The translations under genes were made by a program, and so were the position numbers. DNA of 48,927 bases, taken from Vicinamibacteraceae bacterium (lineage in GTDB: Bacteria; Planctomycetota; Phycisphaerae; Phycisphaerales; UBA5793). Where the stretch lies: NCBI GenBank assembly GCA_011525805.1, contig WYBR01000046.1, positions 1-48,927 of the forward strand, written 5' to 3'. The notes under the pieces were generated by a model, which made no database searches, was not told the DNA's origin, and saw nothing but the letters and a program-made list of their open reading frames with translations. Of the stretch, positions 1 to 48,927 are shown piece by piece. Each line of letters starts with the position of its first letter. Position 1 is the stretch's first letter.

Positions 1-932
1 CCGCTGTTGCTCAGGCCGGTCTGCGTGCCGGCGCAGGCGCCGCCGGGGATGACGAAGTTGCCGGTGCTGTTGGCCAGCGCGATGCCCATGGGCCGGCTCG
101 GCGTGGCGTTGGACCACGAGACGGTGACGCGGCCGGGGCAGGCGCCGGAGATGCGCAGGTTGAGGCGCGCCGTGCCGCCGTGCTGGAACTCGGCGCCGAG
201 AATGGTCGTGCCGAGGCCGCTGATGGTGAGGTCCTGAAGGAGCGTGCCGGTCTTGGAGTACTGGTAGATGTGGCCCGCGGTGCCGAAGGCGCCGGTGAGC
301 CAGAGGGTGTCGTCGGCGGGATCCCAGGCGATGCCGTAGCCGCCGCCGCTCTGCAGGGAGACGTTGAACTCGAAGAGGAGGTTGCCGCTCAAGTCGAACT
401 GCTGGACGCGGTCGCTGCCGCCGACGTTGTTGCTGATCCACAGGGTGTTGGTGTTGGCGTCGTACGTGATGCCGCTGCTTCGCCGGGCGGGGACGAAGGC
501 CACCTGGAGGTTCTGCCAGTCGGCATCGCCCTTGACGACGGCGAAGTTGGTGCCGAAGTCGTTGTGGGCGACGCTCCAGTTGTTCGTGCCGTCGGTCGCG
601 CCGTCGTAGAGGCTCGAGTAGGCGGGATTGAGGTAGGTGCCCGAGAGGGGGCCGCCGTTGAGGTCATACTCGCGCCCGGTCGCGCCGCCATCCTGTCCAA
701 TGCACTTGATGGTGCTCTGAACGACCAGACCCGGGCCGTCGTTGGTCGCGGACCGGTTGAACTGGCGCACGATGGCGCCGTTCTGAACGACGTAGGTCGC
801 GGGGCTGCTCCAGTCGGTCAGATAGAGTTCACTGGTCTGCCCGAGGGCGGAAGTCCCCCCCCCAATCGCTACGAAGCCGATGGCGCAGGCGAGCCTGGCC
901 GCAAGCGTGCGACGCCTGATCTGCATGGTCAT
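1..932 (-). CDS. Secreted beta-propeller-like protein, C-terminus outside window
   Basis: The frame is open from an ATG at 932 through the left edge, about 310 codons with no stop, so only the N-terminal part is here. Residues 1-32 form a signal peptide (MTMQIRRRTLAARLACAIGF, then an ALGQ cleavage region). The mature part has repeats such as SSGITYDANTNTLWISNN and GYGIAWDPADDTLWLTG, which look like blades of an NHL/SMP-30-type propeller. It then moves into a beta-rich segment (NLRISGACPGRVTVSW) of the kind seen near the C-terminus of planctomycete secreted proteins. A GGAG ribosome site lies about nine bases before the ATG. The substrate is unknown. Reading frame and export are clear; the propeller is inferred from repeat spacing. 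Confidence 0.8.
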   Translation of the reverse strand, partial: MTMQIRRRTLAARLACAIGFVAIGGGTSALGQTSELYLTDWSSPATYVVQNGAIVRQFNRSATNDGPGLVVQSTIKCIGQDGGATGREYDLNGGPLSGTYLNPAYSSLYDGATDGTNNWSVAHNDFGTNFAVVKGDADWQNLQVAFVPARRSSGITYDANTNTLWISNNVGGSDRVQQFDLSGNLLFEFNVSLQSGGGYGIAWDPADDTLWLTGAFGTAGHIYQYSKTGTLLQDLTISGLGTTILGAEFQHGGTARLNLRISGACPGRVTVSWSNATPSRPMGIALANSTGNFVIPGGACAGTQTGLSNS

Positions 933-1012
933 GACATTCTCTCCTCACAAATCGGGTTTTCGACTTGCCTTCAGGCCGGTCCCGACTGTGGGGAGGGCCG
1001 AGGCATTCGCTA

Positions 1013-1041
1013 ATTATGCCTCCGCACCTGAGGAGTTGCAA
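1013..1041 (-). promoter_or_regulatory. Sigma70-type promoter for the secreted propeller gene
   Basis: On the minus strand TTGCAA (1041-1036) is followed after exactly 17 bases by CATAAT (1018-1013). That predicts a transcript start near 1005 and a leader of about 70 bases before the ATG at 932. It is the most AT-rich spot in the divergent gap. Nothing equally good was seen for the plus-strand gene starting at 1165. Confidence 0.5.
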
Positions 1042-1164
1042 GAGGGAAAGCCCCTTGAATTCGCGGATGCAGACGCAAGAGCGTTCCGAGCGGGTCGAGC
1101 GGCGCCGCGGGTCGGCCCTCGAAAAAGTCGTTCCTGTCCACATGAATGACCGATAACGCGGCGA

Positions 1165-3477
1165 ATGTCTTCGGGTGTTGAGAGGGTGTCTGGTTCGCCC
1201 GCGGCGGGGTGCGAAGGGCCGGCAAGTGCTGTCGCAACCGCTCAGCGGCACCTTGAGGCTCGCCGCTGGGCCGAGGCGGCCGAGGCGCTGGCGCCCGTGC
1301 GTTCGCAAAGCCCCGGCCTCGAGATGCAGTGGCGCCTGGCGCGCAACTTTGCGGCGCTGGAGCGATGTCGTCGGGAGGTGTATGAGCGGCTGATCGCTTC
1401 GAGCGGATCGGGAACGTGCCGGCCCGCGCTCTCGCGCCGCGGGGAGGCGACGCTGATCCACTCGCTTCCGCCGCGCGAGGCGGTGGTGCTCTCGCCCGGC
1501 GGCGAGCCGGCCGAGGCGCTGCGGGCCACGCTCGCGGCCTTCGAGGATGACCTCCGCCGCGGGCGGTGCCTGGCGCTGTGCGGCGTGGGCGACGGCTATC
1601 TGCTCTCGCATCTCGCCGCGAACCCGCCGCCGCTCCAGCTCGGCCAGCAGCAGTGCATCCACATCATCGAGCCGCACGCGGAGGTGCTGCTTGGCGCGAT
1701 GATGATCCATCAATGGTGGGAGGAGGGCGGCCCGATCGCAGACCGGCGCTTCCAGTGGTGGGCTGGGCCGCAGTGGGCCGCGAAGATTCATGCCGCGCTC
1801 GATCGCGATCCCTACCTGCCCTACCCCGAGCGCCCGGTGAGATTGAGCGTGGTCGGCGAGGAGATTGATGCCGCGCTGCGCGAGGCGCTTGGCGCGCTCA
1901 TTGAAGGGGAGAAGCGGCTGGCGGAGCGGGTGGAGAAGCGATATGCACAATTCACCCCACGATTCGCAGAGCCTCATCGTGGGCGTGAAGGCATCCCACG
2001 ACTCGCGGAGCCTCATCGTGGGCGTGGGCCGCGCGTCCTGCTGCTCACCACGCGCTTCTCGACGGTGCTGCAACACTCGACGCGCGACCTCGCGGCCGCG
2101 TTCGAGCAACTCGGCTGGTCGGTGCGAGTGCCCATCGAGCCGAGCGACTGGCAGCGCAACTCGCGCCGCAACCTGCTGCGTCACCTTGCCGACTTCCAGC
2201 CTGATCTCGTTGTGCAGATCGACCACCTGCGCCACGAGCACCGGGGTCTCTTTCCGCCGCAGTTGCCTTTCGCGTGCTGGATTCAGGATGATCTGCCGAA
2301 TCTGACGCGTCGCGAGGCGGGCAACCAGATCGGCCCGCGCGATTTTGTGCTCACGACCACGGCGGCGGTGTACGAGCATGACTACGGCTACCCCGCGCGT
2401 CAGTGCCTTTACATGCCCAAGTGCACACGGCTGCCCGATCTCGATTCGATTCCCCGCGTCGAGGCGGCGGACGTGGTCTATGTCTCCAATGCGTCGGCGT
2501 CGGCCGAAGCGCTCATCGAGCAGGTCGCGGCTGAGCACGCGCGCCAGCCGGTCGTGGCGGAGTTGATCCGGGTCGCGGGCGCTGACCTGGTTGCGCGATA
2601 CGCGCGCGGCGAGGTGATCTTCACCGTCGGCGAGATCAGCGGCACTCTCAGACAGAGCATGGATCACCTCGGCATCCGGCCGACGGATGACGGCGCGTTT
2701 GCGATGCGACTTGCAGCGCGCCTCTTCGCCACGGTGAACAACGCGCTCTATCGCCAGCAGGCGCTGCGGTGGGCGGCGAGCGCCTGCGGGCGCCTCGGCC
2801 TGAGTCTCGGAGTCTACGGCGAGGGATGGGAGCAGCATCCGCATCTCGCCCCGTTCGCGCGCGGGCCGGTGAAGTACGGCCGCGATCTCGAAGCGCTCAC
2901 GCGCAGCGCGCGGATCAACCTCCAGATCGTTCCCTACATGTACCAGCATCAGCGGTGGTTCGACGGCGTCGCGGCGGGAGGGTTCTTCCTCATCCGCGCC
3001 CATCCGATGGACACGCTCGCGGGCGAAGTGGCCGAATTCATCGAGCGCTGCGTCGATCCTGCGGTCTCGACGCTCGCTGAGGCGCTTGGATCGCTTGACC
3101 CCGCGGCGCGGCAGGAGTTTGAGGCGATTCTGGAGCGCCGCGAGATGTTCGATGATCATCGCGGCGCCGATCCCGTGGCCGTCTACCGCCGGCACCAGCG
3201 CGAGGGGCGAAATTTCGTCTATGAACGGCCGGCGTTCCTTGCGGATGTGCGCTTTGACGATGAGGCGACGCTTGGGCGGCTGCTCGAAGCGTTCAGCGGC
3301 GACGAGGCGCGGCGGCGCGAGATCACCTTTGCCCAGCGGCGATTCGTCGAGGAGCACTTCACCTACGAGGCGGGGCTTCGCCGCGTGCTCGCCCGCATGA
3401 CCGACCTGATCCGGAGTGAAATCGACAGTGAGGCGCCGTGCCCGGCGCCCGCGGATGGAGTGAGCCGATGCGCCTGA
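1165..3477 (+). CDS. Large glycosyltransferase with CgeB/GT1-like C-terminal half
   Basis: A 770-residue cytosolic protein. The N-terminal ~280 residues resemble no family I can name but include a segment like the 6-hydroxymethylpterin/Rossmann-type domains found in bacterial glycan genes (GRCLALCGVGDGYLLSHLAA). From about residue 288 (RVLLLTTRFSTVLQHSTRDL) it looks like the DUF3880/CgeB arrangement. An N-terminal sugar-transferase lobe with IDHLRHEH and WIQDDLPNL is followed by a Glyco_trans_1_2-type lobe (LGVYGEGWEQHP, INLQIVPYMYQHQRWFDGVA). It heads a tightly packed plus-strand glycan cluster and its stop overlaps the next start by 10 bases. Residues 263-287 come from two tandem palindromic repeats. 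The start is uncertain because no Shine-Dalgarno is obvious. Confidence 0.7.
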   Translation: MSSGVERVSGSPAAGCEGPASAVATAQRHLEARRWAEAAEALAPVRSQSPGLEMQWRLARNFAALERCRREVYERLIASSGSGTCRPALSRRGEATLIHSLPPREAVVLSPGGEPAEALRATLAAFEDDLRRGRCLALCGVGDGYLLSHLAANPPPLQLGQQQCIHIIEPHAEVLLGAMMIHQWWEEGGPIADRRFQWWAGPQWAAKIHAALDRDPYLPYPERPVRLSVVGEEIDAALREALGALIEGEKRLAERVEKRYAQFTPRFAEPHRGREGIPRLAEPHRGRGPRVLLLTTRFSTVLQHSTRDLAAAFEQLGWSVRVPIEPSDWQRNSRRNLLRHLADFQPDLVVQIDHLRHEHRGLFPPQLPFACWIQDDLPNLTRREAGNQIGPRDFVLTTTAAVYEHDYGYPARQCLYMPKCTRLPDLDSIPRVEAADVVYVSNASASAEALIEQVAAEHARQPVVAELIRVAGADLVARYARGEVIFTVGEISGTLRQSMDHLGIRPTDDGAFAMRLAARLFATVNNALYRQQALRWAASACGRLGLSLGVYGEGWEQHPHLAPFARGPVKYGRDLEALTRSARINLQIVPYMYQHQRWFDGVAAGGFFLIRAHPMDTLAGEVAEFIERCVDPAVSTLAEALGSLDPAARQEFEAILERREMFDDHRGADPVAVYRRHQREGRNFVYERPAFLADVRFDDEATLGRLLEAFSGDEARRREITFAQRRFVEEHFTYEAGLRRVLARMTDLIRSEIDSEAPCPAPADGVSRCA
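1956..2022 (+). repeat. Two tandem in-frame palindromic repeat units
   Basis: Two 28-base units (1956-1983 and 1995-2022) repeat with a 39-base period, exactly 13 codons. Unit 1 has perfect arms CCCACGAT and ATCGTGGG around a 12-base loop; unit 2 has one arm mismatch. They sit inside the glycosyltransferase and encode (FA/LA)EPHRGR twice. Related units occur at 7527-7592 and 9127-9160. Confidence 0.85.
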
Positions 3478-4688
3478 GTGTCGTCATCGTGACGTGCAAC
3501 CGCCGGCAGGCGCTCGCGTCTACGCTGGATCGTCTCGCGGAGAACCCCTCGCTTCCGCACGACTCGATGGAGGTCCTCGTCGTTGACAACGGCTCGACGG
3601 ACGGCACGCGCGAGGCGGCGAAGCGCGATGACCTCGACATCCGCCTCATCGCCAGGCCGCGCAACGAAGGCGTGAGCGCCCGCAATCGCGCCTTCGCGGT
3701 GGCGCAGGGTGAGTATCTCCTGCTCGTTGACGATGACAGTTACCCGATCGACGACGCGGCCGCTCGCTCACTGGCGCACCTTGACGCGAATGCGAAATGC
3801 GCCGCGGTGGTGGGTCGTATCGAGTTGCCCGACGGGCGGCTCGAGGCCAGCGCCCTGCCGGGCGTCATCGCCAACGGGGCCGTGGTCCTGCGCAAGTCGG
3901 TGATTGACGAAGTGGGGGGCTTGCCGGCGGACTTCTTCCGTCAGGCCGAGGAGTACGACCTGAGTTTCCGAATGTGGAACGCGGGATACACCGTCGAGCG
4001 CTTCGAGGATCTGCTTTACCGGCACGAGAAGGTGGATGGAAACCGGCCGTCCGCGCTCATCCACCGCCTGGACATGCGCAACAACCTCGTCGTGGCGGAC
4101 CGGTATCTGCCGCGATCGCTGCGCCGTCCGGTGCGGGGCGACTGGGCGAAGCGCTATGCGCTGCTCGCGCGGCACGCGGGCTGCGGCGCGGCGGCGCTGC
4201 TCGGCCGGGCGGGGGCGCGGGCGGCGTGGTGCCGCGAGCGATTCGCACCTCGGCGGCCCCTCACGCCTGCCGCCTTCGAGTCGGTCTTCGGATATGAGGC
4301 GCAGGCGCGGGAGGTCGCCGCCTGGGCGCGGAGTCAACACCTGCGGCGCGTAGTCATCGCCGACTTCGGCAAGAACATCCACGCGACGTGGTCAGCGTGC
4401 CAAGCCGCTTCAGTGCGCGTGCTCGCGGTGGCGGACGATCATCCGGCGTATGCGGGCGCCTCGTATCGCGGCGTGCCGATCGTCGCCGGCCGGGCGGCGG
4501 CGGCGCTGGAGCCGGACGGCGTCGTCCTCGCCAACGTCAATCCGGCGCAGGTTGAGAGGCGGGCGCGGGAGTGCGCGATCGTCTTTGATGCGCCGGTTCT
4601 GACCCTCTGGCGGCCGCGCCTGCTCGCCGAGGGAGCGTCGCCGCCGGTGGATTCGGATTCGGGATTGTTCAGGTCGCAGGCCGCGTGA
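3468..4688 (+). CDS. Family 2 glycosyltransferase fused to a PglD-N-like domain
   Basis: A 406-residue protein. Residues 1-230 are a GT-A/GT2 catalytic domain: LSVVIVTCNRR start, VVDNGSTDGT nucleotide-binding motif, LLLVDDDSYP as the DxD equivalent, and EEYDLSFRMWNAGY as the ED/catalytic-base region. A basic linker follows. The last ~110 residues (RRVVIADFGKNIHATWSAC, ADDHPAYAGASYRGVPIV) form a small Rossmann-like fold resembling the N-terminal nucleotide-sugar-binding lobe of PglD-type acyltransferases, but without the left-handed helix that would acylate. The ATG at 3468 is chosen over an upstream ATG because GGAG precedes it by seven bases and it overlaps the previous stop. It probably transfers a sugar during surface-glycan assembly; donor and acceptor are unknown. 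Confidence 0.8.
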   Translation: MRLSVVIVTCNRRQALASTLDRLAENPSLPHDSMEVLVVDNGSTDGTREAAKRDDLDIRLIARPRNEGVSARNRAFAVAQGEYLLLVDDDSYPIDDAAARSLAHLDANAKCAAVVGRIELPDGRLEASALPGVIANGAVVLRKSVIDEVGGLPADFFRQAEEYDLSFRMWNAGYTVERFEDLLYRHEKVDGNRPSALIHRLDMRNNLVVADRYLPRSLRRPVRGDWAKRYALLARHAGCGAAALLGRAGARAAWCRERFAPRRPLTPAAFESVFGYEAQAREVAAWARSQHLRRVVIADFGKNIHATWSACQAASVRVLAVADDHPAYAGASYRGVPIVAGRAAAALEPDGVVLANVNPAQVERRARECAIVFDAPVLTLWRPRLLAEGASPPVDSDSGLFRSQAA

Positions 4689-4753
4689 TCCGATAATGCA
4701 CTCCGGATGCCCACTGGGCCGCGCTTGCGCTGCGCCCGCTCCCCGGAGGAACC

Positions 4754-6262
4754 ATGACTCGCGTCCTGCTCGTTCAGCCTTGGAACTTCCACGACGAAGG
4801 CGTGCGCGAGCACGACCTCTCGCGGCAGTGGCGCAACGGGCCCTACTCGCTGCTGCTCCTCGCCACGCAACTGCGCACGCACGGCCATGAGGTGCGCATC
4901 GTGGACATGATCCGCGATCTCGTCGTGATGCGCGGCGAGGTCGAGGCGTGTCTGGCGTCGCTGCGCGAGCAGATCCACGACTTCAAGCCCGAGATCATCG
5001 GCTTCGGATTCTTCTCCATTCACTACTTCGAAGTGCAGCGGGCGGTCGCGGCGGCGCGAGCGGCGTGCGCGGAGATCGGCCTCAAGCCGCTCTTCATCGC
5101 CGGCGGCATTCACGCCTCCACCGAGCCGCACAAGACCATCGAGGAACTCGGCTTCGACTATTCCTTCAAGGGTGAAGCGGACCTCGGCATCGTCGAACTC
5201 GCCGACGGGGTGAAGCCGATCACGGTGCGCGGCGTCGTCGGGCGCACTTCGCTCATGCCCTCGACCGGCGATGAGGTCAAACCGCTCGACTCGCTGCCCT
5301 TCCCCGACTGGTCGCTGTGCGACTACCGCTTCTACGCCCATCCGACGTATGCGCGCATGAGCATCCGCAAGACGAGCAGCCTGGACATGATCATGGGCCG
5401 CGGCTGCGTCTACAAGTGCGCTTTCTGCGCCTACAACGCCTTGTCGGCCGTGCGATTCTACAGCGCCGAGTACCTCGTCGAGCAGATGGAGTACATGCAC
5501 CGGCAGTTCGGCAACTCCGCCGTCTACTTCACCGACAGCACGATCGGCAACAACCGCAAACTCATCCGCGAGATGTGCGAACTGATGCTGCGGCGCGGCA
5601 CGCACACGCGCGTCGAGTGGTACGCCAACATCCGGCCCAACCAGGTGAGTGAGGAATCGCTCAAACTCATGTGGCGCGCGGGGTGCCGATACCTCTTCTA
5701 CGGCTTTGAGTCGGGCAGTCAGCGCGTGCTCGACCTGATGGTTAAGAAGTGCCCCGTCGAGGCGAACTACGAGGCGGCGGAGTTGCACAACCGGCTGCAC
5801 TTCCCGTATCACGCGAGCATGCTCCTGGGCTATCCGGGCGAGCGGGAGGAGGACATTGAGGCGTCGTTCGAGTTTCTCCGCCGCACCCAGCCGCCGAGCA
5901 TCGGCGTGAACTGGTACGTGCCGCTGCCGGGCAGCCCGGACTACGACAAACTCCGGGCCGAGGGCGTAATCAACACGGACGATCCGCAGGAGTGGCGGCG
6001 CATCGGCGAGGTGAACAACTGCCGCGTCTACGCCGATGTGCCCGAGGAGCGGTTCCGGCAACTCTTCAAGCAGATGGAGCGGCTGGCGTACGTCGAGATC
6101 GCGCGCTCGCCTTCGCGCGCCGCGTGGGGGTGCATCAGTCCGCCGCAGAGTGAAGCGCCGCAGCCGGGTGAGAACGATCGCGCGGTGGAGGCGATCGTCG
6201 AGGCGGCCCGCAGCCGCGCGACCTACGGCACGACGCCCGTCGAACTGCGCCAGAGCGCCTGA
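4754..6262 (+). CDS. B12-binding domain radical SAM enzyme
   Basis: A 502-residue protein with two recognisable parts. Residues 1-165 are a cobalamin-binding Rossmann domain (VLLVQPWNF, GHEVRIVDM, IIGFGFFSIH, FIAGGIHAS). From about residue 200 there is a radical SAM TIM barrel whose cluster motif CVYKCAFC starts near residue 218; the three cysteines would bind a [4Fe-4S] cluster coordinating S-adenosylmethionine. Later barrel motifs include YFTDSTIGNNRKL, YGFESGSQRVL and LLGYPGEREEDI. Such enzymes usually methylate unactivated carbon or rearrange substrates. Between glycosyltransferases it most likely modifies a sugar or lipid carrier, which is inference. A GGAGG site lies just before the ATG. 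Confidence 0.9.
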   Translation: MTRVLLVQPWNFHDEGVREHDLSRQWRNGPYSLLLLATQLRTHGHEVRIVDMIRDLVVMRGEVEACLASLREQIHDFKPEIIGFGFFSIHYFEVQRAVAAARAACAEIGLKPLFIAGGIHASTEPHKTIEELGFDYSFKGEADLGIVELADGVKPITVRGVVGRTSLMPSTGDEVKPLDSLPFPDWSLCDYRFYAHPTYARMSIRKTSSLDMIMGRGCVYKCAFCAYNALSAVRFYSAEYLVEQMEYMHRQFGNSAVYFTDSTIGNNRKLIREMCELMLRRGTHTRVEWYANIRPNQVSEESLKLMWRAGCRYLFYGFESGSQRVLDLMVKKCPVEANYEAAELHNRLHFPYHASMLLGYPGEREEDIEASFEFLRRTQPPSIGVNWYVPLPGSPDYDKLRAEGVINTDDPQEWRRIGEVNNCRVYADVPEERFRQLFKQMERLAYVEIARSPSRAAWGCISPPQSEAPQPGENDRAVEAIVEAARSRATYGTTPVELRQSA

Positions 6263-6288
6263 ACCAGATCAGCACGGAGGCTGAAGAC

Positions 6289-7086
6289 ATGATCACCAGA
6301 GCAGAGCCGGGCGTTAAAGAGTCGATTGCGATAGCGCCGCATCGCTGGAGTCTGAGCGATCGCGAGTCGCTTGAAGCCCTGCGACAGAAGTGGCAGACCG
6401 TCCCCGCGGCCGCGGATGGCCGCGTGAGCACCGCCGATCTCGCGTCGATGACCGATGCACAGGTCGTGCGCTTCTGGGAGGAGCAGGTGCGGCAGAGCAC
6501 GACCGGCGAGAACTACACCGTGCGCGGCTGGTACCACGACCTCTACAGAGATGCATTGCGCGGCAAGCGCGTGCTTGACGTCGGAGCCGGCATGGGCATC
6601 GACGCCCTGACCTTCGCCAGGCACGGGGCCGAGGTGACGCTGCTGGACATCGTGCCCTCGAACGTCGCGCACACGAAGCGCCTCGCGCGGCTGCTGGGCC
6701 TGCAAAGCGCCGCGTCCTTCCTGATGGAAGACCTTGATTCGCTCAAAGCGCTGCGGCGCGATTACGACGTGATCTGGTGCCAGGGATCGCTCATCAACGC
6801 TCCCTTTGACTTTGTGCGGGCGGAGGTGCAGGCGCTGCTCGATCACTTGCCCGTTGGCGGGCGCTGGATCGAACTGGCGTACCCGAGGCAGCGCTGGGAG
6901 CGCGAGGGACGCTTGCCCTTTGAGAAGTGGGGTGAGAAGACGGATGGCGAGGGAACACCTTGGGTCGAGTGGTATGACCTCGAGAAGTTGCGGGCGGCGC
7001 TGGCGCCGGCGCGATTCGACGTCGTGCTCCACTTCAACTTTCACAACGACGACTTCAACTGGTTTGACCTTGTGCGCCGCGCGTGA
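6289..7086 (+). CDS. Class I SAM-dependent methyltransferase
   Basis: A 265-residue methyltransferase. The S-adenosylmethionine motif I is VLDVGAGMGIDALTFA near residue 97, followed by the acidic strand LLDIVPSN that binds the ribose and a post-motif YDVIWCQGSLI. The C-terminal part includes GRWIELAYPRQRW, seen in small-molecule or glycan methyltransferases. A GGAGG ribosome site precedes the ATG and the gap from the radical SAM gene is only 26 bases, so co-transcription is likely. The methyl acceptor cannot be told from sequence; a sugar hydroxyl or carboxyl in the cluster product is a reasonable guess. Confidence 0.8.
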   Translation: MITRAEPGVKESIAIAPHRWSLSDRESLEALRQKWQTVPAAADGRVSTADLASMTDAQVVRFWEEQVRQSTTGENYTVRGWYHDLYRDALRGKRVLDVGAGMGIDALTFARHGAEVTLLDIVPSNVAHTKRLARLLGLQSAASFLMEDLDSLKALRRDYDVIWCQGSLINAPFDFVRAEVQALLDHLPVGGRWIELAYPRQRWEREGRLPFEKWGEKTDGEGTPWVEWYDLEKLRAALAPARFDVVLHFNFHNDDFNWFDLVRRA

Positions 7087-7090
7087 AGGC

Positions 7091-7129
7091 GAACCACAGA
7101 AGCACAGAGAGCACTGAGGGCGCACAGAG
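7091..7129. repeat. Interspersed 'ACCACAGA...CACAGAG' repeat
   Basis: This purine-rich stretch is built of irregular CACAGAG units (ACCACAGAAGCACAGAGAG, then CACTGAGGG and CACAGAG). It fills the gap between two methyltransferase genes and touches the GTG start of the second. It resembles the 'cacagag...cagagg' elements I recall scattered through planctomycete genomes. A related but different composite is at 47619-47718. Confidence 0.55.
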
Positions 7130-8064
7130 TGAGTCATGCTGATCTTCAAAGCGAAGCGCGGATCGCGAACGAACGTCGCTCGAATCCGAGACCGCTTGCG
7201 CCTTCGCATTCCGCCGCGCGTCTGCACGAGCGCCTGGGATTTTCCGAAGCGTTCATCCCGCCCTCGTTGGATTGCTCGCGCCCGCTGCATGAATGGCGCA
7301 TGGAGGAGAACGACTCCCCGATTCTGCGCTACCTCTGGCGCTGCGCCCGCCCGCGGCGGCACCTCGAGTTCGGCACGTGGCAAGGACGCGGCGCGCTGGA
7401 CTGTCTCGAATCGTGTGATGCGACGGTCTGGACGATCAACCTGCGCGAGGGCGAGGCTGATGCGCAGGGCCGCTGGGCATACGACGCCTGGCTCGATGAG
7501 TTTGAAGCACCGGAACCCGCCCACATCCACGATGGGCGAGACTTCGAGCGAATCGTGGCGTGCGTCGGCGATGAGGCTCCGCGAATCGTGGGATGCCCTC
7601 CCGCATCCCCCTCCCTCATCACCCGCACCGCGCGCAACGGCCGGACCGTCGTCCGCACCGATGCGCTCGGCGCCATCGGCCGCCTCGTTCACGAAGCGGG
7701 CCTTGGACACCGCCTCTGCCAGATCTATTGCGACAGCCGCGCGTGGGACGGCTCCAACTTTCCCGCCGGCTTCTTTGACAGCGCCCTGATCGACGGCGGG
7801 CACGCGGCCGATGTGGTGCGCAGCGACACGCTCAACGCGCTGCGGCTCGTGCGAAGCGGCGGGCTGATCCTCTGGCACGATTACTGCCCGGATGTGAAAG
7901 CGCAGGAACTGTGCCCCTCGATCCGCGGCGTCGTCGAGGCGATGAGCGAACTCGCGCCGGCGATCGATCGCTGCTGCCGCGACTGGTTCTGGATTGAGCC
8001 GTCCTGGCTGCTGCTGGGCGTGCGGAATGACCGGGCGCTGAACGAGGCGGAGATGGGCCGATGA
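7129..8064 (+). CDS. Methyltransf_24-like SAM methyltransferase
   Basis: Up to 311 residues. The SAM motif is LEFGTWQGRGALDCLE with an aspartate-free second strand VWTINLREG. The catalytic-side signature ALIDGGHAADVVRSD followed by GGLILWHDYCPD is typical of the Methyltransf_24/TylF-like group, where ID.GH and DDY/HDY hold a metal and the acceptor. A palindromic repeat lies in frame in the middle (about residues 133-155), breaking the usual spacing of the fold. The GTG at 7129 lies inside an interspersed repeat; an ATG at 7303 (MEENDSP) could be the true start. The 3' end overlaps the next gene by ATGA, so the two are translationally coupled. Confidence 0.7.
   Translation: MSHADLQSEARIANERRSNPRPLAPSHSAARLHERLGFSEAFIPPSLDCSRPLHEWRMEENDSPILRYLWRCARPRRHLEFGTWQGRGALDCLESCDATVWTINLREGEADAQGRWAYDAWLDEFEAPEPAHIHDGRDFERIVACVGDEAPRIVGCPPASPSLITRTARNGRTVVRTDALGAIGRLVHEAGLGHRLCQIYCDSRAWDGSNFPAGFFDSALIDGGHAADVVRSDTLNALRLVRSGGLILWHDYCPDVKAQELCPSIRGVVEAMSELAPAIDRCCRDWFWIEPSWLLLGVRNDRALNEAEMGR
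7527..7592 (-). repeat. Two palindromic repeat units, inverted relative to 1956-2022
   Basis: On the minus strand, 7592-7565 matches the unit at 1992-2019 at 27 of 28 bases. The adjoining 7558-7527 has arms CCACGAT and ATCGTGG around a loop matching the longer unit at 9127-9160. Both lie in frame inside the methyltransferase. The outer arm of the 7563-7592 unit has decayed. Confidence 0.75.
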
Positions 8065-9188
8065 CTGTTCCATCCCCTTCGAGTCCGTATCTCTCCATCG
8101 TCGCCACCGCTCGCAACGACAACCACGGCGGCGACCTCCTGCGCCGCATGCAACTGTTCATCGACGGCCTGATCGAGCAGTGCCATCGCTATTGCCTGCC
8201 GGCTGAACTCGTGCTTGTCGAATGGAATCCGCCGGATGATCGGGCGCGACTGGCGGAAGCGCTCGACTGGTCGCGCGCGGGCGGATGTATTGACGTGCGG
8301 ATCATCGAAGTGCCGCCGGTCGTGCACGGCCGCCTCAAGCACGCCGATCGGCTGCCGCTCTTTCAGATGATCGGCAAGAACGTGGGCATCCGCCGCGCCC
8401 GCGGGACGTTCATCCTCGCAACCAACATCGACATTCTTTTCTCGAACGAACTCATTGCGCACCTCGCGCGGCAGCGACTTCGGCCGGATCGGATGTATCG
8501 GCTGGACCGATGGGACGTGCAGCCCGACGTGCCTATCGACGCGAGCGTTGATGAGCGACTCGCGTGGTGCCGATCGCACTGCATTCGCCTCGAAGGGCGC
8601 GACGGGACGCGCGATCTGCGCACCGGACGGTTTCACCGCATCTACTGGGAACCGACGTGGGGCGTCCGCCTGCTCGAGGCGCTTCAGGAGGCCGGCCTCG
8701 TGCCGGTCGTGACGCGAAAGCGCCTCCACCTCAACGCGTGCGGCGATTTCACCCTCATGCACCGGTTGATGTGGGAGCGCGTCCGCGGCTATCCGGAAAT
8801 GGAGATGTACTCGATGCATCTCGACTCGGTCCTCTGCACCGCGGCACACTTCGCGGGCGCGCGCGAGCGCATCTGGCGCGATCCGCTGAGCATGTTCCAC
8901 ATCGAGCACGGCACGGGCTCGGGCTTCACTCCCGAGGGGCAGGCGGCGCTCGATGCGAGGCTCGCGGCCGCGGGGATTCCCCAGTTGAGCCACACCGAGT
9001 TTCACCGGTGGGCGCTGGAGATGCGCCGCACGAGAGCGCCGATGATCTTCAACGATGAGCAGTGGGGGATGCGCGGGGAGGCGCTGCGCGAGACGGTGAT
9101 CGGGGGGAGGGGACGCGGAAAGGCACCCCACGATTCGCTCGAAGACTCGCTCATCGTGGGCGTGGATCGATCTTCACATGCGGCATGA
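8061..9188 (+). CDS. GT-A fold glycosyltransferase-like protein
   Basis: A 375-residue protein beginning with a GT-A nucleotide-binding strand (LSIVATARNDNHGG). It continues with LVLVEWNPPDD, the helix KNVGIRRARGTFILATN and the DxD-like NIDILFS, which should bind a divalent metal and nucleotide sugar. A later segment (WERVRGYPEMEMYSMHLDS) matches the acceptor/catalytic-base region of family 2-like enzymes. The start overlaps the upstream stop (ATGA). The last ~25 residues (APHDSLEDSLIVGVDRSSHAA) are encoded almost entirely by a palindromic repeat, so the repeat has evidently supplied a new C-terminus. Role in glycan assembly is inferred from context. Confidence 0.75.
   Translation: MTVPSPSSPYLSIVATARNDNHGGDLLRRMQLFIDGLIEQCHRYCLPAELVLVEWNPPDDRARLAEALDWSRAGGCIDVRIIEVPPVVHGRLKHADRLPLFQMIGKNVGIRRARGTFILATNIDILFSNELIAHLARQRLRPDRMYRLDRWDVQPDVPIDASVDERLAWCRSHCIRLEGRDGTRDLRTGRFHRIYWEPTWGVRLLEALQEAGLVPVVTRKRLHLNACGDFTLMHRLMWERVRGYPEMEMYSMHLDSVLCTAAHFAGARERIWRDPLSMFHIEHGTGSGFTPEGQAALDARLAAAGIPQLSHTEFHRWALEMRRTRAPMIFNDEQWGMRGEALRETVIGGRGRGKAPHDSLEDSLIVGVDRSSHAA
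9127..9160 (+). repeat. Palindromic repeat forming the 3' end of a glycosyltransferase gene
   Basis: Perfect arms CCCACGAT (9127-9134) and ATCGTGGG (9153-9160) flank an 18-base loop. It is related to 1956-2022 and 7527-7592 and encodes HDSLEDSLIVGV. The same HDS(R/Q)SLIVGV reading also stays open through the two copies at 1956-2022, though there it is not the coding frame. Confidence 0.85.
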
Positions 9189-9191
9189 ACG

Positions 9192-10010
9192 ATGCTCACA
9201 CTCTTCACCATTCCCAAGCCATTTGCCGGTCACATCGGTCTGATCCAGCGCAATGCGATTGCGTCGTGGACCCTGCTGCCCGGCGTGCGCGTGGTGCTCT
9301 TCGGCGATGATGAGGGGACCGGCGACAGGGCCCGTGAGTTCGGCATCGAGCACCGGCCGCAGGTCGCGCGCAACGAGTACGGCACGCCCCGGCTCAATGA
9401 CCTCTTCGAGCAGGCGCGACAGGGCGCTTCCACTTCGCACCTGTGCTACGTCAACGCCGACATCATTCTGATGAGCGACTTCGCACAGGCGGCGGCGCGC
9501 GCGATCCGCGCCAAGAAGCGGCTGCTCATGGTCGGCCAGCGCACGGACCTCGATGTGCGCGAAGCCATCGAGTTCACGCCCGGCTGGGAGGCTCGGCTGC
9601 GCGCGGAGGCGGCGCAGCGCGGCGTGCTGCACCGTCCGACGGGCATCGACTACTTTGTTTACCATCGCGACCTGTGGGGGCGGATTCCGCCCTTCGCCAT
9701 CGGCCGCTTCTCGTGGGACAACTGGCTCATTCACCGGGCCCGGCAACTGCGCGTCCCCGTGATCGACGCGACGGCGTGCGTGACGGCGATCCACCAGAAC
9801 CACGACTACAGCCATGCGCGCGGCGGCGCGAAGGGCGCGCGAAGCGGACCCGAGGCGCGCGAGAACTTCCGCCTCGCCGGAGGCCGCCCGCTCTCGCTGA
9901 CCATCTGGGACAGCACGCACGTGCTGACGCCCGACGGGCTTGAGCCGCGCCGATTTGAGGCGGCGCTGGGCGGGGGCATCTGGTCCTATCGCCGCGCCGT
10001 CGGCGCGTGA
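9192..10010 (+). CDS. Small GT-A glycosyltransferase-like protein
   Basis: A 272-residue protein, last of the glycan cluster. The N-terminus (LTLFTIPKPFAGHIGLIQRNAIASW) and VVLFGDDEG resemble GT-A enzymes. HLCYVNADIILM carries the DxD-like motif and GRFSWDNWLIHRA the WDN acceptor motif often seen in family 2/GT34-like proteins. AIHQNHDYSH near the C-terminus is a likely metal or acceptor histidine cluster. Only three bases separate it from the previous gene, with no clear ribosome site, so coupling is likely. Its last 25 bases overlap the 3' end of the converging DNA methyltransferase gene. Confidence 0.7.
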   Translation: MLTLFTIPKPFAGHIGLIQRNAIASWTLLPGVRVVLFGDDEGTGDRAREFGIEHRPQVARNEYGTPRLNDLFEQARQGASTSHLCYVNADIILMSDFAQAAARAIRAKKRLLMVGQRTDLDVREAIEFTPGWEARLRAEAAQRGVLHRPTGIDYFVYHRDLWGRIPPFAIGRFSWDNWLIHRARQLRVPVIDATACVTAIHQNHDYSHARGGAKGARSGPEARENFRLAGGRPLSLTIWDSTHVLTPDGLEPRRFEAALGGGIWSYRRAVGA

Positions 10011-10885
10011 GGGGCCGCGTCGGCGACCTTCTTCATGATGAAGAGGTAGTTGAAGCCGCGAAGGAAGAAGTTCTCTTCCTCCGCCGCCTTGTGCCAGTTG
10101 CCGCGCTTGAGTTTGCGGTTGTGTCGCACCACGGCGATGATGTCGACGGGCTGGAGCCGGCGGCGCAGAAGGCTGAAGAGTTCAAAGCCAATGGGCATGA
10201 AGAGGCCCGCGCCGCTGCCCTTGGGCCCGCCCTTCTTCTTGCGCCACGAGTCGCTCACGTAGAGCGCGAGGTAGCGGCGGTTGCGCAGGACGCGGAAGGA
10301 CTCGTCGATCACCTGCCTCATCGCGTCGTAGTACGTCTTGCCGCCGTCGGGGCCGCCCGCGTCGAGTCGGCCGATGCACTTCGGATCGTCTGAATAGTCG
10401 ATGTGCGTCGAGTAGGGGGGATCGATGAAGACGAAATCCACGCTGTGATCCTGGAGCGGCAGGCGGCGCGCATCGGCCCGCTGGATGTCATCACGTCTCG
10501 GCGCGAGGTCGAAGCCGACGCCAGTGCGGCCGAGATCGCGCGCGACATCCAGTGTCGTTCCGCTGCCGCACATCGGGTCGAGGATCACGTCGCCGGGACG
10601 GGTGTAGCGCTGGAGGAGTTGCCAGATGACCCACGCGGGCGTGGCGCCGACGTACTCCTTGTCTCCCTGCATCGGGCCGACGTTGGGCGAGTCGTAGTGC
10701 TGGCTGGGGTACTCCCAGAGCGTGGTGGTCGCCAGGCGCAGGGGCGGCTTGCGCGGTCCGCGCGGCTCGCGGCGCCGCGGGGCCTCGCCTTCGCCCGGCT
10801 TGGCGAGCGGCGGCGGCGTGGCGCGGCGATGGTCGGCGCGGCGCTTCAGGGCTGACCCTTCTGCACGTGACCGTCGGCGTAGCAC
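9986..10885 (-). CDS. DNA (N4/N6) methyltransferase, solitary
   Basis: About 299 residues. Motif I DPMCGSGTTLDVARDLGRTG binds SAM and motif IV DPPYS is the catalytic loop for exocyclic amino methylation. TTTLWEYPSQHYDSP at the N-terminus and the KKKGG...MPIGFELF C-terminus match the N6_N4_Mtase family. There is no restriction endonuclease or specificity gene nearby, so it is probably an orphan regulatory or protective enzyme. The start is uncertain. GTG at 10885 has a G-rich ribosome site and overlaps the upstream gene by 40 bases; a CUG directly at the upstream stop is the other possibility. The 3' end overlaps a converging gene. Confidence 0.85.
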   Translation of the reverse strand: MLRRRSRAEGSALKRRADHRRATPPPLAKPGEGEAPRRREPRGPRKPPLRLATTTLWEYPSQHYDSPNVGPMQGDKEYVGATPAWVIWQLLQRYTRPGDVILDPMCGSGTTLDVARDLGRTGVGFDLAPRRDDIQRADARRLPLQDHSVDFVFIDPPYSTHIDYSDDPKCIGRLDAGGPDGGKTYYDAMRQVIDESFRVLRNRRYLALYVSDSWRKKKGGPKGSGAGLFMPIGFELFSLLRRRLQPVDIIAVVRHNRKLKRGNWHKAAEEENFFLRGFNYLFIMKKVADAAPHAPTARR

Positions 10886-12171
10886 ACCCAGCCCCCCGGT
10901 TCGATCGCGCCGTTGCGGAGTTCGTAGAGGACCGCCGTCGTCGCCGGCTGGTCCCGCCACGAGCCGTCCGGCTTGACGTATCGAAAGGCGTTCTTCTCGC
11001 CGGTCGTCGGATGGGTCAGATAGTCGTCGAGTTGCTCGCGCGTCAGGTAGCCGGCCTTGACCACTTCATCGAGCGTGTCGGGCCACTGGTCGTCGTGATC
11101 GTTGGCGTACATGATGAGGGAGACGGCGAGTTGCCGGGAGCGCGAAGCCATCATCGCGTCCTGCGCCCGCTGCTTCTGCATCGCGAGAATCGGGCCGGCG
11201 GCGTCGAGAATGGGGCGGAGTTTCGCCTGCCCGATCGAGACGGTTACTTTGCTCCCCGCCTGCACGCAGTTGATCGCGGTGAGCACTTTCGCGGCGAGGG
11301 ACTCCTCGGGTTCGAGCGGCTCGGCCTGCTCCTCCTCGCCGCGGCTGCTCATCTCGGCCTCGAAGAGACGCGGCATCGACTGGATGATGCCGGCCAGTTT
11401 TGCCGCGAGCGTGGCGTCCTGCAGTTCGACGACTCCGGTGACGGAGGGATTGTGCCCGAGGTCGACCCAGCCGTGGATCGCCAGCGCGCCCGCCAGCAGA
11501 TAGGGGATGGCCGCGGGTGAATCCTGGTTGGCGCCGATCTGCCCGAACTCCTCGCGCGCTTCGCGGTGCATGTCGGCCGTCGGGATCATCACGATGCCGA
11601 TCGATCGGCCTTCGAGCGCCGCCCAGGCCGTGCGGAAGCGCTCGGCCCGCTCGGGATCGACCGTTGGAATCTCGGGCAGCGGGTCCTTCTCATCGCGGTG
11701 GGTGAGTCGACGGCGGTCGGACTTGTAGACGAGCATCCAGTCGGCGTGGCGTTCGAGGATCGGCTCGCCGACGATCTCGGCCGAGTGTTTGCGGATGATG
11801 TCGGAGAGCGCCGCCTCATCACAGTTGGCCGCATCGAGGAAGACGCCCGCGACGGGCAGGAAGGCGTAGAGGTCGTCGGTGGCGGCGTCGGCTCCGGCGA
11901 TGACGACGCACCGGGCGCCGGCCTTCACGAACGCCTCGTGGTCGCCGCGAATGCGCGCGATGACGTCGCCGAACTCCGGCAGGTGCTCGATGACGCCGCG
12001 CCCCGTCGCGTCCACCGCTCCGGGATTGGCGAGCACCAGATCGAACGCGCCGAGGAAAACGACTTCGTCGTTGATGAAGTCGTCGGGCAGCGGGGGGAGC
12101 GCCACCGCCGCCGAGTGCAGGACCAACATCGAGGCGGCGGCGATACGACGGATGAATGCGGCGGGGCTCAT
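10846..12171 (-). CDS. Secreted protein with pseudopilin-like C-terminal domain
   Basis: A 441-residue protein starting at the ATG at 12171 with an AAGGAAG site. Residues 1-26 are a Sec signal peptide ending AVALP, not a prepilin leader. The middle (~27-340) has alternating helices and strands and contains GQAKLRPILDAAGPILAMQ; I cannot assign it. The last ~90 residues (RQLAVSLIMYANDHDDQWPD to GGWVCYADGHVQ) match the tail of the planctomycete DUF1559/type II pseudopilin-like families, where DG.V closes the domain. Such tails normally follow a methylated pilin helix that is absent here. It shares its 3' end with the start of the downstream DNA methyltransferase gene. Confidence 0.7.
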   Translation of the reverse strand: MSPAAFIRRIAAASMLVLHSAAVALPPLPDDFINDEVVFLGAFDLVLANPGAVDATGRGVIEHLPEFGDVIARIRGDHEAFVKAGARCVVIAGADAATDDLYAFLPVAGVFLDAANCDEAALSDIIRKHSAEIVGEPILERHADWMLVYKSDRRRLTHRDEKDPLPEIPTVDPERAERFRTAWAALEGRSIGIVMIPTADMHREAREEFGQIGANQDSPAAIPYLLAGALAIHGWVDLGHNPSVTGVVELQDATLAAKLAGIIQSMPRLFEAEMSSRGEEEQAEPLEPEESLAAKVLTAINCVQAGSKVTVSIGQAKLRPILDAAGPILAMQKQRAQDAMMASRSRQLAVSLIMYANDHDDQWPDTLDEVVKAGYLTREQLDDYLTHPTTGEKNAFRYVKPDGSWRDQPATTAVLYELRNGAIEPGGWVCYADGHVQKGQP

Positions 12172-12306
12172 GATCTTCCTTTCGGGTCGGGCCCGGGGGA
12201 GAACGCTTTCCGCGGAGGGCGATGCGTGGCACCAGGATGCTAAGAAGCCCGGCGGCCGGACGCCACGCACCCGCCGGGGGCGGATGACCCGCGGTCGGGA
12301 GAAGCC

Positions 12307-13440
12307 TTGAATAGCCGCGTTCCAGCGGAAGGCGGGTTCATGCCCGGACGTGGCTTCGAACAACTGCGCGTGGACGTTCGCGGCGACCGTCGCCGCTTCG
12401 TCGGATCGCGCTGGTGGCGGGAGTGGTGCTTTGCGCGCACGGCGCTGGCGCACTTCCGCCTGAGGCTGCTTCTCATGGTGCTGATCGTGGCGACCGGGGC
12501 GCTGGTGTTCCGCGTCTTTCACTTTCCGGAGCGGCTCTCGATGTGGGAGTCGGTGTACTACTCGTGGAGCCTGGTTTTCGGCGAGCCGCCGGAGGAGTTC
12601 CCCGAGTCGTGGGCGATCCGTCCCCTGTTCTTCCTCATGCCGGTGCTCGGGCTGACCATCATCATCGAGGGGATCGTTGACTTCTCGCTGATGCTGCGCG
12701 ACCGGAGGCGGTGCGAACGGAGTTGGTGCAGAACCATGGCGACTTCGATGAACGACCACGTCGTGCTGGTCGGCCTCGGCCGGCTGGGCTTTCGCATCTT
12801 CAAACTCCTCCGGCAACTCGGCGAAGCGGTGGTCGTCTTCGAGCGCGACGCCGGCAACCAGTTCCTTGACGACGTGCGGCGGGACGGCTCGCCGCTGTTC
12901 ATCGGCGACGCGCGGCGCGAGGCGCTGCTGGAGGAGGCGAACATCCGCCGCGCCAAGAGCATCATCCTCGCCACCGACGATGATCTCGCCAACCTGGAAA
13001 TCGCCCTCGACGCCCGCCGCATCGTGCCCGAGATTCCCGTCGTCCTGCGCATGTTCGATCAGAACATCGCCGACAAGGTGGGGAAGGCGTTTGACCTGCA
13101 TCACGCGATGTCGCAGTCCGCGATCTCGGCGCCCTCCTTTACGATGGCCGCGGTGGACAAATCGATCGCGTACAGTTTCGCCGTCGATGACGAACTGGTC
13201 GTCATGAAGAACTGGTGCGTGTGCGAGGGTGGGCCGATGTGCGGCCGCACCGTCGGCGAAGTCATGACGGAGTACGGCGTCGGAGTCGTCCGCCGCAAGA
13301 CCGCCGACGGCTCGCGGCTCTTTCCCGGCCCGGAGACGCGCCTGGGGGCGGGCGATGAACTGCTCGTCGAAGGCGCGTTCCGCTCGCTGCTCGATCTCAA
13401 TCGCCCGGCGGCGGCAAAGATCGAGGGCGCGCCGCGCTGA
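12307..13440 (+). CDS. Two-TM channel with TrkA-N/TrkA-C (RCK) domains, atypical pore
   Basis: A 377-residue membrane protein. Predicted helices lie at about residues 51-70 and 107-130, with a pore-loop region between (MWESVYYSWSLVFGEPPEEF). The cytosolic part begins DHVVLVGLGRLGFRIFKLL, an NAD-binding TrkA-N/RCK domain with GLGRLG, and ends in a TrkA-C regulatory domain (GRTVGEVMTEYGVGVV, RLGAGDELLVEG). This is the layout of ligand-gated potassium channels, but the selectivity filter TVGYG is missing, replaced by LVFGEPPEE. The transported ion, if any, is therefore open. Transcribed divergently from the secreted protein gene across 135 bases. Confidence 0.8.
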   Translation: MNSRVPAEGGFMPGRGFEQLRVDVRGDRRRFVGSRWWREWCFARTALAHFRLRLLLMVLIVATGALVFRVFHFPERLSMWESVYYSWSLVFGEPPEEFPESWAIRPLFFLMPVLGLTIIIEGIVDFSLMLRDRRRCERSWCRTMATSMNDHVVLVGLGRLGFRIFKLLRQLGEAVVVFERDAGNQFLDDVRRDGSPLFIGDARREALLEEANIRRAKSIILATDDDLANLEIALDARRIVPEIPVVLRMFDQNIADKVGKAFDLHHAMSQSAISAPSFTMAAVDKSIAYSFAVDDELVVMKNWCVCEGGPMCGRTVGEVMTEYGVGVVRRKTADGSRLFPGPETRLGAGDELLVEGAFRSLLDLNRPAAAKIEGAPR

Positions 13441-13481
13441 CCATCCAGCCCGCGATGAAGCCAACCCGTCGGAGCAAGGAG

Positions 13482-13523
13482 GGCGCGGCGAAGAAGCGCG
13501 TTTGGCGCCTTCTGCGCCGCGCC
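13482..13523. terminator. Long hairpin between convergent genes
   Basis: GGCGCGGCGAAGAAGCGC (13482-13499) can pair with GGCGCCTTCTGCGCCGCGCC (13504-13523) almost throughout, with one bulge and a tiny loop. It lies between the channel gene stop (13440) and the converging peptidase-like gene stop (13565). It lacks a T-run, so it could stop transcription from either side or simply be a stable 3' end structure. Confidence 0.5.
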
Positions 13524-13564
13524 GGGAACATCATCTCAAACCGCATGAGAACCGCAGCGGCCGT

Positions 13565-14845
13565 CTACTGAACCGTCCGCTTGATCACATTGGTCACCTG
13601 GCCGATCTGGAGCGCCTGGAAGTGGATGACCCGGCCCCGCGCGTTGGCGGGAATGGGCAGCATCCACGTCACGCGGCCGTTCACGTCGGCGCGCTTCGTC
13701 GAGCCGGCCTGCAGGGGATTGCGCAGGTTGAGCGTCACGCCGTAGATCGGCAACTGGGTGATGCCCAGCCCGACCGTGCTGTAGACGAGACCGGTCTGGG
13801 CGTTTGGATTGCCTCCCGAGACGGCGAAGGTCGCGTTCTGGCCGGCCGTCAGGACGCTCGTCGAGAGGTTGAACCCGACGGTCGTGACGGTCGTGATGGC
13901 GACAAGCGGCGAGCCTTGAACCGGCACGCGCACGTTGCGCACCGTGCCGGACCAGTTGTCATGGACGATCAGGTGCGTGACCACCTGGCCGACGGCCGTG
14001 TAGCCGACGACGGTGACGGCGTGTCCGAGACCTTCCGGATCGTCGCGCATGTTGTACTGCTCGCCGTAGGGTCCGTTCGGATTCGGCGAACCCCAGACGT
14101 AGTCGGAGAAGCCGAACTGCGACTCGGACACTTCATTGCCGACGCCCTCGCCCGGGCCGGGCGGGCCGATGACGGCCCAGTGGAGGAAGTGGGCGACGAC
14201 GGGTCGATTGCCGTCGATCTCGCCCTTGCACATGTCGGCAAGGACCTGCATCGGGACGCCGCCGAACATCGGATGGACGCCCCAGATAACGATCTGGAAC
14301 GTCTGCGGCAGAGGGTTGGCGGCGACGAAGTTGATCGTGCCGATGATCGAGTCGAGGATCTGCGTTCCGACGTGCGGCCCGTTGGGCAATCCCGGATCGC
14401 CGATGTCATTGGTGTCCATGTACCAGCCGAGGTCGTTGACCTGACGGGCGCCGCGCAGCGGGTGAGGGTTGGGCGAGCCGGCGAACCCGTCGGCGCAGTA
14501 GTCGTGCCAGGCCGGACCCGCGCCCCAGAGCGGGCCGCCGTAGCCGCCGGGCATGCACTGAAGGCCGTCGGGGGAGCCGTCGCCGAGCATCACGCGCCCG
14601 TGGTAGTCCTCCCAGTAACCCATGAGCATGGCCGTGGAGGTCGGGGCGCACCACGCGCTGAAGGGAGCGCCGGGGAACCACGGCCCCGGTCCGGTGGCGT
14701 CAAAGCCGATCGGATCCGGATAGTGGTGAGGCTGGTCCCAGTTGGGCACGAGTCCGGAGGCGTAGTTGGTGACCTGCCCCAGTCCGGTTGCCCCGGTGCC
14801 GAGCGACAGCGCCACCACCGCCGCAGAAACTGCCGTGCGTTTCAT
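13565..14845 (-). CDS. Secreted papain/C39-like cysteine peptidase with planctomycete C-terminal domain
   Basis: A 426-residue protein; the ATG at 14845 gives a clean signal peptide (MKRTAVSAAVVALSLGTGAT, then GLGQ). WCAPTSTAMLMGYW near residue 67 looks like the catalytic cysteine helix of C39-like peptidases. GHAVTVVGY and VHDNWSG supply the histidine and asparagine expected of the triad. The last ~100 residues (FAVSGGNPNAQTGLVYSTVG, LNLRNPLQAGS, FQALQIGQVTNVIKRTVQ) form a beta domain I know from many Phycisphaerales exported proteins, probably for localisation or processing. The substrate is unknown. Activity is inferred from motif order, not from overall similarity. Confidence 0.7.
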   Translation of the reverse strand: MKRTAVSAAVVALSLGTGATGLGQVTNYASGLVPNWDQPHHYPDPIGFDATGPGPWFPGAPFSAWCAPTSTAMLMGYWEDYHGRVMLGDGSPDGLQCMPGGYGGPLWGAGPAWHDYCADGFAGSPNPHPLRGARQVNDLGWYMDTNDIGDPGLPNGPHVGTQILDSIIGTINFVAANPLPQTFQIVIWGVHPMFGGVPMQVLADMCKGEIDGNRPVVAHFLHWAVIGPPGPGEGVGNEVSESQFGFSDYVWGSPNPNGPYGEQYNMRDDPEGLGHAVTVVGYTAVGQVVTHLIVHDNWSGTVRNVRVPVQGSPLVAITTVTTVGFNLSTSVLTAGQNATFAVSGGNPNAQTGLVYSTVGLGITQLPIYGVTLNLRNPLQAGSTKRADVNGRVTWMLPIPANARGRVIHFQALQIGQVTNVIKRTVQ

Positions 14846-15037
14846 CTTCCACCTCGATTCTGTGTCTTGGATCGCACCGCTTCGATCGGCGGCGCGGAGC
14901 GTGCCGTCCCGCCTGCCGTCGGTCGCGAAGACTCCTCGATCCAAAGAGATGATGCACGGCGAATCGTCGAGGATCAATGGGGATTCACCCTCAATCCCAT
15001 CCGCGCTGCGCGACAGTCGTCCGGGGTGACCGCGCCA

Positions 15038-15190
15038 TCACTGCGGTTCATCGAGGTCGCGCTCGAGCAGGTGCATCCCTATGTGCGGCGCCTCGCGCCG
15101 CCCGCGATCGGTGAGCGGCCGATCGTGGTCGGGGAGCGACTCGTCCGCGTGACTCGACTTGGCGTGTCGAAACACCAGCAGCGTGCGCAT
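15038..15190 (-). pseudogene. sixA: N-terminal remnant of a SixA-type phosphohistidine phosphatase
   Basis: Only 50 codons remain: MRTLLVFRHAKSSHADESLP, then DHDRPLTDRGRREAP. These are the RHxKSS phosphohistidine loop and the DRPLxxRG segment that open SixA-family histidine phosphatases, normally about 160 residues. The frame ends at DLDEPQ and no continuation (the expected GHNP region) was seen in any frame down to 14846. The second half was therefore deleted or replaced. It lies 78 bases from tRNA-Ile, a common target for insertions. Confidence 0.65.
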
Positions 15191-15268
15191 GGCGTAGACG
15201 GTTCGATTCCGCTCGCCCGGCGGTTCCGGAATGTCGGCGACGGCCGGCCGCTCGGATCGCCGGTTCAA

Positions 15269-15342
15269 TGGGCCTGGGAGGATTCGAACCTCCGACCTCA
15301 CCGTTATCAGCGGTGCGCTCTGACCAACTGAGCTACAAGCCC
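15269..15342 (-). tRNA. tRNA-Ile (anticodon GAT)
   Basis: 74 bases on the minus strand. The acceptor GGGCTTG pairs with CAGGCCC and the D arm contains TAGCTCAGTTGGTCAGAGC. The anticodon stem-loop CACCGCTGATAACGGTG has GAT as anticodon. The T arm GGAGGTTCGAATCCTCC is perfect. Discriminator base A; CCA is not encoded and must be added enzymatically. Confidence 0.97.
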
Positions 15343-15424
15343 GTGCGTCGTCAGGCGACGCGGGAAGGCAAGTATCGGCGCGATCCGCCCCGCCGTCAAG
15401 ACGTTCCGGCCGTTATGATTGGGC

Positions 15425-16477
15425 ATGCCCAGGGCTGCCCGACGCGCCGAATCGCCGCCCCGCCCCTCGAAACAGGCCGCGGAAGGTGCGCCCGAGGCGG
15501 GCGGGAACGGAACGCCGCCGGTCGTTCAACTCCTCTGGCCGGGGAAGGTCGAAGACGGGCGGCGCCGCCGGGCCCGGCGCCTGCCCGTGCGGTCCCGAGA
15601 AGTCGTTGAAACGGTCGGATCGACGACGGAGCGCGGCCGCCTGATGCACGCCGACTTTCGCCGCGCGCTCGGGCTGATCGAGCCGCAATCGGTCGACTTC
15701 ATCTACGCCGATCCCCCCTTTCGCACGGAGCGGGCGCATCGCCTGGCGCCGGCCGGCCGCGGCCGCGCGCGTCGAGGCGGCGCGCCCATCGCCTACGAGG
15801 ATCGATGGAGCACGCCGGAGTATCTCGACTTCCTCGACGATCTCATCGCCCTCTCGTGCGCGGCGCTGAAGGAGACCGGCTCCATCGCCATTCACGTCGA
15901 TCACCGGGCTTCGGCCCATGCGCGCTGCCTGCTTGACGAGCACTTCGGCCCGGAGCGGTTCATCAACGAACTGATCTGGAAGTACGGCCTGGGCAACGCG
16001 ACCGCCTCGCGCCACTTTCTGCGCAAGCACGACACGATTCTGCTTTACGCCCGGTCGCCTCGTTACTTTTTTGACCGCCAGCGCGGCCCGCTCACTGAGG
16101 CCCAGCAGCGCAAGTACTGCCACGAGGATGAAGGCGGGCGGTTCATGATGAGTTACGGCAAGCGCTATAACCTCAAGGGCGGCAAGCCGCTCGAGTCGGT
16201 TCTCGACATTCCCGCCCTCGCCGCGACGGACGGCGAGCGCTGCGGCTACCCCACGCAGAAGCCGCTGCGTTTGCTTGAGGTGCTCATCGAATCGCTCTGC
16301 CCGCCGGGCGGCATGGCGCTCGATCCCTGCTGCGGCAGCGCCACGACTGCCGTCGCCGCGCAGCGGTCCGGACGCCGGTGGATCGCCATCGACGAGTCCG
16401 ACGCGGCCATCGGCATGTCAACCGCGCGACTGCGAGCCGAGCAGAACGCCGCCTTCGTCGTCGAGCGCATCGGGTAG
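15425..16477 (+). CDS. DNA (N4/N6) methyltransferase, beta-class order, solitary
   Basis: A 350-residue enzyme whose catalytic motif IV (FIYADPPFRTE) precedes the SAM motif I (LDPCCGSATTAVAAQRSGRR), the beta-group order. The middle carries LIWKYGLGNATASRHFLRKHD and GYPTQKPLRLLEVLI, the latter shared by many N4-cytosine/N6-adenine enzymes. The N-terminal 60 residues are basic and proline-rich and may be disordered or mis-started. ATG at 15425 is used; a TTG two codons upstream is equally in frame. There is no restriction partner nearby, so it is probably an orphan methylase. It is unrelated in layout to the other DNA methyltransferase at 9986-10885. Confidence 0.87.
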   Translation: MPRAARRAESPPRPSKQAAEGAPEAGGNGTPPVVQLLWPGKVEDGRRRRARRLPVRSREVVETVGSTTERGRLMHADFRRALGLIEPQSVDFIYADPPFRTERAHRLAPAGRGRARRGGAPIAYEDRWSTPEYLDFLDDLIALSCAALKETGSIAIHVDHRASAHARCLLDEHFGPERFINELIWKYGLGNATASRHFLRKHDTILLYARSPRYFFDRQRGPLTEAQQRKYCHEDEGGRFMMSYGKRYNLKGGKPLESVLDIPALAATDGERCGYPTQKPLRLLEVLIESLCPPGGMALDPCCGSATTAVAAQRSGRRWIAIDESDAAIGMSTARLRAEQNAAFVVERIG

Positions 16478-16501
16478 GCGGGCGCGGGGCGGACGGCCCG
16501 G

Positions 16502-16637
16502 CCCCACGCGCGAGCGCGGCCGATGGTTTCTCGAGAATTCTCGTCGCTTTGCTCCTCGCGTCCTCGCTGGCGCTTCGGCCTGGTTGCGGCGCGTTCGATA
16601 GCACACGGTGGCCGACCAGCCCCACGCGCGAGCGTGG
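16502..16637. repeat. Composite of planctomycete-type interspersed repeats
   Basis: Two direct copies of CCCCACGCGCGAGCG(C/T)GG (16502-16519 and 16620-16637), each a small palindrome (CCACGC/GCGTGG in the second). They flank a core at 16551-16583 whose reverse complement is identical over 26 bases to 22477-22502. A perfect palindrome CGAGAATTCTCG lies at 16532-16543. The block fills the gap between two convergent genes and may also act as a terminator. Confidence 0.7.
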
Positions 16638-16655
16638 TTGAGTCGCCACCGGTCC

Positions 16656-17927
16656 TCACGCCGTCTGCGGGATGTGAACCCCGATGCGCGAATCGGCGTC
16701 GCTTCCGCGCTGCTTGGGGCTCGCGGAGGGAAGGTCGAAGAGGTAGTGCTCGACGTGCTCGCCGGCGCAGCGCACCACGTGCAGGTCCAGGCGATAGGCG
16801 AGGTCCACGGTCTCGCAGCGGTCGGCCATCGGGTGGATGTCCCAGTGGCGGCAGTCCATGTCGAGCATCCGGATGGCGGGGCGGCAGGGCTGGAGGCTGT
16901 TGCGCCGAACCACCGCGCCGTAGCGGCCGTCGGACGTCCGCACCAGCGAGCCGATCGGGAAGACCGGCAGGCGGCGCAGGGCGATCTCGCGCACGACGGG
17001 ATCGAACCACGGCTCGAGGCGCTCGTCGGCGAGGTCGCGCATGGCCGCGACGACGGGGCGCGGTCGACCCTGCTCATCCATCATGAGCGCATCGAGCGCG
17101 TCCGCGACGGAGACGATGCGGCTGAAGATGTGAATGTCGTGCCCCGCCTGCGGCCCGCGGTGCCGGCCGTTGGTCAGCGGGGCCATGTTCGGCCAGCCGG
17201 AGCCGTCGAAGCGCTGATGATGGTTCATCACGACCTGGCGGGCGGAGGCGGCGATGCCCGTGTCGCGAAGCACGTCGTAGCCCAGCGCCGTGTGCTCTTC
17301 ATATTGCGCAGGTTGAATGGCGCCGCGAATCACCTCGTAGACGCTGTGGTGCGCCTGCACGCACGGCGGCAGACCCGCCTTGCCCAAATCGTGAAACGCC
17401 GCGCCGAAGGCGAGCGAAACCATGTCGCGCGCCTCGGAGGCCGTCAGCCGCGGCCGTTCGCGCACGATGTACGCCTCGAGTTCCATGCCGATGAACAGGC
17501 TCAGGACCGCGACGTTGAGCGAATGCTCGAAGACGCGGTACCTCGGCTCGAGGCGCCGCCCGACGGGGCGCACGAAGCGCCGCTGACTGACGATCTCGCA
17601 GACAAGGCTGATGATCTCGGCCCGGATGTCCAGCGCCTGCGTCGCGGTCATGCGCGGGTTAAAGGGCTCGGCGAAGTCGCCGTGCAGGCGGTGCGCCAGG
17701 TCGTGGAGCGTCTGGTCGAGCCCCCAGAGCGGCGCCTCGTCGAGATCGGCCGTGGCGGGATGGTTGATCCACGCCGAGGCGATGCCGGCGTCCTTCATCT
17801 CCCCGAGGTGACCCTCCTCGAGGATCGTCCCCGCGGGCAGGAACTCACCCGCCTCCGCCCCGACGCGCATCACGGGAATCCCGACGATCATTCCCGGGCG
17901 CAGATCTCGTAGTCCGCACAACAGCAT
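16656..17927 (-). CDS. HD-GYP-type metal phosphohydrolase
   Basis: A 423-residue soluble protein. After an N-terminal domain (LLCGLRDLRPGMIVGIPVM), which opens many HD-GYP proteins, the HD domain runs from about residue 130. EHSLNVA gives the first histidine, AFHDLGK (179-183) the HD pair, and HHQRFDGSGWP near 240 stands where HD-GYP enzymes have HHE..DGSGYP. Family members hydrolyse cyclic di-GMP. Here the GYP is GWP and the glutamate after HH is glutamine, so activity may be altered. The C-terminal 130 residues (SDGRYGAVVRRN) carry a small beta barrel. The ATG at 17927 is preferred (GGAG five bases before) over one 40 codons upstream. Confidence 0.8.
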   Translation of the reverse strand: MLLCGLRDLRPGMIVGIPVMRVGAEAGEFLPAGTILEEGHLGEMKDAGIASAWINHPATADLDEAPLWGLDQTLHDLAHRLHGDFAEPFNPRMTATQALDIRAEIISLVCEIVSQRRFVRPVGRRLEPRYRVFEHSLNVAVLSLFIGMELEAYIVRERPRLTASEARDMVSLAFGAAFHDLGKAGLPPCVQAHHSVYEVIRGAIQPAQYEEHTALGYDVLRDTGIAASARQVVMNHHQRFDGSGWPNMAPLTNGRHRGPQAGHDIHIFSRIVSVADALDALMMDEQGRPRPVVAAMRDLADERLEPWFDPVVREIALRRLPVFPIGSLVRTSDGRYGAVVRRNSLQPCRPAIRMLDMDCRHWDIHPMADRCETVDLAYRLDLHVVRCAGEHVEHYLFDLPSASPKQRGSDADSRIGVHIPQTA

Positions 17928-18193
17928 GGCTGGCTCCGACGGAGAATCCTCCGGAGTCAGATCGTCCAGCGCCGCGGTCCGCTCCCGCGTGTTCCGGCGG
18001 TTTGCACGATTGGATGGCGCGTGCCAAGGTCTGGGCGAATGAGGCAAAGTCGCCCGATTCCGATAATGACGCTTCCCGCGCAGGCAGTCGTCTCGTCGAG
18101 GGTGCGATGCCGACCCGCGGGCGGCTTCGTCGCGGACGCTCAGGGCCGATAGGATGTGGCCGACCGGGCGCCGGTCTCTTCAGAGGAGCGCGA

Positions 18194-20125
18194 ATGCTGA
18201 ATCATGCCATGTCCCGCCGGTTCTCCACGGCCGTGCTGACGGTCTTCCTGTTCGCGCCGCCGGTCGCGCCGGCCTCGCAGGCGCAAGTGAGTTCGCGCGG
18301 GTCGGCGCCGGCCGAGGCGGCGCGGTACCAAGCGCCGCCCATGTCGGACCTCGTCGCGCCCGCCGCGAGCGAACTCGCCCCGTTCATCGAGCGCTACTCG
18401 ACGGACCGGGGAGCGATGCGACGCAGGGGATACGCCGATATCTCGCCGACCCGCGCCGCGCAGCGCGAGCGATTCCTGAATGAGTGGAAGCGGCGGCTGG
18501 AGGAAGTCGAGTTCGACTCGCTCTCGCAGGAGGGGCGCATCGATTACATCCTGATGCGAAACCACCTCGACTACGAGTTGCGGCAGATCGGCATCGATCG
18601 CACGTCTCAGGCCGAGATGGCACCGCTCCTTCCCTTTGCCGAGGTGATTCTCCGGCTCGATGAGCGGCGGCTGGCCAAGGAGCGCGTCGATGCAGCGGCA
18701 GCGGCGGCGGCGCTGACCGATCTCGTCGGGCAGATCGACGAGACGCGCCGCGCCGTGGAGGCGGGGCTGCGCGACCCTCGAACCTCCGCGGATGAGAATC
18801 AGGCCGGAGAGGGGCAAGCGGCTGAGCCGGTCGCGGCTGAGCCGGAGTCCGACGAGCCGCCGGCGGAGAGTCCGGCTGGGCCCGCGGCGCCGGACCGGAT
18901 CGTCGCCAAGAAGACGGTCGCCAACCGCGCCGCCGGCACGGTGGACGATCTTCGCCGCACGCTCCGCGAGTGGCACGGCTTCTACAACGGCTACGACCCG
19001 ACCTTCACCTGGTGGCTCGAGGAACCCTGGAAAGCCGCCGACAAGGCGCTGAACGACTATGCGTCGTTTCTCCGCCAACGCGTCGTCGGCATCACGCCCG
19101 GCGACGAGACCGCGATCGTCGGCGACCCCATCGGACGCGAAGCGCTGCTCAGCGACCTCGCGATGGAGATGGTCCCTTACAGCCCGGAGGAACTCATCGA
19201 GATCGCCAACCGGGAGTTCGCCTGGTGCGAGGCGGAGATGCTCAAGGCCAGCCGCGACCTCGGCTTCGGCGACGACTGGCACGCCGCGCTCGAGCACGTC
19301 AAGACGCTGCACGTCGAACCCGGCGGGCAGCCGGAACTGATCCGCGAACTGGCGGTCGAGGCGATCGACTTTCTCGAGGCGCGCGATCTCGTGACGATCG
19401 ACCAGTTCTGCAAGGACCTGTGGCGCATCGAGATGATGTCGCCGCAGCGTCAACTCATCACGCCCTTCTTCACCGGCGGCGAGGTCATCAGCGTGGCGTT
19501 TCCCACCAGCACGATGACGCACGAGCAGAAGATGATGAGCCTGCGCGGCAACAACCGCCACTTCGCCCGCGCGACGGTGCACCACGAACTCATTCCGGGC
19601 CATCACCTGCAGGGGTACATGACGGCGCGGCATGCTACGCACCGGTCGGTCTTCGGCACGCCTTTCTGGACCGAGGGCTGGGCGCTCTACTGGGAGATGC
19701 TCCTTTGGGACCTGGACTTCCAGCGCTCGCCGGAGGACCGCATCGGCATGCTCTTCTGGCGCAGCCATCGCTGCGCCCGGATCATCTTCTCGCTGAGTTT
19801 CCACCTCGAGCGCATGACGCCGCAGGAGTGCATCGACTTCCTGGTGGACCGCGTGGGGCACGAGCGCGAGAACGCGACGGCCGAGGTGCGGCGCAGCGTC
19901 GGCGGACTCTACAGCCCGCTCTACCAGTGCGCGTACATGCTCGGCGGCCTCCAGTTCCGCGCCCTGCACCGCGAACTTGTGCAGAGCGGAACGATGACGA
20001 GTCGCGAGTTTCACGATGCAATTCTCAGAATGAACCGCATTCCCGTCGAGATGATCCGCGCCCGCCTCGCCGATGTTCCGCTCAGCGCGGACTACCAGCC
20101 CAACTGGCGCTTCTACGGCGAGTGA
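18194..20125 (+). CDS. DUF885 family exported metallopeptidase-like protein
   Basis: A 643-residue protein with a signal peptide (FSTAVLTVFLFAPPVAPASQA) after the ATG at 18194, which has GAGGAG six bases upstream. The DUF885 signature is complete: HHELIPGHHLQGYM, a zinc-binding HExxxGH motif of gluzincin type, and FWTEGWALYWEMLLWDL with the third ligand glutamate. The substrate is probably peptides or a blocked peptide; the family is poorly characterised. An acidic, alanine/proline-rich insert (about residues 200-245) links two helical parts and varies between relatives. No partner genes adjoin it; the next gene starts 270 bases later. Confidence 0.85.
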   Translation: MLNHAMSRRFSTAVLTVFLFAPPVAPASQAQVSSRGSAPAEAARYQAPPMSDLVAPAASELAPFIERYSTDRGAMRRRGYADISPTRAAQRERFLNEWKRRLEEVEFDSLSQEGRIDYILMRNHLDYELRQIGIDRTSQAEMAPLLPFAEVILRLDERRLAKERVDAAAAAAALTDLVGQIDETRRAVEAGLRDPRTSADENQAGEGQAAEPVAAEPESDEPPAESPAGPAAPDRIVAKKTVANRAAGTVDDLRRTLREWHGFYNGYDPTFTWWLEEPWKAADKALNDYASFLRQRVVGITPGDETAIVGDPIGREALLSDLAMEMVPYSPEELIEIANREFAWCEAEMLKASRDLGFGDDWHAALEHVKTLHVEPGGQPELIRELAVEAIDFLEARDLVTIDQFCKDLWRIEMMSPQRQLITPFFTGGEVISVAFPTSTMTHEQKMMSLRGNNRHFARATVHHELIPGHHLQGYMTARHATHRSVFGTPFWTEGWALYWEMLLWDLDFQRSPEDRIGMLFWRSHRCARIIFSLSFHLERMTPQECIDFLVDRVGHERENATAEVRRSVGGLYSPLYQCAYMLGGLQFRALHRELVQSGTMTSREFHDAILRMNRIPVEMIRARLADVPLSADYQPNWRFYGE

Positions 20126-20395
20126 ATCGACCGCCGCGCTTGCGACGCGCGGCGATGCGGGGCGCCGAAAGCGGAACAAGCAGGACTGCTTTGGCGTCAA
20201 TCAGGCGGGCTCGCGACGGCAAGACCCTGGCGCGCCGTTCGTTGTGCGCGCGATGGTGCCGCGCGCTGGCCAGGCGAATCAAGGTGCATTCCCCAGTGAT
20301 GCGGGGCCCGCTCGGCGGTATACATCGTGACGGGAACTCGAAGCGAACTCGCCGCGGCCGTCGCCGCGGCGGCAAGACCGCAAAGGAGAATCGCC

Positions 20396-21073
20396 ATGAC
20401 CGTCATCATCGCCAAATCGGACTCGCAGATTCACAAGGACGTGCTGAACGAACTCAAGTGGGACGCGCGCGTGGACGAGACGGACGTTGGGGTGCAGGTT
20501 CACGAGGGCATCGTCACGCTCACCGGCAACGTCGACGCCTTCGTCAAGAAGATCGCCGCGCGCGAGGCGGCGCACCGGGTGTACGGCGTGCTCGACGTCG
20601 TGGACCAGTTGCAGGTCAAGCCTCCGTCGCGCTGGCAGCGCAGCGACGAGGACCTCGCCCGATCCGTCCGTGAAGCGCTCCGGATGGACGTGCTCGTGCC
20701 GGAGGACCGGATCACGACGACCGTCGCCTCGGGCATCATCACGCTCGAGGGCCGCGTGGACTACTGGACGCAGCGGTCCGACGCCGAGCATTCCGTGCGC
20801 CGGCTGCCGGGCGTTCGCGGCGTGATCAACCAGATCACCGTCGTGCCCAAGCGACTCGATCCGGGCCAGATCAAGCAGCAGATCGAGCAGGCGCTCGAAC
20901 GACAGGCGGAGCGCGAGGCCAAGCGCCTCGGCATCTCGGTGGCGGACGGCGTCGTGACGCTGACCGGCGCGGTGCGCTCCTGGGGCGAGCGCAACGCCAT
21001 CGAACGCGTCGTCGGGTACTCGCCGGGCGTGCGCCAGGTGAACGACCGGACGACCGTGGACCCGTACTTGTGA
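20396..21073 (+). CDS. Triple BON-domain protein (OsmY-like)
   Basis: A 225-residue protein made of three consecutive BON domains, each ending in a G-(V/I)-(V/I)-TL-(T/E)-G strand: EGIVTLTGNVD, SGIITLEGRVDYW and DGVVTLTGAVRSW. BON domains bind lipid or membranes and occur in osmotic-stress proteins. There is no signal peptide at the chosen ATG (MTVIIAKSDSQI), which has AAAGGAG just upstream, so it may be cytosolic. It is followed after 64 bases by a YciF-type gene, the pairing often seen in general-stress loci. Confidence 0.9.
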   Translation: MTVIIAKSDSQIHKDVLNELKWDARVDETDVGVQVHEGIVTLTGNVDAFVKKIAAREAAHRVYGVLDVVDQLQVKPPSRWQRSDEDLARSVREALRMDVLVPEDRITTTVASGIITLEGRVDYWTQRSDAEHSVRRLPGVRGVINQITVVPKRLDPGQIKQQIEQALERQAEREAKRLGISVADGVVTLTGAVRSWGERNAIERVVGYSPGVRQVNDRTTVDPYL

Positions 21074-21137
21074 GTCAAACCGGCGCGGAGGGCGGCGGCC
21101 GAAGACGCCGCTGACCGCCGCGCGAAAGGAGGGCGTC

Positions 21138-21641
21138 ATGCCGCTCAAGACACTCAGGGACCTGCTGATCCAGCAACTCAACGAACTCTTCGCCGCGGAG
21201 AAGCACATTGGACAGGTGTTGCCGCGGCTTGCCTCGGTCGCCTCCTCCCCCAGGCTGGCCGACGCGTTCGAGGGCTACGGCCTCGAAACGAAGGACCACC
21301 TGACGCGGATCGGGTCCGTCTTCGACGAGATGGACCTCAAGCCCCGGCGCACCGAGGCGAAGGGAACGCGCGGCCTGCTCGAAGACTGCATGCGCCTCGC
21401 CAATATGGAGAGCGCTGAGGCGCATGTGCGCGACGCCGCGCTCATCGCCGTCGCCCAGCACGTTAAGCACGATGAGATCGCCGGATACGGCTGCGCCAAG
21501 ACCTGGGCGCGGCTGCTGGGCATGCACGATGCCGCCGACCTCCTCCACAAGTCACTCATGGAGGAGCGCAACGCCGACGTCGAACTCACCCGTATCGCCG
21601 AAGAACTCAACCTCGAAGCCGTCGAGGCCGGAACCGATTGA
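21138..21641 (+). CDS. YciF/DUF892 ferritin-like stress protein
   Basis: A 167-residue four-helix protein with the DUF892 pattern: an LFAAEKHI helix, LETKDHLTRI, CMRLANMESAEAHVRDAALI, and AQHVKHDEIAGYGCAKTWAR with the carboxylate/histidine ligands of a di-iron centre. Relatives (YciE/YciF) are induced by osmotic stress and in stationary phase; the exact reaction is unknown. A strong AAAGGAGG site precedes the ATG. Its last 365 bases are overlapped on the other strand by the extended reading frame of pcm. Confidence 0.92.
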   Translation: MPLKTLRDLLIQQLNELFAAEKHIGQVLPRLASVASSPRLADAFEGYGLETKDHLTRIGSVFDEMDLKPRRTEAKGTRGLLEDCMRLANMESAEAHVRDAALIAVAQHVKHDEIAGYGCAKTWARLLGMHDAADLLHKSLMEERNADVELTRIAEELNLEAVEAGTD

Positions 21642-22393
21642 TGAGAGGAGTGCGGAGTGAGGGGAAAGGAAGGAGCGGCGCGGGGCGGGCGAGGGCTTGC
21701 CCCGCGCCGCGCGGCGTCGGCGTGCGGCGGCGGGGGTGTGGCGTCTGCGGACCAGCCTTCGCTTCCGACGAGGGGAACGAATTGCACGCGGCCGAGCGAG
21801 TCGCGCTCGAATGCGTGCTCCGCCGTCCGCCGGAGGCGCAGCAGCGTCTGGGTGCGCGGCTCGGCGCCGACCGGAATGATCAGGCGGCCGCCGATGGCGA
21901 GTTGGTCGAGCAGGCTCTCGGGAACTTCCGGCCCGCCGGCAGAGACGATGATCGAGTCGAAGGGGGCGTGCTCTTCCCAGCCCCTCGAGCCGTCCCCCTG
22001 CCCCACTGTCACGTTCGCGCAGCCCAGTGAAGCCAGACGCTTGCGGGCGAGATCGGCGAGCGAGGTGTGCCGCTCGATCGCGTAGACCTCCCCGGCGACA
22101 TGGCTGAGCACGGCCGAGGCATAACCGGAGCCGCAGCCGACCTCGAGCACCCGATCGTGCGGCCCGACCTGGGCCGCTTCAATCATCAGCGCGACAATGT
22201 AAGGCTGCGAAATGGTCTGACCTTCCTCAATCGGCAGCGGGGCGTCGTCGTAAGCGTGCTCGCGGAGCCAGTCCGGCACGAAGACCTCTCGCGGCACCGC
22301 GCGCATCGCCTCGAGCAGAGCCGGATCCTTCACCCCTCGCGACGCGAGTTGCCGCTGCACCATCCGTTCGCGCTCGGCGGAGAACGACGTCAT
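21275..22393 (-). CDS. pcm: Protein-L-isoaspartate O-methyltransferase with long antisense tail
   Basis: Residues 1-214 are a complete PCMT, which repairs isoaspartate by SAM-dependent methylation. It has MVQRQLASRGVKDPALLEAM, the isoaspartyl motif EGQTISQPYIVALM, SAM motif I LEVGCGSGYASAVL, and FVPLVGSEGW, where the family normally stops. Here the frame continues another 158 codons (TPPPPHADAARRGAS onward, Ser/Arg/Pro-rich, no known fold) and runs antisense into the YciF gene. Either the protein has an odd tail or the natural stop was lost by a frameshift near 21750. The start has no good Shine-Dalgarno. Confidence 0.85.
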   Translation of the reverse strand: MTSFSAERERMVQRQLASRGVKDPALLEAMRAVPREVFVPDWLREHAYDDAPLPIEEGQTISQPYIVALMIEAAQVGPHDRVLEVGCGSGYASAVLSHVAGEVYAIERHTSLADLARKRLASLGCANVTVGQGDGSRGWEEHAPFDSIIVSAGGPEVPESLLDQLAIGGRLIIPVGAEPRTQTLLRLRRTAEHAFERDSLGRVQFVPLVGSEGWSADATPPPPHADAARRGASPRPPRAAPSFPLTPHSSHQSVPASTASRLSSSAIRVSSTSALRSSMSDLWRRSAASCMPSSRAQVLAQPYPAISSCLTCWATAMSAASRTCASALSILARRMQSSSRPRVPFASVRRGLRSISSKTDPIRVRWSFVSRP

Positions 22394-22476
22394 GACGATG
22401 AACGATAGTGGGCGCCAATCCGCCGGCCTTTCGGGAAATCCGCCTTGAAGACGCGCTACGGGCTGCAGGTAACGAC

Positions 22477-22504
22477 ACCAGGCCGAAGCGCCAGCGAGGA
22501 CGAG
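22477..22504 (-). repeat. Interspersed repeat shared with 16551-16583
   Basis: A 26-base stretch (22477-22502) is identical to the reverse complement of part of 16551-16583. The core GCCGAAGCGCCAGCGAGGA is of the 'cgaagcg..agcgagg' type I recall as one of the most common dispersed repeats in planctomycete genomes. Confidence 0.8.
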
Positions 22505-22713
22505 ATTAATAGTGACGGAGAGGCGCGGAGCAGAGCGGCGGGCCGCAGCCTTCTTTCGCGCCTGCACACTCGCACACGGCACGCTGGCGCCATGCCGTGT
22601 GGCACCCCCTCGCTCGCTCGCCCACTTGCACGCTCGTCATTGATCTCCGCCCGGAACGGCGGCGATCGATGCCACCCCGCAGCGATACGCTTGATGTGGG
22701 AGTGCTCTAAGGG

Positions 22714-22809
22714 CGGCTCACAGAATGGTGGTGCAGGCTTTCCAGCCTGCACGATCGTACAGGCTCGAAAGCCTGTACCACCGACCCGGACGGCTCATTC
22801 TGTGAGGCG
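22714..22809. repeat. REPIN-like compound palindrome after the cytochrome operon
   Basis: The outer arms CTCACAGAAT (22717-22726) and ATTCTGTGAG (22797-22806) are perfectly inverted. Inside, GGTGGT/ACCACC arms enclose two hairpins, TGCAGGCTttccAGCCTGCA (22732-22751) and GTACAGGCT-cga-AAGCCTGTAC (about 22758-22777). The unit begins six bases beyond the stop of the multiheme cytochrome gene and could end its transcript. Confidence 0.75.
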
Positions 22810-22811
22810 TT

Positions 22812-23948
22812 CTAATTGCGTTGCCCCGGCGTCTGGGGTGGATAGGAGCGATCCGCATGGCAGCCGTGACAGGTCGCCGGCGCCTCGGCGCGGCTTGCGT
22901 CGTGGCAGCGGACGCACGCGAATTGGGCATGGCTGCCTTCCAGCGGCACGCCGGTGATGCGATGATCGAACGTCTGCGGGTCCAGTCCGCCATGACAGCC
23001 GCGGCAGTTGCTCGAGGGACGAAGAAAGGCCTCGACCCGGCCATGGCAACTCACGCACGGCGTGTGCTGGTGCTGCGGCCCCGGATCCCAACCCGTCGCC
23101 ACGGCGTGGTCGAAGGGTGGACGCGGCTGCTGGTCGTGGCAGAAGCCGCACGCGTTCACGGCGTGGCACGACCGGCATGAATCCATGCGGTGCATCGACT
23201 CCTGCGGGCCCTGCGAGCCGTCGTGACAGCCCGCGCACGAACCCGCACGGTGGCAGTCAACGCACTGGAGGCCGAACGACTGCGCATGATCCCGATGCTG
23301 AAAACTCACGAGCGCGGCCGGAGCCTGGGGGGTCTCGTAGCGGTAGGTGGCGCTCGGCTCGAGGCGAGGGAAGCGCGTGTGCGCCAGGGCGCTCGCATCC
23401 ACGACGCGGGCGCCGCCGGTCGCGGCCTGCTCGGTGTGGCAGAAGCCGCAGGCGTTCTCGTGGCTCCAGTCCCGGTGGCACGAAAGGCACTGCCGGTGGT
23501 AGGCCCCCTTGAGGCTCGGATGCGTCGGGGTGCCGGCGCTGCGCTCGGGCGCGTGGCACTCGCGGCAAGCGCTGACCGGACTCCCCTCCGGCGCGTGATG
23601 GTGGCAGTTGACGCAGCCGCCGGCGATCTGCGACATGTCGGCGTGAACCCGATGGTCGAACACCACCGCGCCATAGAGATTGGCGAGATCGCCGATGATC
23701 ACAACGTCCGGCGTCCCGGTGCGTCTGGCGGCGCTTGCGCCGACGCGATCATCGCCGGCGTGCGCGAAGCGGCCGCGGTTGACCGGGACATCCGCGTCGG
23801 CGCCGAACGATGCGTGGCAACCGAGACACGTTGGGGAAGCCATCGTCGGCGCTGTGCGGCCGCGATCGACCGGTCGCTCCGCGCTCCGCGGCGCGCCGGC
23901 GGCGCCGATCGCCGCAAGGACCGCAATCGCGGCAAGGGCGGCTCTCAT
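22812..23948 (-). CDS. Periplasmic 13-heme cytochrome c
   Basis: A 378-residue protein with a signal peptide (MRAALAAIAVLAAIGAAG) and thirteen CxxCH heme c attachment motifs: CLGCH, CVNCH, CRECH, CLSCH, CGFCH, CVDCH, CAGCH, CRSCH, CGFCH, CVSCH, CRGCH, CVRCH, CHGCH. Many extra histidines (HHH, QHQH, FDH) would be distal ligands. One heme per 29 residues implies a wire-like electron carrier. Its ATG overlaps the stop of the NrfD gene (ATGA), so it should be the periplasmic acceptor or donor subunit of that complex. No outer-membrane anchor or porin is visible here, so whether electrons leave the cell is unknown. A compound palindrome follows the stop. Confidence 0.95.
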   Translation of the reverse strand: MRAALAAIAVLAAIGAAGAPRSAERPVDRGRTAPTMASPTCLGCHASFGADADVPVNRGRFAHAGDDRVGASAARRTGTPDVVIIGDLANLYGAVVFDHRVHADMSQIAGGCVNCHHHAPEGSPVSACRECHAPERSAGTPTHPSLKGAYHRQCLSCHRDWSHENACGFCHTEQAATGGARVVDASALAHTRFPRLEPSATYRYETPQAPAALVSFQHRDHAQSFGLQCVDCHRAGSCAGCHDGSQGPQESMHRMDSCRSCHAVNACGFCHDQQPRPPFDHAVATGWDPGPQHQHTPCVSCHGRVEAFLRPSSNCRGCHGGLDPQTFDHRITGVPLEGSHAQFACVRCHDASRAEAPATCHGCHADRSYPPQTPGQRN

Positions 23949-25159
23949 GAGCGAACCTCCTTCAGACCCTCGATCACCGGGAAGTTGAGTGCGAGGAAGC
24001 GGTAGATGAGCACCATCATCGCGATGAACCCCGCGGTAACGGCATACTCCGCCGGCGAGGGCGCATAGGGCGCCGACTCGATCGGCGGCGTGAACCCGAG
24101 CAGGAAGACGTTGAGCCGGTTCAGCACCACCCCGAAGATGACCAGGCACGCCGCGAGGAAGAGCCGGCTCGTCGAGCGGCGCGCCCGCTGGCCCAGCAGC
24201 AGCGCGAAGGGCGCGACAACGCCCAGGCCGAACTCCGCCGCGAAGAGCACGCTCGCGGCCGAGCCTTCGAGAACGTGCGGGGCGGCCCCGCGATTGAGCA
24301 GGTCGATGACCCGGCCGATCCCGTACACGCCCAGCAGGATCGGAATCAGCCGCGCCAGCCGCCCGAGAATCTCCGTCTCCGGCGCCAGGCGGAACGACCG
24401 GGCCGCAAGCAGCGACTCGAAGACCACCATCGCCGGTCCGACGCAGAAGGCGGAGAGAAGGAAGAACATCGGGAGCATCGGCGTCTGCCAGAGTGGATGC
24501 AGTTTGGGGCCGGCGATGACCATGAGCGTGCCAAGCGACGACTGATGCATGCACGAGAGCACGACGCCGAGAATGATGAACACGGTCATGACCCGGCCGA
24601 GGCCGGCGTCGAGCCGCCGCAGCGCCGAATCTGCAAGTCCGTTGAAGCGAGCGAGCGGCCCCGGCAGGCGCACGCGGCCGATGAACCGCTCGCAGACGAT
24701 GGGAAGGAACTCGATGTAAAGGACAGTGACGTAGGTCATGACGCAGATGGCGACTTCGAAGAGAACGGAGTTGCCCTGCCACATCCACGGGAGCATGACG
24801 TGCCACATGGCCCAGAAGCGGCCCAGGTCCGTCATGACGCCCAGCGCCACGAAGGTGTAGCCGATCATCGCGGTGAGCAGCGCCGGCCGGACCAGCGGGT
24901 GAAACTCCTCGCGGTGCACGAGATGGGCGATGAAAGCGGTGGTGAATCCGCCCGCCGCCAGCGCCACGCCGCAGGCGACGTCGATGGCGATCCACAGTCC
25001 CCACGGGTAACCGTCGCTCAGGTTGGTCACCGCGCCCAGGCCCAGCACGTACCGCGCCGCCAGCGCCGCGGCGCCCGTCAGCGCGATCGCCGAAACGACC
25101 CAGACGCCGGGGGTGAAGTAGCGCGGACGCGTCGGCATGGCGGCAGGTGCGGCGTTCAT
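23945..25159 (-). CDS. NrfD/HybB-type membrane quinone oxidoreductase subunit
   Basis: A 404-residue integral membrane protein with about ten predicted helices. DGYPWGLWIAIDVACGVALA is the HybB/NrfD signature near the quinone site. Further helices include MIGYTFVALGVMTDLGRFW and MPMFFLLSAFCVGPAMVVFE, ending RFLALNFPVIEGLKEVRS. The family carries no heme; it binds menaquinol/quinone in the membrane and passes electrons to or from the adjoining iron-sulfur subunit. ATGA overlaps on both sides couple it to the ferredoxin gene upstream and the cytochrome gene downstream. Confidence 0.93.
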   Translation of the reverse strand: MNAAPAAMPTRPRYFTPGVWVVSAIALTGAAALAARYVLGLGAVTNLSDGYPWGLWIAIDVACGVALAAGGFTTAFIAHLVHREEFHPLVRPALLTAMIGYTFVALGVMTDLGRFWAMWHVMLPWMWQGNSVLFEVAICVMTYVTVLYIEFLPIVCERFIGRVRLPGPLARFNGLADSALRRLDAGLGRVMTVFIILGVVLSCMHQSSLGTLMVIAGPKLHPLWQTPMLPMFFLLSAFCVGPAMVVFESLLAARSFRLAPETEILGRLARLIPILLGVYGIGRVIDLLNRGAAPHVLEGSAASVLFAAEFGLGVVAPFALLLGQRARRSTSRLFLAACLVIFGVVLNRLNVFLLGFTPPIESAPYAPSPAEYAVTAGFIAMMVLIYRFLALNFPVIEGLKEVRS

Positions 25160-26157
25160 GGCGACTCCTTTGGAGCGTGCATGAGTTTGCCCACCGCTCC
25201 GAGCAATCCGAAGAGCATCACCGGCGCCGCGAAGCCCTTGAAGATCCCGTGCTGAATCGCCTCAGTCAGGGCCGCGGGGCTTGACGAGCCCAGGGTCGGG
25301 AAGCCCAGTTCGCTGAAGGGGCGATCGGAGAGGTAGAGCCACGACGTGCCGCCGGCCTCGTGCTCGCCGTAGACGTGGTCAATGTACTGGTCCGGGCAAC
25401 TTCGGAGGCGCTCGTGCGCGATGCGGAGCAGGTCGTCGCGTCGCCCATAGGTCAGCGCCTCGACGGGACAGATGGCGACGCAGGCGGGCAGTTCCCCTCG
25501 CTGCGTGCGGTTCCCGCACAACTGGCACTTCTTCACCTGCGGCGTGAGGGCGTTGTCATACTCGTAGGAGGCGTACTGGAACGGGCACGCCACCATGCAG
25601 TAGCGGCAGCCGATGCAGCGCGACGCGTCGTAGATCACCGGGCCTGCCGGAGTCTTGCGCATCGCGCCGACGAGGCACGCCGAAGCGCACGCCGGATGCT
25701 CGCAGTGCATGCACTGTGTCTTGACGTGGACAGGACGCCCCCCCGCCGGCCCCGGGGAACGGTTCACCACGGTCAACTGCGTCGAGGTCGGACGGCGCCG
25801 CGAGCGGAACACGGACTGGTCGTCGCACTCGTGCAATTCGCCGGCAGGGGGGTTGTTCTCGTTTCGGCACGCCCACTCGCAGCGGCGGCAGCCGATGCAC
25901 ACCGTCAGGTCCACGAGCACGCCGCGGCGGTCGGCGTCGAGGTCTCCGGCCTCGCCGCCCGCCGGGGCGACGCCCGCCGCCGCCAGCGTTGCAGCGCACG
26001 CCCCGGTGAGGCGCACGAAGTCGCGCCGGCTCACCGACGCGCCTTCATGGCCGCGCGGATGGCCGGGGCACTCAGCCCGGGCCGAGGTCGTCGCGGCCCG
26101 TTCGGAAGGGGCGGCGGACGGAAGTTGTGGCAGGGGGATCGACACGGGATCACTCAC
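25156..26157 (-). CDS. Tat-exported 4x[4Fe-4S] ferredoxin subunit (HybA/DsrO/NrfC type)
   Basis: A 333-residue protein. A twin-arginine signal (SRRDFVRLTGACAATLAAAG) sits at about residues 43-62 after a long leader. Four cluster motifs follow: CIGCRRCEWAC, CMHCEHPACASAC, CIGCRYCMVACP and CQLCGNRTQRGELPACVAIC. A hydrophobic C-terminal helix (FAAPVMLFGLLGAVGKLM) would anchor it in the membrane facing the periplasm. This is the electron-relay partner of NrfD-type subunits in Hyb, Dsr, Nrf and ACIII-like complexes. The start is a GTG without a clear ribosome site; a later start nearer the Tat motif is possible. Confidence 0.92.
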   Translation of the reverse strand: MSDPVSIPLPQLPSAAPSERAATTSARAECPGHPRGHEGASVSRRDFVRLTGACAATLAAAGVAPAGGEAGDLDADRRGVLVDLTVCIGCRRCEWACRNENNPPAGELHECDDQSVFRSRRRPTSTQLTVVNRSPGPAGGRPVHVKTQCMHCEHPACASACLVGAMRKTPAGPVIYDASRCIGCRYCMVACPFQYASYEYDNALTPQVKKCQLCGNRTQRGELPACVAICPVEALTYGRRDDLLRIAHERLRSCPDQYIDHVYGEHEAGGTSWLYLSDRPFSELGFPTLGSSSPAALTEAIQHGIFKGFAAPVMLFGLLGAVGKLMHAPKESP

Positions 26158-26195
26158 TTCCCGAAGGGTGGAAAGGTCCGCTGAACCTCGCGGTG

Positions 26196-26966
26196 CTACC
26201 GCTCTTCACCGAGCCGCTCGCGCGACTCGCGTGACGCTGTTTCAAACATTGGCGTGAGTCGGCGCCAGGCCGCCTCGTCGATTCCGTCGCACAGGGCCGC
26301 GGTGGACGCCGCGTTTGATGCGGAGAAGGCAAGCGCCCGATCCACTTCATCGTTGAACCACTCGCGCGCCTGTCGCGCCGGGCGGAGCGAGTCGATCTCA
26401 TCGACCGTCGCCGCGGACGGCGCCAACCGCACGGCCCAGCCGTGCGTGAACGGCTGCTCGTTCATCAGTCGCGGATGGAGCGGCAGGACCGGATTCGACT
26501 CGCAGACCGAGCCGGAGAGCGGCGAGCACACCTCGACGCTGCGCTCTCCATGCCTGACGCGAAAGAGCGGCCGCCCCTGGACGGCGCGCGATCCCGACGC
26601 GGGGAGATCGATGGCGTCAACGGGACCGAGCGTCGAGAGCAGCAGGTCGTCGGCGCCGACGGCGATGCGGTCGCCCTCCCATCGCGCCCAACTGTGCGCC
26701 GGGTGGAGCAGAACGCCGCGCGCCAGGCGCAGGCCGCGATGCCGGTACTCGACTTCCGCCTGAGTCTTGAGCCACTCGCGGAAGCGCACGCTGACCGGGT
26801 AGAGAAGCGCGCACAGCGCCACGGCGCATGCGGCCAGGGCGATCACCGCGCCGCGCGCCATGATCCCGATCACGGCCAGGAGCGGAAGGGCGGCCAGGGC
26901 GAGAAGGCAGACGCCGCCCTGCAACGCGATGAACCGGAAGGCCGATCTGTTCATGGTGGCTTCCAT
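26196..26966 (-). CDS. Membrane GcvH-like protein lacking the lipoyl lysine
   Basis: A 256-residue protein; the ATG at 26966 has GGAGG six bases before it. Two N-terminal hydrophobic helices (VCLLALAALPLLAVIGIMA and AVIALAACAVALCALLYPV) precede a beta-barrel segment matching glycine-cleavage H protein: HSWARWEGDRIAVGADDLL, LGPVDAIDLP, CSPLSGSVCESN. In true GcvH the hairpin ESVKAA carries the lipoylated lysine; here the aligned stretch is RSVEVC, so lipoylation is not expected. It lies second in the cytochrome operon, 38 bases before the ferredoxin gene. Its job, perhaps assembly or small-molecule sensing, is unknown. Confidence 0.75.
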   Translation of the reverse strand: MEATMNRSAFRFIALQGGVCLLALAALPLLAVIGIMARGAVIALAACAVALCALLYPVSVRFREWLKTQAEVEYRHRGLRLARGVLLHPAHSWARWEGDRIAVGADDLLLSTLGPVDAIDLPASGSRAVQGRPLFRVRHGERSVEVCSPLSGSVCESNPVLPLHPRLMNEQPFTHGWAVRLAPSAATVDEIDSLRPARQAREWFNDEVDRALAFSASNAASTAALCDGIDEAAWRRLTPMFETASRESRERLGEER

Positions 26967-27163
26967 GGCATCCTCCAATCGGGGAGCCTCGGATGGCTTC
27001 CCGCGCCATGGATTGCAAACGGCGAGCCACGCGCTGCGGCGCCTCGGGTCACGGCCGCATCCACGTTTTGAGGCCGGTTCCGCCTCCAGTGCGCGCGCAC
27101 GGCGCCACGCGCCCATGGACGGCGATGAAATCCACAACGGCGAAGTTGTCGTTTTCAGCGCGC

Positions 27164-27895
27164 TCAGAAGATCATCTCGCGCAGCAGCGAGAGCATCGCC
27201 TCGCCGCCGATGATCCGGCGCAGGTCGGTGGCGCTTCCCCGGGCGCACAGAGAGGCGAGATCGGCGCCATGATCGAGCAGGAGCAGCCTTCCCGCCTGGC
27301 GAAGGAACCGTCGGAAGTCCATCCGGGCGCGATCCGCCGCTCCTGCCGCCGGCGATCCGGCGCGCTCCGCCTCGCGGCCGTCGACGCTCAGTTCCGCCAG
27401 CCAGCCGCGTCCGCAGGGATCGGCCGCAAGACGCTGCGGCTCCTCGAAGAGCGGATCATTCCACATGAGCACTTCGGCGTCCATCGGCGCGCCGACGGCC
27501 AGTGCGCCCTCCTCGACGTGGATCGTACAGATCGTCTGTCCGCCACGGACGGGGCCGGGTGAAACATGGGCGCGGATGCGGCGTGGCGGCGAGATCAGCA
27601 GACCGGCGAACCCGTCAAGACCGAAGCGGAAGCGGTCTTCCGCTCCCGCCGGCCGCAGCCATGTGTGGCCGCGGAAATAGATCCGATCGTCGGGGAACGA
27701 TGGCTGCGCGCGAGGCGGCGCGATGGCTCCCGGCCGCCGCGCTGCGCACAGCGACGACGCCCCGTGCAGCGCGAGATCAAGCGGGCAGTTCTCGCAGTCC
27801 AAGTCGCGATCGCACAGACGGTACGTCAGCACGCCCGCATCCATCCAGACGCACGTCGGCGGCGCTTCACGCTCGAGTGTGAGGGAGGTGAGCAT
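27164..27895 (-). CDS. Cysteine-motif GcvH-like protein, first gene of the cytochrome operon
   Basis: A 243-residue soluble protein from the ATG at 27895 (GGAGG seven bases before). A cysteine motif CDRDLDCENCPLDLALHG near residue 28 could hold a metal or cluster. It is followed by a GcvH-like barrel: IYFRGHTWLRPAGAEDRFRF, GLDGFAGLLISPPRRI, MDAEVLMWND. The position of the lipoyl lysine is again occupied by other residues (HVEEGALAVG). I recall this cysteine motif plus H-protein pairing beside other multiheme cytochrome/NrfD operons, often annotated simply as glycine cleavage H protein. There are no glycine cleavage genes here. A sigma54 promoter lies 74 bases upstream. Confidence 0.75.
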   Translation of the reverse strand: MLTSLTLEREAPPTCVWMDAGVLTYRLCDRDLDCENCPLDLALHGASSLCAARRPGAIAPPRAQPSFPDDRIYFRGHTWLRPAGAEDRFRFGLDGFAGLLISPPRRIRAHVSPGPVRGGQTICTIHVEEGALAVGAPMDAEVLMWNDPLFEEPQRLAADPCGRGWLAELSVDGREAERAGSPAAGAADRARMDFRRFLRQAGRLLLLDHGADLASLCARGSATDLRRIIGGEAMLSLLREMIF

Positions 27896-27968
27896 GGTGG
27901 GGCCTCCAGGGGCGCCGCGGGCAACGCGGATGCGAGCGCGCCGCGCGGGGCCGCTCCGAACCTCCCCT

Positions 27969-27984
27969 TGCAGATTCGGTGCCA
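27969..27984 (-). promoter_or_regulatory. Sigma54 (-24/-12) promoter of the cytochrome operon
   Basis: On the minus strand TGGCACCGAATCTGCA aligns with the RpoN consensus TGGCACG-N4-TTGCA, with both invariant GG and GC pairs and exact spacing. The mismatches are C for G at base 7 and C for T at base 12. It predicts a start near 27957, about 60 bases before the first gene. A GAFTGA-type activator is encoded divergently next door. Confidence 0.7.
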
Positions 27985-28084
27985 TCGCAGCCGCCCGGGC
28001 CGCGCTGACCCGGGCGGGGGAGGTGGACCGCCAGGCGACCCTCTCCGCGGCATGAGGGAGGACACCGAATATGGCCCTGGGCGC

Positions 28085-28185
28085 TGAGAATCTCAACGCG
28101 ATGTGGCGCTCCTGAACGCGCCGCGAGCGGACTTCTCTTGACTTCGCCTTACCGTCTGGGTTGGCCGGTCTCTCGTTCAGGAGCG
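28085..28185. promoter_or_regulatory. Palindrome and inverted repeat between divergent operons
   Basis: TGAGAATCTCA (28085-28095) is a perfect palindrome about 100 bases upstream of the sigma54 promoter, a normal place for an enhancer-binding site. CGCTCCTGAACG (28107-28118) and CGTTCAGGAGCG (28174-28185) are perfect inverted copies 55 bases apart. The second contains the AGGAG ribosome site of the histidine kinase gene, so pairing in the mRNA could hide it. Confidence 0.45.
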
Positions 28186-28190
28186 TCGGC

Positions 28191-29921
28191 ATGCGCAAGC
28201 GCCTCGGGGCATTGCTCGGATCGCTGGAATTGCGGCTGCTCATCCCGCTGTCGGTCGTGGTCGGGGCCGTGCTCGCGCTGCACTCGCTGCTCAACTTCCA
28301 CTCGACCAAGGCGCACTTCCTCGGCCTGATGCACGACGAGGTCGTCCGATCGAGCGATCTCATCCGCCGCGCCACGCACGACGGCATGCTCCTCAACCGC
28401 CTCGATGAGGTTCAGGCCACAATCGAGCGACTGGCCCAGGCGCCGGAGGTCGCGGCCATTCGCGTCTACGACAAGCGCGGCGCCATCGTGCTCTCGGCGC
28501 AGGCGGCGGAGTACGGCCAGACGATCCCGATCGACTCGGGCACTTGCCGGAGTTGCCACAGCAACGGCGTCGCGAAGGACGACGCCGTCCTCGCGCGGAG
28601 CAGCCTCACCCAGCCACAAGACGGCCCGGAGGTTCTGCGCCACCTCGTCGTCATCGAGAACGAGCCGGCGTGCTCCTCCGCGGAGTGCCACTTTCACCCG
28701 GCGGACCGCCGCGTGCTCGGCGTGCTCGACCTGGAAATGTCGATGGCGCCGTTCGAGGCGGCGATCTCGACTTCGCGGAGGCAATTGCTCACCACGACCA
28801 TCGCCCTGATCCTCATCAGCGGGCTCGTCGCCGCCCTCTTCGTTCGCCGCGTGATCCACGGCCCCGCGCAGCAGTTGTACGAAGGCACGCAGCGCATCGC
28901 CGCCGGCGACCTCGAAACCCGCATCGACGTGCGCGGCGAACATGAACTCGCCCGACTCGCGCAGGCCTTCAACCGCATGGTCGAGGAACTCCGCAGCGCC
29001 CGACGTGAGATCACCGAGTGGTCCGCCACCCTCGAGCAGAAGGTCGAGGACAAGAGCCGCGAACTCCAGAAGGCCCAGCGACAGGTCCTGCACATGGAGA
29101 AGATGGCCTCGCTGGGCAAACTCTCCGCCACCGTCGCCCACGAACTCAACAACCCCCTCGGCGGCATTCTCACCTACGCGCGGCTCGTCCGCCGCGAACT
29201 GGCCGACCTGCGCCTCGACGAGGCCGTCCGCGCCGAACTCGACCGCTACCTGGGCGTGATCGACAAGGAGTCGAGCCGCTGCGGCGCGATCGTCCACAAC
29301 CTCCTCACCTTCGCCCGCCGCACCGGCGCCGAGATGGAGCGCATCAACCTCAACGAGGTCGTCGACCGCAGCCTCATGCTCATCCGGCACCACCTCGAAA
29401 TCCGCAACATCCGCCTCGTCAACGAGCCGCTCGATGCCGACCCGCAAATCATCGCGGATCCCGGTCAGATCGAGCAAGCGCTCGTCGCGCTCTTCGTCAA
29501 CGCTGTCGAGGCGATGCAGGATGGCGCGGAAGAAGTCAACGAGTTGGCCGTCCGTGTCACGGGCGAGGGCGACTGGGTCGAGATCCTGGTGCGCGACACC
29601 GGATCGGGCATCGATCCGCTCGATCTCCCGCACATCTTCGAACCCTTCTTCTCGACCAAGGGGCGCAAGGAGGGAGGAGTCGGCCTCGGCCTGGCCGTGG
29701 TCTACGGCATCGTCAACCGGCACGGCGGGCAGATCGACGTTTCATCGATCCCGGGAGAGGGAACGACCTTCAGGCTGCGGCTTCCGCGCCGGCCCGCCGA
29801 TCGCGAGCGGGCGGCCAACCCGGCGCCGGCCGCGGCGCGCGAAGGCGGCGAGGCCTCCGGCGCCCCGCCGCCCTCGGCGCCGCGGCGATCGACGCCCGCA
29901 GAGAGGAGCATCGTCCAATGA
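28191..29921 (+). CDS. Membrane histidine kinase with two c-type heme motifs in its sensor domain
   Basis: A 576-residue protein. Transmembrane helices at about 16-34 and 200-219 bracket a periplasmic sensor domain with two heme c attachment motifs, CRSCH (119-123) and CSSAECH (161-167, CX4CH). Then come a HAMP domain, a coiled coil, the HisKA phosphoacceptor VAHELNNPLGG (His317) and an ATPase domain (VNAVEAM, DTGSGI, GVGLGLAVVYGI). It should sense redox state, a heme ligand or electron load and phosphorylate the regulator whose start overlaps its stop (ATGA). The ATG at 28191 has AGGAG seven bases before it. The C-terminal 45 residues are Ala/Pro-rich linker. Confidence 0.93.
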   Translation: MRKRLGALLGSLELRLLIPLSVVVGAVLALHSLLNFHSTKAHFLGLMHDEVVRSSDLIRRATHDGMLLNRLDEVQATIERLAQAPEVAAIRVYDKRGAIVLSAQAAEYGQTIPIDSGTCRSCHSNGVAKDDAVLARSSLTQPQDGPEVLRHLVVIENEPACSSAECHFHPADRRVLGVLDLEMSMAPFEAAISTSRRQLLTTTIALILISGLVAALFVRRVIHGPAQQLYEGTQRIAAGDLETRIDVRGEHELARLAQAFNRMVEELRSARREITEWSATLEQKVEDKSRELQKAQRQVLHMEKMASLGKLSATVAHELNNPLGGILTYARLVRRELADLRLDEAVRAELDRYLGVIDKESSRCGAIVHNLLTFARRTGAEMERINLNEVVDRSLMLIRHHLEIRNIRLVNEPLDADPQIIADPGQIEQALVALFVNAVEAMQDGAEEVNELAVRVTGEGDWVEILVRDTGSGIDPLDLPHIFEPFFSTKGRKEGGVGLGLAVVYGIVNRHGGQIDVSSIPGEGTTFRLRLPRRPADRERAANPAPAAAREGGEASGAPPPSAPRRSTPAERSIVQ

Positions 29922-31267
29922 ACCGGTCCTCCGCCAGCATCCTCGTCGTGGACGACGAGTTCTCCATCCGCGACTCGCTCTACAACTGGTTCCGCAAGGA
30001 CGGCTACATCGTCCGCGCCGTCGCCAACGCCGCGGACGCCCTCGCCGCCATGAAGGAAGCCCCCGCCGACGTCGCGATCATCGACATCAAGATGCCCGGC
30101 ATGGACGGCATCCAACTCCAGAGCCTCCTTCACGAGTCAAACCCCCGCACCGCCGTCATCATGATCACCGCCTTCGCCACCGTCGAGTCTGCGGTGAAGT
30201 CGCTCAAGCAGGGCGCGTTCGACTACGTCACCAAGCCCATCGACCCCGACGAACTGAGCCACCTCGTCCGCCGCGCGGTCGATCAGATGCGGCTCGAGGC
30301 GGAGAACCTGCAACTTCGCGAGACGATCGACGGGCTCGTCGCGGTGGACGCCATCGTGGGCGAAAGCCCCGCTATCCGCCGCGTCATGGAACTCGTCCAG
30401 CGCGTCGCTCCGACGGACGTGACGGTGCTCATCCAGGGCGAAAGCGGCACGGGCAAGGAACTCATCGCCCGCGCCATCCACGCCAACAGCCGGCGGCGCT
30501 ACATGCCCATCGTCCCCGTCAACTGCGGCGCGGTGCCCGAGAACCTCCTCGAAAGCGAGCTCTTCGGCCATGAGAAAGGCGCGTTCACCGGCGCCGACCG
30601 CAAGCGCCGGGGCAAGATCGAAATGGCGCAAGGCGGCACGCTCTTTCTCGACGAGGTCGGCGCCATCAGCCCCAAGATGCAGGTCGAACTCCTCCGCGCC
30701 CTCGAATCCAGGGAGTTCCACCGCGTCGGCGGTATGGAGTCGGTGCACGTCGATTTCCGCGTCATCTGCGCCACCAACGAGGATCTTCAGCAGGCCGTCG
30801 CCGAGGGCCGCTTTCGCGAAGACTTCTACTACCGCATCAACGTCTTCACCATCGAGGCGCCGCCCCTGCGGGCGCGGGCCACCGACATCCCGCTTCTCGC
30901 CCGGCACTTCCTCCAGCGCTTCGCGCAGCAGATGGACAAGCGCATCACCGAAATCAGCCCCGAGGCGATGAAACTTCTCGTCGAGTACGACTGGCCCGGC
31001 AACGTGCGCGAACTGTCCAACGCGATCGAGCGCGCCATGGTGGTCGGCCGCCCCCCGGCGATCCGCGCCGAGGACTTTCCCATGCGCGCCGCCCGGGAGT
31101 CCTCGCTCCCCGCCAACGGCAGCGCCGCCCTCGAATCAGTCGAACGTCATCACATCGCCGAGGTCCTCCGGCGAAGCGAGTGGAACGTCACCCAGGCCGC
31201 GAGAATCCTCGGCATCGACCGTGTGACGGTGTACAACAAGATCAAGAAGTTCGGCCTGCGCCAATGA
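29918..31267 (+). CDS. NtrC-family sigma54-dependent response regulator
   Basis: A 449-residue protein. Residues 1-120 are a receiver domain with phosphoacceptor Asp56 (AIIDIKMPGMDG), the conserved T84 (MITAF) and K106 (VTKP). The AAA+ domain has Walker A GESGTGKE (174-181), the sigma54-contacting loop GAFTGA (221-226), Walker B TLFLDEVG and the DWPGNVREL sensor II region. A Fis-type helix-turn-helix (VTQAARILGIDRVTVYNKIK) closes it. All parts needed to drive a -24/-12 promoter are intact, and one such promoter lies upstream of the divergent cytochrome operon. Confidence 0.96.
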   Translation: MNRSSASILVVDDEFSIRDSLYNWFRKDGYIVRAVANAADALAAMKEAPADVAIIDIKMPGMDGIQLQSLLHESNPRTAVIMITAFATVESAVKSLKQGAFDYVTKPIDPDELSHLVRRAVDQMRLEAENLQLRETIDGLVAVDAIVGESPAIRRVMELVQRVAPTDVTVLIQGESGTGKELIARAIHANSRRRYMPIVPVNCGAVPENLLESELFGHEKGAFTGADRKRRGKIEMAQGGTLFLDEVGAISPKMQVELLRALESREFHRVGGMESVHVDFRVICATNEDLQQAVAEGRFREDFYYRINVFTIEAPPLRARATDIPLLARHFLQRFAQQMDKRITEISPEAMKLLVEYDWPGNVRELSNAIERAMVVGRPPAIRAEDFPMRAARESSLPANGSAALESVERHHIAEVLRRSEWNVTQAARILGIDRVTVYNKIKKFGLRQ

Positions 31268-31370
31268 AACCTCGTCCGCGCCTGGCGGCACTCCCGTCCA
31301 CGTCAGCGCCGCGCCGAGGCTTGAACAAGGTCGGAGCCGACGCTACCGTCCGCGGAAAGCCCCACCGGGC

Positions 31371-31454
<84 letters not shown>

Positions 31455-31583
31455 TTCTGCAGAAGGCATCAAGCTATCAAAGCATTGAGGGATTGATCGA
31501 CGCCGGGACGCCGGGGCAGAGCGGGGCCTCCGAGCGCCGCCCCGTATTCGAAGTCAACTCCGGCCGCCGCCACGCCCGAATGC

Positions 31584-32255
31584 TCAACCTTTGACGATCT
31601 CGACCATGATCTTCGCGGCCGCGGTGCGGCCCATGGTTACCGCGGGGAGTTTGCCGGACTGGATCGTCACCGCCTCGGCGGCGTGGTCGTGCGCGAGCAC
31701 TCGGCCGCGCGTGCCGGGGCGCAGGCGGTGCCGGTCGACGAAGCGGAGGAATTTCTCATCCTGGTCGAGGATGCGCGCGATGCGCACGTCCGCTCCCTCC
31801 TCGACGTCGGTGAGTGCGGTGAGCAGCGTCTGGCGGACTTCGCCCGCGGCGGTGGGGATGGGGTCGCCGTGGGGATCGACGCTCGGGAAGCCGAGGAACT
31901 CGTCGATGCGGTCGAGGAGTTTGTCCGAGATGGCGTGTTCGAGGCTCTCGGCCTCGTCGTGGACCTCTGACCAGTCCAAGCCGAGCGCCTCGACGAGGAA
32001 GCACTCGATGAGGCGGTGCCGGCGGAGGATGCGCAGGGCCAGCGTCCGGCCGCGGGCCGTGAGTTTCACGCCGCCGTACGGCTCGTAGGCGACGAAACGG
32101 GAGTCGGCAAGGCTCTTAGCCATCGAAGTGGCGGTGCCGGGTGTAACGCCCATCGCCCCCGCGAGGTTCTTCATCGAGACGACCGCGGCGCCCGGGTCCG
32201 CCTGCTCTTCCAGGTAGATTCGCTTGAGGTAGTTCTCGACAGTGCTGCTGGGCAT
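31584..32255 (-). CDS. mntR: DtxR/MntR-family metal-dependent repressor
   Basis: A 223-residue regulator. The N-terminal winged helix (STVENYLKRIYLEEQ, MKNLAGAMGVTPGTATSMAK) binds DNA. The dimerisation and metal domain has the family pattern HRLIECFLVEALG, EVHDEAESLEHAISDKLLDR and PSVDPHGDPIP. The last ~70 residues form a FeoA/SH3-like domain. The ATG at 32255 (GGAG before it) is preferred over one 22 codons upstream. It is divergent from a manganese/zinc ABC importer and inverted operator halves lie in between, so it should repress the importer when metal is plentiful. Manganese rather than iron is inferred from the neighbours. Confidence 0.9.
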   Translation of the reverse strand: MPSSTVENYLKRIYLEEQADPGAAVVSMKNLAGAMGVTPGTATSMAKSLADSRFVAYEPYGGVKLTARGRTLALRILRRHRLIECFLVEALGLDWSEVHDEAESLEHAISDKLLDRIDEFLGFPSVDPHGDPIPTAAGEVRQTLLTALTDVEEGADVRIARILDQDEKFLRFVDRHRLRPGTRGRVLAHDHAAEAVTIQSGKLPAVTMGRTAAAKIMVEIVKG

Positions 32256-32309
32256 GCGCGGCTCCGCGGCTGGCGGGAGAGGGAGCGAGACTCGTGGTTG
32301 AGCCACCAA

Positions 32310-32360
32310 AGTATACCTCAATATCGGTCGCTTGACTCGTCTTTGATATTGGGGTATCCT
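32310..32360. promoter_or_regulatory. mntR operator on divergent core promoters
   Basis: GTATACCTCAATATC (32311-32325) and GATATTGGGGTATCC (32345-32359) are inverted copies, 13 of 15 bases matching. The right half covers the -10 of a good promoter for the importer: TTGACT at 32332-32337, a 17-base spacer, TATCCT at 32355-32360. The left half covers TATACT (32315-32310, minus strand), a likely -10 for mntR itself. Binding would shut both promoters. Confidence 0.65.
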
Positions 32361-32424
32361 TTTTTTGACTAATCAAAATCGCGTCGGCCGTCGATAATCG
32401 GCCGATGAAGCATGGAGTGACCCC

Positions 32425-33402
32425 ATGAACTGCTTGACCGCATTGCTGACCGCCCTGCTCGCCTCGTTCTCCGCCGCCGCAGGCGATCGGGCCGTCGCGT
32501 CCGCTCCGCCCTCTTATCCCTACCGAATCGTCACGACGTGCGGCATGGTCACCGACATCGTTCGTCGCGTCGCGGGCGACCGCGCCGAGGTCGAGGGGCT
32601 GATGGGCGAAGGGGTCGATCCGCACCTCTACAAGCCCACGCGCAACGACGTGGCGAGGATTCAAAGCGCGCACGCCGTCTTCTACAGCGGGCTGATGCTC
32701 GAGGGGCGCATGGGCGACACGCTCGTCAAGGCCGCCCGCGACGGACGGGTCGTGCACGCCGTCACCGAACTCATCGATGAGTCCTACCTCCTCGAGCCGC
32801 CGGGCCTGCAAGGGCACTGGGATCCGCACGTGTGGATGGACGTCAAGGCGTGGAGCAAGGCGGTCGAGGCGGTCGCCAAAGCGCTGAGCGAATACGACCC
32901 CGCCAACGCCTCGACCTACGCCGCCAACGCGCAGGCCTGCCGGGAGGAACTGGAGGCGCTCGACGCCTACGTGCGCCAGGTCATCGCATCGATCCCCGCC
33001 GAGCGGCGCGTGTTGATCACGGCCCACGACGCGTTCAACTACTTCGGCCGCGCCTACGGCATCGAAGTTCTCGGCATCCAAGGCATCTCGACGGAGTCGG
33101 AGGCGGGGCTGAGCGACATCAACCGCCTCGTCGATCTCATCGTCACGCGCGGAGTCAGCGCCGTTTTCGTCGAATCGAGCGTCTCGGACAAGAACGTGAC
33201 GGCGCTGGTGGAGGGCGCCAAGGCGCGCGGCCACGCGGTTACGATCGGCGGGCGGCTCTTCTCCGACGCCATGGGCCGGCCGGGAACGTACGAGGGCACC
33301 TACGTCGGCATGATCGACCACAACGCCACGACGATCGCGCGGGCGCTGGGCGGTGAAGCGCCGGAGCGCGGCATGAGCGGGAAGTTGAGCGCGTCCAGAT
33401 GA
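32425..33402 (+). CDS. mntA: Manganese/zinc ABC importer, substrate-binding protein
   Basis: A 325-residue cluster A-I (ZnuA/PsaA-type) binding protein with an N-terminal signal peptide (MNCLTALLTALLASFSAAAG). Expected metal ligands are His67 (VDPHLYKPT), His135 (WDPHVWMD), a glutamate in GISTESEAG and Asp298 (MIDHN), which is the His2-Glu-Asp set of manganese-type proteins. There is no histidine-rich loop of the sort zinc-type ZnuA proteins carry, favouring manganese. First gene of a four-gene operon with ATGA overlaps; GGAG seven bases before the ATG. B. subtilis mntABCD naming is used. Confidence 0.92.
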   Translation: MNCLTALLTALLASFSAAAGDRAVASAPPSYPYRIVTTCGMVTDIVRRVAGDRAEVEGLMGEGVDPHLYKPTRNDVARIQSAHAVFYSGLMLEGRMGDTLVKAARDGRVVHAVTELIDESYLLEPPGLQGHWDPHVWMDVKAWSKAVEAVAKALSEYDPANASTYAANAQACREELEALDAYVRQVIASIPAERRVLITAHDAFNYFGRAYGIEVLGIQGISTESEAGLSDINRLVDLIVTRGVSAVFVESSVSDKNVTALVEGAKARGHAVTIGGRLFSDAMGRPGTYEGTYVGMIDHNATTIARALGGEAPERGMSGKLSASR

Positions 33403-34229
33403 GCCGCCTCTCCCAAGCCGCGCTTCCATCCGCCGCGCCTTCGGGGAGGGGACCGGAGCACTCGCCCTCGGCGCCGGTTTCGATCCACGACCTGACCGTC
33501 GCCTACCATCGCAAGCCGGTGCTGTGGGACGTCGACCTCGACGTTCCGCAGGGGCGCCTGGTGGGGATCATCGGCCCGAACGGCGCGGGCAAGAGCACGC
33601 TCATCAAGGCCGCGCTCGATCTCGTGCCCTGCGTCTCGGGCGAAGTGCTCATCTACGGCCTGCCGTTCCGACAGCAGCGCCGGCTCGTCGCGTACGTTCC
33701 GCAGCGCGAGAGCGTGGACTGGGACTTTCCCATCAGCGCGGTCGAGGTGGTGATGATGGGTCGCTACGGGATGATGGGCTGGTTCCGGCCTCCGACCCGG
33801 GCGCACCGGCGGGCGGCGGTGGAGGCGCTCGAGCGCGTCGGAATGGCTGACTTCGCGGATCGGCAGATCAGCACCCTCTCCGGCGGCCAGCAGCAGCGCA
33901 TCTTCCTGGCGCGGGCGCTGGCGCAGGAGGCGCAGATCTACTTCATGGATGAGCCGTTCGCCAGCGTCGACGCCGCGACCGAGCGGGCGATCATCGCCGT
34001 CCTCACCGAACTCAAGGACGCGGGCCGGACGGTGCTGGTCGTGCACCACGATCTTCAGACGGTGAGCCGCTACTTCGACCACGTCATCATGCTCAACATG
34101 CGCGTCGTGGCGCACGGGCCGACACGCGAGGTCTTCACGGAGGAGAACCTGGCGCGGACGTATGGCGGGCGGCTCACGCTTTTGAGCGAGGCCGCCGAAG
34201 CGCTGGCGCGCGAAGGGCGCGCGGTGTGA
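33399..34229 (+). CDS. mntB: Manganese/zinc ABC importer, ATPase
   Basis: A 276-residue nucleotide-binding subunit. Walker A is GPNGAGKST, the Q-loop YVPQRESVDWDFP, the signature LSGGQQQR, Walker B IYFMDEPF, and the switch histidine VVHHD. The first ~25 residues are a poorly conserved Ser/Pro-rich extension, so the real start could be later, though the ATG overlaps the previous stop. Powers uptake of the metal delivered by the adjoining binding protein through the two permeases downstream. Confidence 0.94.
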   Translation: MSRLSQAALPSAAPSGRGPEHSPSAPVSIHDLTVAYHRKPVLWDVDLDVPQGRLVGIIGPNGAGKSTLIKAALDLVPCVSGEVLIYGLPFRQQRRLVAYVPQRESVDWDFPISAVEVVMMGRYGMMGWFRPPTRAHRRAAVEALERVGMADFADRQISTLSGGQQQRIFLARALAQEAQIYFMDEPFASVDAATERAIIAVLTELKDAGRTVLVVHHDLQTVSRYFDHVIMLNMRVVAHGPTREVFTEENLARTYGGRLTLLSEAAEALAREGRAV

Positions 34230-35652
34230 AGCGCAGCGGGCTCATCGCGGGCTTGACGCTCCTGACGGCTCTGGCGATCGCGGCGCCGGCGCTCGGCGCC
34301 GCCGCGCTGCCGCCGGGGCTGCTCGAACGCCTCGAGCGCGTCGTCTCGCTGCGCGACTACAACACGCGCATCGTCATCGCGGGCGTCTCGCTTCTGGGCC
34401 TCGCGGCCGGGGCGGTCGGGACGTTCCTTCTCCTTCGCAAGCGGTCGCTTACGGCCGACGCGCTGAGCCACGCCACGCTGCCGGGCATCGCGCTGGCCTT
34501 CATCCTCGCCACGGCCATGGGCGGCGAGGGGCAGTCGCTCGCCTGGCTGCTGCCCGGGGCCTTCGTCACCGGCGTGGCGGGGGTGGGCGTCATTCTGCTG
34601 ATCCGACACACCACGCGGATCAAGGAGGACGCCGCGCTGGGGATCGTGCTCAGCGTCTTCTTCGGCGCCGGGGCCGCGCTCGTCAAACTCGCCGAGCAGA
34701 TGCCCAAGGGCAGCGCGGCCGGGCTTGATCGCTTCATCCTTGGGCGGGCGGCGTCGATGATCGCGGCCGACGTGCTCGCGATCGCGGTGATCGCGGTAAT
34801 CGTGCTGCTCGTCTGCACGCTGCTGTTCAAGGAACTGCGTCTGCTGTGCTTCGACCAGGCCTTTGCGGCGTCGCAGGGTTGGCCGGTGGTCCTGCTCGAC
34901 GCGCTGCTCATGGGAATGGTCGTGGCTGTGACGGTGACCGGCCTGCAATCGGTCGGGCTCGTGCTCGTGGTTGCCATGCTTATCACGCCCGCCGCGGCGG
35001 CGCGCTTCTGGACGGATCGGCTGGCGTCGATGTTCGGCCTCTCGGCCGCGTTCGGTGCGGCCGGGGGTGCGGTCGGGGCGGTGCTCAGCGCGCTCTTCGA
35101 CGGTCTCCCGACGGGGCCGATCATCGTCCTGGTCTGCTCGGCCTTCTTCGCGCTGAGCCTGGTGTTCGGCGCGAAGCGCGGCCTGCTGCTGCGCACGGTC
35201 CGGCATCTCGGGCTGCAGCGCCGGGTGGCGGAGCAGCACCTGCTCCGGGCGCTGTGGGAGGCGGAGGAAGAGCAAGGCCCGCAGTCCACCGCGACGGCCG
35301 CCCGCCTCCAGGCACATCGCTCCTGGTCGGCGCTGGCGCTGCGGCGGCAGATCACGAGGCTGCGCCGCCGCGCGTGGGTCCGGCTCGACGCGCAGGGGGG
35401 CGTGGGATTGACCGCGGCCGGTCGCGTCGAGGCGCAGCGCGTCGTACGAAACCACCGCCTGTGGGAGATGTACCTCATCGCCCACGCCGACATCGCGCCG
35501 ACGCACGTGGACCGCGACGCCGACCGCATCGAGCACGTCCTCGCGCCCGAGATGGTCGAGCGGCTGGAACGCCTCGTCGCGGCGCAGGAGGGGAGCGCGG
35601 CCGTGCCCGCGAGTCCGCACGAGTTGGCCACCCCCGCGCCGGGAGGGCGGTC

Positions 35653-35656
<4 letters not shown>
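34226..35656 (+). CDS. mntC: ABC-3 family permease fused to a DtxR-like C-terminal domain
   Basis: A 476-residue protein. Residues 40-310 are an eight- or nine-helix ABC-3 metal permease (LLRKRSLTADALSHATLPGIALAF, VTGLQSVGLVLVVAMLITPAA). From about residue 325 it turns hydrophilic and resembles the winged helix and metal/dimer domain of MntR: LRRQITRLRRRAWVRL, LTAAGRVEAQRVVRNHRLWE, HVDRDADRIEHVLAPEMVERL. A transporter carrying a regulator-like tail may be gated by cytosolic metal. The start overlaps mntB by ATGA, and the next permease overlaps likewise. Confidence 0.88.
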
Positions 35657-36987
<1,331 letters not shown>

Positions 36988-36996
36988 GCGGAGCGG

Positions 36997-37689
36997 TTAC
37001 TTTTCCTCGCGCAATCCGATGCCGTACTGCCAGACCAGCGCGGCGAGTGTCGCGCCGATGATCGGCGCGACCCAGTAGAGCCAGTGCGCGTCCCAGTGCC
37101 CGCCGATGAGGGCCGGCCCGAAACTGCGCGCGGGATTGACCGAAGCCCCGGTCGCCGGGCCGATGAAGAGAATCACCGCCGTGAGCGTGAGTCCGATGCC
37201 GAAGCCGCCGACCATCGGCCCCTTGCCCACGCCGCGCGAATCCACCGCCGTTCCGATCACCGCGAACATGAGCAGAAACGTGCCGACCGTCTCGAGCACA
37301 AAGGCCGGGCCAATCAGCGGCTTCTCGCCGATTGTGAAAGACCCGAGCGTGGCCCCGAGTCGGGTTTGATCGGCCAGGCCGCCTTCCATCGCATAGCGGA
37401 GCACGCCCGCGCCGACAACGGCCCCGATCACCTGCGCCGCGATGAACACGACCGTCTGCATCGGGCTTTGTTTTCCAATCGCGCACAAGGCGATCGAGAC
37501 CGCGGGGTTGATCTGCCCGCCGGAAATGTGCATCGTGGCGGTGATGGCGACGCCGAGGATCAAGCCGTGCGCCAGCGCGATGGCGACGAGATTCTCTCCG
37601 CCGGTCATGATGATCGCGCCCGCGCCGACGAAGGTCAGCGCGAAGGTGCCGATCAACTCCGCGATCGCCGCAGGCATCAGCCGGTTCAT
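36997..37689 (-). CDS. Aquaporin/MIP family channel
   Basis: A 230-residue six-helix channel with both half-helix motifs, GGQINPAVS and GASVNPARS (NPA boxes), and a start with AAGGAGAGCACC before the ATG. Narrow-pore residues look aquaporin-like rather than glycerol-facilitator-like, but this cannot be settled from sequence alone. It follows arsR-acr3 on the same strand, although two hairpin repeats intervene. In several bacteria (the Sinorhizobium aqpS case) an aquaporin in an ars locus passes arsenite out of the cell, so an arsenic role is possible. Confidence 0.9.
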   Translation of the reverse strand: MNRLMPAAIAELIGTFALTFVGAGAIIMTGGENLVAIALAHGLILGVAITATMHISGGQINPAVSIALCAIGKQSPMQTVVFIAAQVIGAVVGAGVLRYAMEGGLADQTRLGATLGSFTIGEKPLIGPAFVLETVGTFLLMFAVIGTAVDSRGVGKGPMVGGFGIGLTLTAVILFIGPATGASVNPARSFGPALIGGHWDAHWLYWVAPIIGATLAALVWQYGIGLREEK

Positions 37690-38006
37690 GGTGCTCTCCT
37701 TGGCGGGTCTGGGGAAGACAATGGAGACGGGACGAGGCAGCGCGGCGATTGTAGAGCGCGCCGGCGCCGTGTCACTCGCCAGCCTTCAGCGAGCAGGGCA
37801 ATCGCGCTTTCGAGCACCATCGCGTTGGCCTTCCCCTCCCCCGCAAGGCCGGGGGAGGGGAAGGGGTGGGGGTCATTCGTGCAAGGGTGTTTGAACGCGG
37901 CACAGAGAGAGATCGCCATTCCTGAAGACGCCCCCACCCTAGCCCTCTCCCGCAGAGCCGGGGGAGGGAGTGAAGCCCATGCGCATGAAAACGCGATTGC
38001 CTTGTC
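37690..38006. other. 317-base gene-free region with two hairpin repeats
   Basis: Apart from the hairpins at 37829-37968 there is no credible gene. The AAGGAG site and probable promoter of the aquaporin lie at the left end. Short reading frames here have no recognisable product. Confidence 0.6.
37829..37968. repeat. Inverted pair of C-run/G-run hairpin repeats
   Basis: Copy A has a perfect 14-base stem, CCTTCCCCTCCCCC (37829-37842) with GGGGGAGGGGAAGG (37851-37864), then GGGTGGGGG. Copy B, inverted, has CCCCCACCCTAGCC before the hairpin CCCTCTCCC/GGGGGAGGG (37943-37968). It resembles the common 'ccctctccc...gggagaggg' dispersed repeat. Copy B begins about 40 bases after the acr3 stop and may end that transcript. 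Confidence 0.7.
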
Positions 38007-39122
38007 TCAGCGGCACGCAGGCCGGGCGGGCAGCGCCTCTGTCTCCGCGCCCGCGCCGTACCATCGGCGCTGGAAGTACAGCGCCACGTGAACAAGGCCG
38101 ATGAGCACCGGCACCTCCACGAGGGGGCCGATCACCGTCGCGAACGCCACCATCGAGTCGATCCCGAAGATCGCGATGGCCACCGCGATCGCCAGTTCGA
38201 AGTTGTTGCCGGAGGCGGTGAACGCCAGCGTCGCGCTGCGCGAGTAGTCGGCGCCGACCTTCCACGCCATGAAGAAGGACACGAGGAACATGAGCACGAA
38301 GTAGCAAGCCAGCGGGATCGCCACGCGCGCCACTTCGAGCGGGAAGTGGATGATCTTCTCGCCCTTGAACGTGAACATGATGACGATGGTGAACAGCAGC
38401 GCGATGAGCGTGATCGGGCTGATGCGCGGGAGGAAGAACCGTTCGTACCACTCCCGGCCCTTGAGCGGGATGAGCACGACGCGGCTGAGGATGCCCGCCG
38501 CGAAGGGGATGCCGAGGTAGATCATCACGCTCACAAAGATGTCGGCGATGGTGATGTCGGCAACGGTCCGCCCGCCGGCGCCCGCGACGGCGCTGAGGTC
38601 CAGGCCGATCCAGGCCGGCACGATCGTGATGAAGATCCACGCGTAGAAGCCGTAGAAAAGAACCTGGAAAACGCTGTTGAGCGCGACGAGGCCCGCGGCA
38701 TACTCGCTGTTGCCTTTCGCCAGTTCGTTCCACACCAGCACCATCGCGATGCAGCGCGCGATACCCGTGAGAATCAGTCCCACCATGAACTCGGGGCGGT
38801 CGGGCAGGAAGGCGGCCGCCAGGGCGAACATCAGAATCGGCCCGACGATCCAGTTCTGTGCGAGCGACAGGCCGAGGATCTTCACGTTGCGAAAGACCCT
38901 CGGGAGCATCTCGTACTTCACCTTCGCCAGCGGCGGATACATCATGAGGATCAGGCCGATGGCGAGGGGGATGTTGGTCGTGCCCGCGCTGAAGCGGTCG
39001 ATGAACGCCGGCGCGGAGGGGAGAAGAAATCCTATGGCCACGCCCGCGCCCATGGCGAGGAAGATCCAGAGCGTGAGCCAGCGGTCGAGGAAGGAAAGGC
39101 GGCGGGCGACGTGTTCCGACAT
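38007..39122 (-). CDS. acr3: Acr3-family arsenite efflux permease
   Basis: A 371-residue, ten-helix BART-superfamily transporter. Markers: [18 protein letters not shown] at the N-terminus, [24 protein letters not shown], the conserved cysteine in [13 protein letters not shown] that is essential in Acr3, and [15 protein letters not shown]. It exports arsenite using the proton gradient. GGAG lies nine bases before the ATG, and arsR is 46 bases upstream on the same strand. No arsenate reductase gene is seen in the window. Confidence 0.96.
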
Positions 39123-39168
39123 TCTGGTCTGCTCCGGGATGGCCGCCGCCCGCGGATGGCGCGGCGTG

Positions 39169-39516
39169 TCAGAGGTCGGCCATGAGTGACTTCAGCCGCG
39201 CGAGGGTCCGCGGCTCGAGGCAGTAGCAGGTTCGCCGGCCGACCGCGCGGGCGCGGATGAGGCCGGACTCCTTGAGAAGGCGCAGGTGCTCCGAGACGGT
39301 CGACTGGGCCAGAGGGAGGCGGCCCGCGAGGTCGCCGCAGATGCACGACTGCCGGTCGGCGAGCGTGCGCAGCAGGCGGATGCGCGCGGGATGGGCGATG
39401 GCGCGGGCGAGGTCTGCGAGGCGGACGTCGTCGGCCCTGCGCCGCGCCGAGCCGGAGCGGACTGCATCGCGGGCCGGCCGGCAGCGCGGCGCTGAGGATG
39501 ACATTCGATCGTTCAT
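39169..39516 (-). CDS. arsR: ArsR-family arsenic-responsive repressor
   Basis: A winged-helix repressor of at most 115 residues. DNA-recognition segment [19 protein letters not shown]; cysteines in [12 protein letters not shown], equivalent to the ELCVCDL arsenic site, and a further CYC near the C-terminus that may complete a three-thiol site. A near-perfect operator palindrome overlaps the first ATG (39516). The downstream ATG at 39504 or a later GTG is a plausible start, since the first ~20 residues look unlike the family. Controls acr3 and probably itself. Confidence 0.9.
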
Positions 39517-39530
39517 CGTCGATGGACGAT
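39508..39530. promoter_or_regulatory. ArsR operator palindrome at the arsR start codon
   Basis: ATCGTTCATCG (39508-39518) and CGATGGACGAT (39520-39530) are inverted copies with 10 of 11 bases matching around a single central T. The site spans the first ATG of arsR on the minus strand. It fits autorepression and suggests a leaderless transcript or a later start codon. Confidence 0.6.
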
Positions 39531-39696
39531 AGACAACCGGCGCGGCGATGTCCAGGGGTCTCCTGGAGCAGCCTCCGGGAAATCGGCGCGCAGGCAGCGC
39601 GTGATCGCGTGTTTCGCGCGACCCGAGGCGGCGCTCGGAAGCCTCGCTTTGCCCCGCCGGGGAAGACGTCGAGAGCGCTTGGCGATCGTGCTGCGA

Positions 39697-42525
39697 TCAC
39701 TTCGTCGCCAGGCGGATCACGCCGTCGAAGAGTTCCTCGGCGTTGGCGCGGAAGCGGGCGATTTCGGCGAGGTAGAGCGCCGCAAGGCGCGACTCGCCGT
39801 GCCGCGCGACGAACGCCTTCCAGGCCGCCTCGGCTTCATCGAGGCGCCGGTCGCGGTAGAGCCGCACGGCCTGCGCGGTCTCTTCAATGAGCGCCGCCAG
39901 TTCCTCGTCCTCCGTGCCCGGATCGACGGGGAGCACTTCGAACAACTCGACCGGCTTGCTCTGGCCGACGACCGTGACGAGGCCGACGGGACGGCGCAGC
40001 ACGTCGGGCCCGAGCATCTCGTTCGTTCGCGCATTGATGAGGATCGACGTGCCGAACTGCTTGTTGGCGGATTCGAGCCGGGCGGCGAGGTTGACGGAAT
40101 CGCCGATGACGGTGAAGTCGCTGAACTCCGGCGGCGCGCCGCAGTCGCCGACGGTCACGAGCCCCGACGAGAGGCCGAAGCGGATGGCCAAGCGGTTCTG
40201 TCCGCCGAGAACGGCGTCGAGGTTGAGTTCCTCGACGCGCTGGACGCAGGCGATGGCGGCGCGCACGGCGCGGTCGGCGTGGGCCGGCTCTTCCTCGAAC
40301 GCGCCCCAGAAAGCCATCAGCCCGTCGCCGAGGAACTTGTTGACGTAGGCGGAATGCTCCGTGAGCAGCGCGTTCATGCTTCCCATGTAGCGGTTGAGCA
40401 GCGCGACGGTGGTGCGCGAGTCCATCGATTCGGAGACGCTCGTGAAGCCGGCGAGGTCGCCGAAGAGACAGGTGACTTCGCGCTGGGCGCCGCTCATGTC
40501 GATGACGTCGGGATGCTCGAGGAGGTACTCGAAGAGCCGGCGGTGGATGCGGTTGCCGAACTGCCGCGTGAGGCGGGATCGCTCGCTGCGCTCGTAGAGG
40601 CTGCGCGCGAACGTCGAGCCGAACAGTCCCAGCCCCGTGCCGGCCAGGGGCGTGGCGAGGGGCACGAACAGCCGCCAGGTGTCGAAGCAGATGTACGCGT
40701 TCACGAGGAGATATCCGAGAGTGATGACGCACGCCAGCAGCAGTCCGAAAAGCGGCCGGATCGAGCGCATGCCCGCGACGAACGCGGCGAAAGACCCGAG
40801 CGAGAAAGTGAGCAGCGCTCCGACCCAGAGGGGAGACTCGCGGAAGGTCGCGCCCGTGAGCACCATGTTGGCCATCATGGCGTTGACGACGACGCCGGGT
40901 GTGAGCGGGCCTGCCGCCGTCGGATACACATCGCTCAGTGAGCCGGTGGTTACCCAGCCGACGAAGACGATCTTGTCGCGGATGCTCTGGCTGAGGCGCT
41001 GGCGGGCGGCCAGGAGTTCGGCCTCTTCGGCGGGAAGCGAGATGTGGTGCTGGTGCCAGCGCCACATCGCCTTGTCTTCGGGCAGCGCGTCTTCGCTCGG
41101 GCTGGCGACCTGGCCGTCCGCGCCGCCGATGGACCAGGCGACGTGCTCGAGCAGCCGCGCCGCCGCCGCGGGCCGACGCTGCGGATCGTCCCAGTCCTGC
41201 GGCGTGAACTCGGCCGGGGAGACGAACCGGGCGATCAGTTCCCGCGCGATCTCGTCGTACTCGCGCTTCTTCGCGTCAAGAAGGCGGAACTTCTGGTGGG
41301 TTTCGAGGACGTGGCCGATGGCGATGTGCCCGGCGGTGGCCGAGTCAGTCTCTGCCTGCCGGAGCAGGCTCAGCGATGCGCCTTGCGATCCGGCGCGTTC
41401 GTCGCGACCCATGAGTTGGCGCAGCGGCGGGCCATCCTCGAAGCGCGGCCACGCCACCAGCGTCGCACCCTCGCTCAGCGGGAGCGACGCCTGGCCGATG
41501 CGGACTCCCTCGGCCTCAAAGCGGATGTCGCCCCGCCCCAGGCCGAGGTGCGCCATGGCGGCCGCGACGCCGAGTTGCGGGTACAGCCGCCCCTCGAAGG
41601 CGATGAGCGGGGCGACACGGCGGATGGCGCCGTCCCGATCCGTGTCCGTCGTCACAAAACCCGGAAGGTAGGCGGTCCGCGCAATCTCGATCATCGGCGA
41701 CTCGAGGCGGTCGCGCAGGCGGACCACGCCGCTGGCGCCGAGTTCCGGCAGGCGCGGCGCGAAGTGCCGCGCCGCATTCATGCGATCGATGACCTTGCGG
41801 ATCGCCAGTTCAACTCCCTGGAAGCGCCAGGTGCGCTTGGAGGCCGGGAGGAGTCGATCCCGCATGTTCTCGACCGTCAGCGGCCGGTCCGACTGCACCT
41901 CCCGCGCCGCCTCCTCGATCGCCCGCTCCCGGAACGACTGCCGCCGGTCGCGCACGCGCTGGGCGCGGAGATCGTCGAGACCGGCGAGTTCGACGAGCGC
42001 GGCGGCGTCGAGCGTGATGTCGGACTTGAGCGCGTCGATGACGCGCCGCAGCGCGGCCGCCCCCTGCTCGCCGGTCCACAGCGGGCCGAGGCGGTCGCCG
42101 ATCTCGGGAAACTTCACCGCGACGACCACTCGGGCCTGCGCGGCGCGGAGCGCTTCGACCAGCGCCGCATCCTCGGCCGGATCGTGCAGGTCCGGTTCGT
42201 CAAAGAGAAGGTCCAGCGCGATCACCGTCGGGCCGTACTCGTCGATCGCGGCGACCGCCTCGGCGAAGAGCGATCGCTTCCACGGCCAGCGGCCGAACGT
42301 GTCGAGCGAACTGTCATCGATGTCGACGTGGACGAGGCGGCTGCTGGCGCGCGGAGGATTCAGGCGCCCGAATCGGAAGAGAAAGTCGCTCGAAAGCCCT
42401 TCCGCCCGGTCGCGCCAGAGGGGAACGGTGAGCGCGTAGGCGGCGACGGCGGCGAGCAGCGAGCCTATGAGCCACGGCAGCAGCGTCCCGCGACCGCCTT
42501 CGGTACCCGAAAGTCCAAACCGCAC
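39697..42525 (-). CDS. CHASE2-sensor class III adenylate cyclase
   Basis: A 942-residue protein. A first membrane helix (~15-38) is followed by a large periplasmic CHASE2 sensor (VHVDIDDSSLDTFGRWPWKR, ALDLLFDEPD, KIVFVGWVTTGSLSD). Three helices (~575-660) and the cyclase domain come next. Metal aspartates are in CLFGDLAGFT and KFLGDGLMAFWG; the lysine in VNKFLG and aspartate in DFTVIGDSVNLAAR favour ATP over GTP. A TPR-like helical tail ends it. It makes cAMP in response to an unknown external signal. The start is a GTG with a distant GGAGG. It follows a LysM-FecR gene, a frequent neighbour of this family. Confidence 0.93.
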   Translation of the reverse strand: MRFGLSGTEGGRGTLLPWLIGSLLAAVAAYALTVPLWRDRAEGLSSDFLFRFGRLNPPRASSRLVHVDIDDSSLDTFGRWPWKRSLFAEAVAAIDEYGPTVIALDLLFDEPDLHDPAEDAALVEALRAAQARVVVAVKFPEIGDRLGPLWTGEQGAAALRRVIDALKSDITLDAAALVELAGLDDLRAQRVRDRRQSFRERAIEEAAREVQSDRPLTVENMRDRLLPASKRTWRFQGVELAIRKVIDRMNAARHFAPRLPELGASGVVRLRDRLESPMIEIARTAYLPGFVTTDTDRDGAIRRVAPLIAFEGRLYPQLGVAAAMAHLGLGRGDIRFEAEGVRIGQASLPLSEGATLVAWPRFEDGPPLRQLMGRDERAGSQGASLSLLRQAETDSATAGHIAIGHVLETHQKFRLLDAKKREYDEIARELIARFVSPAEFTPQDWDDPQRRPAAAARLLEHVAWSIGGADGQVASPSEDALPEDKAMWRWHQHHISLPAEEAELLAARQRLSQSIRDKIVFVGWVTTGSLSDVYPTAAGPLTPGVVVNAMMANMVLTGATFRESPLWVGALLTFSLGSFAAFVAGMRSIRPLFGLLLACVITLGYLLVNAYICFDTWRLFVPLATPLAGTGLGLFGSTFARSLYERSERSRLTRQFGNRIHRRLFEYLLEHPDVIDMSGAQREVTCLFGDLAGFTSVSESMDSRTTVALLNRYMGSMNALLTEHSAYVNKFLGDGLMAFWGAFEEEPAHADRAVRAAIACVQRVEELNLDAVLGGQNRLAIRFGLSSGLVTVGDCGAPPEFSDFTVIGDSVNLAARLESANKQFGTSILINARTNEMLGPDVLRRPVGLVTVVGQSKPVELFEVLPVDPGTEDEELAALIEETAQAVRLYRDRRLDEAEAAWKAFVARHGESRLAALYLAEIARFRANAEELFDGVIRLATK

Positions 42526-42661
42526 GCGAATCCGAGCCTCCGAGCCGAGCGCACCCTCCGCCGCTTCGACGGCGGCGGTGGAACGATACGATCACATCGG
42601 ATGATTGAAGTCCGGGCCGATGAGTATTTCCGCCCGGGCGCCGCGAACGAACGCGCGAAGG

Positions 42662-43762
42662 TCACCGGCCGGGCGGCTTTCCGCCGCCGCCGCTGGGCCC
42701 TTCGCCGCCGCCGAACTGGCAGCCGCAGCCGCCGCCGCCGCTCTGCCCGTCGCGCTGCTGGAACTGCTCGATCGTGCCCGTGAACCCCTCCCGCCCGAAG
42801 GACTCATCCAGTCCGAGGTCGCGCAGCAGGTTCTGGCCGTGCGTGACGATCATCGTGAGGAACTCCATCTCGTCGGGACTTACACCGCCGGCGAGCGGCA
42901 GGAAGTACGTCTGCGCGAAGGCCTCGAGGGCCGGCAACTGGTGGCGGTCGGTCGAAGCGTCGTCGGCGGTGAGCGCCACTTTCAGCGCGCTAATGTACTC
43001 GATCTCGATGGCGCGCACGCGGTTGGTGGGCACGCCGAAGGCCTGGAACCCGTCGATGGCGTCCCAGACGAGGCGCCAGCCGGTCCCCTTGACCGCCAGT
43101 GTCGCGCTCGGCGTCCTGATCTCGAAGTCGTTCGCCAGCCCGACGTGGTCCACCTTGACGTCCATCAGGCCGTAGCGCATCGACACGCGCGTGCGCAGCA
43201 CGTCGCCTTCCTGGAGAATCTCCGGAATGGCGACGAAGGAGAGGCGGTCGATGAGCATCGAGGCGTTCATGCCGATGCGCAGAGTTACGATGGTGTCCCG
43301 GCCGGTGCGGACCTCAGCGCCAACGGGCAGGATGTCGTTGACGGCGGCGCCCTTCCAGGGCGACTGCGCATCGACGCGCCACTGCGCCCGCTCGCCCTCG
43401 ACCTTCATGACGATCGCCTGGAGGATCTTCACTTCGCCTTCGGCCAGCGGCGCGAGGCGCGCCAGTTGATCGCCGAGGTCGATGCGCGGGAGGATGATCT
43501 TCTCGCCGACGACGAGGTTCGCGGGATCGAGACCGGGGTTCGCTTCGCCGATCGCGGATGCGAAATCGCGGCTGCCGTACCACTTCTCCGCGATGCTCTC
43601 GAGCGTGTCGCCCTCGCGCAGCGTGTAAGTGATGGGTTGGTCTTCGAGCACGGTTGGCTCGGCGGGCGGCTGCGCCGGCGGGTCCTGCACGAGGCTGGGG
43701 CCGGAGGCGGCCGCGGCCGCCAGTGCGAGGCCGATCAGGAAGATGGTGCGTGGTGCATTCAT
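42662..43762 (-). CDS. Periplasmic LysM-FecR domain protein
   Basis: A 366-residue exported protein. Signal peptide (MNAPRTIFLIGLALAAAAAS); LysM peptidoglycan-binding domain at about 43-92 (TYTLREGDTLESIAEKWYGS, NLVVGEKIILP). The FecR domain at about 120-240 (GAAVNDILPVGAEVRTGRD, DFEIRTPSATLAVKGTGWR) is a signalling fold usually read by membrane partners. The C-terminus is glycine-rich with a CGC pair. It may tether to the wall and pass a signal to the CHASE2 cyclase encoded 136 bases downstream; that link is inferred from recurrent gene order. Confidence 0.85.
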   Translation of the reverse strand: MNAPRTIFLIGLALAAAAASGPSLVQDPPAQPPAEPTVLEDQPITYTLREGDTLESIAEKWYGSRDFASAIGEANPGLDPANLVVGEKIILPRIDLGDQLARLAPLAEGEVKILQAIVMKVEGERAQWRVDAQSPWKGAAVNDILPVGAEVRTGRDTIVTLRIGMNASMLIDRLSFVAIPEILQEGDVLRTRVSMRYGLMDVKVDHVGLANDFEIRTPSATLAVKGTGWRLVWDAIDGFQAFGVPTNRVRAIEIEYISALKVALTADDASTDRHQLPALEAFAQTYFLPLAGGVSPDEMEFLTMIVTHGQNLLRDLGLDESFGREGFTGTIEQFQQRDGQSGGGGCGCQFGGGEGPSGGGGKPPGR

Positions 43763-43801
43763 GGCTGGGTCGAGCCTCCTCGTCGCGAGCGCGCGGGTCG
43801 G

Positions 43802-44401
43802 TCAGAAGTCCTGCCGAGGGGCCGAGACGAGGCCGGTGCGGCGGTCCTGCACGCGCCCGATCGTCGCTATCAGTTCGAGCCCCGAAAGCGCCTGGTTCTC
43901 TGACTTCGTTCCCATGAGCCGCTCATACGTCAGTTCGCGCAGCGCGTAGCGCGGTATCGGACCGAAGAGGCGCATGCTCAGCCCGCCGTCAATGCCGGCT
44001 TCGAGGCAGACGGCCCGCGCCACCCAGCCGACCCGCGCTGTCTCGTTGGCGGTCAGGACCGCGTCCTCGGCAATCCAGCCTCGCTCGCGGGCGAGCGCGA
44101 CCTTCGTATCGAAGGCGAGGGGCGCCGGCGCGGCCGCCTCCGCCCCGCCTTCATTCTCGTGACCCGCGGCCGCTTCGGACAGCAGGTCAAATGCGAGAAT
44201 CAGGGCGTGAAGGGCGTCGTGATTCGTCACGGCGTCCTGCATCGCCAGGTCATCCCAGAAGTCGAGTTCGCTCGTCACGTCGAGCGCGCTGCGCGTGTCA
44301 GCGACGGACGCCTCGCGCACCGTCCGCCCGCACGCCGGCAGGAGCAGCGCGGCCGCCAGTGCCGCGACCCCGAACGCCTTGAGCCACGCTTCAGAACGCA
44401 T
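43802..44401 (-). CDS. Lipoprotein of unknown function
   Basis: A 199-residue protein with a lipoprotein signal (AALAAALLLPACG; lipobox LPAC, Cys24). The mature part is helical and has TSELDFWDDLAMQDAVTNHD, with ALHALILAFDLLSEAA in the middle and RYALRELTYERLMG near the end; I recognise no family. It starts 11 bases inside the 3' end of the outer-membrane barrel gene and ends 39 bases before the LysM-FecR gene. It is probably part of the same envelope system. Confidence 0.75.
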   Translation of the reverse strand: MRSEAWLKAFGVAALAAALLLPACGRTVREASVADTRSALDVTSELDFWDDLAMQDAVTNHDALHALILAFDLLSEAAAGHENEGGAEAAAPAPLAFDTKVALARERGWIAEDAVLTANETARVGWVARAVCLEAGIDGGLSMRLFGPIPRYALRELTYERLMGTKSENQALSGLELIATIGRVQDRRTGLVSAPRQDF

Positions 44402-45860
44402 AGTTCAACCCCGCATAGAAGAAGTGGCGGACATCGTCGTTGCCCTCCGGCATGGCGTCGGAGGGAAGAAAGACGCCGTAGCGCACGTCGAGCGAGAGGT
44501 CGCTGAGGATCTGCCAGTCGATGAAGAAATCCAGTTCGCCGCCGAGGAACCGCTCGCCCGGGGCCGTCGTGAAGTTCACGGGTGCGTCGGCGTCGAGTTT
44601 GTGCAGAAGGTAGCCGTCCACCCCCAGGCGGAGTTTGTCAAACGTCCCCTGTCCGCGCCAGGGCATCGCGCTGGCGCCCAACCGCAGCGAGAACAGGTTG
44701 GAGAAATTCGGCCCGAGGACCAAGCCGGTGTTCGCATAGCCCAGCGCGTTGAAGGCGTTGTCGTCCGTCCCGGCGCGATTGCCGCCGAAGGTGTTGGAGG
44801 TGTGCTGGCGGTCGTCATCGCCGGAGGCGAGAAGGACTTCGAAGTCGAAGCGCACGCCGTTGGGCCGCCCCCAGCGCGGCGAGTAGATCAGCCGCCCCAT
44901 CGCCCCCCAGGCGTCGATGGGCTCGCGGCTCTGCGCCACCGGCGCCCCCGCCGCCGAGATGCTCGTGCTCAGCGAGTGCCCGCTCTGGTGGATGAACTCC
45001 GCCTGGTAGTACGTCTCGCTCGTCACCTGGCCGCTGCTGCCCAATCCGAGGTACAGCGAGTCGTAGCGGTAGCGCGTCGGATAGGGCGTGCCGAGAATGA
45101 AGATCGTCCGCCCGTCGCGGTCGTTCTGATCATTCTGATCGAGCAGATAGACGTAGGGGCGGTGCTGATCGAAGCCGGTGAACGTGAACATCAGGCCGGC
45201 GAAGCGACGGTCGACGTCGGTGTCAAAGCCGGGGCGTGAACTGTCGAAGTCGACCGGACCCGTCGAGGGCGTCTGGCCGAAGAGCCCCCGCACTTCAAGG
45301 TTGTGAATCTCCAGCCCCACGAGGGCCGAGTTGAGATCTTCGCTCAGCGCCAGCCCCGAGCCCCAGTTGACGAACTGCCGGCCGACCTGCAGCCACAGGT
45401 TGTCGTCGAGGCGCTCGCCGGTGTCGGCGAGGCGCGCGGTGCGCAGGTCGAAGCGGTACCAGTATCGGTCGGCGATCGGCTCTTCAAGGTTGTCGCCGCG
45501 CCCGTCGAAACTGTCGCCCGAGTTGAAGTCGAGGTAATTGAGGCGCAGCCGGCCGTAGGCTTCGTGCCCGCCCATGGTGAAATGCGACCAGAGTTTGGTG
45601 TCGCTCTGACGCAGGAGTCGGGTCGAGCCGTCCGAGTCGTCGCTCGCGGCGAAGCCGAAAGTCGTGTATCCGCCGAGCAGCAGCCGCGACGACTCCGAGA
45701 ACTGCAGGTCCGCCGCGCCGACCTGTCGCGTGCGTTCGAGATCGTCGAGGGTGCGCTGGAGTCGTTCGTAGACGTCGGTGTCCTGCGCGGCCGCGCCGGG
45801 CGCGGCCGCCCCCACGAGCGCCAGCGTCTTGCCTGCCATCCATGCCCGGGATCGCGTCAT
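44391..45860 (-). CDS. Outer-membrane beta-barrel (alginate-export-like)
   Basis: A 489-residue protein with signal peptide (WMAGKTLALVGAAAPGAAAQ). Alternating amphipathic strands with aromatic girdles (RLLLGGYTTFGFAAS, HEAYGRLRLNYLDFNSGD, DRYWYRFDLRTARL, LWLQVGRQFVNWGSGLAL, SETYYQAEFIHQSG) end in YAGLNYAF, a final strand with terminal phenylalanine recognised by the BAM machinery. The GRQ..NWG pattern is like AlgE/alginate_exp porins. An exported or imported glycan is possible. The ATG at 45860 has AGGAG eight bases before it. First gene of the barrel-lipoprotein-FecR-cyclase set. Confidence 0.8.
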   Translation of the reverse strand: MTRSRAWMAGKTLALVGAAAPGAAAQDTDVYERLQRTLDDLERTRQVGAADLQFSESSRLLLGGYTTFGFAASDDSDGSTRLLRQSDTKLWSHFTMGGHEAYGRLRLNYLDFNSGDSFDGRGDNLEEPIADRYWYRFDLRTARLADTGERLDDNLWLQVGRQFVNWGSGLALSEDLNSALVGLEIHNLEVRGLFGQTPSTGPVDFDSSRPGFDTDVDRRFAGLMFTFTGFDQHRPYVYLLDQNDQNDRDGRTIFILGTPYPTRYRYDSLYLGLGSSGQVTSETYYQAEFIHQSGHSLSTSISAAGAPVAQSREPIDAWGAMGRLIYSPRWGRPNGVRFDFEVLLASGDDDRQHTSNTFGGNRAGTDDNAFNALGYANTGLVLGPNFSNLFSLRLGASAMPWRGQGTFDKLRLGVDGYLLHKLDADAPVNFTTAPGERFLGGELDFFIDWQILSDLSLDVRYGVFLPSDAMPEGNDDVRHFFYAGLNYAF

Positions 45861-46011
45861 GCGGCGGTCTCCTGTCCCTTCCATCGGCCGACGGGCCGGC
45901 CGCGGATGACCGCAATGGTATCAGGTCGGATGGTCCGCGTTGCCGCGGCGCGGCGGCTCGCTGGTGCGCCGGCGTCGGTGCTTGTGCCGCCGGGCACGGG
46001 CGCATACGCTC

Positions 46012-47238
46012 ATGCCCATGCATCTCTCCGCGCGAGTCAGCCGCCTCAAGCCGTCGAGCACCCTGGCCGCCGCCGCCGCCGCGGGAGAGATGGCCCGGCG
46101 GGGCATTGACATCATCAGTTTCGGAGCCGGCGAACCTGATTTCACCACCCCCGCGCACATCCGCGACGCCGCCAAGGACGCCCTCGACGCCGGACACACT
46201 CACTATTCCCCCATCGCCGGCGAGCCGGCCGCGCGCGAGGCCGTCGCGCGCAAACTGCAGCGCGACAACCAACTCGGCCACGTGACCGCCGAGAACGTTC
46301 TCATCTCCGCCGGCGGCAAGCACTCCTTCTTCCTCCTCGTCCACGCCCTCTTCGATCCCGACGGCGACCTCGAGATGATCCTGCCCACGCCGGCGTGGGT
46401 GAGTTACCGCCCGATCGCCGAGATGGCCGGCGCCCGCATCGTCGAGGTTCCGACCCGCGTCGAGGGTGACTTCAAGATGACGCCGGAGCGGTTGCGCGCC
46501 GCGCTCACGCCGCGCACGCGCCTGCTGCTCATCAACTCGCCGAGCAATCCCTGCGGGACGATGTACTCGCCCGACGAACTGCGCGCCCTCGCCGCCGTCG
46601 TCGCCGAGCACAACGCCGCGGGTGGGCGGGTGATCGTCGCCTCCGACGACATCTACGAGAAGATCGTCTACGCCGACACGCCCTTCGCCACGATCGGCCG
46701 CTTCCTGGACCCGAAGTGCTCGATCACGCTCAACGGCCTGAGCAAGGCCTACGCCATGACGGGCTGGCGCATCGGCTACGCGGCCGGCCCGCTCGAACTC
46801 ATCCGGGCGATGACGCGCCTCCAGGGGCAGATGATCACCTGCATCGCCGCCTTCTGCTTCCCCGCGATCGTCGAAGCGCTCGACCGCGGCGACGCCGACG
46901 TCGCCGAGATGCGCGAGCACTACCGCCGACGCGCTTCGCTCATGCACGAGCGCATCAGCGCCCTGCCCGGCGTGCGCTGCCCGAGGCCGACGGGCGCGTT
47001 CTACCTCTTCCCCGACGTTTCGGCGTGGTTCGGACGGACCACCGCCGGCGGCGCGTCCATTCGATCAAGCCTCGACCTCGCAACGGCGCTGCTGAGCGAG
47101 GCCCACGTCGCGGTCGTCCCCGGAGACGAGTTCGGCGGCTGCGGCCCCAACCACATCCGCCTCAGTTTTGCCTGCTCCACCGAGCGGATTCAAGAGGGAA
47201 TGGACCGGATCGCCCGCTTCATCGATGGGCTCCGCTGA
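46012..47238 (+). CDS. Class I PLP aminotransferase (aspartate-type)
   Basis: A 408-residue fold-type I aminotransferase. N-terminal substrate loop SFGAGEPDFTTP; PLP-binding NSPSNPCGTMYS; the Schiff-base lysine in NGLSKAYAMTGWRIGYAAG; and the C-terminal arginine in HIRLSFACS that binds the substrate carboxylate. It most resembles bacterial aspartate/prephenate aminotransferases of the Ib group. Two nearby ATGs (46012, 46018) are both possible starts and neither has a strong ribosome site. It has no functional link to its neighbours. Confidence 0.93.
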   Translation: MPMHLSARVSRLKPSSTLAAAAAAGEMARRGIDIISFGAGEPDFTTPAHIRDAAKDALDAGHTHYSPIAGEPAAREAVARKLQRDNQLGHVTAENVLISAGGKHSFFLLVHALFDPDGDLEMILPTPAWVSYRPIAEMAGARIVEVPTRVEGDFKMTPERLRAALTPRTRLLLINSPSNPCGTMYSPDELRALAAVVAEHNAAGGRVIVASDDIYEKIVYADTPFATIGRFLDPKCSITLNGLSKAYAMTGWRIGYAAGPLELIRAMTRLQGQMITCIAAFCFPAIVEALDRGDADVAEMREHYRRRASLMHERISALPGVRCPRPTGAFYLFPDVSAWFGRTTAGGASIRSSLDLATALLSEAHVAVVPGDEFGGCGPNHIRLSFACSTERIQEGMDRIARFIDGLR

Positions 47239-47274
47239 GCCTTCGAAGTCCGGCCCGGCATCCGACATTGATTC

Positions 47275-47550
47275 TCATTCCCGCCGATCAAGCGTCAGGC
47301 GCAGGACGGCCCCGCGGAGGAAGTTGATGTGCTGGTCGCCGGTGAGGCCGTCGAGTTGCTCGGCGATGAGGACCACGCCATGGTTGGTGCTCGGCGTCGT
47401 GGCCCAATCGGCAACGACGCTGAGCAGATCCTGGCTGTGCCCGAAACTGATCGGCGTGGCCTCCGGCAGCGGCAGGACGCGAATCTTCGCCGCTTCGCCC
47501 GTGTTGAACGGAATCGCAATGTTGTGCGCCGGTGGATCATACGTTGGGCA
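47275..47550 (-). pseudogene. C-terminal remnant of an exported protein
   Basis: 91 codons open between an upstream TGA (47553-47551) and a terminal TGA, with no plausible start codon. The reading PPAHNIAIPFNTGEAAKIRV, then SFGHSQDLLSVVADWATTPS and NHGVVLIAEQ, has normal codon use and a DNRLRE-like beta pattern. It looks like the last part of a secreted protein whose 5' portion has been lost. The interspersed repeat at 47619-47718 lies at the broken side. Confidence 0.5.
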
Positions 47551-47618
47551 TCAGATGTATTACGGTTCAGCGTCCAAATTCGTGCGTGACCACGGCCCGC
47601 TCGATGCCGAGTGCCAAC

Positions 47619-47718
47619 TTACCGCAGAGACCGCGGAGGACGCGGAGGGATTCAGAGACTGGCGATGATGCGGCTCCCCTCCGCCGCTCTCGGCGCTCGC
47701 TGCGATCTCAGCGGTGAG
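47619..47718. repeat. Interspersed 'ACCGC(A/T)GAGA...CGCGGAGG' composite repeat
   Basis: TTACCGCAGAGACCGCGGAG begins the unit, followed by GACGCGGAGGG. The far end, read on the other strand, begins TCACCGCTGAGATCGCAG and continues with CGAGCGCCGAGAGCGGCGG, so the two ends form a loose 100-base inverted repeat. I recall this as a widespread dispersed element in planctomycete and related genomes. It sits between two damaged genes. Confidence 0.65.
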
Positions 47719-47797
47719 TGATCTTCCTCGACGGCTTGCGTGCCGTATTACGCGAAGGTCAAGGCAAACGCGTATAACGTAACCTGATTGCTCCTGC

Positions 47798-48927
47798 TCA
47801 TTCGTGTGTATGTGGACGATCCGACCATCCGATGTTATAGGCGAAACTCTTACCGCGGCGCGGGAAGTTGCCGTGGGGATTGGCGCGGATGGCTTCGGGC
47901 GCTTCGATGATATCCGCGATGGTGTCGAAGAAGTCCACGTGACTGATCTGGCGCGTATCGGCCGTGCCTTTCAGCGAGGGTTCAGTCGTGATCCCCTCCC
48001 CCATCACGAAGAGAGGCACATTGATTCCGCCCTCGTAGAGCGTGTTCTTCGCACCTTTCCACCCCTGATAACTGTGGCTCGTCACGTCCGGGTCCGTCCC
48101 GTTGTCGCTCGTGAAGAAGACGACCGCCTCGCTCTCAGACCGGTAGGGCCAACCGTTGAGTTGGTCGTTTTCGATCACACCGAGATCGAGCAACATCGCC
48201 CGAATCACCGAATCCATCGCCTCGACGTTCTGGAGGAAGCGCACGACCTGCCCTCCGTTCGCCGGATCGGTCAGCGTCAGGTTCCTCGTCACCGGGATCA
48301 GGTTGACATCATCCTCGATGGCCCACCAGTTGTAGCCCGCCGTGGGATTGTCCGGGTTGTCGCTGTGGCGCCTGTGGGGCGTGATGGTGTGGAAGAAGAG
48401 GGCGTACTTCTGCCCCGGCGCCCGCCGCCCCGCGGCCGCGACCGCGAACTCCGCCGCGTCCATCATGTGATGATCCGCGTAGAAAGTGTCGGGATAGCCC
48501 TGGCAGATGCGGTACACTCCGGAACCGTTCAGATCCTCCATCCAGTCGAAGACTTCGTTGAAGCCCTGCAACTCCGGCCTCATGCCGCGCTCCTCGTCGA
48601 ACTCGTCGTAGCCGAGGTGCCACTTGTCCACGAGGATGGTGTAATACCCCATGTTCTGGAGGACTTCCCCGATCGTCCACTCCTGGGTCTGGAACGCGAG
48701 GCGGTTGGTCACCTGCGCCGGCGCGCCCGAGAGGGCCTCGGCGCCTTCGTGGCACGGGTTGCCGATCTGCGGGCTGGCGTAGCGCGTCAGCACCCCGTTG
48801 ACGCCCGTGTCGAGGGCGCTGCGCCCCGTCATGAGGCACGCCCGCGTCGGCGAGCAGTTGGGATTCACCCGGCAGTTCGTGAAACTCACTCCCTGCCGGG
48901 CGAGCGCCGCGAGCGTCGGCGTCGTGC
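47798..48927 (-). CDS. Arylsulfatase, N-terminus beyond window and C-terminus short
   Basis: 376 codons are open to the right edge, where TTPTLAALARQGVSFTNC already matches the early part of type I sulfatases. The formylglycine motif NCSPTRACLMTGR is intact with cysteine, so an anaerobic or FGE-type maturase is needed. Metal-site segments include YYTILVDKWHLGY and VVFFTSDNGTD. The protein stops at FAYNIGWSDRPHTHE soon after DFFDTIADI, roughly 50-100 residues earlier than usual, beside an interspersed repeat. It would desulfate a polysaccharide or aryl ester in the periplasm if functional. Confidence 0.85.
   Translation of the reverse strand, partial: TTPTLAALARQGVSFTNCRVNPNCSPTRACLMTGRSALDTGVNGVLTRYASPQIGNPCHEGAEALSGAPAQVTNRLAFQTQEWTIGEVLQNMGYYTILVDKWHLGYDEFDEERGMRPELQGFNEVFDWMEDLNGSGVYRICQGYPDTFYADHHMMDAAEFAVAAAGRRAPGQKYALFFHTITPHRRHSDNPDNPTAGYNWWAIEDDVNLIPVTRNLTLTDPANGGQVVRFLQNVEAMDSVIRAMLLDLGVIENDQLNGWPYRSESEAVVFFTSDNGTDPDVTSHSYQGWKGAKNTLYEGGINVPLFVMGEGITTEPSLKGTADTRQISHVDFFDTIADIIEAPEAIRANPHGNFPRRGKSFAYNIGWSDRPHTHE

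Follow-up and report, generated by a model that had tools for sequence, protein, structure and literature searches.

The locus analysed here raises the question of whether the short palindromes that lie inside several of its protein genes are part of ordinary protein sequence or have been inserted into it, and, if inserted, by which enzyme. The best-known examples of coding palindromes inserted in frame come from Rickettsia, and we know of no enzyme that has been identified as moving them. The window, i.e. the whole stretch of 48,927 nt under study, represents contig C24 of a planctomycete draft genome (G000; 4.54 Mb in 138 contigs, ~97% complete). The original prediction had proposed a short palindromic element, reminiscent of the Rickettsia elements, that had been inserted in frame into three glycan genes. 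This proposal is supported by a search for further copies, by the comparison of orthologs and by a gene for a REP-associated tyrosine transposase (RAYT; REP, repetitive extragenic palindrome) that is flanked by units.

Palindromic units in the window

All five related units that had been predicted were found, exact or off by one or two bases (Table 1), and their loops measure 12 and 18 nt as described. Neither their orientation nor their frame is uniform, yet the genes are left unbroken: open frames were verified at 1956/1995, at 7526-7592 (a reverse-orientation frame) and at 9127. The window contains no further A or B unit, in agreement with the prediction, and an exact CCCACGAT left over at 30353 stands isolated, with no unit around it.

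Table 1. Palindromic units, the window genes that carry them (g1, g5, g6) and the candidate transposase gene. Positions refer to the window unless a contig is given.
Feature	Position	Strand	Description
Unit A1	1956-1983	+	28 nt, 12-nt loop; exact family match; translates as PRFAEPHRGR
Unit A2	1995-2022	+	39 nt after A1; extra in G000 relative to G002; frame PRFAEPHRGR
Unit B	7526-7559	-	34 nt, 18-nt loop; 7-bp perfect stem; fold -13.3 kcal/mol
Unit A, one arm decayed	7565-7592	-	separated by a 5-nt spacer, CGCAC, from the unit at 7526-7559
Unit B	9127-9160	+	reads as HDSLEDSLIVGV; A-type sequence instead in the G002 ortholog
g1, Glyco_trans_1_2 glycosyltransferase-like gene	1165..3477	+	ORF; Pfam PF13524, E 3e-7; orthologs in G001-G004; linker with two A units in tandem
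g5, Methyltransf_24-type gene	7129..8064	+	ORF; PF13578, E 4e-11; B unit and decayed A unit, both reverse
g6, glycan-cluster gene	8061..9188	+	ORF; no match in Pfam search; B unit near the C-terminus; orthologs 77-83% identical
Candidate RAYT (HUH/Tyr transposase)	G000:C99:13268-13855		196 aa, open, adjoins ispG

When folded as DNA, the stretch 1949-1990 around A1 gives a z of -4.7, and a longer stem that includes CAY/GTG is seen. The unit at 7565-7592, on the other hand, possesses a single good arm, the other one being decayed (TCGGCGAT), and forms no hairpin on folding. A1 is present in the congener G002 and absent from the congeners G001, G003 and G004. Its neighbour A2 differs from it at two positions and is nearer to the ACTCGCGG sub-variant at C41:17671 than to A1, which suggests that A2 is a separately arrived copy rather than a simple duplication.

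The lengths of the orthologous segments differ by multiples of three in all three window genes. The segment of g1 measures 141 nt in G000 and, with one unit, 102 nt in G002; G001, G003 and G004 have an unrelated sequence of 114 nt in its place. That of g5 measures 168 nt in G000, 129 nt in G002 and 78 nt in the other three species; and that of g6 measures 141 nt, 165 nt and 102-108 nt, respectively. The clean absence of 13-codon blocks anticipated by the original prediction is seen in g5, whose outgroup orthologs lack the units cleanly in length, but not in the linker of g1 or the C-terminal tail of g6, which have been remodelled such that flanking residues were replaced too. The claim that the unit at 9127 supplies the whole C-terminus of g6 was overstated, because orthologs without the unit have a variable tail at this place and end in an identical Ala-Ala.

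Anatomy and copy number of the repeat family

Subtype A has the form CCCACGATTCGC-NNAGC-CTCATCGTGGG (28 nt, 12-nt loop) and subtype B the form CCCACGATTCGC-TCGAAGACTCG-CTCATCGTGGG (34 nt, 18-nt loop). The hairpin stem, CCCACGAT/ATCGTGGG, is lengthened by CAY/GTG over a one-base bulge and is preceded by roughly RANG; the position-wise consensus of 73 A and 33 B copies reads RA(C/T)GCAY-stem-CGTG. The bulged pairing of the flanks, in which a C or T at -1 faces a G at +2, is found in 99 of 107 copies. This consensus features neither a GTAG or GTGG tetranucleotide at the foot of the hairpin nor a CGTC (TGTC, CCTC) tag, the foot being CGTG, or CACG on the other strand.

A genome-wide search in both orientations, as had been proposed together with the prediction, yielded about 89 units in 64 sites (clusters) of G000. 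With up to three mismatches, 61 matches to the 28-nt A pattern (29 forward, 32 reverse) and 27 matches to the 34-nt B pattern were obtained, in contrast to none for the reversed control of either pattern; the units are therefore far beyond chance. The copies were collected by similarity to the consensus from draft assemblies, and the genus is represented by five genomes. Singlets account for 46 of the 64 sites. Where units are neighbours, 21 cases are direct and four inverted, and two of the four inverted pairs adjoin the transposase gene. The usual period of direct neighbours is 38-40 nt, and the arrays combine both subtypes.

Position of the units relative to genes

According to gene calls made on ~430 kb of flanks with a small gene finder, which uses a codon model trained on these flanks and takes the place of a curated annotation, 48 of the 64 clusters of G000 (~75%) are intergenic and five overlap a gene end; 11 lie inside genes, eight of which we accept. 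Genes are strongly avoided (P ~4e-44), given that this DNA is 88% coding and yet 48 of 64 clusters are intergenic and eight securely inside genes. The accepted intragenic sites comprise the three window genes, pheT (with two tandem units in G000), nuoJ, a metH-type gene, a hydantoinase A/B-type (hyuAB-like) gene and the gene at C77:134094; in G001 one unit is found inside argS. The names pheT, nuoJ, metH and hydantoinase were read from the translations rather than obtained by a family search. The original prediction was right that three window genes hold units, but a confinement to glycan genes has to be rejected, because the family also enters pheT, nuoJ, metH and others and is mainly intergenic. 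Three of the eight intragenic sites fall inside 7.2 kb (P ~4e-4 under random placement, in a test chosen post hoc).

Each intragenic copy adds about 13 amino acids, always in frame, and various frames are used. Five of the six reading frames are free of stops in A, and likewise five of six in B, so that in-frame survival is easy without any selection for the peptide. Seven of the 41 clusters of G002 lie inside genes, six of these seven at positions that match those in G000. PheT, NuoJ and MetH contain units in G000 and G002 and none in G001, G003 and G004, and the ortholog comparison suggested by the original prediction thus covers six genes (these three and the three of the window), all of which are devoid of units in the three more distant congeners. 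Judging from their intact frames, the unit-bearing PheT, MetH and NuoJ are presumably expressed and functional.

Distribution across genomes

Among the 61 genomes searched, A copies number 55 in G002, five in G001 and two each in G003 and G004, and B copies number 22 in G002, four in G004, one in G003 and zero in G001. A single match, with 3 mismatches, came from the remaining 56 genomes, which represent the family and order. An exact scan for the A pattern across 84,980 species, among which G000 itself is perhaps not included, matched only an uncultured planctomycete (PLA5), Phycisphaerales bacterium UBA5793 and Planctomycetota KLAP200, which correspond to G002, G001 and G004. Within the genomes searched, only one planctomycete genus possesses the family. 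Most of the G002 sites examined are also occupied in G000 (the G000 stretches compared being mostly unit-bearing ones), which points to limited recent movement; the A/B subtype and the number of units differ at shared sites.

A transposase gene flanked by units

A RAYT-type transposase, the presence of which had been suggested as a check, was found. It lies between two groups of units, B+ A- A- and A+ B+ A-, with inverted A/B doublets (17-18 nt spacer) adjoining the gene. Six of the 89 units of G000 are located within 700 nt of it, compared to 0.04 expected (P ~4e-12), as are 3 of 3 units in G003 and 3 of 6 in G004. The G002:C42 ortholog, 71% identical, is flanked on one side by two A units and a B unit and on the other, where the contig ends, by a partial B match. 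The G004:C34 ortholog (62% identical, apparently intact) and the G003:C5 ortholog, which is frameshifted and resides at the conserved locus, both have units on both sides. The RAYT proteins of G003 and G004 are ~60% identical to that of G000, yet the flanking arrangement has been kept at the locus.

The HUH residues (H117-x-H119), W155 and the catalytic Y176 do not vary in eight relatives. The three orthologs have YIxxHA as their Y motif, which is variable in more distant relatives. The predicted structure (mean pLDDT 75) matches ISDra2 TnpA (2xma) and the REP-bound TnpA-REP 4er8 with a Foldseek probability of 1.00 and modest TM-scores. The Pfam score of the G000 protein is slightly under the cut-off. 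Matches to NCBIfam REP_Tyr_transpos (NF047646; E 1e-7 to 3e-9) reach 31.7-36.9 bits, far under the curated cut-off of 80, and we therefore do not claim the equivalog name and regard this RAYT as divergent. Copy number is not a simple consequence of an intact RAYT, since G004 possesses an intact-looking gene but few units and G001 possesses five units without a close RAYT ortholog.

Comparison with known palindromic repeats

The family shares its general plan with REP/RAYT systems (REPtrons; REPs of E. coli and Pseudomonas, TnpA-REP; PMC2817692, PMC6006769): dozens of short, hairpin-forming and mainly extragenic palindromes in two subtypes, and a flanking HUH/Tyr transposase gene whose product has, according to the structural model, the TnpA-Y1 fold of TnpA-REP. 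In contrast to these systems, which feature a GTAG/GTGG guide at the foot and a catalytic motif of the YIxxNP type, the planctomycete family has roughly RANG before CAY, its RAYT has YIxxHA, and its arrays are mostly in direct rather than inverted orientation. REPINs, which are inverted REP doublets (PMC3116915), are likewise linked to RAYTs, and inverted A/B doublets adjoin the RAYT gene here. However, the predominance of inverted doublets that characterises REPINs is absent from G000 (21 direct vs 4 inverted, 46/64 single); the dispersed copies being mostly singlets or direct tandems, the inverted doublet is not the evident mobile unit in this genome.

The likeness to Rickettsia palindromic elements consists in palindromic DNA that sits in frame in genes unrelated to each other, some of them essential; here, units are inserted in frame in g1, g5, g6, PheT, NuoJ and MetH, in genes that are functional by all appearance, and are absent in relatives. 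The sequence is nevertheless different; RPE-4 and RPE-6 belong to the CGTC repeats, and the planctomycete family has no CGTC tag. GTAG repeats flank RAYT genes, whereas CGTC repeats are reported to be without a dedicated flanking transposase, and intragenic copies of both have been described (PMC3733652); the planctomycete family differs from the CGTC repeats in its flanking RAYT. The intragenic GTAG REPs of O. terrae, Thauera and others (PMC3733652) resemble our units as RAYT-type REPs inside functional genes, tRNA synthetase genes likewise among them, but their tag and sequence are unlike those of our units, which form a family of their own within a genus of planctomycetes. TnpA-Y1 class 3 (Planctomycetes, Acidobacteria, Proteobacteria; PMC6006769) offers a further parallel, in that planctomycete HUH transposases are flanked by atypical high-copy hairpins; that class has a Y----Q motif and a CnGA foot, in contrast to YIxxHA, WQ and roughly RANG here.

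We consider the family a variant of REP/RAYT, because it joins the REP/RAYT plan to an entry into genes like that of RPEs, but has no GTAG or CGTC tag, forms direct-tandem arrays, carries YIxxHA instead of YIxxNP, and has neither the CnGA foot nor Y----Q. It belongs to neither of the two tag classes described (GTAG, CGTC) and thereby broadens the REP/RAYT diversity of planctomycetes. By analogy, it would work like a REP/RAYT system whose presumably mobilised copies are sometimes coding, as is the case for Rickettsia RPEs and intragenic REPs.

Origin and spread of the units

The units very probably represent a RAYT-associated REP family that is specific to one planctomycete genus and has been spread by its RAYT, with some copies in frame in genes. 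Mobilisation by RAYT is suggested by the linkage of the units and the gene, and RAYT is a putative enzyme for binding and nicking the A/B hairpins.

There is next to no chance that the units are ordinary conserved protein, or a functional peptide motif, that is palindromic in DNA by accident. One frame, HDSQ/LEDSLIVGV, recurs in g6, PheT, NuoJ and MetH, but one and the same DNA sequence is translated in either orientation and in four or more frames, most copies are found outside genes, and there are orthologs without units; identical residues at the same positions in distant species, as expected of conserved protein, were not encountered in the orthologs compared. We therefore reject a peptide motif on the grounds of several frames, both strands and a mostly intergenic location. 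That the units are intergenic regulatory or RNA hairpins under selection (terminators, mRNA stabilisers), with gene overlap being secondary, appears improbable. The units fold well as DNA or RNA, and G000 and G002 have most sites in common, at which the units are 97% identical compared to 82% for the flanks; this difference is not taken as proof because the copies were chosen for similarity, which inflates the unit figure. However, copies in pheT, metH and nuoJ are unfit for a terminator role, no conserved T-run follows the units, an Rfam search of the units gave no match, and subtype and number vary at shared sites; the close link to a transposase would furthermore be left unexplained.

We attach an equally small probability to the units being non-autonomous repeats that are moved by another enzyme, such as another IS200-type transposase, or by recombination between copies, with the RAYT at the ispG side as a mere insertion host. 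Several further Y1 transposases are encoded in G000 (Pfam PF01797 profile search), some growth of arrays may be due to recombination between copies, and new copies turn up beside old ones. Nevertheless, none of the other Y1 genes from this search has units close on both sides, and the RAYT locus has remained flanked in G000, G003 and G004 despite the divergence of the proteins.

If spread by RAYT is the correct explanation, the transposase would nick the single-stranded hairpin and spread copies to new places, and new copies would often arrive directly beside an old copy and in the same orientation, giving rise to arrays with a 38-40 nt period. Most copies landing in genes would be purged. A copy in a gene would survive if it alters the length by a net multiple of three; survivors would sit in a tolerant linker or tail and use one of the five (of six) stop-free frames, and the encoded peptides would be tolerated by-products rather than selected domains. 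A more specific version, which we regard as possible though rather unlikely, is that a distinct YIxxHA RAYT lineage recognises the non-GTAG foot and adds direct-orientation copies beside old ones, thereby growing in-frame 13-codon repeats in essential genes. If this were true, one identified enzyme would generate new protein linkers time and again, a role that no known enzyme fills for the Rickettsia palindromes. The gene-entering palindrome family described here has an adjoining candidate enzyme, the gene for which is intact in some sister species and broken in another, and the origin of such protein insertions thus becomes directly testable.

Hairpins were also observed beside three related RAYTs (G005:C2, G000:C50 and G003:C21), each seen at its own locus only.

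Of the eight sites in the window's own genome (G000) where A and B palindromic units lie securely inside genes, three belong to a single 7.2-kb glycan cluster (window positions 1165-9188), a concentration with P ~4e-4 under random placement in a test that was made post hoc.

At several orthologous sites of G000 and its congener G002 either the subtype is swapped, with an A unit in one species and a B unit in the other, or the number of units is unequal, as if units had been replaced in place. In G002, three tandem A units (contig C106, stretch L085:7294-7999) form the C-terminus of a gene, two of the three being variants (APHDSQSLIGN); the matching G000 site has only one unit, adjoining a gene end. 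The G003 ortholog of the RAYT gene is split over frames and still surrounded by flanking units, in a genome with three units in total.

A RAYT relative in G000 (contig C50, 38% identical) lies between two palindromes of a different type in opposite orientation, possibly a separate repeat family belonging to this relative. A second dispersed repeat, distinct from the A and B units, has 35 matches in the G000 genome, where inverted pairs spaced 150-250 bp apart are frequent. It also stands as terminal inverted repeats on either side of other Y1 transposase genes, an arrangement that resembles the TIRYT type (PMC3733652).

Coordinates of RAYT and other Y1 transposase genes and additional repeats
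Feature	Genome:contig	Position	Remark
Palindrome CCGGGGC...GCCCCGG	G000:C50	L299:1448-1483; L299:2062-2097	two copies
RAYT ortholog	G003:C5	L116:1285-1850	frame-split
Second dispersed repeat	G000:C65	5535-5662 (= L197:5535-5662)	~128 nt
Y1 gene with ~128-nt terminal inverted repeats	G000:C101	20002	
Same	G003:C13	527350	
Same	G003:C11	150398	
Same	G004:C47	109825	
Same	G001:C28	61160
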